Assembly (NCBI GenBank): GCA_029204225.1
Contig: CM055101.1
Location: forward strand, 59,194,094 to 59,258,093
From: Diphasiastrum complanatum
Lineage: Eukaryota; Streptophyta; Lycopodiopsida; Lycopodiales; Lycopodiaceae
Reading direction: 5' to 3'
Length of the DNA stretch: 64,000 bases
Made by a program: the position numbers and the translations under genes
The notes under the pieces: generated by a model
What the model was told of the DNA's origin: nothing
What the model saw: only the letters and a program-made list of their open reading frames with translations
Database searches by the model: none
Shown here: piece after piece, positions 1-64,000 of the stretch
How the letters are laid out: every line of letters begins with the position of its first letter
How positions within the stretch are numbered: position 1 is the first letter of the stretch

Positions 1-3000
1 TTGATACTGGGACTGGATAGAAAAGAATGGGCTGTTAAGCTGACTGTCGACACCTTGATGTTTTAAAATATGGTGCATGTAGACCATCACATTAGCTAAT
101 TTATGCAGATAAATTTCTTCTAAACGAATCTGCCAAAAATTAGAAAGTTTAAGTTGCTAGTTCAACAAGACTTCTGGGAAAGATGCAACGAGAAAGAAAT
201 GTTTGTTTTGCACTTGCCATTGGCAGCTAATACTGGAAAAAATAGACGATGCAGTAGTCAAAGAGATTTAAATTGCCTGAATTTTGCATGCTCTTCTTTT
301 GTACATCACTTTTTCTTTGTTCTTAAATGTGTGCAATTGGCTGATTGATGCTCTTTGTATTTCATTAATTTGTCAAGATTAATCCTACTTATTTTTACCA
401 TAAGTCACTCTCTAGGGAGAGTTTTGGAAATCAAGCTAGTTTTCACGAGAAGTCAATATCATGGTTGACAGCAAAATCCAAAGGTAGGAACCAGGTGATT
501 CATAATCTTGCATCAAGACTTGGTCTATTACTCGGTCAAACAACATGAGGCTGACACGAAACTAGATCCTCTGTCGTAGATAAGGTGCTTAAAGCAACCT
601 CTCTAATGTTTGTATAATCTTTTCTTAGACTAGGCTAATGCTGCAAGAGTACACCATGGTTTGCATTTTCCTACAACATATATCACCAATAATGGATGCA
701 CAAGCTTGTCTCCTGTTGTATGTATGTGGAGTAAAAATAAGACCTGATAAGCATTTAAAATACTACACAAATTTTCATGATATGGACAAATAATAAAAAG
801 ATGAGCAATGCAATTAGCTGCATATTGACATAGGAGGCCCTGCAAACTTGATACTCATGTTCTAAGTTTTGAATACCAATCAACTAGAGAAATGCTTGTG
901 TGCATGTGGTGTTGTAGAATCAAGAGGTATAGTTTGTGAATGTGCCATGTATTTAGCACATGAATGATTATAGACCTATTCGTTCAAGCCTATGAAGAAA
1001 CCTTTTTCTCTTAAATGTTCTTATTTGTATGGCAAATTGGAGTCAAGCCTAACCCCACGAAGAGGAGACCTACCAACTCATCACTTATTGGACAACATAG
1101 ACAACCTTTTTTGAATTATGTATTGCAAAATGGTTTGGATCACATATTAAGCTGCATCACATACGATTAATACCATTCTAGTTCAGAAATTGGTTGTATG
1201 AAATGTAAATTAATATTGCTCATACAATCAATTGCCTTCTAGGGCTGACATTGCAAACATTCCCAACACCATATACTAACGGTCACAACACGTCCCGTTG
1301 AAACTCCAGGAGGAGTAATCTTACAAGCTGGCTGTGACAAGTTCAATGATATCATGCATATACAATCTAACTCAGCCATATGCCCTATAGATATATAAAA
1401 AAGTGGGTGCACACTGCATATGGCAAGTACAACCTGGATTGATGAACAAATATTTGGTGGGCGCAAGGTGAAAATAGTAGGTGCTCATGGTAAGTGCAAC
1501 AAGCAAAAACTAAAAGCAGATGCTCATGGTAAGTGGAACAAGCTTAAACGAACAGATATATGTTGGAAGCTTTCTGTTGAACTTGCGCGTTTAAAGATCA
1601 TCAATGCCTGCCAACAAAACGATAATAAAATAATATAGATATTGGCGATAACTTGAAAAATGCTACATTTGGATAAGTATTAGACTAGTTTATGGTGAGA
1701 TAAAAAAATGCACCTAAACTCATGCCGTCAATGCCTACGTACGGTGACCAAAGTAAAGCAGGCATGGAGGAAATAAAGCTCTCCTGCTATAGGTTATAGG
1801 TAACCAGAAACAAAGGACATTCAGGAGCCAACCTTAGCATGTAAACAGTTGCTCTGTTAGGAGTTATATGTAACTAGATGCAAAGTGCATTCCCGAATAC
1901 GAGTAAACTGTAAAAGTAAGCATGTATACAGTTGGGTCTGCATGTACCTATATGTGAGTGGAAACATAGTGCATACCCAAGCACTCAAAGAAAACGCACG
2001 TTCTTAGGCCACACTAACAAAACTTCATATATGATATATCAAGCTTTGCGTTTGCTGGCCTCCATGAAGCTGCCGAGTTCTAGTTTCTCATGAGACCGAC
2101 TTAACAAGATAAAAGATGTGGAACTTCAATGTTAAGGGGGATGCCTGGCTAGATCTAAATGTTTTAGCCTATTCTCCATGAAGTAATGGCAGCCGCCACT
2201 TCATGAAACATTACTAATGATAAAACCCACAATTAATTGCTGCATACTAATGGTTAATAACTCTAGAATCCAGAAAGATATCAAACGACTGATGCCCCAA
2301 TAGGGTTGCAGCCTCAAGATTGGATATTCCGGTATCACATATGGCATTTGGAACAGAATCCGAGCAAACGAGTTTGAGCATTGTCATTCAAGAACCACTT
2401 CTATGAAAATGAACATGGAAGTTCTTGGATCAAGGCTTAGAGGAGCCAGAAAAAAGGAACGCAATAGCTAACTTAGTTATGGAACATGGCATAGGTGCGG
2501 CTGTTTGAAACTTGATTCAACTTAGTCTGTGTGCTATAAGGTTGTGTATGGGATTCAAGTTAAAGCTTTTTCTGCTACGCCTTCCCAATTTATATATCTT
2601 CGTCATTCGATTTTCCTCGTTGCTTTTATATTTGTGTTTTGGCGAGTGTATCTGCCTTCTCGCTCCCAGGGTAGCGTGGAGCTTGTACCCGCCTCTCGCA
2701 CGCTCCACTACCGCCCAGAGCGCCTTCTTACTTCCCAAGTTCCCAACATGTTCTCTGATCACTGTTCATCTGAAGCAGTTCTCTAGGGCTGACCTTGAAT
2801 CAACCCCTGGGCCCTTCCTCATCCTCCCACGGTCCGGTAGTCGCATGTCCGACTTCATCAGTCTCCTTTCTTGTGCAACGACAAAGATATTACCATTACG
2901 CTTTGCTTGTTAAGAGGTTATAATTTTGTGCGCACAATGTGTTTTTCTGGAGATGTTTTCTTCTGATCTGCTGAGTTTACTGGCTTCTTCCCTCGCATCT

Positions 3001-3500
3001 GTGATTATGGCGATTCAGTGCACCGGAACGATGTGGTTTGTTGTTTTCACGCAATTTTGCGGAAAAGTCTGTTGCAGACTTGTGTTTGTGTTTTTCATTC
3101 ACCAATTCAACAACCCACAACGCAGATCAGCTCCTTTCCGAGGGTTGTTACAACCCACGTCGCAAATCAAAGCCTCGCCACGATCCATCTCTTCCTCAGG
3201 GTCGTATCTGCGTTGTACGCCATCTGCCGCCGTTTCGGAAACGCCTCCGAAACGCCTGCATCTGCTCTTCTCAGCATTATTAAACAGGTTAATCTTGCTC
3301 ACTGCCTTAATTTAATCATTGTTATCGCATGTTTTTTGCTGAGGTGCATTGGAATCTGCAAATTCAGTATCAGACAAATTGCGGGTTAGTCTCTGCTTTC
3401 GAATCGGCTTAACTCTAACCCTCTTGGATACCACGAAGCCAACCGCGAGCGAAACTGCGCGCGGTTAAAAAGCCCAGTTTTGGCTATACCTCCTTGCGGA
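1..3500. other. Upstream intergenic DNA, no gene recognised
   Basis: About 3.5 kb of AT-rich sequence in which I find no convincing coding region. The open frames between 2512 and 3389 overlap one another on both strands and have no recognisable motif. The part from about 2640 to 3260 is richer in GC and contains short inverted words such as the repeated CGTTTCGGAAACG-like string near 3230-3260, which fits a promoter-proximal region more than a gene. Confidence 0.5.
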
Positions 3501-3522
3501 AAACTGCGCGCGAGACTGTGCG

Positions 3523-3529
3523 GTATAAG
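3523..3529 (+). promoter_or_regulatory. Candidate TATA box of the SUVR5-like gene
   Basis: A TATAAG string lies in a GC-rich context (GCGCGC words at 3440-3515), about 30 bases before a GA-rich leader and about 550 bases before the predicted start codon. A second TATA-like string (TTTATATAGC) lies near 3803-3812 and could be the real promoter. No transcription start can be fixed from sequence alone. Confidence 0.3.
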
Positions 3530-3559
3530 CGGTGGCCTCTGTGGAAGACCAGACAGACC

Positions 3560-3602
3560 TAGAGAGAGAGACGTAGAGAGAGAGCCAGAGAGAGAGAGAT
3601 AG
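3560..3602 (+). promoter_or_regulatory. GA-rich leader tract
   Basis: A run of interrupted GAGA repeats just after the candidate TATA box. GA-rich 5' leaders are common in plant genes. This one is followed at 3611 by an upstream ATG. It may be part of a 5'-UTR exon that is spliced to an acceptor near 4041 (pyrimidine-rich run ending in CCCAG). Confidence 0.35.
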
Positions 3603-3610
3603 AGGCAGCT

Positions 3611-3784
3611 ATGGAGGTCGAAGAAAAAGCGAATTTGTCTTTTATGATGAAGATGGAGGTGGGTGGGGGAGAGAAGGCTGTTGCATGCATCACATTCTCT
3701 ATGCAGATCGCCTTGGTGGCTGAGTTACAAGGCACGGTTGGGAGAAGCAGGGCTGGATTTGCATGCGATTGTATTTTGAGCTAA
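3611..3784 (+). CDS. Possible upstream ORF in the SUVR5-like leader
   Basis: A 57-codon frame starts at the ATG after the GA-rich leader. If an intron runs from a donor near 3656 (ATGGAG followed by GTGGGT) to the acceptor near 4041, the spliced frame stops after about 18 codons. Either form would be an upstream ORF that could lower translation of the main frame at 4075. There is no homology support, and if transcription starts at the TATA near 3803 this ORF is not transcribed at all. Confidence 0.2.
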   Translation: MEVEEKANLSFMMKMEVGGGEKAVACITFSMQIALVAELQGTVGRSRAGFACDCILS

Positions 3785-4074
3785 GGATCCAGGTGGGTTA
3801 GCTTTATATAGCCACCAAAGATTACCTTCTGTATGTGTTTGTATCTATTGGGTACCGATAAGAGGAGCTGATGCCAGAAATCGCAGGTGGGTAGGGGTTG
3901 ATCGGACATCTGTGTCCGCAAGTGCTGCTTTTTCTTAGACGAAATAGAATTTTGTTATCACAGAAGAATGTTTGTTGGTTTTCTTTTCATTCTCAAAGGG
4001 AAATTTCTGCTAGGCTCTTATGATGGCTGCTCATTTTCCCAGGAAGTGTAAATTAAGAGTTTCGCAGCAGCAGC

Positions 4075-4881
4075 ATGGCTTCTACTGCTGATATAGGCAG
4101 TTCCTCTCACCAGCGCCCTCAAGATTTGTTTGTCGGTCACTCTGCTGCCACTAGTTCCTCCGATGCGAGGCAGCTGCCGGCAGTAGATGGCGCTGTCATG
4201 ATGACTTCGTGCGGACAAGTGTCCCAGAGCTTAGAGGGCGCTTCAGTCGAGCAAGGGTTTCTCTCAGGTTTAATTTCCTCAGACGATTGCGATCTGAGCG
4301 ACTTTGATCCCACGCTGGCAGGCATACGCTCCTTCCGAGAGCTGCTCAACTTTGGAGTTCCGGATGATGAAAACAGAGACCATGCGTTTTCTGAGACTGC
4401 AGGCGGCCCAGATGCTCCTGGACGCGCTCAACAAGGTCAAAGATCAGTGATCCCAGTAGGTTTTGGATTTAGGGGAAACCAGGGCGGAGTTGTATCTGCA
4501 GAAATGTGTGCGAATGGGGTAGTAGGCTGTCCTTCAAAGGAGCAATTCGAAGGAGCAAGAGCGAAGGAAGCCACAGAAGACTGGAGAGGTTGGAGATATG
4601 GATTGCAAGGTGGAAACAGTGAGCAGAAGGCCGAGCAAAGGCAGCAGATTTTGCGGACTCAGATGCATGCAAACTGTGAAGGATCTAAAAGGGCTGATAT
4701 TGGACTGCCATCTGGTAGCAGCTCTCTTGATCAACCATCAATTGTGGTCCAGCTGAACATGAAAGGTGAAGTCAGCAGCTGCTTAGAATTTGAGAATGAC
4801 ATTCCCAACAGCATTGCGATGCCACGCCAGGAAGAACAGTACTCTAGAAAACGAAAAACTGGAGTTCCAGTTTGGGTAAAG
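4075..4881 (+). CDS. SUVR5: SUVR5-like exon 1 (residues 1-269)
   Basis: Start chosen at [10 protein letters not shown] because it is the first in-frame ATG after a pyrimidine-rich run and the frame stays open from there. The N-terminal part is acidic and Ser-rich and probably unstructured. It ends in [11 protein letters not shown], after which the GTGTGA donor is used, so that TGG AGG of exon 2 restores the conserved VWVKWRGKWQ motif of plant SUVR5. Phase 0. Confidence 0.85.
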
Positions 4882-7800
4882 GTGTGAATTTTTATTTTAC
4901 TTTTTATCTTCCCTTCACCTTACTCTACTGCAGCATGCGAAACATCTCAAATTGCAATCTTTTTGTGCTTTGAAAATGTGGGCAAAGGGAAAAGCTTGGA
5001 TTGCATAGGTCCCTATAAATTTTAGTTGCCAAAAGATGGTTTCAACACCAAGTGGACTTTTTTGAACGAACAAGCTTGGCAATATAGTCAGCAACATTGT
5101 TTGAAGTATCACATTTTTGCAATAGTACTTTGTTTTTTCCGCCATGTCCCTCACAAAAGGAAATTATGCATTAATATGTTTTGACTGAACATTATAAGTA
5201 GAATTTCTGGCTAAAAAATTGCATATTAGCAATCTCAATCTATCCTTACACATTTCTGTTGAGAACCAACATCAGAACACAACCTCTGCAACCATGCTAC
5301 TTCATAAGTAACTGCTCACGCACTTAGTACAACCACTTAGCTGATTAGCATGCATGATAAAACTGTGGCCTCTCCCTCCTCATTGCCTTCCAAATTGGCT
5401 TTGCTGCACCAATTTGTTGTTATACTCGTCAAGTGAATCATTCCTTTTTAAATAACATTTGTGTCTTTGGGATTCAGCTTGCATAAATTTATGCAATTTG
5501 TTGAGCTCTGGAATCTGGCTGGAAGATTCAACTTTTTCCATTGGTCGTTTGCTGTAGGAGATAGTAGAACTGGCCATCTGCTGCTATTTATATGAAGCAG
5601 TTCTTGCCCACGTGAGCCTACAGGTTTCTGCATCATGTGGAAGTTGGCTGTAAGGGTTTTCCAACTAGAATCTTCCAGGAAGTTACGTGGGGCTGTTGCA
5701 TGTAGGCAGCAGCTATAGAGACAAAAACCATTCCTTCTTAAATTCTCTTTGTGCTAGTTGCCATCCGCCCTTGCTCATTAGTGCTTATTAAGGATAGAAG
5801 ACACTCTTCTGATGGAACTTCTCCTGCCTAGCAAAGGCCTTCAATGTCTATAAGGTTTTTGTTCATCTTTGGCAGACTATATTTTTTATGGACAAGATCT
5901 TGCAATTGAAAATTCTGATTGGAGCTTCATTTCTTGGTGGATTTTGCAGTGGAGGGGAAAATGGCAGGCATGTATCCAATGTTGCATCAACGACTGCTCT
6001 GCAGCAACAATGAAAGCTATGCCGACTTACAGTAAAAAGAAATATATTGTAGCTTACTTTCCAGCCACTCGCATGTATTCTTGGATAGATACTCAACATG
6101 TATGTGCAATTTCTGAGAATCCAGAACCACTTGCTGGTGGTTCTCATGAGAGTGCAAGGGAATCCGTCAAAGATATTGATATGCCAAGACGTGGCATGCT
6201 AAGAAGCGTAGCAGCAACTATGTGCGATATTAGTGATCGTCTTCCAATTAAGGTGTGGTTTTAGGGCCTCGAGTTCGAATTTGCAACCTTCGCAGCTCTT
6301 GACCCTTTGGATGAAAATAAAATACTTTCCTAAGTTGAATAAATATTTAGCTATGCATTCTACACCCAAGAGTGACCAGGAAGATTTAACCCTCTTGCTC
6401 ATGAGAATGGTCGAGTAGCCCTGTACTGCTTCTGCTTATGTGATGCAACAATCCTCTATTGAACTCATCTTTTTTACTTTGAAGCTCAGTATGGAAAATT
6501 TGTCTCAGACAGAACTGACAATTTGCTTGTTATGATGCATATTATAACTTTGGATATGCATCGGAAAAAAATTTATTTGCTTGTCTTTATGAAGATCATT
6601 CTTGATATTCAGCCTTATAGTTGCTTCTTGGGGATTTGCTAGCCAGGCAGTGATTGAAACTGCTCAAGATGCTGGAGTTTGGAAATCATTTGCCAAGGAG
6701 GCAGTACAATCAAAGGAGTATTCAGACATCGGCAAGTTACTCATCAGGCTTTTTGGAGTAAGTTGATATACTTTGTTCACACTATCCTGCTTCTCATGTT
6801 GACTTCATCCATAATTTCTAATTTTCACTTATTTGATCCAAAAAGTCATCTTGAATGAGATGTGCTTCTTTTGGAATTTAGATATGTAAATAGTCACTCT
6901 GATAGCAAGGTAACTTTTGTATTTTGAGGGACTCCACACGTACTGATGGTCTGGAAGGGGCACTGTCTAGATGATTGTTAGGAAATATTTGAAGTCATCG
7001 TGGGTGAATAACTCCTTCAGCAGATGGAAAAAGGATTGTGAGAATGCCGAATCTGCCTCTTCAATTGAAAAATTGAACAAGGTAGTCATCTTGTGCTTTT
7101 GTGTGAATACTATTTGTGTGAGACGTATGCTGACATCAAATGTCATCAACCACAAATTTGTGAAGAATATTAATCACTTTTTGAATTCTTTCCTGGAGGA
7201 ACTTTCGTCTCTAAGCTTCTGGCATTACGTATTGACACCTTTGTGCTTTTGAGTTTTTTTTTTATGATAGGAGTTGATAAACGCAATTCTATGGGAAGAA
7301 GTTGCTTTGCTCTGGGATAAACCTGAGCAGTCAACTTTAGGTTCCGAATGGAAGGATTGGAAGGAGGCTGTTTTTGTGGGTGGTGTAGAGGTCGGAAATG
7401 GCGGGAAAGTCACGACATTTAAGACTGTATCAGCTCCAGACCTTGCTGATTCAAATTTACAAAATAGTCCAAATGGAAGCCTCATAAGACGCAGGAAGGA
7501 ACCACCAATGCAACAAGCCTGGCCTTGCAATGGAGTCGATAGCACAAAATTTGAGCTAAGTAGAAAGCGTTCCAAGCTTGAGATTCGTCGCCGCGTTCCA
7601 TATCCTGTCTCTGATACAGAGCCAGCGATGGAAAGGCATGACCAGCCTCTGTCAGGTGTTTCCACTTCTCAATCAGCTTCCATGATGTCCTTGCCTGCAA
7701 AACAATCAAAAAATGAAACACAGAAAGATGACATTATGCATTCACCATATTTTAAGCAGACTAGAGAATTAGGAGCAGATGATTTAATACCCTCTTCAGT

Positions 7801-10800
7801 TAATGCAGAACATTCAAGCACGATTGCAGCCAAAGATTCTGCTGTAACTAGTTTTCAAGAAGGCATTCCAGAAAATAGTAACTTGGCTCTTCCTATTACT
7901 CCAACTAGCAGGAGATTATCAATGAATGGTAGGTTTTGCCTGGCTTTTGTTGCCCACAAGAACAGACAATGCACTCGGTTTGCAAATGAAGGCTCCTTAT
8001 ATTGCTGTAAACACTTGAATTTTGCAACTAATGAAGCTTCTGAAAAGTCTGAGAAGGTAAAGTATTTATCTGGCCAGCTTCGAGGAGACAATGCATCGTA
8101 TAAATCTCCTGCACTTTCATTTCCAAGAACGTCATATGAGTGTAGAGATATTTGTCGTGCAATGACCAAGTATGGAAGGCGATGTGCTTTTAAGGTGATT
8201 AAGGGTTCTATTCACTGCAAGAGGCATTCTGTCCAGAATGATGCAATCTGCAGTGGGGAAGATGTTATGGTTCTAGGTGACGGAGAGAAGCCCGTGACCC
8301 AAGCCATTGAAATCTGTCCTGCAAATGTAGAGCCTGGTGCGCTCTCTTTCCCGACAGCATCAATTGGACCCGGGAGTTTGACAACCTCAATAGAAAGGAA
8401 ACTGTCAAACTGGCGGCGTTGTATTGGCTGGTGTAAACGCAACGGTGAACAATGCTCACATAGGGCAAAAGTTGGTACACTATATTGTAAAAAGCATTTG
8501 TGGTTGGCAAAAATCTCTGTAGATGCTAGTTCTCAGAGATTCCAGCTTCAGGAGACTACATCTAATGCAGATGAAGACAAATTATCAAGATCCAAATTTA
8601 TGTTGGATAATTATTTGAAAACAGCCCTTGCCCTTAATGACAGGGCAGATAGGGATGAAACTGGGGTGAAATCCAAAAAAGAACTAGCCGATAAAGTTCT
8701 TGCTGAGGCTTCCAAAGACATGGTAGTTGCAAGAATTCTTCTAAGGTTGGTAGTGCAACAAAAGCTAAACCTTGAAGCAGTTTTTGGTCTACAGAATTCA
8801 AAGGATCTGAGAAACTCTGAAGCCATTGTCAGAAGTGGAAATTCTCAAGAACATGAAATTGCTCATCTCTCTATTGCAGATGAATTGAAAACTGAGACAA
8901 AATCTGGGCCACATATTAACTGCTCAGATGTAAGAATGTTAGATCAGGATCTGAATCGTTGTAATAATCAGGCTGATAAACTTAAATGCAGCATATGTAT
9001 CGAGGAATTCATGGAACTAGTAAGCCTTGGATGCCATTGGAAGACTTCGCATTATAAAGAAGCTCAATGTTTTCTAAAAGGTTACATATGTAGGGTTTGT
9101 GGCCAAGAATTGACCAGTAAACCTGCAATTGACAGGCATTGGAAAGCTCAACATGAAGGTTTACTACAAACACCTGCCATGCCTATTTGCATGGTTTGTG
9201 ATGGAAATTTTATTGATTTTGACATCTTATGGGAGCATGTTGTGTCTATTCATTCTGATCATCTCAGTGGAGCACCTACAGCCTCATCACTACCAGCTAT
9301 ACCTAGCACCTCGCAAGATGTTAACGATGCTATATGCAGTCCAGCAGCAAATGTGCTTACAGCCGTTTGCAAAGGTGATGCCCAAGATATCTTGACTGGT
9401 GTTTCAAATTCTAATCTACCTGTTGCATCCATCCCTTCCAAGGTTGAAGGTGATATTTTAAAATTTAAATGCAAGTTTTGTGGAAAAAGATTTCGGATAC
9501 TTCCAGATTTGGGAAGGCACCATCAGGCAGAACATATGACCTCGAATCCACCAGGATGTCAGACAAAAAAGGGGAAGCATTATCAACGAAGTTTCTTGAA
9601 TCTGCACAATACAGAATCTTCTGGAACAATGCTTTTAGCACCTTCTGCAGGAAGGTGGAAAAAGCGTAGTAAAGTTGTGAAGGACGGATTGAATTCGTTA
9701 CTACGAATTAAAGCTGCAGTGCAGAGTCTAAAACAGCAAAATCAGACAAAGAACACAAACAAGGAAATATGTGAGAGTTCAGTTTCTCCTAATGATGGCC
9801 ACGGATTTTTAGGCAATGGATTATTGCTGTGGAGTGGGCCAAGATTAACTGGCTCACCTAGTGATGATGATATTTTATCTGTTGCCAATTCTGTTTGCTG
9901 TATAGTTCGCCTTTGTAGTCTTCTAGAGAGCAAGTACGAGACTTTGCCGCATGAATTTTCTGAAAAAGCTTTTGAGCTTTGCAGAGGAGCGATGTTAACA
10001 TTGGACTGGATTAAAGAAGGTTTTGTTTGTCCAAACGGATGCAAAAAGCATGGAAACCCACTTGACTTAGCTGCAGTCTTCAATGCAACACCAGCTGATA
10101 TGGCCGAAGGAAATTTTGGGTCCTTGCAAGAAAAGCTAAGCTCTGATGCCTTTCCAGTGTCTAATACTCATGCAAACTCTGTGAAGGTAATCTGCGAAGA
10201 TGTAAGTTCTGGACAGGAATCAGTTCCAGTCCCTTGTGTGGTGGATGAAGATCTGATAAAATCATGTAACTGCGCAAGTTGCAAAGAAGGGAATGCCAGT
10301 CAAATGGATGCTTCAAATCCATGGGAGACTTTTTCGTACATCACCAGACGTCTACTAAAACCTTCTTTGGGACTTGATACTAAGGTAAGGTTGCTTCCTT
10401 GATTCTTAAGACATTTTCTGAGTTTCCATGCTGTATTTCTATTTTCTTCAAAATTTTAGCTGAGTATCTCCACAAATTTGGGTGTATTTGTTTTCACAAT
10501 TTCAGTAAAGTGCTATCGTGCTTTGTGAGTTACATAGTGGCAAAATTTTGGAACTACTTACCACTCTTTAGAATTGGTTCAAACTTGCAATTTTGTTGGT
10601 GGTCAGAAACAAATGGTCCCAACATAATTTTTCTTCAAGAATGTTCTTCATCTTGAACTTCTAGACAATGTAGCTAATGCCATCTATCTTGCTAGCTTCA
10701 TGAAGCAGGCTCTAAAAAATATTAGACATGATTAGATTCAGAAAGGTAAAAGAAGGTAAACTAAGGTTTGGACCCGATCTCGGATATTATGCCACTTGAT

Positions 10801-13800
10801 AAATACCCTCAACTTCTAACTTTGAATCTATCATACACCACTGTTCTAGCCCTTGTCCAAGATCAACTTGGCACCTTCACAAGATCCTTTCGCAAAAAGT
10901 TACAAGCTAATTCTCCACAAGTTGCTCTACACAACTGTAAAGCCCAATACAACCACCTGGATAGGAGATAAGCATGCAAGAGAACGGGTTGTGGCAAGAA
11001 CCACTCAACCAACGGTCTGAAAGGTTAGACGCCCCCAAGCTGATCCGGATCTATATAAGATAGTATGGTAGCTAGACAATAGAGAGGTTGATTGATTGTC
11101 GATACTCAAAATATGTTGACATGAAAGGTATCAGGGCATAGATATACTCTCCCAAACCCTAGCCTCCATATGACATGTAGATTGTTTTTTCAGGATAATC
11201 CATCTCCACGCATGGCTATAGTACCCAATATAGGCAATTATCCACACCACTCTCGCATGAGACAACGCCTTAACCAAATAGGATGATAAGGCCTATTTTG
11301 ATTTAAGGTTGCCATATGGTATAGGCTAGGCCCTTATACCCAACCATACACATTCAAGGACATAACAACGACTTTTTGAAAAAATTTGTTTGCTATGGTT
11401 GTCATCCTCATAACGATAGCTCTCCATTAGTACCAACTACAACCTGAAAAGAACTGTATTCACAGGTGATCGCCCACTTTCAAGATTGAGGTGCTTATTC
11501 AAGGATATGATGAAGCTCTGATACCATGTTGAAACCTGTAGATCATCCTATCTAGCATCATAACTGTGATAGATGACAATAAACATGTCAATTGCATAAT
11601 ACAAATCATTCAGATACACGGAGAGTCAAGAAAGTTAGCAAATACATAGAAAGCTCCTTGACCAAGAGAGATGGATTCCAACAAGTAAACAATCAATTAG
11701 TTGGAGGGCGTGGAAACCCCTCAAGATCTAGGTGGTCTTGGGTGCTACATGTACAACATAATTTTTGGGATACCTGAGGTGTCTTAGTAGATATTCAGCT
11801 CCAGGCCCTTTGTGGGCTTTGTGTTCTACTTTGCCCTACGCGTTAAATGTGCATAAGAGGGGTTCACATTGAATTTATCTAAATACCCCAATAGCATATG
11901 CACACCTTACAAGTTACAATTATACAAGGCCAAAAGGGGTAAAGATGGCATTTATTTCAACACAACTCTCTCACACCTCAACATTCCTTTCTTCTATATC
12001 TCTTCTCTAAGATTTCTCTCTCCACTCTCTTGGCCTTTTAAATTTCTAACATCTAACTTCTGAAATCTCTCTCTCTCTCTTATGATGATGAGAAGGGGAG
12101 GAAGGGGAGGGATTCCCCCCCCCGCTCATGCAACCATCCGTGCTGCTCATAGTTGGCCTGATTTTTGGAGATTCACCTGCCACTCTCATAGTGGCGGCTT
12201 TAGTGTTGTGAATTATCTCTTGGGATCACCTCCTTTCATTCTATTCATCTCAAATTTTCATATCTCCACCATCACTCTTTCAGACGACTCATGCCTCTCT
12301 TTTATCTTGGCCACATCATACCACCTACTTCATACCCTTCTTCTAATCCTCATTAAGCACCAAAATACATTTTTGATAAGACATACATTCCCTAGTACCA
12401 AGAATCTCTTACGACCTTACTCCATCATTTTCCCCATAATATACCTCTTGAATCTCAAGCTACTTTCCTCACCACTACTTTACGCACGGCTGCCCCCATA
12501 GCTTTTCCATTCAATCGATCTCATCCCAAAACCTCATCTGGATCAGCTAAACAACCCTGGTATGATGTCGAGTGTCATTATTACCATGCACCCAAAGTAC
12601 AAGAGCAAGAGAAAGCTAGAACTATTGAGTTCCTACCCTTGATTGATTCCACGGATGAGGAGCTTAGTCCAGAGTCCTGTGAGCCTGAAGAGCAAGTGCA
12701 ACAACAGGAATCTGAACATGCTAGTTCGAGACCTCAATTTGGCCAAGTACAAGAGGGCGGAATTGGAGAGAACTAGAAGACTAGGACAATACCATGGGAT
12801 ACGTGGTCACCATCCACATTGCCTACCACTAGGAAGAAGCTACCAAAGTGGTATTGGAAAACAATCAAAGAGGGCCACATGATGGAAGAAGGAGAGATTA
12901 GTGAACAAGGTGCTTGAATATCTCTTAGGTCTCATGAGAGACAAGAGATTAGCTTTGCTCTTATGTCCACAATTCTAGAAGCAGACGAGCCACAGTTCTT
13001 TCACAAAGCTGTGAACAAAAAGGTATGGCAAAAACCATGCATATGACTCCATTGTGAAGAATGACACTACATTGTGAAAAGGGAAGCAACTGATAGGTTG
13101 CAAGTGGGTGTATCAGACCAAGTTTCATGCTAATGGAACAATAGACAAGTACAAGGCAAGGTTGGTGGCGAAAGGCTACGCCCAACAAGAGGGGCTAGAC
13201 TATGATGAGACGTTCGCACATGTTGCTAAGATGACACCTATTAGAACCGTATTGGCCTTAACCTCCCATCAAATGGATGTCAAGAGTGCCTTTCTCAATG
13301 GGCAACTTTAGGAGGAGGTTTATATGGAGCAACCGCAGGGATTTGTGATAACAGACAAAGAGCATCTGGTTTGCAAGCTTAGAAAGCCTTGTATGGGCTC
13401 AAAGTAGGCGCCAAGGGCTTGGTATAGCTCGAATTGACAAGGTCTTTGCAAAGCAAGGGTTTGAGAAGAGTAAGGGTGATTGCAATTTGTATGTCTTCAA
13501 GGAAGGTGAAGACTTTGTTGTTGTTGAGCTCTATGTGGATGACTTACTCATCACCGGAAGCAATAATAAGCTTATTGCTTGTGTTAAGAAGAATCTTTCT
13601 TGTGAGTTTGAGATGAAAGCTTTGAGCTTGCTACACTGTTGCCCAGGAGTTGAGGTTTGGGCAAGGGAAGCGCTGTCTTTTTATCTCTCAAGCAAAGTAT
13701 GATGAATTCCAAGACCTAGCTATGGAGTATCTTAACCATAGTTGCAGCGAATCGCGATTCACTGGGATTGCGATTCTTGAACCGCGATTCTGATAGTGAA

Positions 13801-16800
13801 TCGTGAAAAAAAATTTAATTTAATTTTTTGTTTTTTTGGAAAAATAGCCTATGGCTGAAATTTTTTTACGGGAGCAATGGTCAAACCAGCGTTTTGCCTC
13901 CCAGAAGTGTAGTAGATAGGGTTCAAACGGATAAAAGTCAATGCTATTTGGTTGTTATTTGCTTGGTTCTCAGTAATTGTTAATGCTACAGTTTGGGCTA
14001 TCAACTCTGTGGATGATGATCACTTTTGCAATCATTTCACTGGAGATGTGAGTGCAATGTGCATACAATTGGGGGCATAAATATTGGACCCTTATCGGCG
14101 CGCATTTGGACCCCATTTTAATCTATGGGGGGGTGCTGTTGAAATAAATGCCTATTTTGCCCCTTGAGGCTTGTATACTTGTAACCTGTAAGTTGTGCAT
14201 AAGACGTGGGGGTAAAACATTTATGTACGTAGTACACCCCACTTGTGCTAATTAGGCAAGTAATAACAAGTAGGTTGAGGACCCTTATGGTTAGAATTAG
14301 CAAGACACCACCTCTATACATTACATGCTAAATGTAGCCCAAAGTTTGGAGGGGTTTCCATGCCCTAGTATTTGAATAATCATTCAATTTGTGTGAACTT
14401 TGAAGTCCTCTCTCTCTTGCTTTTGTGTTCTACTCCATAGCTGGTTTTTTCAAGCTTTCATAGTGTGCTTACTATGCTGTTATGATACTCCATAGCTAGG
14501 CCTTGGAATTTGTCAAGTGCCCCCCCTAGTATTGTCGCCGGGGGGGGCGGGGGGGGGGTCGGCGACAGCCACCTAGGCCCCCCTTAGCGGGGGGATTGGG
14601 GGGCAGTGCCTCCCAAAGCAAAAAGCGAGGTACAATTGCTCTACAGTTCTCTATCTCTGTCCCACTGGAACCATATGTGATCGTCATGAACAAGCTAGAG
14701 GTTAATTTTGAATTTTTATCCTTGACAGAACCCAACATGGATTAATGCACCTGAACTGGACCATCCTGTACCCGAAACATTCGGCAAACCACACAGTAAT
14801 AATGCTCTTAATTAGAGCTTTCATCTGATACCCATATTGCCCAAGAAAAAAAAAACGATTCTAAACGATTCTAGAATGTTTCCGAATCGCGATTCTAAAC
14901 CGCGATTCGGAACGCGATTATGAATCGTAGTGCATCTATGATCTTAACTGCAATACTAAATCAACCAAGAAAGCTTGAGAAAGTTAGCTATGGAAAACAT
15001 GAATTACAAGGAGCATTGCGTAAGCACCTCACAACACCAAAATTTACAAAAGAAAATGAATAGCTAAAGAGAGAGAGGAGGGTGAGGGTCCTCCAAGTCC
15101 TTTGTAAGGCAAGCAATACATGCATGGAAAGTATACGTTTCAATCATAAGAGTGAGCTACTTGGCCAAGTGGGCCACTTCACTATTTTATTTAAGTTACA
15201 AATAGGGGTCATGTATTTGATTAATAACATGTCCCATAAATAATGTACAGCTTATAACATAATTAGTGCTTAGCCAAAGGGGTAAAATAGGCATTACTCT
15301 TCAACACCCCCCCTTAATGGCAATTTTATTTCAGCTAACATCCAACAAAGTTCTGTACTTCTCAAACTTATCTTTACTAAGATGTTTAGTAAAGATATTA
15401 GCAATCTAATCGTTGGTGTTGCAATACGTTAGCTCAATCTCATCACTGTGCACTTTTCCTTGTATAAAGTGCTAGTCCACCTCTATGTGTTTTGTCTGTG
15501 CATGGTAGACTGGATTTCTTGCAAGCTGAATGCAGCTTTGGTTATCACAATGTAATGGAAGGAAATGCATGTTTTGGATTATCTTTTCTTTCAGAAAGAT
15601 TCTTGCTTCTCATCTCCTCCTGTAAAACAAGAGCACATAACTCCCCAAAGGTTGGGAGTTGGGCCCTAGCAGAAAGGGCATCACATAGTCTTGACAGTTG
15701 AATGACAAACTATTCAAGACTATGGAAACAATACCTCCTATCACTTACTATCTCTCCCACTGAAGCAAGCTGGTCCATAAGATCCTTGACCTTTGTGATG
15801 TGATCATTGATTGTTGCACCTGCTTCCATCTTGAGAATGTGTAACCTGTTTTGCAAGTAAATAAGCTGAGCTGAATCCACTATTTTAAACATAGACTTCA
15901 GAATGCTCCAAGCTTCCATTGCATCCTTTGCATTGCAAATATGAGGAATAAAGTCGTCTTTGACAAGAAGATTGATCACCATATGAGCCTTCTGTCTCCT
16001 ACTAATGTGGTCCTTCAATTCAGGTCAAGATGTAGGTACAGGCTCTCTACCTGTAACTATCTCCCAACATTTCTTGTCCATCAAGATGTTAGCCATCTTG
16101 AACTTCCACACTTTGTAGTTTGTGCAATCGTGTCTGCTTGATTCACCCAACAAACTCTCTCCAAGACTAGCCACACTAAAATCTTTGCTCAAACAGAAGC
16201 TCAGCCTGAAAGGAATTAGAAAAGAAACAACTTCCAGCACCTCGGGTATCACCCCAAACTAGGGTATGTAGCCACTTCAAGGCAACCCTTCAGCTCCTTC
16301 TTTTGACTTTGCCACTTCATATGGCCTTCCTTGCTAGCACAAGCACTAGACGTCACTGGATCAAAAACCAAAAGCTCCTAAAGAAAGTGCGCCCTACTTT
16401 TGTGTAAGCTCCTCCAAAAAGTCTTCCCAAAACTCAGCCAAATTAAAATGTTTTTGGATCATCCCACTCTCCTTGCCAATAGCTCTCCAACAATACAAGA
16501 CTCAACTTGATCTGACTTCTCTAGATCAAAAGCGCTCTCTTACAAGATGGAGGTGCTTGTGGAAGATGAGAATCTTCTCAAGAATCTAAGCACTCACAGA
16601 CTCACAGGCTAGACAACCTGCTCTGACACCATGATGAATTGCAAGACCTAGCTATGGAGTATCTTAACTGCAATAGTAGATCAACCAAGAAAGCTTAAGA
16701 AACTTAGCTATGGAAAACATCAAATACAAGGAGAATTGCATAAGCACCTCACAACACCAAAAGTTGAAAGAGAAAATGAATTGCTAGAGAGAGAGAGGAG

Positions 16801-18906
16801 GGCGTGGGTCCTCCAAGTCCCTTGTGAGGCAAGCACCTCAAGTACATGCAGGTGTCAATCATAAGAGTGAGCTACTTGGCCAAGTGGACCACTTGCACTA
16901 ATTCACTTAAGTTACAAATAGGGGGGTCTCCTGTATTTAACTAATTGCATGTCCTATGAATAACGTACAAGGAACTCTGTTTGACGTGAACCAGTCCTGG
17001 CATTAAAATTGCAAATCAATAATATATGACCCCGCTCTAAATAACAAATAATATCAAAGGATAAATCAGCATATGGAAAATTGGCACCTCAGCAAAAGAA
17101 GATGTCACAGGAGGAAAGTACTATGCAAACCTTCCACTGGAGGCTTAGAAGCCCGTTCTGTGACTCTTTTGGGCCGGAAGTACTGTTCGTTCCATACAGT
17201 ACGTACTAGGTCGGAACGTTTTTTTTAAATTTAAAAAACAGGTATAAAGTGCCACCTGCTGGCCGCAAGCTTCGTTCTTGATATTACATTGAGGGACGCT
17301 AGATATCAGAAATGCTGGAAAATATACAGTTCAAGCAGAAACAAAATTGTACTAGCTATTTGAACCATGGCTAGTACTGGGGTGATCATAAGGACCAGCT
17401 CGATCTGTATAGTTTCCCTTGGACCGCAATGGACCACCAGCACCATATCGGTTGCTGTCACGTCTTCCATCTCTGTCATATCCTTTATCTCGATGTCCAT
17501 GTCTTGTCTGACGCTAGATAATGCATATCTTGTCTAACTCATGCAACTAGGAGTCTTGGAAGCCGCTATTTTTATGTGATTGTGTGCTGATACAGAGCTG
17601 CTTGTAGCCAAAAAATCTGGCAAAAATGAATGAAATTTTTGCAGCTAATGCTGATCCTAGGATCGCTATCTGAGCCACGTTCTTAAGATCTGTAACAGTT
17701 TGCTATATTTAACCTGTGCCTAACAAGTAATGTTTTGTTTTGTCATGCAGAGTTCACAGCTGGGGTGCTCTTGTAAAGAGACTAAGTGCTCACCCGAGTC
17801 ATGTGATCATGTGCTTCTTTTTGATTCAGACAACACGGATGCCTGTGATATTTATGGGCAGTCGATGCATGGAAGGTTCCCATATACTATTTCTGGTCAA
17901 ATTATTCTGCAAGTAAGTGTACTTTTGCTGCTACCTACTGGTGGTTTTATGATACAAAAGGCTGCACTTGTTTTGTTGTTGGGGGAAGTGTTAATCTAAT
18001 TCTCTGCCAATATTCTTGTTAAGAAATGTTACAAAAAAATAGGCTTTGTATTGTTTAGGGTTTAGGGTTTAGGGTCGACGTCACGTGGGCAACTAGTCGG
18101 AGCATGTCTTGGTAGATGTCCGCCGACACAACGAACGGAAGCTAGAAGGAGGATTTCACGAGAGCCAGTGAGAGATAATGGGTAGACTACCGGAGCTGCA
18201 GCTACGTGCCCTCATAGTCCTCGGACCTGCTCCCCCCTGACCAAGTTGGCGTGGGCGAGGAAACGCAACGGATTGGAATTAACTTCACCGTAGAACAACT
18301 TCCCATGGTCCGGGACAGGGTCCCTCGTCGTCGGGCCAGCCAGTAGGTCTTTTGGTTCCGGGTAGTGAACGACACAGTTATGATGACCATCCACTCCACT
18401 GGCGACCATTCACTCCCTGTAGTGCTTGGAGAAATGGGACCGTCGGACGGATAGCTGCAGAACTAGTTCATTTGGATTGACCTAATTGCGTTTCTAACCC
18501 GTCGAACGACCATTTTGACCGGACGATGCCCAAATCGGGCCAGGCTCGGTCCCCTGAGTACGTACCCGCTCTACGAACCAGTGGACTGTATTCCTGGACC
18601 ATTGATACATTCTACGCAGGTTTAAGTGTATGCTGCGAAAGTGCAGCTTTGATGTTGAACCTGCACATACCTGTGGTGCAATGCCTACGACACAATGAGG
18701 ACGTGGGTGGGGTTGATGATGTTTATGGATGATGATTATGCTTGTGGCTTGTTTTGATGGTTATGGCTGTGGGGTTGTGGGTTTAGGGTGATTTGTTAGG
18801 GTTTGGGGTGTTGTGTTAACTGTGCCATTTGTTGGGGTGTCGGGTTTAGGGTCTTATGTTAAATGGTTGAACATGATGCATATGTTTTGAATGAGATGCA
18901 TATGTG

Positions 18907-18953
<47 letters not shown>

Positions 18954-21900
18954 TTGCACGGAGCAAACCATTTTTGACTAACAATTCAAACTTCACAGAG
19001 CTAACCATTTGTAAGCAACCACAATAAATTAGCCATGACACAAATAGACTGTAAAAAAAATATATACATCTCATTTGATGCCACTGTACACGATGCTAAA
19101 ATGTGTATCAGTATCTACAAGTCTGCGCTAAACAAATCATCCCTCTGCGTGCCAGATGCATCTGCAGGGGTGTCAAACACAAAGTCTGGCTCGGAGTCTG
19201 GAGGCATTTGGGACTCCTCTAGGTCTGGGCCAATGCCTGCCAAGAGACGACTAGAAAAATCATCGGTGCGTCCCCTCTTGGCTGGCCTGCCTCTGGGTTT
19301 GCCGGAAGGAACCCTCTGTGGTACACTCCTGCCTGGGGGTCTCCCTCTGCCACGGGGGGGTCTCTGGGAGGAACTGCCTGCCTGTGATGCTCTGAGTCGT
19401 CTCTGCGCTATCTGTCTCTGGGCAGCAGCCTCTGTCTCCCTCGCAAACTCTGACCAGCCATCATCTGAAAGGGGGCGTGATGCGGGGGTACTGGGTGGGG
19501 CACGTGGACAATCCCCTGCTAAGTCGACCATCTCGTCTGAATCATATGTGGGCTCATCATCAGAGGAGGGCAATGGAACGTCAGTAGGGAGGGTGGTGGT
19601 CTCATCGACATCGGCATCATCCTCGGGCTCACCCCGCAGAGCACGCCGAACAACATCATCCGGATTAAGCTCTGGCTCATGATCTGCCGCTGCAACCAGG
19701 CACTCATCGGGATTGACCTGCACAAGTCAATCATTCGTGAGAATAACCGAAGCAACCGTGAGGGCATTAAACTGAATGTCTCAAACCAATACGAAAGCAA
19801 AACGACAGAGCAACGAAATACCTGCAGCAGTAGGGCGTGTGCGCCTCCTGCCCTCATGCTCTCCGTGATGCCTCGAGCCACTCTGGTGTTGGTGTTGCAG
19901 TACACCAGGTCATTGCACCGCTCCGTCGTCAGACGGTTCCACCTGTTCGTGTGAACAAGGCTGAACGCTGACCAGTTCCGCCCGCACACGCAAGCAGAAC
20001 AGTCCTGCATTAATTGGCAACAACTCGAGTGAGTACCGACCTTGTAGAGAAAATGCGAAAACTGGTTGGATGAATGAGATCAGACAACGTACTTGTGAAA
20101 GGACTGTAGCGCGAGCGTCCTCAGGTCTGGCTGCCCGGCACCGTAGCTCTCCCACCATGATACAGGCAAGAGCCTATTCTCTCGAACACATGCAAGGTCC
20201 TCGCCGAACAACCCCAGAGAGTGCCTATAGTTGAGCAACGATATGCTTGAGTACACTTGAGCCCGCGCAGGGAAATTGAACGAACGACAACGTACGATAG
20301 ATCAAGAGTTTACCTGTAACCAAGCCTCTGCACCTCGAGCCTGCTACGGAACCCAGTGTCGCTGCTGAGGAGGCGGATGTATGCGAACCAGTCCGCACGT
20401 AGCTCTTCATCATCGTACTGCCTCTCGCTCTGAAAAAGCGGATGCAGTATGTGGGCCACATTGTGAATGGGCCAATGAAACTTCTCACATCGCCGCTGCC
20501 ACAAGTGCCTGATAGGCTCCAACCTGTTGTCCAAACCACGTGGAGGCAATAGTTACATACCATCGTGTTGCGGCAGCAAGACGAAACAGAGTGCGAAATG
20601 GAAGTAAGGATGGTGAGACGAAAAAAAGTTATACCTGGCAGGGTCCAGCTCGGAATGCTGGAGAGACTCGCCTATGCGGTCCATGAACTCGTAGATGAGG
20701 CCCATCGTGCACCCCTCGCGATCAACGAGCCTCAGAACAGAGTAGATGGGGTGCATGATGTCCATCAGCTACTGCATATCCACCCAGAAAGGCTCCATGA
20801 ATAAGATGTCGTGGAAGGCCAAGCCCTCTGGGGTCGTGAACAGGTAGGTCCATGGCGGTGAACTCTGCCGAAGTGGCCATGTGCCGCACCCTTGAGCTTG
20901 TGTAGCCGCTCAAGCATGATGAACTGGTAGGCGAAGCGGGTGCGAGCGGGCTTCTTCAAGTCGAGCCTGCATTGACAAACGGAATGAGAGGCACACATGA
21001 AACGAGCCAAAAAAAAAGAGCATCTTGACGAGCCAAAAAGTAAGTGGCAGCTTACCTGTTGAATGTGCGGAAAAGCGCAGTCATGCGGCGCTTGCGTGTG
21101 ACGAAGTCCATGACCGCAAGTGCCCTCGTGAGAATGTCACTGACCCAAGGCAGGCGCCCGATGGAATGCAGGAGGAGGTCCAGTGAGTGTGCGGCGCATG
21201 GCGTCCACACGATGGAGGGGTAGTCTGCCATAAGAAGCTCCCCCATACTGCAGCAATTGGACGCATTGTTCGTCACAATCTTTCGCGATACATTCACACG
21301 ATCAGTTCTCAGCTCGGAAACACATTGCAATCAATCGAAAACTACGCAGAACTATTGTATCAACGTCAAGCAGCAAATGAGCAAGCAACTAATGAAAGAA
21401 TATTATACCTGGACAACGCGCTGTGGTCCGATCTCCTCTATCGCCGCGCGAATGATATTGTAAATGTACTCGGCCGAATGCACTCTCCCTGCCTCAGAGG
21501 CGTCGATGCTGCGCAAGAACATGGAACTGTAACAACTGGAAACAATCACGTTGATGAGTGGACGTCTGCGACGATTAGTCCACCCATCAGCCATGATGGA
21601 ACAGCCGTATCTATCCCAAGCCTCGTGCAGTGCGGCCAGTCCTGGAGCAAAGGGCCTCGTAGGGTGTCGGCTGTGGGTGGTGTGTAGCAGGGCCCGCAGA
21701 CTGCAACTTTCGAGACAGCCTCTCGAAAGATGCGGGATGATGCCATGATAAAGGGGAGGTTCAGGTCATAGAACATCTGTGCTATGGTCCTGGTGGCCTA
21801 TCTGTGTTGCCCCTCTCTGAAAGATCCCGACATGGACATCTGTCTGGTGCCTTGGGATGTGGATGGCTGGGATGATGCGGATGGACGATGCGGATGTCGA

Positions 21901-22376
21901 GGTGGTGGCATAGGTGCAGGTGCGGAAGCGGAGGATGTGGACGGGCCGTGCAGATCTGACGGTGATGGCAGAGGCGTACGTGCAGCAGTGGAGGCCGTGG
22001 ATCCATGGGGAGTACTGGTGGAGGCGGATGCGGGGCCGGGGGCAGATGCGACGGTGGGGGCGGTGGCGCTGGGTGTACCAGTGGCAGGGTCGGTGGCAGT
22101 GGGTGCACCAGTAGAAATAGAGTCCGTGGCATGTGGACGGCTCGCCGGGCTCAGCAGCTGTCTCAGAATATGTCTCCATAATGTGAGCCCTCTCCGCAGC
22201 GGGGATGACCATACAAATGCCAATCCCGTAGCGTCCCCCCGTGGGTCGGACTCGCAACCCCCCCAGATGTGCTCGAACCCGAGAGGCGTTCCCTGTGAAC
22301 TGCTTTCGACAAAAAGGGCAACGCCCCTTTTTGTTGGGCATGACCTCCACCTCATCCCAAATGGGACGAGTAGCCA

Positions 22377-22420
<44 letters not shown>

Positions 22421-25400
22421 GCACACACACAGAAGCACTAAAATCCAAGCTCTCTCCCGCCCTAAACCCTAAACCCCAAACCCAAGCACCCTTGAACCTA
22501 AATCCTAAACTCACACACACACACTGTGCACACACACAAATCCTCTCTCTCTACGTTCCTCACTCTCTGTCTCTTCCTCTCTCTCTCTCACACATTGATC
22601 ACCACACACACACAACTGAATGCACACAAATCAACACACAATTTTCACATACAATTTTCTCACACACACAAACACCATCTCTCTCTCTCTCTATCACTCT
22701 ATGCTCTCCCCCACTCTCCCTCTTCCGCCCTCTTCCTCCCTCTGCCTGCTCTCGGGTTTTGCGGACTGTCAACAGGGCCCGCGGGTTTTTGCTTCTTTTT
22801 TTTAAAAAAAACGTGTCCGGGGCCCAGACGAGTTCTGGGCCCCGGACGCGTCCAGCCTTCAAAAAAAAAAAAAATTAAAAAAAAAAGGACGCAGACCCCG
22901 CGTCCAGGGGTCGGACGTGTCTGGGTCCAGGCGTCGGACGCGGACGCAGACGCGGCCATTTTGGCTCGGACCCTCATGTCTAATACATATCATAGAATCA
23001 GGTGGTACTACCATTATGGTGCCGCCCTCAGACTCACGGTACTAGGGCGGCACCAATAAATAATATTTTTTATTATTATATTTTTAAATTTTCTAATAAA
23101 AACCCCTTTTATTAATGTAAATTGGGGTAAAAAATTCTGAAAAAAAAAGGTTTAGGGTTTAGAAAAAAGGGGGGACTGTACAGGGGGCATTGTGGGGGAG
23201 CAGACCTTTGGGTCAATGGGAGTGCAGCATGTGGGAGAGCAACAAATCCGGACAGGTACACCGTCACATGGGCACTGTGGGGGAGCATACCACGGACCCA
23301 ATCAGAGTGCAGCACGTGGGGGAGCAACACATGGGGGCAGGTACAGTAGCACATGGGCACTGTGGGGGAGCAGGCCATGGGGCCAATGGGAGTGCAGCAC
23401 GTGGGGGAGCAACAAATGGGGGCAGGTACAACGGCACATGGAGGGATCATCAACAACTGCACATGGGAAAACAGGTTGTGGTGTTAAATAGGCACTCACG
23501 AGGTTGTGAGAGAGCCAGTGAGAGCCATTGAGAGGCTGTGAGAGGCTGTGAGAGCCAGTTTGAGAAACAGGGTGTCGTGAGATGGCGGAGCGCATACCAC
23601 CGAAGCCTGAGGGCGAAGCCACGAGGAAGATGTCCGAAGCCACAATGAAAGGCATCGGAAGCAAGAGGCAGACATTGCAGAGATGTTGCGACAGACTCGA
23701 TAGAGACACCCAGAGCTGCAGATCCTCGCCCCCGCTGTGGCCCCTGCCCCCGTTGTCGAGCTGGATTTGGATGAGCAGATCAGAATGAAGACAACTCATC
23801 ATGGTTAGGGAAAGGGCGGCCCGCCGTCGGGCTAACCAAGAGGCAGATCGGGCTAACCGGGAGAGCGACAGAAGAATGCACCTGACGACAGCGAGGAGTC
23901 AATGGAGGATCTGTAGAATAGATAGGATCCAGCCGTATGTGGCTGAATGTTGTTATGTAGTTTTCGGCAGCAGATGAGGCAACATTTAGTGTTTAACACA
24001 GTGTAAAGAACAGCCCCAGCCATATATGGCGGGATACGTATTGTTATTTTGATACAACTGTTGAATTAATGTTCAGTGTGTTTTTGTGCAACGCGTGCCT
24101 GGGAAATTGCAATGTAATACATGTGTTTATGAAATGCTATCAAGGGGGGTGTATTTTTGTGAAGTGCATCTGCTATCAATCTCTGTAGTTGAAACTAATT
24201 GAAAATACAATTCAAACACGCACATACCATTCAAAATAAAATTGAAAACAGAGCATCACATTTACAAACTGAAAAATACACAATGTGCAGCAAATAAAGT
24301 ACGTCCAACATTGGATATAATATGTAAAATGGTCTGAATACAGTGTTCGACCATCTGGCCGCCAAACATGGAACATGATATCAAACTGCTAAAAATAAAA
24401 TAACAGAGCTACAATCAATGCTCTGGCTCTGACTCAGATGAATGCTCCTAAGACAACTCAGGGCCCCGAGCTGACTCTCGCAATCGATATCTATGCCTGT
24501 CTGGAACCGGCATGGGCTGTGTATCCGAGGAGGACTCGTCATCCACATCCTCCCAATCTGCCTCTGCATCAGACCCCAAGCAAGCCAGACCAACTAGACC
24601 TGCTCCAGCTGGCTGTGATAGTGCACCTTTGCCTGCAGCTCGGGCCCTGCGAGGTCGTCCTCTCTTCCCTGGCTGTTTCCTTGCTCTGCCTTTCTTGTTC
24701 GGTGCACCCTTGGGCTTTCCTGGTCTCTTGCGGACGAGGGGAGCCGTCAATGCCTCATCACCCCCATTCAAATCACCTGGCTGGCTAGGCTGGGCCCAAG
24801 CTGAGGCTGGCTGGGATAGAGAAGCCAAAGAGGGGTGTCCCTGTGCAGCTGATAGAGGAGGATGAGCCCATGGAGTGTGTGCCCGTAAGGTTGCTGCTGG
24901 TGGAGGAACTGGCTGTGGAGGGGCCGTTCCTGCAGGAGGCAAGTACTGCAGCGATATGTATTGAAAGGGGCGCTGTGGTGGCCGACACTGGTACATCCTG
25001 GGTGCTGCCAAAGGAGGAGCCAGTGGAGTGGGTGTTGTCAAAGGAGGAGGATGTGCCATGGGTGTTGCCACTGGAGGAGCCACTGTGGATGTGGGCGCTG
25101 CAAGAGAAAACCTGGGCACAGATGGTGGCCTGCCATGGAGACCTAGTGCTGTAGAAGTGGATGGCGATGGAGGGGCTGCAGGCCTCAATGGCATTGGTGG
25201 CACATATAAACCCTCTGAGGGGGCGGAGGAACTGCAGGCACCTCATGTAGCTGCTCTGGCTGAGACTGTGTAGGGCATGCTGGCTAGAGAGGATGGGGGC
25301 GCCCTGACGCTCGGCATCTGTTGGGCCTCTGAATCCAACGTGGCAATCAAGTCGTCCAGGTGGGCATCCGAATACAAATGCTCTGGGCTCTGGGCTCCAA

Positions 25401-28400
25401 TTACTGTGCACGGGTTGAACGTCAACGAAACACAACAATGGAGGATGAAATGAGATGCATACTTGAGAAAAGACACGCAGTGCAAGGCGCTGTATGGATG
25501 GATAGGTGCTACCGAACATGGTCCACCAGGTAATGGGAAGCTGCCTCATCTCTGGATCCTGAGCAGCCGGGTGGGCGAACGTGCCCATGCCGAAACGAAA
25601 TGCAGCTAGCTCCTCCATGAGCCTAATAGGATCCAAACCAATGTGTGGACCCACCCTGTGAATGTACTCAAGCCAATCCGCCTCGAGCTCCCTGTCTGCG
25701 ATTTGTGTCGGAGAGAGGGAGAGGGGATGCAGTATGTGTGCAACGCTGTGGATACTCCTGTGGAAGTAGTTCCATCGCGTCTCCTAGGTGAACTTCAAGG
25801 GCATTATGAAAAAACGTAACATTGACAGAAAAACAAACTAGCAACTACTGAAAAGATAAAGACCAATTACATTACTATACTGCTTACCTCTCTGGCTGCA
25901 AGATGGGCAGCTGCAGGAACTGTCCAATCCACTCCATGAGCTCATACACCAGTCCAAGTGTCGACCCCTCGCTGTCAGCCATGCGAAGCACAATGTAGAG
26001 TGGTCGAAGGAGTCCTGACAATGTCTGTGCATCCCTCCAGAACTGGTCTCCCCTCACCGCGGAAGAAAAGTGTTCCCCATCCTCAGTGTGCTGAAACGTA
26101 CTGGCACGCGAAAGATCACTGGCAACCATCTGTAGAAGCTGCGCCCTACACCTGATCAAATGGTCGATGACCACCAAGTCGAATGCAAAGCGTGTGGGGG
26201 CTGGCTTACGGAGGTCTTGATGGCTGAACACCCGGAACGTGGCAAGAACATGCCTCTTCCTGGTGACGAAATTCACCAGGAAGAGGGCCTCACGGACGAT
26301 GGCTCTAACCCAGGGAAGTGCACCTATGTCCGCCATCAGAAGGTCTATGCCCTGCGCTGCATAGGGGGTATGAACGATGTGAGGGAACTCGGCCTCTAGC
26401 AGTACACCCACCTGAATGCAGTTGGTGGCATTGTCCGTCACCAGCGTGATGACATGTTGTGGGCCTATGGACAGGATGGAAGACCTAATGACATCAAACA
26501 TGAACTCTGCAGATACGACTCTCCCCCTCCCCTGCTGCAATCCACGGCCCTCAAAAACTGTGTGCCCATGCAGCTAGAGACCAAGATGTTGAGGATCGGC
26601 CTCCTCCTGACATCAGTCTAGCCATCGGACATGATGCTGCAACCGTAAGTGGCCCAGTGGCGACGTAGAGGCTCCATCTCTCTAGACAAGGACTCGACCC
26701 TATCCCTTAGCATGTGTGTGCGGACAACCTCTGAACTAGGGACTCTCCAGCTAGGGCTGACAGACTGTGCAAGGTGGAAGGCCCTTCTGAAGGGCTCAGA
26801 GTCGGTGATGGCAAATGGAAGGTTCAGCTCATAAATCAGAGTGGCCTCGGCCTGGCCTCTCTATCCATGTGCGGCTGATGCGTGCCGCGAATGCTCTGCT
26901 GCCTAAGAACTCTCCCAGTTGGGCGACGGGTAGCGGACTTCCAGCATGGTGCACCAACCGTGACGGGAATGGATGATGACACGACAGGCTGGGCACTAGT
27001 GGATGCATCGGCTGTAGACGTGGAATGGGGAGAGTGGGATGCACTGGCAGGGATGGGTGCAGCAGTATAAGTGGGGTGCACTGGTGGAGGGGCGACATGT
27101 GGCATGGGATACGAAAACTGCTGGCTAGGGAGGTCATCTAGATGGGAAGGGAGGGAGGAAGGGATCTCCTCAACATCCTGGAAGGCCTCGTCACCAGCAT
27201 CCTGGGCTTGCTCGGGTGGCGGAGAGTCCATGAGAGTTGTAAACTGGGGGAGTGTGAGCAACAGTAGGTGGTGGTGGAACCGCAATGGCAACTGTCGGAC
27301 GCGATGGGATGGGATCTAGCGGAATGGGTGCAGATGGGGGTGCTTGTGGCGGAACTGTCTGAGGGGGATGAGGGGCAAAGGGACTGGACGAGGAGTCACT
27401 CCCTCTCCTCGTGCGTGCCAGCCAAGCAGGCAGCAACTCGGGGTCAACCAAAGGAGCGGTGCAAAACTGGAGAACACCCTCCGAAATGATGTTCTCCTAC
27501 GCCACAAGACGTGGCCCGTAGGTGTCCAGAAGTCGCTGCCTGACGGGGACGAACATGCTGCCACAAAGGGCAGCATTCAGTGTGCCACCATTTTTGGCGC
27601 GTGCGCCGAGCAGGTGGCCTTTAAGGCGAGTGAGGGTGGCAACGAACTCAACCGGGCAATATCGACAGCGCACGTCTTTGCACCGGACTTGTTGGACTTG
27701 TCGGGAACCCGCCTGACAATGTCCACCTCATCCCACAGATCGAAAAGGTTGGAATGCACCATTTCTGTAGAAGGAACTGGGGAAAAAAGGTAGAGATGAT
27801 CGTGAGTGCGATAGGCTGGAAAATCCACAACAATGGACGAAATAGCAGTAGCAGGGGCGGGAGCGATTTGTGCAACGTGAAGACAGTGTGATGGCGAGGA
27901 GGGCGCAGACAGCAGGGAGGGCGCGGACAGCTGGAAGAGGGCGCAGACAACAACGCGATGGGTAGGGAGAGAGATGAAGCGAGGGGGGGGGAATTAGGGT
28001 AAAAATATATATATAAATATTAAATATATTATTTTATTGTGGTACCGCGGTACCAGTGTGGATCCGCGACGGTACCGGGATCCGCGGATCCTGGTACCGC
28101 TGTGATATATATATCATAGTTGCAGCGCGATTTTCGAATCGCGATTCCGATTCGCGATTCGGGATTTTCCCAGAATTGTGTAGAATCGAATTTTTTTTTT
28201 TTTGTTTGAAATTGTTTTAGGCAATATGGGTATCAGATGAAAGCTCTGATCGAGGGGATTATGATTGTGTAGTTTGCCGACTGTTTCGGGTGCGAAACAC
28301 CAAAAAGTGTTTTCACTCGGGGAGTTGGAAGGCCAAATCATGAAGAGGCCTTACCGTCGGAGGGCCGTTGGGGGGCGTTGCCCCCCAAACCCCCCACCAA

Positions 28401-28878
28401 GGGGCTACCGCCCCCCGAACCCCCCGTTTCCCGGGGGGCTACTGTCCCCCGAACCCCCTAGAGCTTCTTGCTATATAGACATTGTAGATAAAAATGCCAC
28501 CGCCCCCCTGTAGATAAAAATGGGGTGTCCAAATGCGCGCCGAGAAGGGCCCAATATTTATGCCCCGAACTGTATGTACATTGCACTCACATCTCCAGTG
28601 AACCAATTGCAAAAGTGATCATCATCCATACAGTTGATAGTCCAAACTGTAGCATTAACATTTACTGAAAACCAGAGCAACAACCGGATAGCTACTGAAA
28701 ACAAGATCTGTTTGTGCCTCATCTACTGCACTTCTGAGAGGCAAAACGTTGGTTTGACCATTGATCCCCTAAAAAAATTTCAGCAATAAGCTATTTTTCC
28801 CAAAAATTTTTTTTTTTTTTTTTTTTTTTTTGCGATTCTGGGTCGCGAATCGCGACCCGCGAATCGCAGACGCAACTA

Positions 28879-28928
<50 letters not shown>

Positions 28929-31900
28929 CATAGGTCCCGCGGTACTGGGTACCGCGGATCCCGGTACCGTGGGACCATACTGGTACCGCGGTACCATGTT
29001 GGTACCACGGTACCGGGATATAATATATTATTTAATATTCAATATTTTGTAAAATTTTTTTTAACCTAAAACTACCCGCCCCCTCGCATTTCAATGTGAG
29101 TAGTGTGCCTCAGCACGGTCCATAGCCATGGCGGGCCCAACACAGCCTAGGGACCCTGTCAGCAGGATAGGGCCCCCAGTTGGGTCCCGACGTGCAGTCG
29201 GCCACGTCAGTGCCACGTGGTCGACACTTGGCTGTTGCATGCTACCACTCCTCACACTGGGCTAGGAGGGGCTTACTCTATATCAGAGAGTAGGCAAGGT
29301 TTGGTGGATCAGTTAGTGTTTGCCCTACTGTGGTGTTAGGATCTATTACACTGGTATCAGAGCCATCTCCATCCTAGGGAGTTCAGGAGCAGCAGTAGAG
29401 AAAGCTATCAGAAGATAGGAAAGATCTCTGAGTTTCTCAAAAAAGATCAGAAGAGGAGAATCGCTGTAGGAGCAGCCTTCAAACTTCTGATTTTCATTGA
29501 GAAATCACAATAGAAAGGAGTTAGATTCTTTGTAGAGGTAACTCGCTGGATAGACAGCTGTTTTTTCCAGATTTCGGAGGGTTCTCTACGAATTTCCCAA
29601 CGGAAATAGAGTAGGATTTAGTCAGTAGATCCATCGCTGTACATATAGGGATCTATCTCTGATTTCAAAAAGGGATTTCAGTAAATCTGAGTGGAGTTTA
29701 GTCTGAAAATTCCCAACAGGGCCAGTGCTGGACAGGGAGATGAAAAATTGGATTTTCATCCCTGTTTTTTGGAATTTCTCAGTAGTTTGAGTTTCAAACT
29801 AGTTTGCCACAGACCAGCGACCTACTGCCTGAGTTCAGATCAGAGATTCAAGCAAAGATTGGCCCTTAAATTTCAGAAAATTGGGCCAGACAGGTGGCTG
29901 TCCAGCCAGCGAGGGCAGAGATACAAAAAATTCCGGATTTCTTTTTAATAAAATTTTGGTTTTCACTCGGTTTGTTGGAGCCCCACACCTGAAATTAGAT
30001 CAGTCAGCTACTCAACTCAAGAGCCGGGAAATTTGGCACCGTTTTGAAGCTTCAAACTGGGATTTTCCGAAACAGTAGGTCTAATATCTTGGGTAAAAGA
30101 GCTGAGAGGGTTCCTCTTCATCTTTTTCATGCCACGGTGATTTCTACGGCGTCAGTTTCAGCCGTTACGGCACGCCTAGCGAGATTTGAACACCACATTC
30201 CAAATGCTTGTGTTTTTTTGCCATTTTCACAAAATGACTTGTGGGCAACCGATTCAGGTGATGTCTGAGCCTAGAATGCATTTCCACATGCTTGCAGAGA
30301 CTTCTATGACCTCCGTTCCGCCCGTCTATGTCCGTATCACAAATTTCAATTTCCATGCTCTAATTCCATGTTTTTTAGGGTTTAGGCGTGGAACATCGTG
30401 CAAGCATTTGCCAGTAGCGTGGTTTAGGCCTGCACTGCACTCCTTTACGCCTGTAAGGACTCCCACTGCACTGCACTCCTTTACGCCTGTAAGGACTCCC
30501 ACGCTAGCGTAAGTCCCACGTTTTTGCTCAAACTAAAATGATTCTATCCCTCGCCCTAATCTCGTGTGTTTTTTGGCGCTTGCTATGATTTTACTAGAAT
30601 CAATGTAACGTGTGCTCGAATGTGTTGAGCTCTGTTTTAGGCTGGTAATGTTTTTCAATGTAGTGTGTTTTCTTCTACTGAACGGTTGCCTACTTATTTT
30701 TGTTTGCAGGTTTGATCTCGTGTCGACACGATGCCGGTGCGGGGCCGAGGCCTTTGGGGCGAGGTTGAGCTTACCGAGGGGGATGTGGCTACACACCATG
30801 GCATAGGAGTGCGTAGATGGAGATGCTTGCGTTGTGGTGGTCTCTTCACAGGATCACTTACCAGGGTCAGGGCTCACTTACTGAGGGTCAGAGGGCCGGG
30901 TGGGCGGGCATTGGGCATATTTGATTGCCCCAGGATTTATGATGAGGAGAGGCAAAGGTTGTCTATTATGTACGGGCCCGATGGTGCATCACAGGTTTCC
31001 GGACAGGGACAGGGATAGGGAGCAAGAGCAGCTGCAGGTTCACAGGCAGGGCTCACAAGTATGCAGGCACGGCCTACTACGGGTGCAGAGGCTAGTACAA
31101 CACGTTTTGGGTAGGGTTTAGGTGCAGTGCATGGTCTAGGCGAGGCCACTCCAGTTCCACCCGCAGCAACAGGGCTTAGTTCAGAGGGGAGAGCGTCACA
31201 TGAGCAGGTTGGATCAGCGGCAGCGGGTCCTTCTCGTCCCTCCTCTTCTTCGGCTTCAGATGTTGGACATGCTTCGACAGGTCCTCCTAGAGAGAGTGAT
31301 ACACCTACAGATCAGCCAACCATTTTGCGTGTTAGACCACGAGCGCCATATACACAGCAGAGAGAGGTTAGGCCCAGACAACAGACCCTTGATCGATACA
31401 GCTGGCAGAGAGAGCAGCAGGCCCGGTGCACTCGACTTGCTGGCCAGTTCTTTTACGAGTGCGTCATTCCTTTTGCTGTTGCTGACACTTGGGTGTTCAG
31501 GGAGTTTTGCGCACAAATGGCAGCCGTGGATGCTACATGGACGCCTCCCAGACGAGAGGCACTGCGAGGCAAGATGCTTCGTTAGGAGGAGGAGACCATC
31601 TCGTGGGAGCTGAGTTCCATTCGCTCAGCTTGGCAGATGTAAGTACTTTGTTTCCATAAACCCATTGCATGCGTTTAGGGTTTACTCGTGGCGCAATTTT
31701 TGCATGTGGCTAATGGGTATTTTGTGGCAGGTATGGATGCACGATATTGAGTGATGGATGGACCGACATACGTCGGCGATCCGTCATCAATGTCTTGGTT
31801 TCTTGCCCGCTTGGCACAATATTCCTACATGGCGTGGATGCCACTCGAGGTGGTGACGCCATCACAGTCGATTTCATATGGGAGGTTATTAGAGATGTTA

Positions 31901-34900
31901 TTGTTGACATTGGGGTGGAGCATGTGGTTTAGGTTGTCACGGACAACGCTTCGAACTGCAAGCAGATGGGAGAGATTATGACGAGGGAGCTCCCCAGCAT
32001 TGTGTGGACACCCTGTGCTGCACATTGCATAGACTTGCTCATCCATGACCTGTGTGCACTTCCATGGATCAGAGGTATCGGTTTCTCTATTTGCTATGCT
32101 ATCTTGATTGACGCCTGCTCCATGTTGCTAAACACATCTCAACTACCGTCTGTTATTGGATGTTTGTGCTGCAGATGTGTGAGTGTGAGTTTAGGGTTTA
32201 GGGTTTAGGAGGAGAGAGAGATATTGGAGAGAGAGAGAGAGAGAAGAGAGAGAGAGGGGGAGAGAGAGAGTGAGAGAGAGAGATGGCCGCTTCTCCCATT
32301 TGGGACGAGGTGGAGATGTTGCCCGACAAAAAGTGGCATTGCCCTTTTTGTTGGAAAGAGTTGGGAGGGAACATGTCCCGGGTACGAGCACATTTGGGAG
32401 GATTGCGTACCCGGCCCACAGGGGGACGCTACGGGATCAGTGTTTGTACATCCATCCCCGCTGCGGAGAGGGCTCGCATTCTCGACACATATACTGAGCC
32501 AGCTGCTGAGGCTGGCGAGCCATCCACATCCACTGGTGCACCCACTGTTACCCTCCGCCATCGCACCCTCACAGGATCCGTTTCAGGTGCCGTCTGTTTC
32601 GGTCAGTGGACGAGCTCGATAGGAACATTTGGGAACAGAGAGGATGAGGAACGGACCGACGGTCAGCCCAGAACGTCCTTTTGAAGTTCGACGTTGAACA
32701 GCGCTTCAGGGACACTTCGTCGGTCGGTAACTGGAAACATTTGGAATTGACATAGTAGTGTGCAGGTCTTCTAGTTCCCTGTCCTGCCCCACGCAGTTAT
32801 GCTTAGTAATTAGTAAGCTGTTGAAGTACAACCGTAAACCCTAAACCGATCTCATCACAGAAGACATAGTGGTGTGTAGGTCTTTTGGTTCCCTGCAGTG
32901 AATGACGCAGCTTTGCAACCGTAATTAGTGAGCTATTGAAGTTCATCTGGGGATAACCCGATTTCATAATATGAGACATAGTAGTTTTTAGGTCCTGTGG
33001 TTCCCTGCAGTTCATGGCACAGTTTAGGGTAGTAATTAGTAAGTTGTTGAGTTTCATCCGGGGAGCACATCGTTACATAGTTTCCGTATTGTCACACTTT
33101 TTGTGAGCATTCATTTCTCCCAGAGACTTGTGGCCTTGAGAGCTTGACACTCTTCTGGTGAGCATTCACCTATCCCAAAAACTTGTGGTCTTGAGAGCCT
33201 GTCACTCTTCTGGTGAGCATTCGTTTCTCCCAGAAACTTGTGGTCTTCATTCATTTGCTTGTCACTCTTCTGGTGAGCATTCACTTCTCCCAAATCTTCT
33301 GGTCTTGAGCGAGTCATTCTACTGGTGAGCATTCACTTGCCTTTTTGAATCAAATTGCACCCTTCACTGCATTGCATTCTGAGAGGTAAATATGAAATAA
33401 CATACATAGTCAGAGATGAATTTGAATGCAAGAAAATATCTGCCAAGACTATGTGGTGGTATAAATCGAAGAGGTCGATTTCATCACACTTAAGATCTAC
33501 GCTGCTGAAGCCTTAAACCACATCTGATGATAAAGCTCGTACAAAAGTTTGTTCTCTTCTGGAAAATAGTTCACACGGGAAAGCTTGACATAGATGCTTG
33601 CTCTTCTTGCCAGAGAGAGAGACTGCGAGTGCGAGGGGGAGTTTGCCTGTCAAAATTACAAATTGTTTGCCTTTTCAACCCCGATTCTGTAGCATCTCAG
33701 TTATGGGAGGCATGGGCAGTGGATAGGTTTTCTTGCAAAAATTTTTGGCCCCTTTTTCATTTTTTTTGACTGGAGGGGGCAGGCAGTCGCTGTGCACCCC
33801 TGATAATTAATTCCGGGGGGGGGGGGGGTGGGGTAGGGTTGGGAAAATCGCTTTTTATTGTTTTTGGGCATGTGGGAGCGAGCTGGGAGGGGCCTGTATT
33901 TTTTTTTTTGAAAAATAAAAATTTGCGCCCGGGGTGGACGCGTCCATCCCGGGCGCGGACGCGCGCACCCAGACGCGCATTTGCGCCCAGCCCTTGCATT
34001 CTTTTAGATTAGCAGCACCTATTGTAAATATTTTGCGCTCACTCTTCTTGGGTTGATGCAAAGGCTGCTATACTCTTGTTTCTTTGTTGAGGGAACTACA
34101 AATCAAAGCTTTTGCGAATATTTCTGTTAAGCCTTTGCTGAATCAAAAGCATTTGAAATGTGGCAATTACAAAGTGAGAAAAGCCCCCCAAAAGCAGCTA
34201 CTTTCCGGGACTTTTGCTTTTTTGGTGAAGCACACAAAAGAGTTTTTTTAATAGAAAAAAGCGTTCTTGGGCCTGAACTTGGTGCCCGATATATTGCTGG
34301 GACCCTGATCTTTCTCTATCTAATGTTTTTTTGCCTTTATTGCCTCCATCGCCCTCTTCCCTTTTAGTTTTCATTTGAAACTTGTCAGTGCACCAAGGAT
34401 GGAACGGGATTGCAGGTAAGAGTTTTGGGCCATTCTGAAGGCAATAGAAGTATCAGAATGAAGAAAAACTCATTCTTTTGTAAGTTATTGTGTTTGCTCA
34501 GATCCGATCCTGTTCTTACTAGTTAGATTTGCTCAGATCGGTTCATAGCAACGAGTTCTATCCATGCCCTCCTAATTAACAGCTGTTAAAGAAAAATGAG
34601 GGCTCAATTTTTATATTATTTGAAATTAGGCTTTTTCAGAAAAAAATAGAAAGGTACCTCGTTCTGTAGATACGAACCAAAAGGTTTGGAATGGGGATCA
34701 TTAAGCATTCACCAGAAGTCCCAAACTGGAGCCCTGATTGTGGTAAGGCACCTGCTTATAATGGTAGACCTTGTATATGACTAATCCCAGAATTGCAGAA
34801 GGTGCCCTTGAATGTGTGCTTACAAATCATCCGCTCCTGTGGACTAGGGCATTGGTGAAAAATGTTGGGTTGTTATCATGTAGTGTTGCTCTCGCAAGGG

Positions 34901-36476
34901 TTTGGTCAGAGCTCAGAAATCCATATTTGCATATTTCTTGTAGTAGGGGTAGACACAGAATAAAATGTTTGTTTATGTGTCGTCCTTGATTGTGGTGTAT
35001 GGTTCGCTTGTCAACGTGTTTGAGAATATTTGTAGATGTAAGCAACTTCGTAATATGTATGTCACTCATCATCATTAGTATATCATTTCAGATTTCTTAT
35101 ACTAGAGACATTGGCGTTGAGAATGACAGTTGAGCTGTTGAACAGCACTTTCTCAGTTCAAAGGTCGGCATGTTCTAGCCATTTGATCACTTTGTGCCTT
35201 TTTTTTTATTCAGGAAGGATACCTTGTGTACGAGTGCAATTCTAGTTGCCATTGTCAAGAGGAATGCACCAACCGTGTGCTGCAGAAAGGCGTGCAAATA
35301 AAGCTTGAGGTTTTCAAGACTTGCCATAAGGTGAAATAATAGGAGTTAGTGACATTTATGTGAAAAGTTCACCAATCAACTGAGTGTCAGTCAAATGTTT
35401 CCTAGACAGTCATGGGATTTATTGCCTCTATTCACCATAGGTTTTTCTGGCTTTGATTGCCTAAGGCAAAAGTGTTCTCCTCACATGCCAACTTTGAGTC
35501 ACAGCATTCTCTAACTGCTTAATGTTTTATCTTGCTCATGCATATTTTCTAAGGGTTGGGCTGTAAGAGCTGCACAACACATTCCTCGTGGAACATTCGT
35601 CTGCGAATACCTTGGAGAGGTTCTGAATGATGCTGAGGCAAATAAAAGGGGTGAAAGGTGAAACTTGATCAACTGTATTGTTTCATGTTAGCTGTTGAGG
35701 CTGTGGAATTGTATGATGAGAGATGTTAAAGAAATCTTGTTCTGTTGAAGCTTAACATCTAGGTGAAAAGAACTGTGTTTGCTCATTATTTGCATTCATT
35801 ACTCTTTGTAAATGAATATTAGTAGATCTGCTCTTTATTTATCTGTCTTTATTCCTTTCCCAGGCATAAAAATGTTTTAGATTCATGCCTATATGTACTC
35901 TGTGCCAATCACACAGATCACATAGAAATTTGATGTTTAGAATTGTTGGAATATTATATTTGCATGAGGGCACCCACACATTGCTTACTTCATAGTACGC
36001 TGAATATAGGAATGCCCGGATTTTTTAATGTGTTCTGGTTTTAGAATTAGGAACACTCGCTAAACAATGGTGCACCAGAGGGCAAGAGAATGAGAGATGG
36101 CATCGATCGCATTGGAGGCATCATCCTCTGCTCGAAACTCGCCTAGGGCGTTGTCCATTTCCTTCCATCACCTCATGGATGAATAGGTAGCTAACTGACT
36201 GAAGGCTATGTGCAGATATAATTTGCAGCGGCCGTTCAACCCCGCAGCTGGAGGAAACGTAAGTGAGATGGTGAGAGAAAAGAGAGAGGGGGTAGAGAGA
36301 TGGTGAGCGAGAGAAGAGAGAGAGCGGGTAGAGAGAGAGAGAGAGAGAGTGATGTTGGGAGGACACGAAGAGTCGTGACTCGTGAGAGCAGAGGGAGACG
36401 GAGAAAGAGAAGTTTTTTTTTAATTAGGTTTTAGGGTTAGGGTTCTCTAGGGTTCAGATATGAAAAATAGCCAAAA

Positions 36477-36543
<67 letters not shown>

Positions 36544-39500
36544 TCAGACTTGACGTCTTTTCCATGCTGAAAGGTGTATAAGACGAAACCAGTACATCAG
36601 ATAAGATGGAAACAAGACGGATCAGTGCCGCGAAACAAACTAACTTAAAACAAATAACTAAGAGGAGAGTAATATGGCCAGGATTATATGGTATGTGTAC
36701 CTTTTACATGCTCAACTGCACATCTCTTCATTTTTCTAACTCAGACTCTATCTCAGAATTAAGATTCTCATTACGATCCACATATTTGATAATGCCATCA
36801 CGATAGATAAGTCGTTTGCCAGTAGATAGAGCTTCCTGTCTTGCCTTTTTACGTTCTTGGACTTGGATAAAAGTAAGATTTTCATCCAAATAGATTTTGG
36901 TATCACGTAATTTAGATCTTTTCCCTAAAACTTCGTGCCAGTGAGACATTGACGTGAAGCGGATGACAAGAGTATTTGGGTCCTTCTTAGGTCGCCAGGC
37001 AGTTTCCATACCTTTGCTATGTTGCTAAAGATGTCCCTCCAAAAACTTTTCAGCTTCTTCAACAACATTTTGGGAGTTCAGAATACCTCTAACACAAATA
37101 TTGAGAACTTTATGCTCTCGCAGACGGTAAATGAAAATGTTAGTTTCCCATAGGTTACTTTGACCCAAAAGGTCGAGACTTGTGTAACCATGGGTTAGGT
37201 TTATTATTTAGACCATGTTAAGTAAGTTTTAGTTAAGTTGGACCCAATTTTGGTCTAGTAGTAACTCGTGGGTCCAAGTACAGTCTAATTATGTTAAGGG
37301 ACTCTATCTTGACTTTTGGGGGGGCCTATGATTAGTAGTGGGTTTGGAAGGTTCTAGAATTTAGAGTTTGGAAGAGTTTAGGCCCTTGGATGGCCTATTT
37401 ATATGTACTCATTGTTCATTTTTAATTCATTCCCTTTCAAGCATTGCTACTACTTTCTCTCTCCTTGAGGGCTTCTATATGGAGATTGAATGTTAGAAGG
37501 ATCTTGGCACTTTGATTTTCTACATGGTATCAGAGCCATGGATCTTCTATGCTTGATTTAGGGCGCCCTACCAATAGACATCATCTTCACTTAGGGATCA
37601 CAAAAAATGCACCTTTGGTGATTTTTTGGAGGGAAGATCCGTTCAATTTTGACTCTTTTCCGTTTTGCAAGAGGGCGCCACATATCGAAGGAGATAATGG
37701 GATTTTGGGTGCCCAAAAATCAGGTTGTTGTTTGCTGATTTTTCAGGTTGCAGGAAGGCGCCATTAATTATCTTCTTCGGGGCTGCTTTTAGGTCACCCA
37801 CATCCGTGTAGGTTTATCCTACTTCTGTTGGTCCGCTGCTGCCCTATTTTTCATATTTGCTCCTTTGCAGGAGGGTGCTCATCTACAAGCAATTTTTATC
37901 TTCTGATTTGGCTGAAAAATCAGCACCCTTGCTGATTTTACAAAGTGAAGATCCGCTTCTTTTTGCTTGTTTCCAGGTGTGGAAGAAGACGCTAATTTTT
38001 TGTGATGATCCGATCACATTCCAAGGCTGAAAATTGGACAGCATATTACCATTTGTAGGGTGTTTGCAACAGCCCTATCCGTGTGTGTATTGTTCACACT
38101 TTTTGGCAAGAGAGAAGGGTTCCGGAAAAAGCTTTGTTGGAGGCTAACTTGATTTTTTGCTTGCTGGGCTTTGAGTTTGTAATGCAATTTCAAGCTGAAA
38201 TTTTCAGCACACAAGGCTTGTAGGAGGGCGAGTTCATACATCCATCTAATGTGTGGTTTCGACACATTCTGGAGCAGATTTTTCAGATTTGATACTTGCT
38301 GGTTTTTGTGTCTTTTAGGGCACATTTAGGGTTTGAAAAAGTTTATCTTCTTGGCTGGTTCTTATGGCAAGAGATTTGGGAGCAATTCGTACTTGTTCGG
38401 GCGAAGATATGTTGGATGGCACCAACTATTTTTCATGGAGGTGCAAGTTGAGGTTTGGCATCGACGTGATGATCAAGATTTTATCGGTAACAAGATCTAT
38501 CTTATATCATTTGAGATTTTGCAAGACCTCTAAAAGTGCTTGAGAAACACTTTTAAAAATATTCCGAATAAAGGATTCATCATCATGCTTTCTCCTCTCT
38601 ACTTCATCCTCTTTGAACGTAGAAGAGCAAAGGTATGCAAAGTTTGATCATTGTCTTTCTACAAGTACAAGTTTGAAATGGAATGTTGGTATGGTAGAGC
38701 ATTCTTCTTCTCTTGAGCCTTTTGTTGCAAATGATGGATGCATTAGTGAAGAACTTTATGAGCAAGCTTCTCAAGTTAATGTTTTGGAAAAGGTTGAAAT
38801 CAAGCATTCTTTGAAACCATTTTGTACTAATGGAGGAGGGGGAAAAATCATGTCAACTAGTACATTGGTTCAAAGTGGCGTGTTGCTGGATTTTTTGGGT
38901 GTTCAAAGTGGCAAGCTGCTGGTTTTTTTCTTGAAGATGGTGGACAGCATATTCAGCCATGGTTTATTGATCATTTTTAGCCTATGTTACATCGTGAGCA
39001 TCCTATTATGCATCGGGAACGGCCTGTGGAAGGTTTTTGGACAGCAAGGTCCACATTTAGAACACTTTGGACAGCGAAGTGTTGGTGATTTTGTGGCTGT
39101 TGGATAGGCTGCTACAGCCTTTTGTTGGCTGTCTGAGTCTTTGCGGGATAATAAAGCATCTTTTTACCTTGGAGGAAACACACATGCCTCACCAAAATCA
39201 GCACCTTATGCTGATTTTCCTGTTTTGATGCTTACTTCTTATGATGACGGTGTTGTCTTACTTAGTGTTGGTGAGCAGATCATTGATTGTAAGATTTGGG
39301 AGGATGTGATGGTAAAAGAGTATCATACTCTTCTTTATGTTTCTTGTGGTAAGAAGACTTATGGAATCATGTGGGAACCATTGATGGATTGCAAATCCAT
39401 ATTTTGGCTTGTGGCTGGTTTTTTGGTTACCTACTTTGGATGGAGCATGCTTGTCTTCACTCTTCGACTTGATGCTACCGCACTTCGTTTTCTACATTTC

Positions 39501-39760
39501 TTCTACATCGGGCATGATTGGGGCTGAGATTTCGGCTACTTCGACTACTTCAAGCTGAAGTTTTTTTTGGCAGCATTAAGCTTGGACAACAAGCTACATC
39601 TTTTCTTTTTCGGCTACATGGAGTTTTGGGCAGCATGCAACACTTTGCATTTTTGTTGCAATTTTTCATTTGTCATGTCATGTTATGTTTTTTACATTAT
39701 CATTTAAGGAGGGTGTTAGAAATAATAAATGATAATGTTAGTTTCCCACCATCCCTGGCC

Positions 39761-39834
<74 letters not shown>

Positions 39835-40271
39835 AGTTACAACCTCTTCCTGCCGCAAACCGCCAAGTGATGGTTACCCACAAGGAACCGAACGTCACAC
39901 GATCCACCCCTCCGTAGGACCAATCCCGATCCACCCTCCGTGCCCTGGTCTGTAATTTGTGACAAGGGAGAACTGACCTCCAGCCTTCATAGCGTCCCAT
40001 ACCACTGCAAGAGCCATCAGCCATCTCCCATCTCAGGCTAGCACTCATCCTGGTTGTGCACAAGTGCTCACCATCCACCTTCTAGGTAGATAGAATGAAT
40101 GGGTAATGAGACCTCCTCTCCTTGTATATCTCCAAGGCAGGAGTCTCCAAGCCTAGCACACATCCTAGATCATGACATGTGGCGACCATGTAGGAACACA
40201 AGTCACTAGTCAAGTCAACGGGCCCAGTTGACGTTCAGCTTCAAGTTGGGTTTGGGACCCAAGGGACTTGG

Positions 40272-40343
<72 letters not shown>

Positions 40344-40824
40344 GTTACATGTATATACTGTACACACAAATATATATACAATGTACGTATATGTACACCC
40401 CTATACATATCTTACTTCCAAAGCATACTGAACGCCATTCATTGTGTACGTATCGTAATCCTTTTTTGAGAGATTTGCAACGAACACATTTTTTGTCTGA
40501 TATTAAAAGGTCCCTTATGAGTGGACTTGACGAATGTAATGTTTGAGAAGGGCATGGTGCCTTGGACGAAGGACCACAGAAACTCTGGAAGGTGTTCTCA
40601 TAACCTGTGGGCCTCATCTTTTGTTTCAAAATGTGCTTTGACCAAGGGCATTACCTAGAAAAGAAAGAGGTGATCTACATCTAGTGACTTGTAGTGGTAC
40701 TAGTGTTCTGACAAAGTTCACTTCTCAAGTGAAACATCTCTTGCATCAACAAAGCAACACACCTCCAGTGACGGGCTGATCTGTATCCCTCTCTAGTCTT
40801 GCAGTATAGCAAAACATTTGAGAG

Positions 40825-40892
<68 letters not shown>

Positions 40893-43800
40893 CCCCCCAG
40901 TAGAGTAAGGTTTCTCAGCCTCAGATCACTTCTTTTTTCTCCAGGAGGAGAGGACGATTTGATGACGGTGACGATGATGATGATGACCTATGTTACAGCT
41001 TTTATTCCCTGTCCCGGTTGTTTATTGTCTTTACTTATAGATGTACTTCTTGTAAATACAGAAATGGCTAAGTCACCGGCCTGTGGTGACCCTTGTAACA
41101 GAAATGTCAATAAAGTTGTTAATGATGTTTTTGAGCCTCAGAGTTGCATGTTGCTTGGGTATAGGAGGGTACTGGGTCATTAATTCGGAGTGGTTGGACT
41201 GACCTCCTAAAACGTAGGAGAGTTGACTAGTCAACATGACACATGTCATATGCTCACTAGGACAGTTGGTCCAGTGAATGAGTGACACATGTCAGGGTTG
41301 ATTGGTCAAACATGACACGTGTCACATGCTCACTGGGACATTTGGTCCAATGGATGAGTGACACATGTTAGCCTACTCACTTGCGTGTGTGCCAGGGTAC
41401 TGCCAAGTGGCAAGTGTCGACAGTGCATGGAGTTGGCCATGTGTCGAGATTTAGGAAGGGTCAGGGTTAAGGGGTGCTTGAGGATTTTGGATAAGTGAGC
41501 CTAGAGAGAGGCATTCCTCATCATAATCTATGCAGCAAAGGCTGGGAGGAGACAAGGCAGCCAACTCCATCTTGTGTTAGAAGTAACTTGATGCTTGTAT
41601 GTGTAGGAAATGAGCAAGGTTTGAAGAGAAGATCAGAGAGGGAGTCTGACACTTGGTATCAGAGCCAAGGTTTGCAAGTTTTGGAAGCCTGGGACAGCAA
41701 AAAACAAAACGTTCTAGAGAGAGAAAGGGCAGTTTTTTGCTCATAACTTTTGATTGAGAGCTCAGATGGCTATGGGATTTGTTGCAAACTGTTCCTATTG
41801 CCAAGGCACAATAGATTAGTCACAGGAACCAACCCCAGCAGTGAAATCCAAGCGATTTCGAGAATTTTCTTGTAGCTGGTGGGCGCTGGCAGGCTGAAGA
41901 GTTTTTTCTTCGTTACTTTCCGCTTGGTTCTTGGATCATCCTCAAATTTTGGGAGTCTTCTAGGCAGACCTCAAGGGCTGTAGTATGCAATTCACAACAA
42001 AGAAAACGGAGTCCTATGGTGTTTTTCCAAAATTTGGTTCTCATACATAGGTGCAAAACTAGCTGAGTAGAATTTGCTTGATGATTGGGCAATCCTAGCC
42101 GGACTGTTAAGGGTTGATTGGAAAGCAAGCAGGAGGGCAACCTACTACAAATTGACCGCTCAGGAAAAGTCCAAGTCTCTAATTTTTTGGGCCAAAATAC
42201 AAGGAAAAAGGGTTTTGAGAGTTGTAACCTCATTTTTGCCGGCAATTTCAACTTCTAAACAAGTGGACAGCCTCCAACATTGCAAATATGGATCCATTAG
42301 GAGGTGCAAGCACAGAAATCTTGAGAAGTGGCAGCCAAGGTGGATGCTATGGAGGTGATTTTACAACAAATTCTCGACAAACTAAAGTCGGCTAAATCTC
42401 CACAAGAACCTGAAAGTTTGTGGAACGGCTATGGTAGCCGTTGAGCCTGTGACAGTTGAGAAAGAAGCTGAACAACCATCAAAGATGCGGAAATTGCCCA
42501 CAATTAAATATTTGAAACCGCCAAAATACACAGGAGCAGTTGCAATACGCAACACCGATGCAATTGAGAATTGGATTCAGAAATGGGAAAAGGCTTTTTA
42601 GATGTGTGGTATTGATGATGATGAACAGAAGGTTGCAAAAGCCACATATCGCTTGCAAGAGACGGCACAACGCTGGTGGCGTAAAATTGAGAAGGATAAT
42701 TGGGTGCCTGCAACTTGGGATCAGTTTAAGCAGATGTTCGTTGAGAATTGGGTGCCATTAGATGAAAAGAATCAGGCGATGCAAGCCTGGTCAAGCCTCA
42801 AACAAGGCAATGCGTCCGTACATGAATATGAAGACAAATACAGAGAAGCACTGATGTGGATACCAGAAGAAGTGCCAATGTTTTTGTAAGTATTCCAGTT
42901 TGTGGAGGGCTTGCGTGACAGCCTTAGGCCTTTCGTGAGAAAGGAGCAGGCTCCAAGCCTCCATAGGGCGGTACAGATGGCCCTATACTATGAGGATGGA
43001 AAAAAGGCCAAGGAGTCTCAGACACCTACTTCAGGAGGGTTTCAGCCTTGGGGGAAAAGAAAGTTTAAAAAATGGAAGGGTCAATCCTCACAAGAGCAAA
43101 TTCAGAGTGCGAAAAAGAGTAAAGGTGCGGGCGCCTCAAAAGGCAAAGGGCGGTATGCGACGTCCAATATGCTATCGCCGCAGGACTTGGAGCGGGCAAA
43201 GAAAGAGAACCTTTGCTTTGGCTGTCTAGGTTGGCATAGGTGGAAGGAGTGTGCTCGCAATCCCTCACAGACCACCTACAGTTTGCAAGTTGAGGAGGCA
43301 GATCCTATGAAAATTGAGGAATTGAGACAAGAAGAACCTCCTGATGTTCCACGGTTGATGAACGTGGCGATGATTCGGAAGGTGGACTCGGTTCCTTTGC
43401 CACAGTTGTCAAGAGCGGCACAACACGGGTATCAGTTTCCTTGCACTTCTTTGATTGTTATGCGTGGACAACTGTGTGGTAGAGATGTTTTGATTCTATT
43501 TGACACTGGGTCCTCACATAAGGTCATTAACTCCGCTTTGATCAAACGGTTGAGAGTGAGCACACAACCATCCCTGTACCAGTACACAATTGAAATGGCT
43601 GATGGAAAGGGTGCGGAAGTGTGGGATGCCAGGGTTGTGGGTACGTCTCTAACTATCAGAGCTATACTGAGGAGTTAGAATTTGAGATTACCCGTTTGGC
43701 TCGCTTTGATATGGTGCTTGGAATTTGTTGGCATGTGGCTAAGAAATCCTACATCGCTTGGGATACTCATGTGTATGAGTTCCAGCATGATGGTAGGATT

Positions 43801-46800
43801 CACTCCCTGCGTGGAGAGCCTAAAATGCCTCCAAGACCTTTGATCACGGCGACACTGTTGCATAAGGTTCAGTGTAAGTGCATGTATGTTTGTTTCTTGT
43901 ATGATATGTCTGTTTCTGCTAATGAGTCTGATGTATATCAATAACAAACTAACCTTACTAAGAACCTAAATCGCCAAATTAGGGAGGAGTTTCTAGATGT
44001 GTTTACGAATGAACTTCCATCTATTTTACCCCCTAAAAGAAATGTGGAGCATAGAATCGAGTTAATTCCTGGATCATCTCCTGTTAATAGACCACCTTAT
44101 AGAATGAGTCTGAAAGAGGAGGAAGAGGTCAGAAGCATGATTGAGGACTATCTTGCCAAGGGGCAAGTAAGACCTAGCTTCCCCCCCTTTGCCTCTTCGA
44201 TTATTCTAGTAAAAAAGAAAGATGGGTCTTGGAGAATGTGTGTGGTATCGAGGCTTGAACAAGATTACTGTTAAGCATCGATATCCTATGCCACATATAG
44301 ATGATCTTTTGGATGCCCTCCATGGTGATATAGTATTTAGCAAAATTGACCTAAAGAGTGGTTACCACCAGGTGAGAGTTCGAGAAGAGGATGTGCACAA
44401 AACTACCTTCCGGACTCGTTTTGGACACTATGAATTTTTAGTTATGCCCTTTGGATTGACTAACGCCCCTGCAACATTTATGATGCTAATGAACGATGTG
44501 CTTAGACCGTTTATGAGCAAGTTTGTGGTTAATTTTGTTGATGACATACTTGTTTACAGTTGTGGTGATCCTATGCATGTTAATCATCTAAGAACTGTGT
44601 TATCAACTTTGAGGGAAAATACATTGTTCGCTAATGATAAAAAAAAGTGAATTGTTTTAAAAAGAAATAACATATTTGGGTTTTATAGTGTCAGCAGATG
44701 GAATAAAACCGGATCAGCAGAAAGTTGTTGTTCTTCTTGCCTGACCTGTTCCTACAAACTTGACGACACTAAGAAGCTTTCTAGGGTTGGCTGTGTTTTA
44801 TCGTAAAGGTGTGAAGAATTATTCACACGTAGCTGCACCATTGACCGATATGTTACCGAAAAATAAATGGGAAGAGTGGACGGAAGTTCAACAGCGAAGT
44901 TTCGATGCTTTGAAACAAGCTGTGGCTGACTTTGTCACTTAAAAAATTGTTGACCCTCAAAAACCATTTGTCGTAGAAACGGATGCAAGTGACATTGCCG
45001 TTGGGGCAGTTCTGATGCAAGAGGGTAGGCCTGTGGCCTTTGAGAGCAAGAAGCTCAACTCGGCAGAGAAGAACTATCCAACTCATGAGAAAGAGTTGTA
45101 TGCCATTATCCTCGCTTTGAAGGCATGGAGGCATTATTTGTATTGTGCAGAATTCTATGTGTACACCAACCATAACACTTTGAGATATTTTTGCAACCAG
45201 CCGGACCTAAGAGGGTGGCAAGCCAGGTGGGCTGAGTTGATGCAGGAATTTCACATGGAGATTCGGTACAAGAAGGTTGCCGAAAATCGTGTGGCTGATG
45301 CATTATCTCGGATATTGTATCAAATGTCTTTTGTGGTTATAGAAAATGACCTGATTGCTAAGATTAGACAGGCTCAGCACATTGTCAAGGAATTGTGAGG
45401 GAGGCAAATCTTGCGCAAGTAGAATCTCAAGATGAGAGTTCTGGTCTCTTTGCTCACACTTACCTTGAATATACCATAGAAGATGGTATGATTAAGAGAA
45501 ATGGCAAAAATCTCGTCCCTGTTAGAAATCCATAAATCATAATATGGATGGACAGATCAGGATTCGAACCCAGGACCTCCCTCATACCGGATGGGATGCT
45601 CTACCACTGAGCTATCCGCGCTATTTTGATAGTTCTTCCTAGAGTGTGGATTGATATTCCAACACCCCCCCTCAAGACACACTTGGTTGGGGTCCTAGCT
45701 GTCACCTGCCCCACAACTTGGGCCACCTAACCATGGCTTTGACACCATGAACTGTTAGGTCTAACTTGGCTCTGATACCATGTTTGAAATCCATAAATCA
45801 TAATATGGATGGACAGAGTAGGATTCGAACCCAGGACCTCCCTCATACCGGATGGGATGCTTTACCACTGAGCTATTCGCCCTGTTTTGATAGTTCTCTC
45901 TAGAGTGTGGATTGATATTCCAACAGTTCCAGCTTGTGAGGAGCTACGTAAGAAGATTGTACATTTATGTCATGATAGCCCTAGTGCATGTGTGGTGCGG
46001 ATAAGACCTATGAGTTGATCTTACGTAACTTTTGGTGTTCTAAATTGAAAAAAGATGTTTACCATTATGTGACGCACTGTTTGAAGTGCCAGGTCAATAA
46101 AGCTGAAAAGATTAAAACTCGTGGAGTTTTACACCCTCTACCTATACCAGGTGGAAGATGGGAGAGTATCTCCATGGATTTTGTCACCAACTTGCCTTGC
46201 ACGTAGTTGCAGCATGATTCTATCTTGGTTGTAGTTGACAGACACACGAAAATGGCTCATTTCATTCCAACGCGTAAAAAGATTAATGCGGCTGGAGTAG
46301 CTAATTTGTTTATCGAGCATGTGTTCAGACTTCATGGATTACCATTATCCATAGTGTCTGACAGGGATACTCGATTCACTGGAAACTTTTGGACTGCAGT
46401 TATAGCGCAGGTTAATAATAGGCAAGCGATGGATCGAGCAAAGTCATATGCTGATCAGGATCGCACGCCTAGAGAGTTTGTGATAGGAGACATGGTGTTT
46501 TTCCAAGTACCCAAGGACTCTAAGACCCTTAAGACGGGAAAATGTTACAAGTTGTCCCTGCGTTATTATGGACCCTGGAAAATTGCTAAAAGAATCAGTG
46601 ATGTTTCTTATAAGTTAGATTTTCCTAAAACTTGTAAAGTGCATCCTGTATTTCATGTTTCTAGATTGAAACGGGTTTTACATAACGGTGATAACTTGTT
46701 GTCTGATGGTTTGTTTGCATTCCAGGAGCAGGGAGAAGTAACCCATGGGCCAACAAGTTTATTGGATAGGCGGGAGAGGCGTTTACGCAACCGTCTGATC

Positions 46801-47945
46801 TGTGAGTACTTGGTCGCTTGGCATGGCAGGCCTCTTTCTGATGCTACCTGGGAGACCGCGCACAGTCTGCGTGCACAGTACCCTAGCTTTGCCATCGCGG
46901 ACGATGTTACCCGAGGGGGGAAGGGATGTTACAGCTTTTACTCCTTGTCCCGGTTGTTTACTGTTTTTACTTATAGATGTACTTCTTGTAAATACAGAAA
47001 TGGCTAAGTCACCGGCCTATGGTGACCCTTGTAAAAGAAATGTAAATAAAGCTGTTAATGATGTTTCTAAGCCTCAGAGTTGCATGTTGCTTGGGTATAG
47101 GGTACTATGTCATTAATTCGGAGTGGCTGGACTGACCTCCTAAAAAGTAGGAGAGTTGACTAGTCAACGTGAGACATGTCATATGCTCACTGGGACAGTT
47201 GGTCCAATGAATGAGTGACACATGTCAGGGTTGATTGGTCAAACATGACACGTGTCACATGCTCACTGGGACATTTGGTCCAATGGATGAGTGACACATG
47301 TCAGCCTACTCAGTTGCCTATGTGTCAGGGTACTGCCAAGTGGCAAGTGTCGACAGTGCATGGAGTTGGCCATGTGTCGAGATTTAGGAAGGGTCAGGGT
47401 TAAGGGGTGCTTGAGGATTTTGGATAAGTGAGCCTAGAGAGGCATTCCTCATCATAATCTATGCAACAAAGGCTGGGAGGAGACAAGGCAGCCAACTCCA
47501 TCTTGTGTGAGAAGTAATTTGATGCTTGTATGTGCAGGAAATGAGCAAGGTTTTGAAGAGAAGATCACAGAGGGAGTCTGACAACCTACTTGCCCACAGA
47601 GATCAGAGACAGCGTCCCACACATACCCATGTTGCAGCACGAGCTACTCGACCTATCACGAGGAGACCTCTTCATCCTCCCAGACGACGTCAGAGACCAC
47701 CAGTGGCCCTTCATGCTGCAGGCTGTATTACATCCTTCTATAGCATCAGCATCAGTTGGATGACTAGATGATAGCGTCATACCTCACTCATGACTGTTCA
47801 TAGCTTTAGCTCTAGATTTGCTACTTTTGTTACTGTTTTGGAGACGTTTCATATGCTCCTATGGTTACCACATACTTGACATGTACATTTACTAGTCTTA
47901 TATGCCTTTTGGCATGGAAAAGACGTTAATAAAGCTTTTTTCTTA

Positions 47946-48034
<89 letters not shown>

Positions 48035-49898
48035 AACATATATTACAATTCTTTCTTCTATAGGAATTTCTTGAAAATGACCTTCCTCCACATGCAAGCC
48101 AGTGGTAGGAAAATTTGAACTGCCCCAAGGTAAAATGGAGACTATGTGATAAAACTATGTCCAAGTAGCCTGGTGAGAAAATATCTGTGTACCAGATTCT
48201 AAAAAATGAGTATGTTCATTGTTACCTTTGAACGCGTTTGAAACGTTTTCATTTTGGGGCCCCAAGGCCCTAATAAGGGGTCAAAGGAGCCCCATATTGG
48301 CCCCACTAGATTTTTAGGGACCAATCAGACTTCTATCAAGCAGGACGTTTTGCATTGAGTCCTTATGAATATGCTTGTCAAAAATGAAGAGTTTCATCCA
48401 AGGTTGCATGCTAAAGGACGGTCATATGAGGACTGTAAACTACATGCTTGTGCCAGGCCATCTCAAACAGTCAGTGTAGGAACCCATTCTACTATAAGAT
48501 GTTCCTCGTTTTGACCCATTAGTTTAATCTAGCCCCCAAGAATCATTTTGTGGCTAACAGAGATGTTTTGTCGATCAGTTACCTGTAGGCTGTAATAATC
48601 TTATGTGTGTCTACTTGAAGAATATAATTATCTTATGGTTCCAGCATATTCAAGTCATGGAAACATCTTGCCTTTGAGTATCTTGTGATGGATCTTGACC
48701 AAGGAGGAAAGCTATCCAACATGTTTCCTATCTACAGGTTTTTTTGGAACGTTCAATTTTTTGCTGTTACCCTTAATGCTTAAAGCCACTTTCATGCTTA
48801 TGTTTTCCCTTGTGCGCTTTAACGAAAGATTCGGGGGCATTCAAAGGATGATGACTACCAGTTTCCGTTGTTGTTCTTTGTAATAGCGTGAGCTTAGTGA
48901 CAAACAAAGAGATTATGAAATTATCGTTCATGAAGGAAATATTTGGTTGATAGCTTATTGTCTCCATTCAAGACGGAAATGGTAATTTATTTTTTTCTGA
49001 ATCCTTTGTACATCTTTCTTCTTTGTGTGTGCACAATCTTAAAACTCCTGCAAAAATGTCCTTTTTTGCTTCCAAGGTCTCACTTTTGGAGTTTCTGAAA
49101 GCCTATAAATTTGTAGGACACAGTAGCATATTCTGATACCAGTCAATGGCATGTCATAACTTAAGCTGAACATGGTACTGATTTTTCTTAAATTACTGCT
49201 GCTCATTTATGACAACTCTACTTTGTCCATGAAACTGGCCCACAGTTCTCTATATGTAACGCTATTGGTCATCTTCTTGTTAGGTACGATACAATTGGAT
49301 GTAGTTATCTCTATGATATTGACGTTCACTTGGATACTAGTGGATCACGACATGGTGGTGCAAAGCCCTTTGTCATTGATGCAACTAAATTTGGAAATGT
49401 CTCAAGGTTTATCAATCACAGGTATGCATAATAGAATGGGTGCAAACTATATGAGCCTATTGTCTTATTTTTTACTCTCTTTTTGCTGCTAATTATGTGG
49501 ATTTGGTATGTGTGTGACTCCTACACTTTTCTCTAACTAATCCGTTTGTTTTCAGCTGCGCTCCAAATTTGATTAATTACCAGGTGCTGGTGGAGAGTAT
49601 GGACTGTCAGCTTGCTCATATAGGCCTTTATGCCAGTCGTGATGTATGTGCTATTGTTCACCACCGTAAAAAATACCTTTATCTTTCATTTTAGAATCTT
49701 GCACAATTTATTGCAAAATTCTGTGTGTGGGATGGTGGAGAAATCTTTAACTTGAAAACTACTAATGCAAACCTTTCTTTATTTTATCAGATAGCAGTTG
49801 GCGAAGAGCTTGCATATGACTATCGATACAAATTGCTTCCTGGAAAAGGGTTTCCCTGTCATTGTGGAGCTGGTAGTTGTCGTGGAAGGCTGTACTAG
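4075..49898 (+). CDS. SUVR5: SUVR5-like C2H2 zinc-finger histone-lysine N-methyltransferase, 11 exons
   Basis: Eleven exons (4075-4881, 5950-6252, 6647-6757, 6971-7081, 7271-10384, 17751-17912, 35214-35330, 35554-35657, 49284-49421, 49556-49643, 49791-49898) join in frame into 1720 residues with a stop at 49896-49898. All ten introns have GT/AG ends. Exon order and junction residues follow plant SUVR5, which I recall as about 1380 residues in Arabidopsis. Visible parts are a VWVKWRGKWQ motif at about 265-275, three Cys/His repeats at about 666-857, four C2H2 fingers at about 1016-1200, pre-SET at about 1485-1560, SET at about 1576-1700 with RFINHSCAPN and ELAYDY, and a CxCxxxxC post-SET at 1708-1715. 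The family is known to place H3K9 dimethylation at sites chosen by its zinc fingers, partly independently of DNA methylation, in the nucleus. The usual GWG of the SET start reads GWA here. I see no break in the frame. Confidence 0.93.
4882..5949 (+). other. SUVR5-like intron 1
   Basis: An ordinary AT-rich intron of 1.07 kb that ends in TTTTGCAG. I see no transposon or RNA gene in it. Confidence 0.75.
5950..6252 (+). CDS. SUVR5: SUVR5-like exon 2 (residues 270-370)
   Basis: Begins [11 protein letters not shown] and continues through [17 protein letters not shown], a block that matches the conserved region after the VWVK motif in SUVR5 proteins. Ends DISDRLPIK before GTGTGG. 101 codons, phase 0 at both ends. 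Confidence 0.88.
6647..6757 (+). CDS. SUVR5: SUVR5-like exon 3 (residues 371-407)
   Basis: A short exon of 37 codons reading [19 protein letters not shown] and on to LLIRLFG, followed by a strong GTAAGT donor. The acceptor is TAGCCAG. The acidic/aromatic pattern aligns with the 'EAARDIIIWKEFAMEA' block recalled from Arabidopsis SUVR5. Confidence 0.85.
6971..7081 (+). CDS. SUVR5: SUVR5-like exon 4 (residues 408-444)
   Basis: 37 codons, [16 protein letters not shown] to SIEKLNK, in phase 0 with its neighbours. The internal ATG at its start is not an initiation site, because the preceding TCTAG serves as acceptor and the homologous block in SUVR5 continues through this point. Confidence 0.82.
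7271..10384 (+). CDS. SUVR5: SUVR5-like exon 5, large exon with Cys/His repeats and C2H2 fingers (residues 445-1482)
   Basis: An open frame of 1038 codons from the acceptor at 7270 to a GTAAGG donor. It holds three related Cys/His repeats of the form C-x(7-9)-C-x(10)-C-x2-H, ending YCCKHL, IHCKRHS and YCKKHL (about 7936-8025, 8146-8230 and 8420-8505). Four C2H2 fingers of the CX2CX12HX4H type follow, beginning CSIC (about 8990), CRVC (about 9092), CMVC (about 9190) and CKFC (about 9471). The end, [11 protein letters not shown], is the conserved lead-in to pre-SET. Confidence 0.92.
10385..11514 (+). other. Intron 5, first part: no recognised element
   Basis: The intron begins with GTAAGG. About 1.1 kb follow without a recognisable gene. 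The right edge (from about 10950) may be the internal region of the copia remnant whose primer-binding site lies at 11515-11526, but no retroviral-type protein motif is readable. Confidence 0.5.
11515..11962 (-). mobile_element. Ty1/copia LTR with primer-binding site, - strand
   Basis: On the - strand the sequence just inside 11526 reads TGGTATCAGAGC, the plant initiator methionine tRNA primer-binding site. Next to it an LTR of 436 bp (11527-11962) starts TGTTGAAATAAATGCC and ends GGTTTCAACA on the - strand. The first 60 or so bases resemble the LTRs at 14137-14515 and 13700-15306, so this belongs to the same or a sister family. The internal region is not recognisable and no second LTR is seen. 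Confidence 0.65.
11963..12575. other. Intron 5: pyrimidine-rich unassigned stretch
   Basis: About 0.6 kb of CT-rich sequence with a short (CT)n near 12065-12080. Nothing is recognised; it may be part of the leader of the copia fragment that follows. Confidence 0.4.
12580..13699 (+). pseudogene. Ty1/copia pol fragment (reverse transcriptase), + strand
   Basis: Translation in shifting frames gives the copia reverse-transcriptase series: [57 protein letters not shown], a degraded KQAPRAW motif, and [12 protein letters not shown] with the YVDD active-site box. Several frame shifts are present, and stops fall at conserved glutamines (in KQAPRAW the Gln codon is TAG). The fragment is cut off at 13699, where another copia LTR begins. 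Confidence 0.85.
13737..14940. mobile_element. hAT-type MITE copy A, inside a copia LTR
   Basis: The element is flanked by a perfect 8-bp duplication ATCTTAAC (13729-13736 and 14941-14948). Its termini are imperfect inverted repeats beginning CATAGTTGCAGCG on the left and CATAGATGCACTACG on the right, followed by many subterminal words of the GCGATTC/GAATCGC type. It encodes nothing recognisable. Without the nested solo LTR it would be about 820 bp. Copy B at 28115-28880 carries the same interior in the opposite orientation. An 8-bp duplication is the hAT hallmark. Confidence 0.85.
14137..14515 (+). mobile_element. Solo copia LTR nested in MITE copy A
   Basis: 379 bp that start TGTTGAAATAAATGCC and end GGAATTTGTCA, flanked by GGTGC on the left and AGTGC on the right (5-bp duplication with one mismatch). 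In reverse complement its end (GATACTCCATAGCTAGG) matches the start of the surrounding copia LTR at 13700, so the same family inserted twice at this locus with a MITE insertion in between. Confidence 0.8.
15340..15500 (-). pseudogene. Copia RNase H C-terminal remnant
   Basis: The - strand reads [14 protein letters not shown], then [17 protein letters not shown] and [15 protein letters not shown], the familiar copia RNase H tail (KHI-x-V...HF...IADIFTK). Two stops interrupt it; the one in TND-stop-IANIF replaces a usual glutamine. Confidence 0.85.
15708..16252 (-). pseudogene. Copia gag fragment, - strand
   Basis: Two adjoining - strand frames read [19 protein letters not shown] and [49 protein letters not shown]. 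This is the gag domain of copia elements (retrotran_gag/UBN2 type). A frame break near 16020 separates the two parts. Confidence 0.8.
17144..17300. mobile_element. Left end of a MITE related to copy C, truncated
   Basis: Starts CTTAGAAGCCCGTTCTG and shares with the element at 50333 the strings ACAGTACGT, GGAACGTTTTT/GGAATGTTTTT, AAACAGGTATAAAG/AAACAGGTATTAAAG, CACCTGCTGGCCGCA and GAGGGACGC. Similarity is lost near 17300, where a gene-like fragment begins. I do not find the matching right end. Confidence 0.6.
17345..17516 (-). pseudogene. Captured 3' end of an Arg/Gly/Tyr-rich (RNA-binding type) protein gene
   Basis: The - strand has a clean frame reading [35 protein letters not shown] and [17 protein letters not shown], then TAG, followed by a T-rich stretch like a 3' UTR. 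Such RD/RG/YG-rich tails occur in plant RNA-binding and helicase proteins. It has no start and lies directly after a MITE end, so it is most likely a captured or retrocopied fragment. The parent gene is not identifiable from this tail. Confidence 0.6.
17751..17912 (+). CDS. SUVR5: SUVR5-like exon 6, pre-SET start (residues 1483-1536)
   Basis: 54 codons beginning [18 protein letters not shown], the first zinc-binding half of pre-SET, then [17 protein letters not shown]. The acceptor is TCATGCAG and the donor GTAAGT. The join to LGLDTK upstream and EGYLVYECN downstream reproduces the order known in SUVR5. Confidence 0.93.
18053..18075. repeat. Interstitial telomere-like repeat
   Basis: Three consecutive copies of TTTAGGG with a partial fourth, the plant telomere unit, inside intron 6. 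Similar short tracts occur at 22460, 23150, 32188 and 54137. Confidence 0.8.
18911..18950. repeat. (TC)n microsatellite
   Basis: Twenty perfect TC units. Confidence 0.97.
19115..22377 (-). pseudogene. hAT-like transposase (BED finger + DUF659 + hAT dimerisation), copy 1
   Basis: On the - strand a gene starts at 22377 ([18 protein letters not shown]) with a BED-type finger (CPFC...RVRAHLGG), a Ser/Pro/Thr-rich linker, then [54 protein letters not shown] (DUF659), a [11 protein letters not shown] block, a late helical part and the [19 protein letters not shown] dimerisation motif. An acidic, basic-patched tail ends at 19115. Good GT/AG pairs define about six introns, at about 21407-21305, 21057-20970, 20636-20530, 20312-20227, 20093-20006 and 19822-19717. 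Two in-frame TAG stops (21800-21798 and about 20775) and a frame change in the linker show it is dead or nearly so. hAT transposases cut and paste DNA with an RNase H-like catalytic core. Confidence 0.85.
22381..22416. repeat. (TC)n microsatellite, GA leader of hAT copy 1
   Basis: Eighteen TC units on the + strand, so a GA tract on the - strand that ends four bases before the transposase start codon. The related start at 32283 has the same arrangement. Confidence 0.95.
22417..22790. other. CA/CT-rich upstream region of hAT copy 1 with telomere-like unit
   Basis: Strongly asymmetric CT- and CA-rich sequence. At 22460-22483 it holds CCCTAAACCCTAAACCCC, a telomere-like pair that on the - strand precedes the GA leader. 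This is probably the promoter or leader region of the transposon. The long open frames here are products of low-complexity sequence. Confidence 0.5.
22795..22980. repeat. GGACGC-type palindromic array, probable transposon end
   Basis: A-rich and T-rich runs alternate with palindromic GC words: GGGCCCAGACGAGTTCTGGG, GGACGCGTCC, and several GGACGC/GCGTCC units. This resembles the subterminal repeats of plant hAT elements. A similar array lies at 33940-34000. The exact terminus and target duplication could not be defined. Confidence 0.5.
23188..23445. repeat. Minisatellite, about 84-85 bp unit x 3
   Basis: Three tandem copies begin CATTGTGGGGGAGCAGACC (23188), CACTGTGGGGGAGCATACC (23272) and CACTGTGGGGGAGCAGGCC (23357). 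Each continues through GGGAGTGCAGCA-GTGGG and GGAGCAACA-AT. Open frames cross it only because the unit lacks stops. Confidence 0.85.
23480..24440. other. Intron 6: unassigned, with a broken basic ORF
   Basis: After short GAGAGCCAGTGAGAG repeats (23505-23560) comes an ATG at 23582. Read in two frames the sequence gives an Arg/Glu-rich, helix-like peptide ([14 protein letters not shown], then [19 protein letters not shown]) that stops near 23930. It might be the remains of a small transposon protein, but no family motif is present. From 23930 to 24440 I see nothing. Confidence 0.35.
24448..27762 (-). pseudogene. hAT-like transposase (BED finger + DUF659), copy 2
   Basis: - strand gene from about 27762 ([16 protein letters not shown]) to a stop at 24448. 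In shifting frames it shows a BED-like finger ([19 protein letters not shown]), a Pro/Ser-rich linker, FYDLNLPF, and a long uninterrupted frame (26540-25884) with [29 protein letters not shown] and [12 protein letters not shown]. After an intron (donor near 25890, acceptor near 25783) come [19 protein letters not shown] and a WTMFGS...LALRVFSQ block. The CGRNWS dimerisation exon present in copy 1 is missing. The C-terminal 250 residues are Pro-rich, with an AT-hook-like [11 protein letters not shown] and an acidic end. Confidence 0.8.
27763..27974. other. Region upstream of hAT copy 2
   Basis: GC-rich GGGCG-CAGACA direct repeats (27900-27950) precede the foldback arm. Probably the promoter side of the transposon; no further signal. 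Confidence 0.35.
28115..28880. mobile_element. hAT-type MITE copy B
   Basis: 766 bp, flanked on both sides by ATATATAT (8 bp, in a TA-rich site so less telling). Left end CATAGTTGCAGCGCG; right end, in reverse complement, CATAGTTGCGTCTGCG. Subterminal GATTCGCG words and a central GGGGG-rich block (28370-28470) are shared in inverted orientation with copy A (for example CAAATGCGCGCCGA against TCGGCGCGCATTTG). Non-coding. Confidence 0.85.
28882..28927. repeat. (TA)n microsatellite
   Basis: About 23 TA units next to MITE copy B, which include the target duplication. Confidence 0.95.
29100..30370 (+). mobile_element. LTR retrotransposon 5' end (LTR tail, primer-binding site and leader), truncated
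   Basis: An LTR-like end GGATCTATTACA at 29350 is followed by TGGTATCAGAGCCATC, the initiator methionine tRNA binding site of plant LTR elements. The left limit of the LTR is not clear. The leader after it (29370-30060) has no readable gag or pol, so only the 5' end of an element remains. The rest up to 30370 is unassigned. Confidence 0.55.
30431..30502. repeat. Perfect tandem duplication, 36 bp x 2
   Basis: The unit TGCACTGCACTCCTTTACGC plus 16 further bases is repeated exactly once with no gap. Confidence 0.97.
30731..32085 (+). pseudogene. hAT-like transposase, copy 3 (truncated after DUF659)
   Basis: + strand frame starting [18 protein letters not shown] with a BED-type finger (RCLRCGG...[11 protein letters not shown]), a Ser/Pro-rich linker, a Gln/Arg-rich helix, FFYECVIPF, then after an intron (about 31640-31730) [29 protein letters not shown] and [19 protein letters not shown]. 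It ends near 32085 without the C-terminal half. In-frame stops at 31016, about 31112, 31583 and 31930 are all TAG; at least the last replaces the Gln found in copy 1 (RVVQ). Confidence 0.8.
32188..32282 (+). promoter_or_regulatory. Telomere-like repeat plus GA tract before the copy 4 start codon
   Basis: Three TTTAGGG units (32188-32209) are followed by about 70 bases of GAGA sequence that run right up to the ATG at 32283. hAT copy 1 has the same order (telomere-like unit, GA tract, ATG), so this is probably a conserved leader of this transposon group. Confidence 0.5.
32283..32684 (+). pseudogene. hAT-like transposase N-terminus, copy 4 (same subfamily as copy 1)
   Basis: Starts [18 protein letters not shown] and contains the finger [20 protein letters not shown] and then [13 protein letters not shown] and [14 protein letters not shown]. 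The first 75 residues match copy 1 almost position for position. The frame wanders after EPSTSTGAP and stops at 32684; no DUF659 follows. It is joined head to tail to the truncated copy 3, so this is a composite of two broken transposons. Confidence 0.75.
32749..33080. repeat. Degenerate tandem repeat, about 112 bp x 3
   Basis: Three units begin GACATAGTAGTGTGCAGGTC, GACATAGTGGTGTGTAGGTC and GACATAGTAGTTTTTAGGTC, each with GGTTCCCTG, AGTAATTAGTAAG-TGTTGA and a CCGGG/CTGGGG end. Part of the unit also occurs at 18280-18400. On the - strand each unit reads as a 36-37-residue peptide (for example [20 protein letters not shown]). Confidence 0.75.
33106..33347. repeat. Minisatellite, about 55 bp x 4
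   Basis: Repeated GTGAGCATTCACTTCTCCCA, CTTGTGGTCTTGAGAG and TGTCACTCTTCTG, in four copies plus a partial fifth. Confidence 0.9.
33348..33774. other. Intron 6: unassigned
   Basis: About 0.4 kb with no repeat, gene or terminus I can name. Confidence 0.5.
33775..33995. mobile_element. Possible small hAT-like element with GGACGC palindromes
   Basis: A short block holding a poly-G run, A/T runs and the words GGACGCGTCC, CCCGGGCGCGGACGCGCGC and GACGCGC, much like the array at 22795-22980. It is flanked by CATTTTTTT on the left and CATTCTTTT on the right, which could be a target duplication with a mismatch. The termini are not clearly inverted repeats, so the call is weak. Confidence 0.3.
33996..35213 (+). 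other. Intron 6, last part: unassigned
   Basis: About 1.2 kb up to the acceptor TTTTTTTATTCAG. An exon-like string near 34367-34411 (followed by GTAAGAG) is not needed, because exon 6 joins directly to exon 7. Nothing else is recognised. Confidence 0.5.
35214..35330 (+). CDS. SUVR5: SUVR5-like exon 7, pre-SET end (residues 1537-1575)
   Basis: 39 codons, [20 protein letters not shown], then [19 protein letters not shown]. This is the second Cys cluster of pre-SET and the first strand of SET. Phase 0 at both ends. Confidence 0.93.
35554..35657 (+). CDS. SUVR5: SUVR5-like exon 8, SET N-terminal part (residues 1576-1610)
   Basis: [20 protein letters not shown] and [14 protein letters not shown]. 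The GW of the first SET motif is kept but the following Gly is Ala. Ends two bases into an Arg codon that exon 9 completes. Confidence 0.93.
35658..36480 (+). other. Intron 8, first part: unassigned
   Basis: Begins GTGAAA. AT-rich, then from about 36230 rich in GAGA words. No gene recognised. Confidence 0.5.
36481..36541. repeat. (AG)n microsatellite
   Basis: Thirty perfect AG units. Confidence 0.97.
36728..37140 (-). pseudogene. LINE ORF1-like fragment, - strand
   Basis: On the - strand [20 protein letters not shown] and [18 protein letters not shown] are followed, after one stop, by [40 protein letters not shown] and [19 protein letters not shown]. The order (an N-H-P-like RNA-binding strand, 'R.....VRF', 'I.+.EDLT...Q.RR', Lys-rich helix) resembles the ORF1 proteins of L1-type LINEs. 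No reverse transcriptase is seen nearby. The likeness is by pattern only. Confidence 0.5.
37128..39770 (+). mobile_element. Copia-derived non-autonomous LTR element (LARD-like)
   Basis: The 5' LTR (about 37128-37524) ends CTACA next to TGGTATCAGAGCCATGGA, a methionine tRNA primer-binding site. A polypurine tract (AAGGAGGG) at about 39706-39713 is followed by a second LTR start (39714) sharing TAAATGA-AATGTTAGTTTCCC with the first; that LTR is cut short within about 50 bp. Inside, only the start of a copia gag is readable ([30 protein letters not shown] at about 38360-38460). Pol is missing, so the element would have relied on other copies. Confidence 0.65.
38613..39527 (+). CDS. Two unrecognised open frames inside the copia-derived element
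   Basis: Frames of 164 codons (38613-39107) and 128 codons (39141-39527) in tandem replace the usual pol region. The first has a hydrophobic stretch ([20 protein letters not shown]) that could span a membrane. The second has [20 protein letters not shown] and a second hydrophobic part ([20 protein letters not shown]). I recognise no family. They may be captured or invented sequence carried by the element, or chance frames in AT-poor DNA. Confidence 0.3.
39763..39832. repeat. (GA)n microsatellite
   Basis: About 35 GA units, at the break point of the truncated copia 3' LTR. Confidence 0.97.
39833..40274. other. Intron 8: unassigned between GA tracts
   Basis: About 440 bp without recognisable gene or repeat. 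Both GA tracts are followed by TTAGTTACA, so the two tracts and part of their flanks may be copies of one unit. Confidence 0.4.
40275..40339. repeat. (AG)n microsatellite
   Basis: About 32 AG units, followed by TTAGTTACA as after the GA tract ending at 39832. Confidence 0.97.
40340..40827. other. Intron 8: unassigned
   Basis: About 490 bp, beginning with short TATATGTA-rich sequence; no gene recognised. Confidence 0.4.
40828..40890. repeat. (TC)n microsatellite
   Basis: About 31 TC units followed by a run of C. A second (TC)n lies on the other side of the gypsy element at 47949. Confidence 0.97.
40991..41651 (+). repeat. 5' LTR of the gypsy element
   Basis: 661 bp. It contains a tandem pair of about 76-bp units (about 41226-41375) built around the palindromes TGACACATGTCA and TGACACGTGTCA; the second has a CACGTG core. 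The same pair is present in the 3' LTR. Confidence 0.95.
42287..43678 (+). pseudogene. Gypsy gag and protease region
   Basis: Starts [12 protein letters not shown] with a coiled region ([20 protein letters not shown]). Then come KPPKYTGA, the gag core ([53 protein letters not shown]), a zinc-knuckle variant [13 protein letters not shown] (CX2CX3HX4C) and the aspartic protease box [18 protein letters not shown] at 42599, a TAA near 42888 and a frame change near 42395 break it. Confidence 0.88.
43681..45398 (+). pseudogene. Gypsy reverse transcriptase and RNase H
   Basis: The protease tail runs into [32 protein letters not shown], then after a frame shift [50 protein letters not shown] and FVDDILVYS with the catalytic DD. 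RNase H follows: [59 protein letters not shown] and [10 protein letters not shown]. Interruptions include a frame shift near 44255, stops near 44648 and a TAA at 44940. Confidence 0.93.
45549..45621 (-). other. tRNA-like sequence in TRIM LTR 1
   Basis: 73 nt on the - strand. Acceptor arms GCGCGGA and TCTGTCC pair at six of seven positions (with G-U); TA at 8-9; D arm GCTC-AGTGGTA-GAGC; T arm around CTGGG-TTCGAAT. Box A TAGCTCAGTGG and box B GGTTCGAATCC fit the RNA polymerase III promoter consensus. The anticodon arm is imperfect (CCCAT-CCGGTAT-GAGGG is one fold, which lacks U33), so the identity is unclear, and it is unlikely to be a working tRNA. No CCA is encoded. Confidence 0.75.
45810..45882 (-). 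other. tRNA-like sequence in TRIM LTR 2
   Basis: Same 73-nt length and layout as in LTR 1, with acceptor arm GGGCGAA against TCTGTCC. Taking at each differing position the base that pairs, the two copies suggest an ancestral arm GGGCGGA, which pairs fully with TCTGTCC. That supports descent from a folded tRNA. Boxes A and B are intact. Confidence 0.75.
45941..46900 (+). pseudogene. Gypsy integrase, catalytic part deleted, with chromodomain-like end
   Basis: Zinc-binding part: [33 protein letters not shown]. Core start: [15 protein letters not shown] (first Asp), a TAG stop, [35 protein letters not shown] (second Asp). The sequence then jumps from FWTAVI to [20 protein letters not shown], so the block with the catalytic Glu is missing. 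The end ([64 protein letters not shown]) is the C-terminal/chromodomain-like part. Confidence 0.9.
46927..47583 (+). repeat. 3' LTR of the gypsy element
   Basis: 657 bp, nearly collinear with the 5' LTR and preceded by a polypurine tract. A few small indels (for example TAGGAGGGTACTGGG against TAGGGTACTATG) separate the two. Confidence 0.95.
47589..47948. other. Right half of the sequence the gypsy element inserted into
   Basis: Joining 40990 to 47589 gives an Asp-rich then Arg/His-rich frame (GDDDDDD followed by [11 protein letters not shown] and [15 protein letters not shown]), so the target may have been the tail of an older coding sequence, perhaps another transposon. An AATAAA at about 47928 could be its poly(A) signal. 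I do not recognise the family. Confidence 0.35.
47949..48032. repeat. (TC)n microsatellite
   Basis: About 42 TC units, the longest in the window. Confidence 0.97.
48033..49283 (+). other. Intron 8, last part: unassigned
   Basis: About 1.25 kb up to the acceptor TTCTTGTTAG. A palindromic GGGGCCCCAAGGCCC block lies near 48255-48310. No gene recognised. Confidence 0.5.
49284..49421 (+). CDS. SUVR5: SUVR5-like exon 9, SET middle (residues 1610-1656)
   Basis: Completes the split Arg and reads [20 protein letters not shown], then [17 protein letters not shown], ending two bases into the Ser of the NHS motif. [10 protein letters not shown] is the standard SET lead-in to NHSC. Confidence 0.93.
49556..49643 (+). 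CDS. SUVR5: SUVR5-like exon 10 (residues 1656-1685)
   Basis: Completes Ser and reads [20 protein letters not shown] then HIGLYASRD, giving RFINHSCAPN across the junction, the cofactor-binding NHSC of SET domains. Confidence 0.93.
49791..49898 (+). CDS. SUVR5: SUVR5-like exon 11, SET end and post-SET (residues 1686-1720)
   Basis: [20 protein letters not shown], with the catalytic ELxxDY, then [15 protein letters not shown] and TAG. The CxCxxxxC post-SET motif is intact. The protein ends here, as in other SUVR5 proteins. Confidence 0.94.
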   Translation: MAVGEELAYDYRYKLLPGKGFPCHCGAGSCRGRLY

Positions 49899-50332
49899 TT
49901 GTAAAGGATATGAATGTTCTTATTCATGGTTGATGTTCACGTATTGCTTTTCTTGTCTGATATTTTCTGGGCAGTTAATCAAGGTTATTCTAATTGATGA
50001 CAAAATGAAGGGTTTTGAGCATTTTTTGAAATCATAAAGTTATGGCTGTACTAACAGATTTATTTGCAATTCTCTGGATCAAAGCTTTGTCATGAGGTTC
50101 TTATGTGATATAATTGGCCCAATTCATGGAGCATGGCTTTAAGTGTCTGTGGCCAAGTAGATAAGGTTTATCATAAGTTCCATCTCTTTCTAGACTCCAC
50201 AAATGAACACTTAAGTTACCAAAATGATATGAGGCTTGCAATTTCGATATTGGCTCCCACCTTATTTGCTTGATGAAAATGTTTTAGTGAGTTCAATTTG
50301 CAGCCGTAAAGAATGATAGCATATGTTTGGAC
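49899..50332 (+). other. 3' UTR and downstream flank
   Basis: AT-rich sequence after the stop. No canonical AATAAA is obvious. It ends at a MITE insertion. Confidence 0.5.
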
Positions 50333-51007
50333 CTTAGAAACCCGTTCCAACCCTTTTGGCTTGGAACGTACAGTACGTTCCGGAATGTACTGGGTTGGAA
50401 TGTTTTTCTTTAAAATAGAAAAGAAACAGGTATTAAAGCACCTGCTGGCCGCATGGTCCTTTTTGAGGGACGCATCGTGATATGCGAGCAATCTGTAGAG
50501 TTTTCTGTGAAAATCTTGTATCTGTTTATCTAATCAGAATGAAGCTTCTTTGAACCTGTCAGTCATCAAGTAGAAGCTGAATCGTGCAAATCTATCCTTG
50601 AACCTGTCATTTATCAAGTAGAAGCTGAATCATGCATATCTATCCCTCGAACCTGTCATTCATCAAATAGAAGCTGAATTTGCTGACCCTACCCTATTGC
50701 ACATTCATTCCCTATTGTGCGTATCTTCCCCTCGATGGTTGTCAAATCGAGCATATCTATTTCTCGATGGTTGTCAAAATATGAGCTACTGGATGGTTGT
50801 CTCAATCGCGCATATCGATCTCTCAACTATCTGCGTCTATCCTTTGTAGATGACTCCAGAGTCCAGTGTAGATCTCCAGCATGTTCTTTTATAGGTTGAA
50901 GTCAGTATCGCCTCTTTTTTCTTTGCTAAAAAGTACGTATTTTAAATAAAAAAAAATTGGTCAAGTTCCGGAACGGAATGCGTTCTGTTCCAGAACGGGC
51001 AACTATG
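50333..51007. mobile_element. hAT-type MITE copy C
   Basis: 675 bp, flanked by GTTTGGAC and GTCTGGAC (8 bp, one mismatch). Left end CTTAGAAACCCGTTCC; right end in reverse complement CATAGTTGCCCGTTCTGG. Subterminal GGAACG/CGTTCC words repeat at both ends. The right terminus shares CATAGTTGC with MITE copies A and B. It contains an internal minisatellite. A truncated relative lies at 17144. Confidence 0.78.
50551..50690. repeat. Minisatellite inside MITE copy C, about 50 bp x 3
   Basis: Three units containing GAACCTGTCA-T-ATCAA, TAGAAGCTGAAT and AATCTATCC/TATCTATCC. Shorter TCGATGGTTGTCAAA repeats follow at 50730-50810. Confidence 0.85.
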
Positions 51008-53690
51008 GTCTGGACATGTGAAGATTGCTGATTTTATGGAGAATCCACGATAGATCGTCACCCTCTTGCATCAGGAGTATGGCTTCTCCTCCTATGCACC
51101 TTCAAGAAAAATGTTAGCCTAAAAAGCTATTTGAGCTTCACGATCACCCTAGCAGGTTGGTTTAGGGTTTTTCACTCTGGTCTGCGCCATGGATCCATGA
51201 TAATCCATGCTAGTTCCGCATGATCTGTCCAAGTCGGGGGCCAAAGAAGGCCTTACATAATCTGTCCAAAGTGGACTGAAGAAGCCCTAAAAAGGTCTGT
51301 CCAAAGTGGTCAAAGAGGACCTAAATCAATCTTTTGTTGATATGCTGGACATACAGAATGATGCTTTCTGTACCTTTTGGTACGGAACATGATTCTGTGG
51401 TCTACGGTGATACGAATCAGTCATCAATTATCTAAATCATGTGATTCTGAGCTAAAGATGGTGTTCTTGGATGATAGCGTTGAAAATAGGAAGACATGTA
51501 TCAGTAAGATCTTTGGAATTGAACAGACACAGGCAAGAAAAAGTGTCACCTGGAGTCCAGCAGATCTCTCTTAATGCTGATAAAGACCCCCTGATTTTTT
51601 TGAGTATCTCAGTACACCACCTACGTGCATTGTCCAAGTGGTTAGTCCTGGCAATGCTTAATAAAAGTGTACTTGGCGGCTCTGGTTGCCTGTGGCTAAC
51701 ATTGAGTAGTACTGTCACATGTGTGTTGCTAAAAAGTTTTCATTACAGTTTTCACATTGTTGTGGAGAATTGAGGTCCTGTGGTGAACGTACTTAGACTG
51801 TAAGGGCTTGCCAAATGAGGCAGCTGCTATATAAAGGCTGTAGGAGGTTCTTATTGAAGTTCTAGATGCTCCCTGTTTGGCATTATTAACCTCATTGCAG
51901 TCTCAAGGTAGTAACTGGGGTTTCTGTCACAGAGCTCTTTCTGCAGTGCATATTGCACTCTTCGGCTTGCTAAGTTTGTGTGAGGTGGAACAAGTTCAAC
52001 TTACACTCCTTGCTGTGAAGTAGAAGGTGCCACATTCTTCACAGTGTGCACTCTTTGTGTCCCTGGATCATCAAGCAGCAGTCTTCATAGCACACTTATT
52101 AGAAAATTATAGATTTGATCATTGTTGTGCCATAAATCATCTGGAGCAATAGAGAATGACATGAGGATGCAGTTAAAACTTTGGAGTGGGAGGTAGCTTA
52201 CTAATCCAAACGATATGGCACAGTAGGACAATGCTATATTGACTTGTTCTTTATGGATTGCCAATCTGGACTCTGGAGTGCTTGAAATTTTAGATTTAGG
52301 GTATCTTAAAGGACGGCAAGATCAGTGCTTGGTTGCTGCCTCATGAAGTCTTGTAAGATATTATTATGTAACATGGATTTGTGTGTTCAATTGTTATATG
52401 GCTCCAATCTAAGAAAAGCTACGTGCTTTACTTAAGATGACTCTGTTTGGTGCATATATTTTTCTGTGAAACAAATAATAGTCGAGGCACACAAATATCT
52501 TATATCACCAAGATAAGCTGCGGTTTCATTTCGGCTCGACTAGGCTGCTTATATGGTTTTATTTCTACAGCATTTGTAGTATTAATTGCTAATTGAGCCC
52601 TGATAATGTTGATGGCCTGCCCCATATGGAGATTAAAATGTGGTCATTTTAAAAAATTTGATGTCTGAAACTTGTGAACATGATGTGCCTAATTGAAATT
52701 GTCAATGGATGAGTGAGATCTTCAGCCCCCTTAAGTTTGACAAAATGGTCATCTATTGATAGTTTTTGATGATGGAGATTGAGCTTCTTTGAGGGTGGCC
52801 TTCAAGGCATGTGGTATTTGTCATTATTGATGTGTTAAAAAATTATAATCACTAGTTAGATGGTTTGTTATTCATTATTTTGTTTTTTCATGATCCCTTG
52901 TGCATTAATAATTTGGTACGAAAGCACTTCCTACTACCATTACTTGATTCAAAAACTTAGAGAAACGAGAATTAGGAGTCGATATTTTTTCTTCCAATGA
53001 GTGTGGCCAACTGAGCTTCTCCGAGGGTGGTCTTGCTTTGCTCTTAATATGCTATAAAGAATCAATAATCACTTGATGGTTTGTTATTCAATATTTTGTT
53101 TTTTCATGATTCCTGGTATGTTTATAGTTTGGTAAGAAAGCTCTTCCTAGGGTAAGCAAGGTTCATTCTCTGATTCAAAAACTCAAGAGAGGAGAAATAG
53201 GGGTTTATATTTTGGTTTGAAATGCATATGTTTAATTGGCTGTTGGATGTGATGGCTTTGGCATTGAAACTTCTCAGGTTAAAAGTTTGATATTGAAATT
53301 CTATTATAAGTATGCTTTTTTGGTTTCCAAGGGGAGGCTCGAATTTGGGATCAAAAAAACTTTGGATGTCAAGCTAATTGACTAACCCAATCTCATTAGG
53401 TGTTAAAATTATGAGTGTACGGAACAATGCTCTTTTTATAGTTTTTAGCTAGTGAAGGCTTTTTTGGGGCTTGGCATTTTGCGAGTAAATTTTTTGCGAA
53501 TTTTTATCTTGCCATGAGTAGATACAAAGATAGTACATGGTGTCCTATCTTTTTTATGCCACACTTGAATGCTTATTAATAAGAATTGTAGTTTGGCACA
53601 AAGTTGAAAATCCCATAATGAAATCCCAAAATAAATTTTTTGAAGCTAATAAACATTTTCAGCCTTGTGTTACAAATTTTTTTTTTTTGA
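51008..53690. other. Unassigned AT-rich DNA
   Basis: About 2.7 kb without recognised gene, RNA or transposon terminus. Open frames are short and overlap on both strands. Confidence 0.5.
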
Positions 53691-53691
53691 T

Positions 53692-53847
53692 TGAATCACT
53701 TGGCATGCCGTCGTGCCAAGTGATTCAGAAAAAAAAAAAAATTGATGTCCACCATAGCACGCCGAATAGCACGTCATCGTGCTATGGTGGTGGGTTGCTA
53801 GGGCAATTTTTTTTTGTTTGAATCACTTGGCACGCCCAAGTGATTCA
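53692..53847. repeat. Cluster of three perfect hairpins
   Basis: Arms TGAATCACTTGGCA / TGCCAAGTGATTCA (53692-53727, 8-base loop), CCACCATAGCACG / CGTGCTATGGTGG (53749-53790, 16-base loop) and TGAATCACTTGG / CCAAGTGATTCA (53819-53847, 5-base loop). The first and third share the same stem. Poly-T or poly-A runs lie between them. Confidence 0.9.
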
Positions 53848-53869
53848 GTCAATTTTTATTGTTTGTTAC

Positions 53870-54450
53870 ACTTGGCTCTTTGCGCTCCTTGTGGTCCTTT
53901 GCGGTTTAGCCCACCGCAAGGAGCCTCCTTGTGGTCCCTTGTGGTGTTTCAAGGGACCACAAGGGGCTTTATTGCGGTTCATTCCACCACAGGGGGACCG
54001 CAAGGAGGCTCCTTGCGATTCGTTACGGTCCCTTGGGCCACCACGAGGGACTGCAAGGCAGTCCTTGCGGTGGTTTGAACCACAAGAAGCCTCCTTGTGG
54101 TCTGTTGGGGTGGGCTCCTGATGGTCCGTTGGGTTGGGTACCCTAAACCCTAAACCCTAAACTGTGAGGTACCACAATGAGCCTTCTTGTGGTCCCTTGC
54201 GGTGGTCCGCAAGAAGACTCCTTGTAATCCCTCGGGGTGGGTTCCTTATGGTCTGTTGGGTTGGGTACTCTAAATCCTAAACTGTGAGGGGCCACAAGGA
54301 GCCTTCCTGCGGTGAGATGGAAGGCTCTTTGCGGTCTAGCCCACCGCAAGGAACTGCGGGAAGTCTCCTTGTGTTTTCCAGCAGTGGCTGGATTGCAAGG
54401 AACCACAAAGAGCCTTCTTGTGGTTTCTTGCGTTCATAGCCCTCTTGGGC
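53870..54450. repeat. GC-rich repeat region with inverted CAAGGAG/CTCCTTG words and telomere-like units
   Basis: Dozens of CCTTGTGGT, CCGCAAGGA and ACCACAAGG words in both orientations, which would allow extensive base pairing. A unit of roughly 120 bp is repeated: GGTTGGGTACCCTAAACCC (near 54130) and GGTTGGGTACTCTAAATCC (near 54258), each with CTAAACTGTGAGG and CCACAA-GAGCCTTC. 54137-54159 holds three CCCTAAA units. Confidence 0.8.
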
Positions 54451-56177
54451 TTTACTTGGCCATGAGATTGGACCTAGCCTTGCTAACATGCCATGTGCTA
54501 TGAAGTTTCGCAAGCAGATATGAAAACTTGTAAAACTCGTAGATGATTTACTCGTAGAATGTCAAAACTCAGTTTTTCCCTTATGAGTTGACATTTTTCA
54601 ACACCTATTCAATACAACTTTCAAACTTAGCTTGATTTATTGTTTTTTTTTTAACTTTGTTGACTAGGCACAACAAGAGCTACAAAAAATGTTCTTGTTG
54701 AGGAGGCACAATAAGATCTATCAAAAATGAAATTGAGATTTGTATGGGGGTGAAGAGGCATTATACATGCATGATGTCCAATTCTCTTGCATGTATAGCC
54801 AAAATTGAACAATTTTCATCAAAGAAATCATTTGTGTATCCAATTTAATGATTTTATACTTATGCATTCATGAGTATTTTTGTTATGTGACACCTTCAGT
54901 GTATATGTTTTTAAACATGGAAAACTCCATATTACTTTATCCAAGTTTGTGAAAATAAATAAAAATGTAGATCTACCCATACATGTATCTTTAAATCATT
55001 CACTCTACTCATTAAAAACAATAGTAGTATGAAAAGAGGCACTTTTTTATTTGACATGTAGGTAACTTGTGATTGTGGTTTCACATTTTCATTTGCTTTG
55101 AAATTGTGCAATGAAAGAGAGAAAACCACTTATAAAATATGCAACCATGGCTTTTAAAATAAACAAGTTAAATTTTTTGTGTGTGCTTTTAATAGCAAGT
55201 CAAAACTTGGATTTATGACTCTTCAAGACTTGGATATGTCTCCTTGCTCATGGTTGTCAAGGAATCTAGTTTAAACTTTTTGGAAAAAAAATCTCGTTCA
55301 TATGCAACTTTGCTATCCCCTAAAACTCTTGCTTGCAGAAGACTACCTTGTTTCCAAAATCAACTTAATCTTCAAAGCATTTATCTATTTAGCCATTAAC
55401 TATTTTGAAGCGATCAATCCACCCCTTCGTATTTTTTGATCCATCTTCAGTCATCACAATCTCATTGTGTTCACTACATTGCATTTATCCATCATTTCTT
55501 TTAGCAATATTTTTTCTCCTTTTCATTTTAATGACCAAGACCAAGGACATTAATTTTTGAGTATTGAGATTTGTATGTGTTGAAAATTTTGCAATTTTAG
55601 CTTGACTAGTTTGATGTATTTTGTCTTCATGGTGAGGTGGCATTCACACGTGGATAGATGCTTAGACAATGTGAATTTCGTGTATATTCCTCATTTGAGG
55701 GCTTGAGGCATCCTTTTATGTGAGTACAAAGACCCATTTCACATTGGAGAGGATATAGAGGCCAAAAAGTGACAATTTTTGCCTTGTAATGGGATCCATC
55801 CCACATGGAACTAGGGCTTGTTTGCCATATTAGTGTATAGATGTTAGGTTTAGGTAGAAATGGTTTGGCACAAAATCTAAACTTAGAATCCAATGTACTT
55901 TTGTATATAGCTATTTTTTGAAAATAATTGATGTAGAAATAAAAATTTTGAGCTTTCCACTATATTGTTTGCTTGTGGCGGGTTGTAGCTTCATAGTATT
56001 GTCAATCTTTGATGTGTAAAAGGTTGTTTTGAAGCTTAATTAGTTGTTTATAGATCTTGATAGGTGGATGCACTTTCAAATCTAAGTTTTGATCCAAATC
56101 TATGTGCCAATGTGGAGCAATTGCCAAGTTAAGCTAGAACCATGATCTAGACTTGATTTATGTCGGTATGTAAGTAG

Positions 56178-56179
<2 letters not shown>
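54451..56179. other. Unassigned AT-rich DNA
   Basis: About 1.7 kb, AT-rich, with no recognised feature. Confidence 0.5.

Positions 56180-56261
<82 letters not shown>
56180..56261. repeat. (TA)n(GA)n compound microsatellite
   Basis: About 23 TA units directly joined to about 18 GA units. Confidence 0.97.
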
Positions 56262-56263
<2 letters not shown>

Positions 56264-57336
56264 TTGAATGTACATTATTGTACATATATTATGTATAGTA
56301 AGAAATTAATGTTTCAAGTGACAAGTAACGTTGATCAATCTTTATGGAAGTTGGTAGTTACTAGCTAATGTCACCGATAATATCAGATAGATCATAGCTA
56401 AAATTGCAGACAACAAGAACCCTAAACTACAGGTAACATGTATTGTTAGGTAACAAGATTCAGGAATTGGAAGTTTGAAGTCAGGATTCAAATTCCACTA
56501 TTGATTAATCATGAATTATAACCTACATGTTATCCATTAACACTAAGAAAGCACTTGTTTTTGACATTATCGAAGGATAGAAATTAAGGGAAGGGGAGAA
56601 AAAAAAATTTAAAATCCATTTGCCGGTTCGAACCTAGAGAAGCCGATTTGTTTTTCAATTCAAATTCAATTCAAACATGGTTAGAAAAGGCGATTCGAAA
56701 GGTACCATGAAACATTGCCTTCCACCTTGTTGGGTTTGTATAGCAGAATGAATGTGTTTGAATATACTATTTATTAGCTCTGATACCACCCTCGCTGAAT
56801 GCAATGTTTAGTCAAGGGAAAAAATCAACATTAAATTATGACAAGATCTTTACCAATTTGTTGATTCAGACTATTACTTAGATCGACCAGAGGAATATAT
56901 TTATAGATATCAAGGACAACCATGAAGGGAAATCTGGGTTCAAAATGGGCCCTTTAAGCAATTTCACTTTAGAGAGAGGTTACGTAGAGAGAGAATGTGA
57001 ACCGGTAACTTTTGGTCGTCGTTTTTTGAGTTTTCGGCCTAGCTCGACATTTAACTGGTATGGTTAACTTCAAACAATAGCTAGTTAAGCATGAGAAGTA
57101 ATAACTTCTCTGCATGCTCGTTTCAAAATTCGGGACTAGAGCTTTAAGACTGAAAATCTTGGTTTGCTCATTGCAAAAACTTGAGTAGCAGAACTTTTGA
57201 AATTATTGTATGTTTATAGTGAAATACAGTGAGCGGGACGATTTTTCAACGTGACATAAATATTACAAAAGTAAGGTATGCTAGATCTATTGTTGATTTA
57301 TTGTAATTTGAAGCATTTACAGATTGTAGCTTTCAA
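56262..57336. other. Unassigned, with a primer-binding-site-like string
   Basis: Near 56777-56788 the - strand reads TGGTATCAGAGC as in plant LTR elements, but no LTR can be confirmed on its right side. Otherwise nothing is recognised. Confidence 0.4.
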
Positions 57337-58880
57337 CAATGGCAATGTTCCATTTGCATGTTGCTCTTCCTATGGAATGCACTCCAATTATTAAGAGGAA
57401 TTCAAAAGGTTGCATGATATTGGAATGCATAGCATATCTTGTCTTAATCAGCAATTACAGTTTGCTAATCAACAATTGCAACGTGCAAATCAACAATTGC
57501 TTCATTATGTGCAACACACTGGTGCTGAAAACAATGCACTCAAGAATGTTGTGTCAGAGTTGCATGCTACTGTCACTACTCTTTCGGGGAACAAACCAAG
57601 AAATGTTAGAATCCATGGAAAAGCTGCAATCCGAGAGCTTAAAATCTGTTGTTGATCTAAAAGTTATTAAAAAGGCAATGATGAAGAGTAAAAGAAAGAG
57701 AATACCGATGAAGAATATTGATGACTTATCTACACATAGCGGCAATTAGAAAAAATTCGAGCATTCAAGTATGTTTTCTTATAACCTGTTTCTTTGATTT
57801 GTATATGTCATTTAAGTTTGATTTGCAATTAATAACATGGATTATTGTTTTATTAAACATAGTTTGAGTTTTATATGTTTGTTGCAGATTATGTTTGGTG
57901 GCAAAGAACTATTTAACAGATCGTTCATGCATCGGATCATCTTTAAGTCATATTTTACCAAGAAATGATGAAAAATGCTCGACTTGAAAAAATGAAAAAT
58001 GAAATTGCAGAGACTGCTTTAATTAAGGTTACTTGAATGAAAATGTGATAGTGGGTGCATGTGATGTTTCTGGAATTAGCAAAAATGCTTATTCTACTTT
58101 TTTTAGAAACTTTAAAGAAGTTTTTTCTCAAGTGATGGTGAAGAGAACTTATCTTCCGTGTCCATATCGGGTAAGATTAGCAAGAAATTATTATAATGAT
58201 GGAATGTTCAAAGTAGTTGGCCAACCACTTCATATAACTGAATTATACAAATCATGATATGGTGAGCTCAATTACAATGATTGCAAAAATATTTTCCTTG
58301 ATATTGAAAATGTTCTAAAATACATTATTCGATTGTATAAACTAGACAAACATCGTGTCAATGGAAAGATCATTATTGTAATAAAATTGGATGAATCCGA
58401 AATCATCAAAGGTGAAAAGTTGGAATGAGTGAGTGTCACTTTGATGAACAAAATTTCAGATACAGATGATCAAATGTTTAGTGTTCAATCGGAAAATCAC
58501 ATATGGTGATTGGCGGTATTCTAGGTTTACATTTCAATTTTTTTTTAAAGTATTGTTATTAACATTTTATACATTGCATTTTTGACATGTCATGCATTAC
58601 TTGCTTCTCTATAGGTCTTGAAAGAGGACCATAAAATACTTTCACGGATATTTTCAAGAACAAATTATGGCGAAAATATAAAGAGACATTTGGAGAGTGA
58701 GAAATTTACAATCGAAAACCATGGAAGTTTTTAAATTCAATGGCATCTTGTAGGGGATTTGAAAACATTAAAATGTATGTATAATGTCTCTCATGGGGCA
58801 ACATCAAAACATCCATGTCTTTATTGCATGAAGGATTGCTACAATATGAATTTGGGACGATTAAACACTGACTCAACACG
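57337..58880 (+). pseudogene. Remnant of an unplaced DNA-transposon-like gene
   Basis: Broken + strand frames in one order: a Gln-rich coiled coil (LNQQLQFANQQLQRANQQLL, 57450-57510), a Lys-rich segment (MMKSKRKRIPMKNIDDLS), then GACDVSGISKNAYSTFFRNF and YLPCPYRVRLARNYYNDGMF (58050-58210), IIVIKLDESEIIKGEKLE and MNKISDTDDQMFSVQSENHI (58370-58508), and GDLKTLKCMYNVSHGATSKH followed by PCLYCMKDC (58755-58845). Probable introns separate the parts. The 'DLK...HGA..HPC.YC' pattern recalls zinc-binding parts of DDE-type transposases from little-studied families, but I cannot assign one. The - strand copia fragment cuts it off near 58900. Confidence 0.5.
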
Positions 58881-58990
58881 AGAAGCAAGAAGATCCAAAT
58901 ATGAAAAGTGTTCTGCCAATTGTATTAAAAAATAGCGCTTCATCTCCTCCTGTTCTGCCTCAGTTTGAGGAGATTGTTCCTTTGATAGCT

Positions 58991-59568
58991 TTAGTCCAGG
59001 GTTGATGGAAAGAGACTGGGTTTGCAGTTGGTCATTCCATACTTTTTCAACACGTTGTTGAGATATCGGTACTGACTGATAAAGATCAGTCTGCTGGGTC
59101 GATCTCGTTGAATTTGGATTTCGAGACAATAGTGGGCTAGACTCATGTCAGTCATCTTGTATTCCTGGGCCAGCATGTATTTTGTATCCTTCATCAGATT
59201 CAGATTATTATTGAATAAGAGTGTATCATCTACGTAGAGAGTGATGATGATGAAGTATTCTGATACAGATTTGAAGTAAACATTCGAGTCTGCTGAGTTT
59301 GAAATAAAACCATTCTCTATCAAAAATACATTGATCTTCTGGAATCAAGCTCTGGGTGACTGTTTTAGTCCGTAGAGCATACAAGGTGTCGTTGCTTGTC
59401 ATTGAGTTCGTATTTCTCTGGTTGCGTCATGCAGATTTCCTCTTCAATGGTTCCATTGAGAAAAGCGGTCTGGACATCCATCTGGTGGACTTCAAGGTCT
59501 ATTGCGGCTGCAAATGAGAGGAGAAGGCGGATCGACGCATGTTTGATGACTAGGCTGAAGGTGGCCAA
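58991..59568 (-). pseudogene. Copia reverse transcriptase remnant
   Basis: - strand frames: SFAAAIDLEVHQMDVQTAFL, NGTIEEEICMTQPEKYE, then IITLYVDDTLLFNNNLNLMK with the YVDD box, AQEYKMTDMSLAHYCLEIQI and RLIFISQYRYLNNVLKKYGM. A gap and frame break between 59365 and 59323 removes the KQAPRAW region. Confidence 0.88.
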
Positions 59569-59740
59569 GTCTGAAATGCTACAACATATCAGTTGATTTA
59601 GAAGTGGATGTGTGAAGAGCTTGACTGTTAGAAGAGTAGCAGTGGCTGAGTTTGTAAAGATAGCCGCTTCTTCTTCTGTAGACTAGAACCTTTTGGGATT
59701 TCTCAAGGATTGTGCAGCCTTCTGTATCGAATTCGACTCT

Positions 59741-59956
59741 CTAACCTGAATCGGTGATTTTGCTAACTGAGAGGAGATTCTTGGTTAGATTTGGAACGTG
59801 AAAAACGTTGGACAACAAATTGACTTGACCCTTTTTGAATTCAACCATGAATGTTCCTTCACCTTCGATTGAATGCGATGAGTTGTCTCCAAGTTGCACA
59901 ACTCGAGAGTGGGTGAATGACTTGTAGTCTTTGAACCAGTCACAATGGTGAGTCAT
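59741..59956 (-). pseudogene. Copia protease/GAG-pre-integrase fragment
   Basis: Reads MTHHCDWFKDYKSFTHSRVV, EGEGTFMVEFKKGQVNLLSN and VFHVPNLTKNLLSVSKITD, typical of the stretch between protease and integrase in copia polyproteins. Confidence 0.85.
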
Positions 59957-60225
59957 GTGTTGAGTTGCTCAAGAGTCTAGATACCAGGAACCAATATCTT
60001 GTTGTTCTCCGACTTTGGTCATGAAAGCTGCTTCATCATCTTCTTCTTCTTGTTGCTAATTTGAGTGACTGGTTGTAGTGCTATATGTGCTTGTTGTTGG
60101 AACTGCTTCTTCTTTTCGTTGTTGTACTTCAAAGTTCGGCAGTCCTTGATTTCGTGACCAGTTCTCTTACATTATTTGCAAAATAGTTTCTGCACAGGTT
60201 GGAATGATGAAGAGTTTGAATTCAA

Positions 60226-60931
60226 TCATGAACCGAAATTTTGTCCATATTGCATGTTGCTCTTTTTGTCAGTAGAGCCTGACTTTGTAGATCTCTTGGA
60301 TCTAAACTTCTGATTGTTTGAATACAGAGCTTGAGGATCTGACCTTGAGCATGAGGAGGATGCTGATCTTCTGATCTCCTCTTGTAGGAGCAGCGAGATT
60401 ACTCTTGATAAAGTGAGGTGCTCCTGGGTAGAAATTGTCATTACCCAATTTTTGTAGACTTTAGGTAGACTCGATAATAGAGTCATGAGTGCATCAGAAT
60501 CTTCTATGACTGAGCCAGTTGCAGTCATCTTCTCCATAAGATTTTTGAAAGTGTTGAGGTGACTCGAAACACTATCTGCTTCAGACATTTTGAGGTTGAA
60601 GAATTTTTTTCCTCAAATGGAGCTTGGATGTAACGTCTCTAATGTTGTAGAGAGTTGCTAGGATGTCCCCTGCATCCTTAGTTGTCTGAGCAGCACGTGT
60701 GTAGCTGATCTGAGTGTCCTTGATGTTGAGGGTAATCATGGCAAATGCTTTGCCATCTCTCAGTCTCCACTTGGTGATGATGGCTGCATCACCTTCTAGT
60801 TTGAGTTCTGTGCCATCAACGATGTCCCACAGTTCTTTGGCTAGAAGTATAACCTTCATCTTGAATTTCCAAAGATGGTAGTTATCTCCATCGAGTTTGT
60901 CAATGAGAGATGAATTGGATGATGGATCCAT
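60226..60931 (-). pseudogene. Copia gag
   Basis: Starts MDPSSNSSLIDKLDGDNYHL and WKFKMKVILLAKELWDIVDG, then after a frame change SEADSVSSHLNTFKNLMEKM, DALMTLLSSLPKVYKNWVMT and a Ser/Lys-rich end. This is the copia gag (UBN2-type) domain. Confidence 0.88.
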
Positions 60932-61074
60932 TCTGGTTGAACGAGATCATTGGTAGAAACAACAACTGTCGGAATACTGTTGGTTGTGCGTTTGCTAGAA
61001 CGACGTCTTGATAGAAACAAAACTGATAATCCGCAGTAAAAATGTAGATTACTGAAATGTCTGTTCCGATACCA

Positions 61075-61400
61075 TGTCGTAAAACGATGGTCGTGAGCGC
61101 AGCGGAGGTTCGGTTGCTCAGAGCGTAGGCATGTAGGAACGGAAACGCAACAGTTAGCAGCAAAAATATTCAAGTAGAAGACTTCATACAGTTTGTGCAA
61201 ACTTCAGCTTGCTGAGCATGATAACGCTGGGAACAGATAACTTCGATTGAAGAGAAATTCCAATTTTTTACTTACATAGCTTGTTTAAGCTAATATAGAG
61301 ATTTACAAGAGAGGAAATATCTTACAAGCCTTTAAGGCTGTTTTATGTCAGCCTTTGAATATGTACAAAAGTTGGAAACCGTCAACCACCTTTGGAATAT
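61075..61400 (-). repeat. Probable 5' LTR of the - strand copia element
   Basis: Directly next to the primer-binding site; on the - strand it ends CGTTTTACGACA. The right limit is uncertain because no second LTR is preserved for comparison. Confidence 0.5.
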
Positions 61401-61454
61401 TTGTTTGTCTAGCTGTTTTAGGGTTACTCATCCATTGGCAAAGTCGGTCAGCAA

Positions 61455-61680
61455 AAATGCGAAAAAGACGAAGGTGCCTTAAAAATTGATTTCTAAGGTA
61501 TTCTGGCCACTTGGCCAGTGTGTCGCATTTTTCGCTAAGGAGCGAAAAAGGTGAAGGTGCCTTAAAAATGATTTCTAAGGTATTTTGGCCACTTGGCCAG
61601 TGTGTCCCATTTTTTGCTAAGGAGCGGAAAAGGCAAAAAAGACGAAGGTGTCTTAAAATGATTTCTAAGTCATAGAAAAA
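61455..61680. repeat. Tandem repeat, about 100 bp x 2.3
   Basis: Units with GAAGGTGCCTTAAAAAT, GATTTCTAAGGTATT-TGGCC, ACTTGGCCAGTGTGTC-CATTTTT and GCTAAGGAGCG-AAA. Confidence 0.9.
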
Positions 61681-61828
61681 TCTCAAAGGTGAAAAATGTG
61701 AAGGCCTAAAAATATGTTGTCGGCCTTCGATTTTCTCAGGATGCTCATTACTTGAACGATTTGTTTAAGACCGAGCATAAGAAATCTAATAAAAAGACCG
61801 TTCCACTCACTGTAAGATTTTTCATATT

Positions 61829-62190
61829 GCTGTGGTACTTGCTTGACCCAATTTGTATGAAGGTACGCAAAAAACTCTAGGAGGGCCAATTGTATTTTGG
61901 CAAAAAAATAGAGAAAAATACATCGAAGATGGTGTGGCGACAATTGTCAAGGAAACAACAGCTATGCACGTTGTAAAGTTCTTGATTTCTTTAGAGAATG
62001 ATCTGCTAGCAGATGTGCAGTATGACAAAGAGGCAATAAAGCGCCTTTCCTCATCTATCGACAAAAAGTTTGTCTATGATTGGATTAGAGTGGCTACAAG
62101 CATATCCTCTAAGCTGCAGACTGCCATACCACCTTTAACACAATTTGTTGAAAAAATAGAAGAAAAAATAAGTCAGAGACAAAGTCATGC
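61829..62190 (+). CDS. Unrecognised exon-like open frame
   Basis: A + strand frame (ATG at 61853) reads GGPIVFWQKNREKYIEDGVA, TIVKETTAMHVVKFLISLEN, KRLSSSIDKKFVYDWIRVAT and LTQFVEKIEEKISQRQSHA, then meets a good donor (GCG followed by GTAAGT) at 62191. It is helix-rich and charged, unlike the random frames around it. It could be an exon of a host gene or of a transposon. I recognise no family, and no partner exon was found before 64000. Confidence 0.4.
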
Positions 62191-63079
62191 GGTAAGTAGC
62201 ACTGGCACTTCTTGGAGATTTTTTTGCAAAGTGAAAACCTCCAAAAGAAATGAAGCGATTTGTTGTGGGGTCGATGAGTCAAACTTCACGACCGTTCCTT
62301 CATCTGCTTGGAAGAGTCCCACACTGTACATTTTTTATAATATCGAGTCGATTAGTTCAAGTAACACTGTCTGGCCACCCTCATGGCAGAACACAAATTG
62401 TGTTATTGTACTAAGAACAAAGTATTAAAGAGGGAATCAAGGGAAGCTTAAAATCAATGCACGACATAAAACTCTTGATAGTTGAGGGCTATTATGAGCT
62501 TGCTACCCCTCTAAAACAAGGTGGAGTGCAAATGCAAAATTTTCAACCTATTCTATATGTCTTGTATAATGTTGATGCACCAAGTGATCTGAGCGCCCTG
62601 TGTGCATAGTAAACTCAAATTTTTAAGTCTGTGTTTTGGCGACCAAGAGAAGGTGCCTAAGAAATTTGTGACTTGTAGCCCGGCTGCTAAAAATAGAGCA
62701 AAACATTGGAAAGGCATCAACTCCCTTTCTCTACTCCTGAATGGTCGGTCTGCTTGTTCAGATTATCTTACTATGTGACGTCGTTATTAAATGGAACATC
62801 GGGGTGACTAAGTCTTATCTTGATGTTGTAAGATCTTTGCAGTCGAGTTTTGAAAGCCAGTCTTCCGGAGAACCGTAGTCGAGAGATGTGGGTCTTGACG
62901 ATGTGGAATTAGATTCAGGTTCAGACAATACTTAGGGCAATTCATAGATGCATATCTTTTGTGATAGATTGCAAATGCCCCAGGTGGTAGGGGTTGTTAC
63001 CGCCATTTTTCACAATATAATAGACAAACTCATTTTCAAAACTAGTTGTTATGGATGTTTGTTCAATGTCTTATAAGAT
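62191..63079. other. Unassigned
   Basis: About 0.9 kb with no recognised feature. Confidence 0.4.
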
Positions 63080-63251
63080 GTTTGAAAATTTTCATTCGAA
63101 TGTGAGATTCAAAATTAGTTGTGTTTGAATATTTTCATTTGAATGTGAGATTCAAAATTAGTTGTGTTTGAATATTTTCATTTGAATGTAAGATTCAAAA
63201 TTAGTTTTGTTTGAATATTTTCATTTGAATGTGAGATTCTAAATTAGTTTC
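63080..63251. repeat. Tandem repeat, 43 bp x 4
   Basis: Four copies of a 43-bp unit that begins GTTTGAATATTTTCATTTGA and continues ATGTGAGATTCAAAATTAGT; the copies differ at a few positions. Confidence 0.95.
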
Positions 63252-63375
63252 AAAATATCGCATAAGATGTTTGAATATATTCAGACACTAGTCATCATAT
63301 TGTTGTAGTTATACTGAAAGTATTGTCAATTTGAACGATGTTTTTATTGTTAGATGATACCCAAAGGTTGCAACA

Positions 63376-64000
63376 TTCAAGAGGGAGTGTTGGAAATGGT
63401 GAGCTCATGCAACCATTCCCTAGCGCTCCATAAAGACGAAGCGAAGGCTGAAAGAAATATGTTCGTTTTTGCAATGAAAACGTTTGACGAATCAAAGACA
63501 AAACCTTCGACGTTCACCCCAACAGCCAAACGATGAAGACACCCTGCATAGAGAACATGAACCAAGGAAAAACAATTCAAGTTGACAGTTGGCAGCTCGA
63601 CGAGTGTGGAGTCTTGAACTACCACGCTCAGCCGCCAAGGGCCACGTTGTCAAGGGATAACTAACTAACAGTTTAGGATTAAACCTATCTTGTAAACTGT
63701 TACTTAGTGACCTTACAATTTCTTCCGATATAATAATGAAATAGAATGAACAACTTATGAGAGCTAGGAGAGAGACATAGCAAAGGGATATGTTTGCGTT
63801 GAAGCACTATGAGCTATGCATGAAAGTCTGCCAACAAGCAGAACATAGCTGATTCGTGAGTGGAGTGACAGGCCGCCAACAAGCGAGACACTGATCAACT
63901 CACTCATAAAGAAAATACAAATTACTATTGTTCTCTTCTCTTGATCTTTTGTCATTCATGTCGTTTGTTTTGATAGAATGATTTTGTGTCTGTGGTCGGT
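63376..64000 (+). mobile_element. Copia 3' LTR with polypurine tract, running to or near the window end
   Basis: CAAGAGGGAG directly before TGTTGGAAATGG at 63388 is the standard polypurine tract/LTR start of plant copia elements. The LTR has a promoter/poly(A)-like ATATAATAATGAAATAG near 63730. Its end was not found before 64000. The internal region to its left is not readable, so it may be a remnant. Confidence 0.55.

Follow-up and report, generated by a model that had tools for sequence, protein, structure and literature searches.

TRIM retrotransposons whose LTRs contain tRNA-derived sequence were named Helenus by Kojima (2024, PMC10886601), who also proposed the name TRIMp3 for any TRIM with a polymerase III promoter and left open whether Helenus is transcribed by polymerase III. 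As described there, Helenus occurs in Pucciniales and other fungi, in six animal phyla, and in Selaginella moellendorffii, the only plant named in that paper as carrying it. The elements range from 311 to 1263 bp in length, conserve motifs of box A (TRGCY, YGG) and box B (GGTTC), and have 5-bp target-site duplications (TSDs) in the plant and fungal families. Seven bivalve and 15 fungal families are predicted to encode tRNAs, most families being unlikely to encode a working one, and tRNA-derived SINEs were proposed as a possible source of the tRNA-like part. The Selaginella element, Helenus-1_SMo, is reported with LTRs of 120 bp, an internal part of 85 bp, and a TSD of 5 bp (Kojima 2024, PMC10886601).

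Here we describe an element found in a 64-kb stretch of the genome of the clubmoss Diphasiastrum complanatum (hereafter, the window). Its 406 bp fall within the published size range of Helenus. Like Helenus-1_SMo, it is a small TRIM with tRNA-derived LTR sequence including boxes A and B, a primer-binding site (PBS), a polypurine tract (PPT), and a 5-bp TSD, and its host is also a lycophyte, from another order, Lycopodiales; the LTRs and internal part measure 145 and 116 bp, against 120 and 85 bp in Selaginella, a comparison made with the published description. The tRNA-derived sequence, with conserved box A TAGCTCAGTGG and box B GGTTCGAATCC, is present in both LTRs, and the TSD has the Helenus length, with one mismatch. 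Every structural feature of Helenus that could be tested at this locus is present, and the element is therefore a further Helenus-type TRIM, a kind already known; the plan of a TRIM with a tRNA promoter is itself not new. The first-pass annotation had named no established tRNA equivalent of Cassandra, a statement that has to be withdrawn, since Helenus is one (Kojima 2024, PMC10886601).

Several other systems share part of this organization. Cassandra likewise has the promoter of a small RNA gene within both LTRs of a plant TRIM; its LTRs contain 5S rRNA sequence, whereas those of the clubmoss element contain tRNA-like sequence. Ajax, a nemertean TRIM of 421 to 434 bp with partial 5S sequence, resembles the clubmoss element in its TRIMp3 plan and 5-bp TSD but is 5S-derived and resides in an animal (Kojima 2024, PMC10886601). 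The tRNA-derived SINEs are also short and noncoding, with a tRNA-type promoter of box A and box B, but have no LTRs, PBS, or integrase and rely on target-primed reverse transcription. Plant TRIMs, including those of Selaginella, were reported by Gao et al. (2016, PMC4717578) and agree with the clubmoss element in size and LTR plan. In the main text of that paper, no word begins with “tRNA” (0 occurrences), and tRNA-like LTRs are therefore not described there. Among the matches listed from the open-licence literature (titles and abstract openings), there was no other report of such an element from a clubmoss.

Structure of the element and its insertion site

The element occupies positions 45520–45925 (406 bp; 145 + 116 + 145), exactly the borders first assigned to it, and is well under the TRIM limit of 1000 bp. 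It lies on the minus strand, which had not been specified before and on which the PBS, the PPT, and both tRNA-like sequences agree. Direct-repeat analysis places the 5′ LTR (TGTTGG...CAAACA) at 45781–45925 and the 3′ LTR (TGTTGG...CTAACA) at 45520–45664, both on the minus strand, starting with TGTT and ending with AACA. The LTRs had been called equal, which is correct for their length of 145 bp but not for their sequence: 136 of the 145 positions are identical, and the 9 differences comprise 6 transitions and 3 transversions.

Between the LTRs lies an internal part of 116 bp (45665–45780, minus strand). The PBS, TGGTATCAGAGCCA (45767–45780, minus), follows the 5′ LTR with zero gap, so that the position annotated for a Met-tRNA-type PBS stands; the motif is the complement of the 3′ terminus of plant initiator-Met tRNA. 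A degenerate second copy, TGGTGTCAAAGCC (45735–45747, minus; 11/13 matching), starts 33 nt after the first PBS. At the other inner border, the PPT that had been claimed is indeed present as TTGAGGGGGGG (45665–45675, minus), a G-rich tract with one T pair at its start that touches the 3′ LTR. The element has no coding capacity, the longest stop-free frame over its whole length being 54 aa. A perfect 7-bp hairpin (ATCCATA..TATGGAT; 45789–45810, minus) separates the tRNA-like sequence from the PBS and recurs identically in the 3′ LTR at 45528–45549; the 32-nt piece containing it, chosen by eye after the palindrome had been seen, folds at −7.1 kcal/mol (z −2.43) and beats 196 of 200 shuffles.

The flanks carry GTCCC on the left (45515–45519) and GTTCC on the right (45926–45930). 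The 5-bp duplication annotated earlier thus holds in length and is imperfect in sequence (4/5); a match of at least 4/5 was found in 1.8% of 200,000 random pairs of 5-mers from the window. In its size, LTR pair, PBS and PPT at the inner borders, noncoding sequence, and TSD, the element is a TRIM.

The insertion lies within a Ty3/gypsy element on the plus strand (40991–47583), the LTRs of which (40991–41651 and 46927–47583) are about 660 bp long and differ at 28 of 657 aligned positions. This host element is flanked on both sides by an exact 5-bp TSD, ACCTA (40986–47588 with the TSDs included), has pol frames interrupted by stops, and also carries a PBS motif of the TGGTATCAGAGCCA type after its LTR, at 41654. 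Removal in silico of the TRIM and one flank copy yields a frame that is stop-free for 50 residues before the junction and for 29 from the junction on. The 47-aa middle piece of the joined frame had no Pfam match at 0.01; the joined peptide presumably resembles the N-terminus of a gypsy integrase. In a Pfam comparison (6 proteins given, 4 matching), the neighboring frames returned RNase H and SH3 above the cut-off, and matches to the integrase core, integrase C-terminal domain, and chromodomain in the gypsy frames fell below it. Given the restored frame and the gypsy matches in the neighboring frames, we place the insertion in the gypsy pol region. The TRIM LTRs (9/145) are nominally more diverged than the surrounding gypsy LTRs (28/657), a difference that is not significant (Fisher p 0.38) and is compatible either with insertion of the TRIM shortly after that of the gypsy element or with its carriage inside the latter.

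These features bear on whether the locus is a retrotransposon at all. ARAGORN called 2 tRNAs in the 64 kb, both inside the LTRs and 261 bp apart, a spacing that would also suit tandem tRNA genes or SINEs, or a local duplication, in which the retrotransposon-like features arose by chance. Such an arrangement does not account for a repeat that spans 145 bp and has TG..CA ends, for a PBS and a PPT located exactly at its inner borders, for flanks that share 4 of 5 bases, or for an insertion that divides an open frame, and we regard it as scarcely credible.

A tRNA-like promoter sequence in both LTRs

The first-pass annotation had placed in each LTR a tRNA-like sequence of 73 nt that includes boxes A and B, and this was borne out by ARAGORN, Rfam, shuffled controls, and a scan for the boxes. 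The two sequences correspond to LTR positions 44–116 and lie on the minus strand at 45810–45882 in the 5′ LTR and 45549–45621 in the 3′ LTR, both called by ARAGORN as tRNA-Thr(GGT). The command that calls both real LTRs made no call when the 5′ LTR was replaced by its dinucleotide shuffles (0 of 4000). The Rfam tRNA model scored 34.3 and 31.7 bits (gathering score 29), and these were the sole 2 matches in the window at gathering score; 5S rRNA was not found in the element, the Rfam matches at gathering score being to tRNA only. A third match in the element, to Rfam RF04351 on the plus strand, reached 17.6 bits where the gathering score is 68 and was set aside as chance or antisense likeness to tRNA.

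In the 5′ LTR, box A TAGCTCAGTGG is located at 45865–45875 and box B GGTTCGAATCC at 45821–45831 (both minus strand), and both recur unchanged in the 3′ LTR at 45604–45614 and 45560–45570, respectively. A loose definition of box A followed 25 to 70 nt downstream by box B occurred twice on the two strands of the window, both times in the element. The tRNA-like parts share their strand with the PBS and PPT, which is the orientation that a promoter needs. The structure of the locus thus supports what had been proposed from the outset, a TRIM with a tRNA-like promoter of the polymerase III type in both LTRs.

The evidence for a folded tRNA is of a different quality. Both copies have one mismatch each in the acceptor, anticodon, and T arms, and the anticodon arm is defective in both, with an A-A mismatch in its stem and U33 replaced by C. 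In neither copy is the cloverleaf the minimum-energy fold (−8.8 vs −16.7 and −12.1 vs −23.9 kcal/mol); it falls short of the optimum by about 8 and 12 kcal/mol, and neither 73-mer folds better than its own shuffles (z +1.24 and −0.32). An intact cloverleaf with a consistent anticodon arm, as expected of a functional tRNA gene, was found in neither copy. It had been argued that the acceptor-arm bases in which the LTRs differ pair up in a reconstructed ancestor, and the arithmetic is right: 6 of 7 positions pair in each copy, and 7 of 7 once a pairing base is selected at each of the two variable positions. As proof that a folded tRNA was present at insertion, the reconstruction was rejected, because the bases were picked to fit, and the folds and the anticodon arm are poor. 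The poor folds, the A-A mismatch, and C33 therefore lead us to describe a promoter-bearing tRNA relic and not a folded tRNA; the sequence looks like a promoter rather than a tRNA.

The same observations weigh on the idea that the tRNA-like RNA itself is used, whether as a tRNA, as a signal for processing by RNase P and tRNase Z, as a primer, or for packaging. Recognition of both copies as tRNA by ARAGORN and Rfam, and an acceptor arm that could have paired fully in the ancestor, would agree with such a use, but other folds are more stable than the cloverleaf and U33 is absent along with the anticodon-stem pairing. For a role as primer, only 6 of 18 positions at the 3′ end of the tRNA-like sequence match what a primer for this PBS would need, and no such complementarity is described for other Helenus families (Kojima 2024, PMC10886601); cleavage at the tRNA ends would, moreover, presumably destroy the template. 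We therefore consider use of the RNA itself very improbable.

Differences between the LTRs are spread evenly, with 5 within the 73 nt of tRNA-like sequence and 4 within the remaining 72 nt, from which it follows that the two parts decayed alike after insertion. This is as expected of one dead copy, and the LTR pair alone therefore gives no evidence for selection on the tRNA-like part. Equal change, a tRNA fold degraded in both copies, and the 43 nt of LTR upstream of the tRNA-like part, which could carry other signals, would all suit a scenario in which TRIM LTRs captured a tRNA gene or the head of a tRNA-derived SINE that has since been a passenger, with transcription still performed by polymerase II. 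On the other hand, both LTRs keep box A and box B intact even though the 73-nt part took 5 of the 9 differences; their cores fit the consensus, their spacing is unchanged, and Helenus LTRs are described as conserved around the same two boxes (Kojima 2024, PMC10886601). Weighing these points, we consider a passenger role unlikely.

Proposed transcription and mobilization

A TRIM promoted by polymerase III and mobilized in trans is the best explanation of the locus, to which we assign a probability of roughly 80%. Judging from the sequence, transcription of the element by polymerase III is likely, and we infer the change from polymerase II to polymerase III that was first suggested, a supply of proteins in trans, and membership in a family. 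TFIIIC, TFIIIB, and RNA polymerase III would most likely assemble on the tRNA-like sequence in the 5′ LTR, and the RNA would begin at about LTR position 44 and proceed through the PBS, the internal part, and the PPT into the 3′ LTR. The element would offer no TTTT to stop polymerase III, the first at this site beginning 10 bp past the 3′ LTR; with a start near position 44, the R region would then take in all of the LTR from the start site onward. Reverse transcription of this RNA, primed by initiator-Met tRNA, would rely on proteins from an autonomous LTR retrotransposon, and priming at the PPT would be followed by integration in trans with a 5-bp duplication, as in the LTR retrotransposon pathway.

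The sense strand of the element contains no TTTT. Among 5000 simulated sequences of the element's composition 60% have none, as do 372 of 2544 window strand stretches of its length. Absence of TTTT is thus not significant given the composition of the element and was rejected as proof of polymerase III use. In Cassandra, the RNA terminates within the 5S sequence of the 3′ LTR, giving an 18-bp terminal repeat (Kojima 2024, PMC10886601), in contrast to the clubmoss element, whose LTR has no TTTT.

Searches for relatives of the element were negative within their scope. In the 64-kb window, blastn found no second copy or solo LTR beyond the element's own two LTRs; the remaining rows were short, with E values no better than 0.002, and the strongest of these fell on PBS sites. 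An exact scan of viral contigs, where the clubmoss element is not expected, gave 0 matches. Protein searches with its stop-free translations (54 aa sense, 48 aa antisense) gave no candidate, a result that says little because such short chance frames rarely enter protein sets. Five other TGGTATCAGAG sites were found in the window, one adjoining the gypsy LTR (41654) and four without resolved LTR pairs. As likeness to the TRIM was limited to the LTR end and PBS, no autonomous partner in the window is named. LTR-like ends followed by an initiator-Met-type PBS were seen at 11526 (minus) and 37525 (plus), and the possible ends of the former, TGTTGAAA..TTTCAACA, are similar to those of the TRIM.

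The clubmoss element adds a homosporous lycophyte to the patchy distribution of Helenus. With Selaginella as the sole plant in Kojima (2024, PMC10886601), the clubmoss case makes it possible to ask whether TRIMs with tRNA promoters are ancestral in lycophytes or arose twice. Tentatively, and with the odds rather against it, the elements of Selaginellales and Lycopodiales may form one old lycophyte Helenus lineage, in which the clubmoss LTR has no polymerase III terminator, R includes the entire tRNA-like part and continues to the end of the LTR, and the transcript terminates in the DNA beyond the element, in contrast to Cassandra with its 18-bp R. A practical consequence may be that predicted tRNA counts of clubmoss genomes are inflated by tRNA-like LTRs, as shown for Helenus LTRs in rust fungi (Kojima 2024, PMC10886601).

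Elsewhere in the window, the ORF at 7271–10402 is SUVR5-like (named from a Selaginella relative) and identical over 987 of 987 aligned residues to D. complanatum O6H91_10G100800, which by itself places the window in this species or a very close relative. It includes a 51-residue stretch (7655–7807) that is missing from the annotated D. complanatum protein and represents either an in-frame intron or an unannotated exon part. Two direct repeats of about 310 bp (14941–15249 and 16661–16969), 85% identical and 1.7 kb apart, have ends unlike those of TG..CA LTRs. A match to DUF659, a domain typical of relatives of hAT-type transposases, lies at 25884–26573 on the minus strand.
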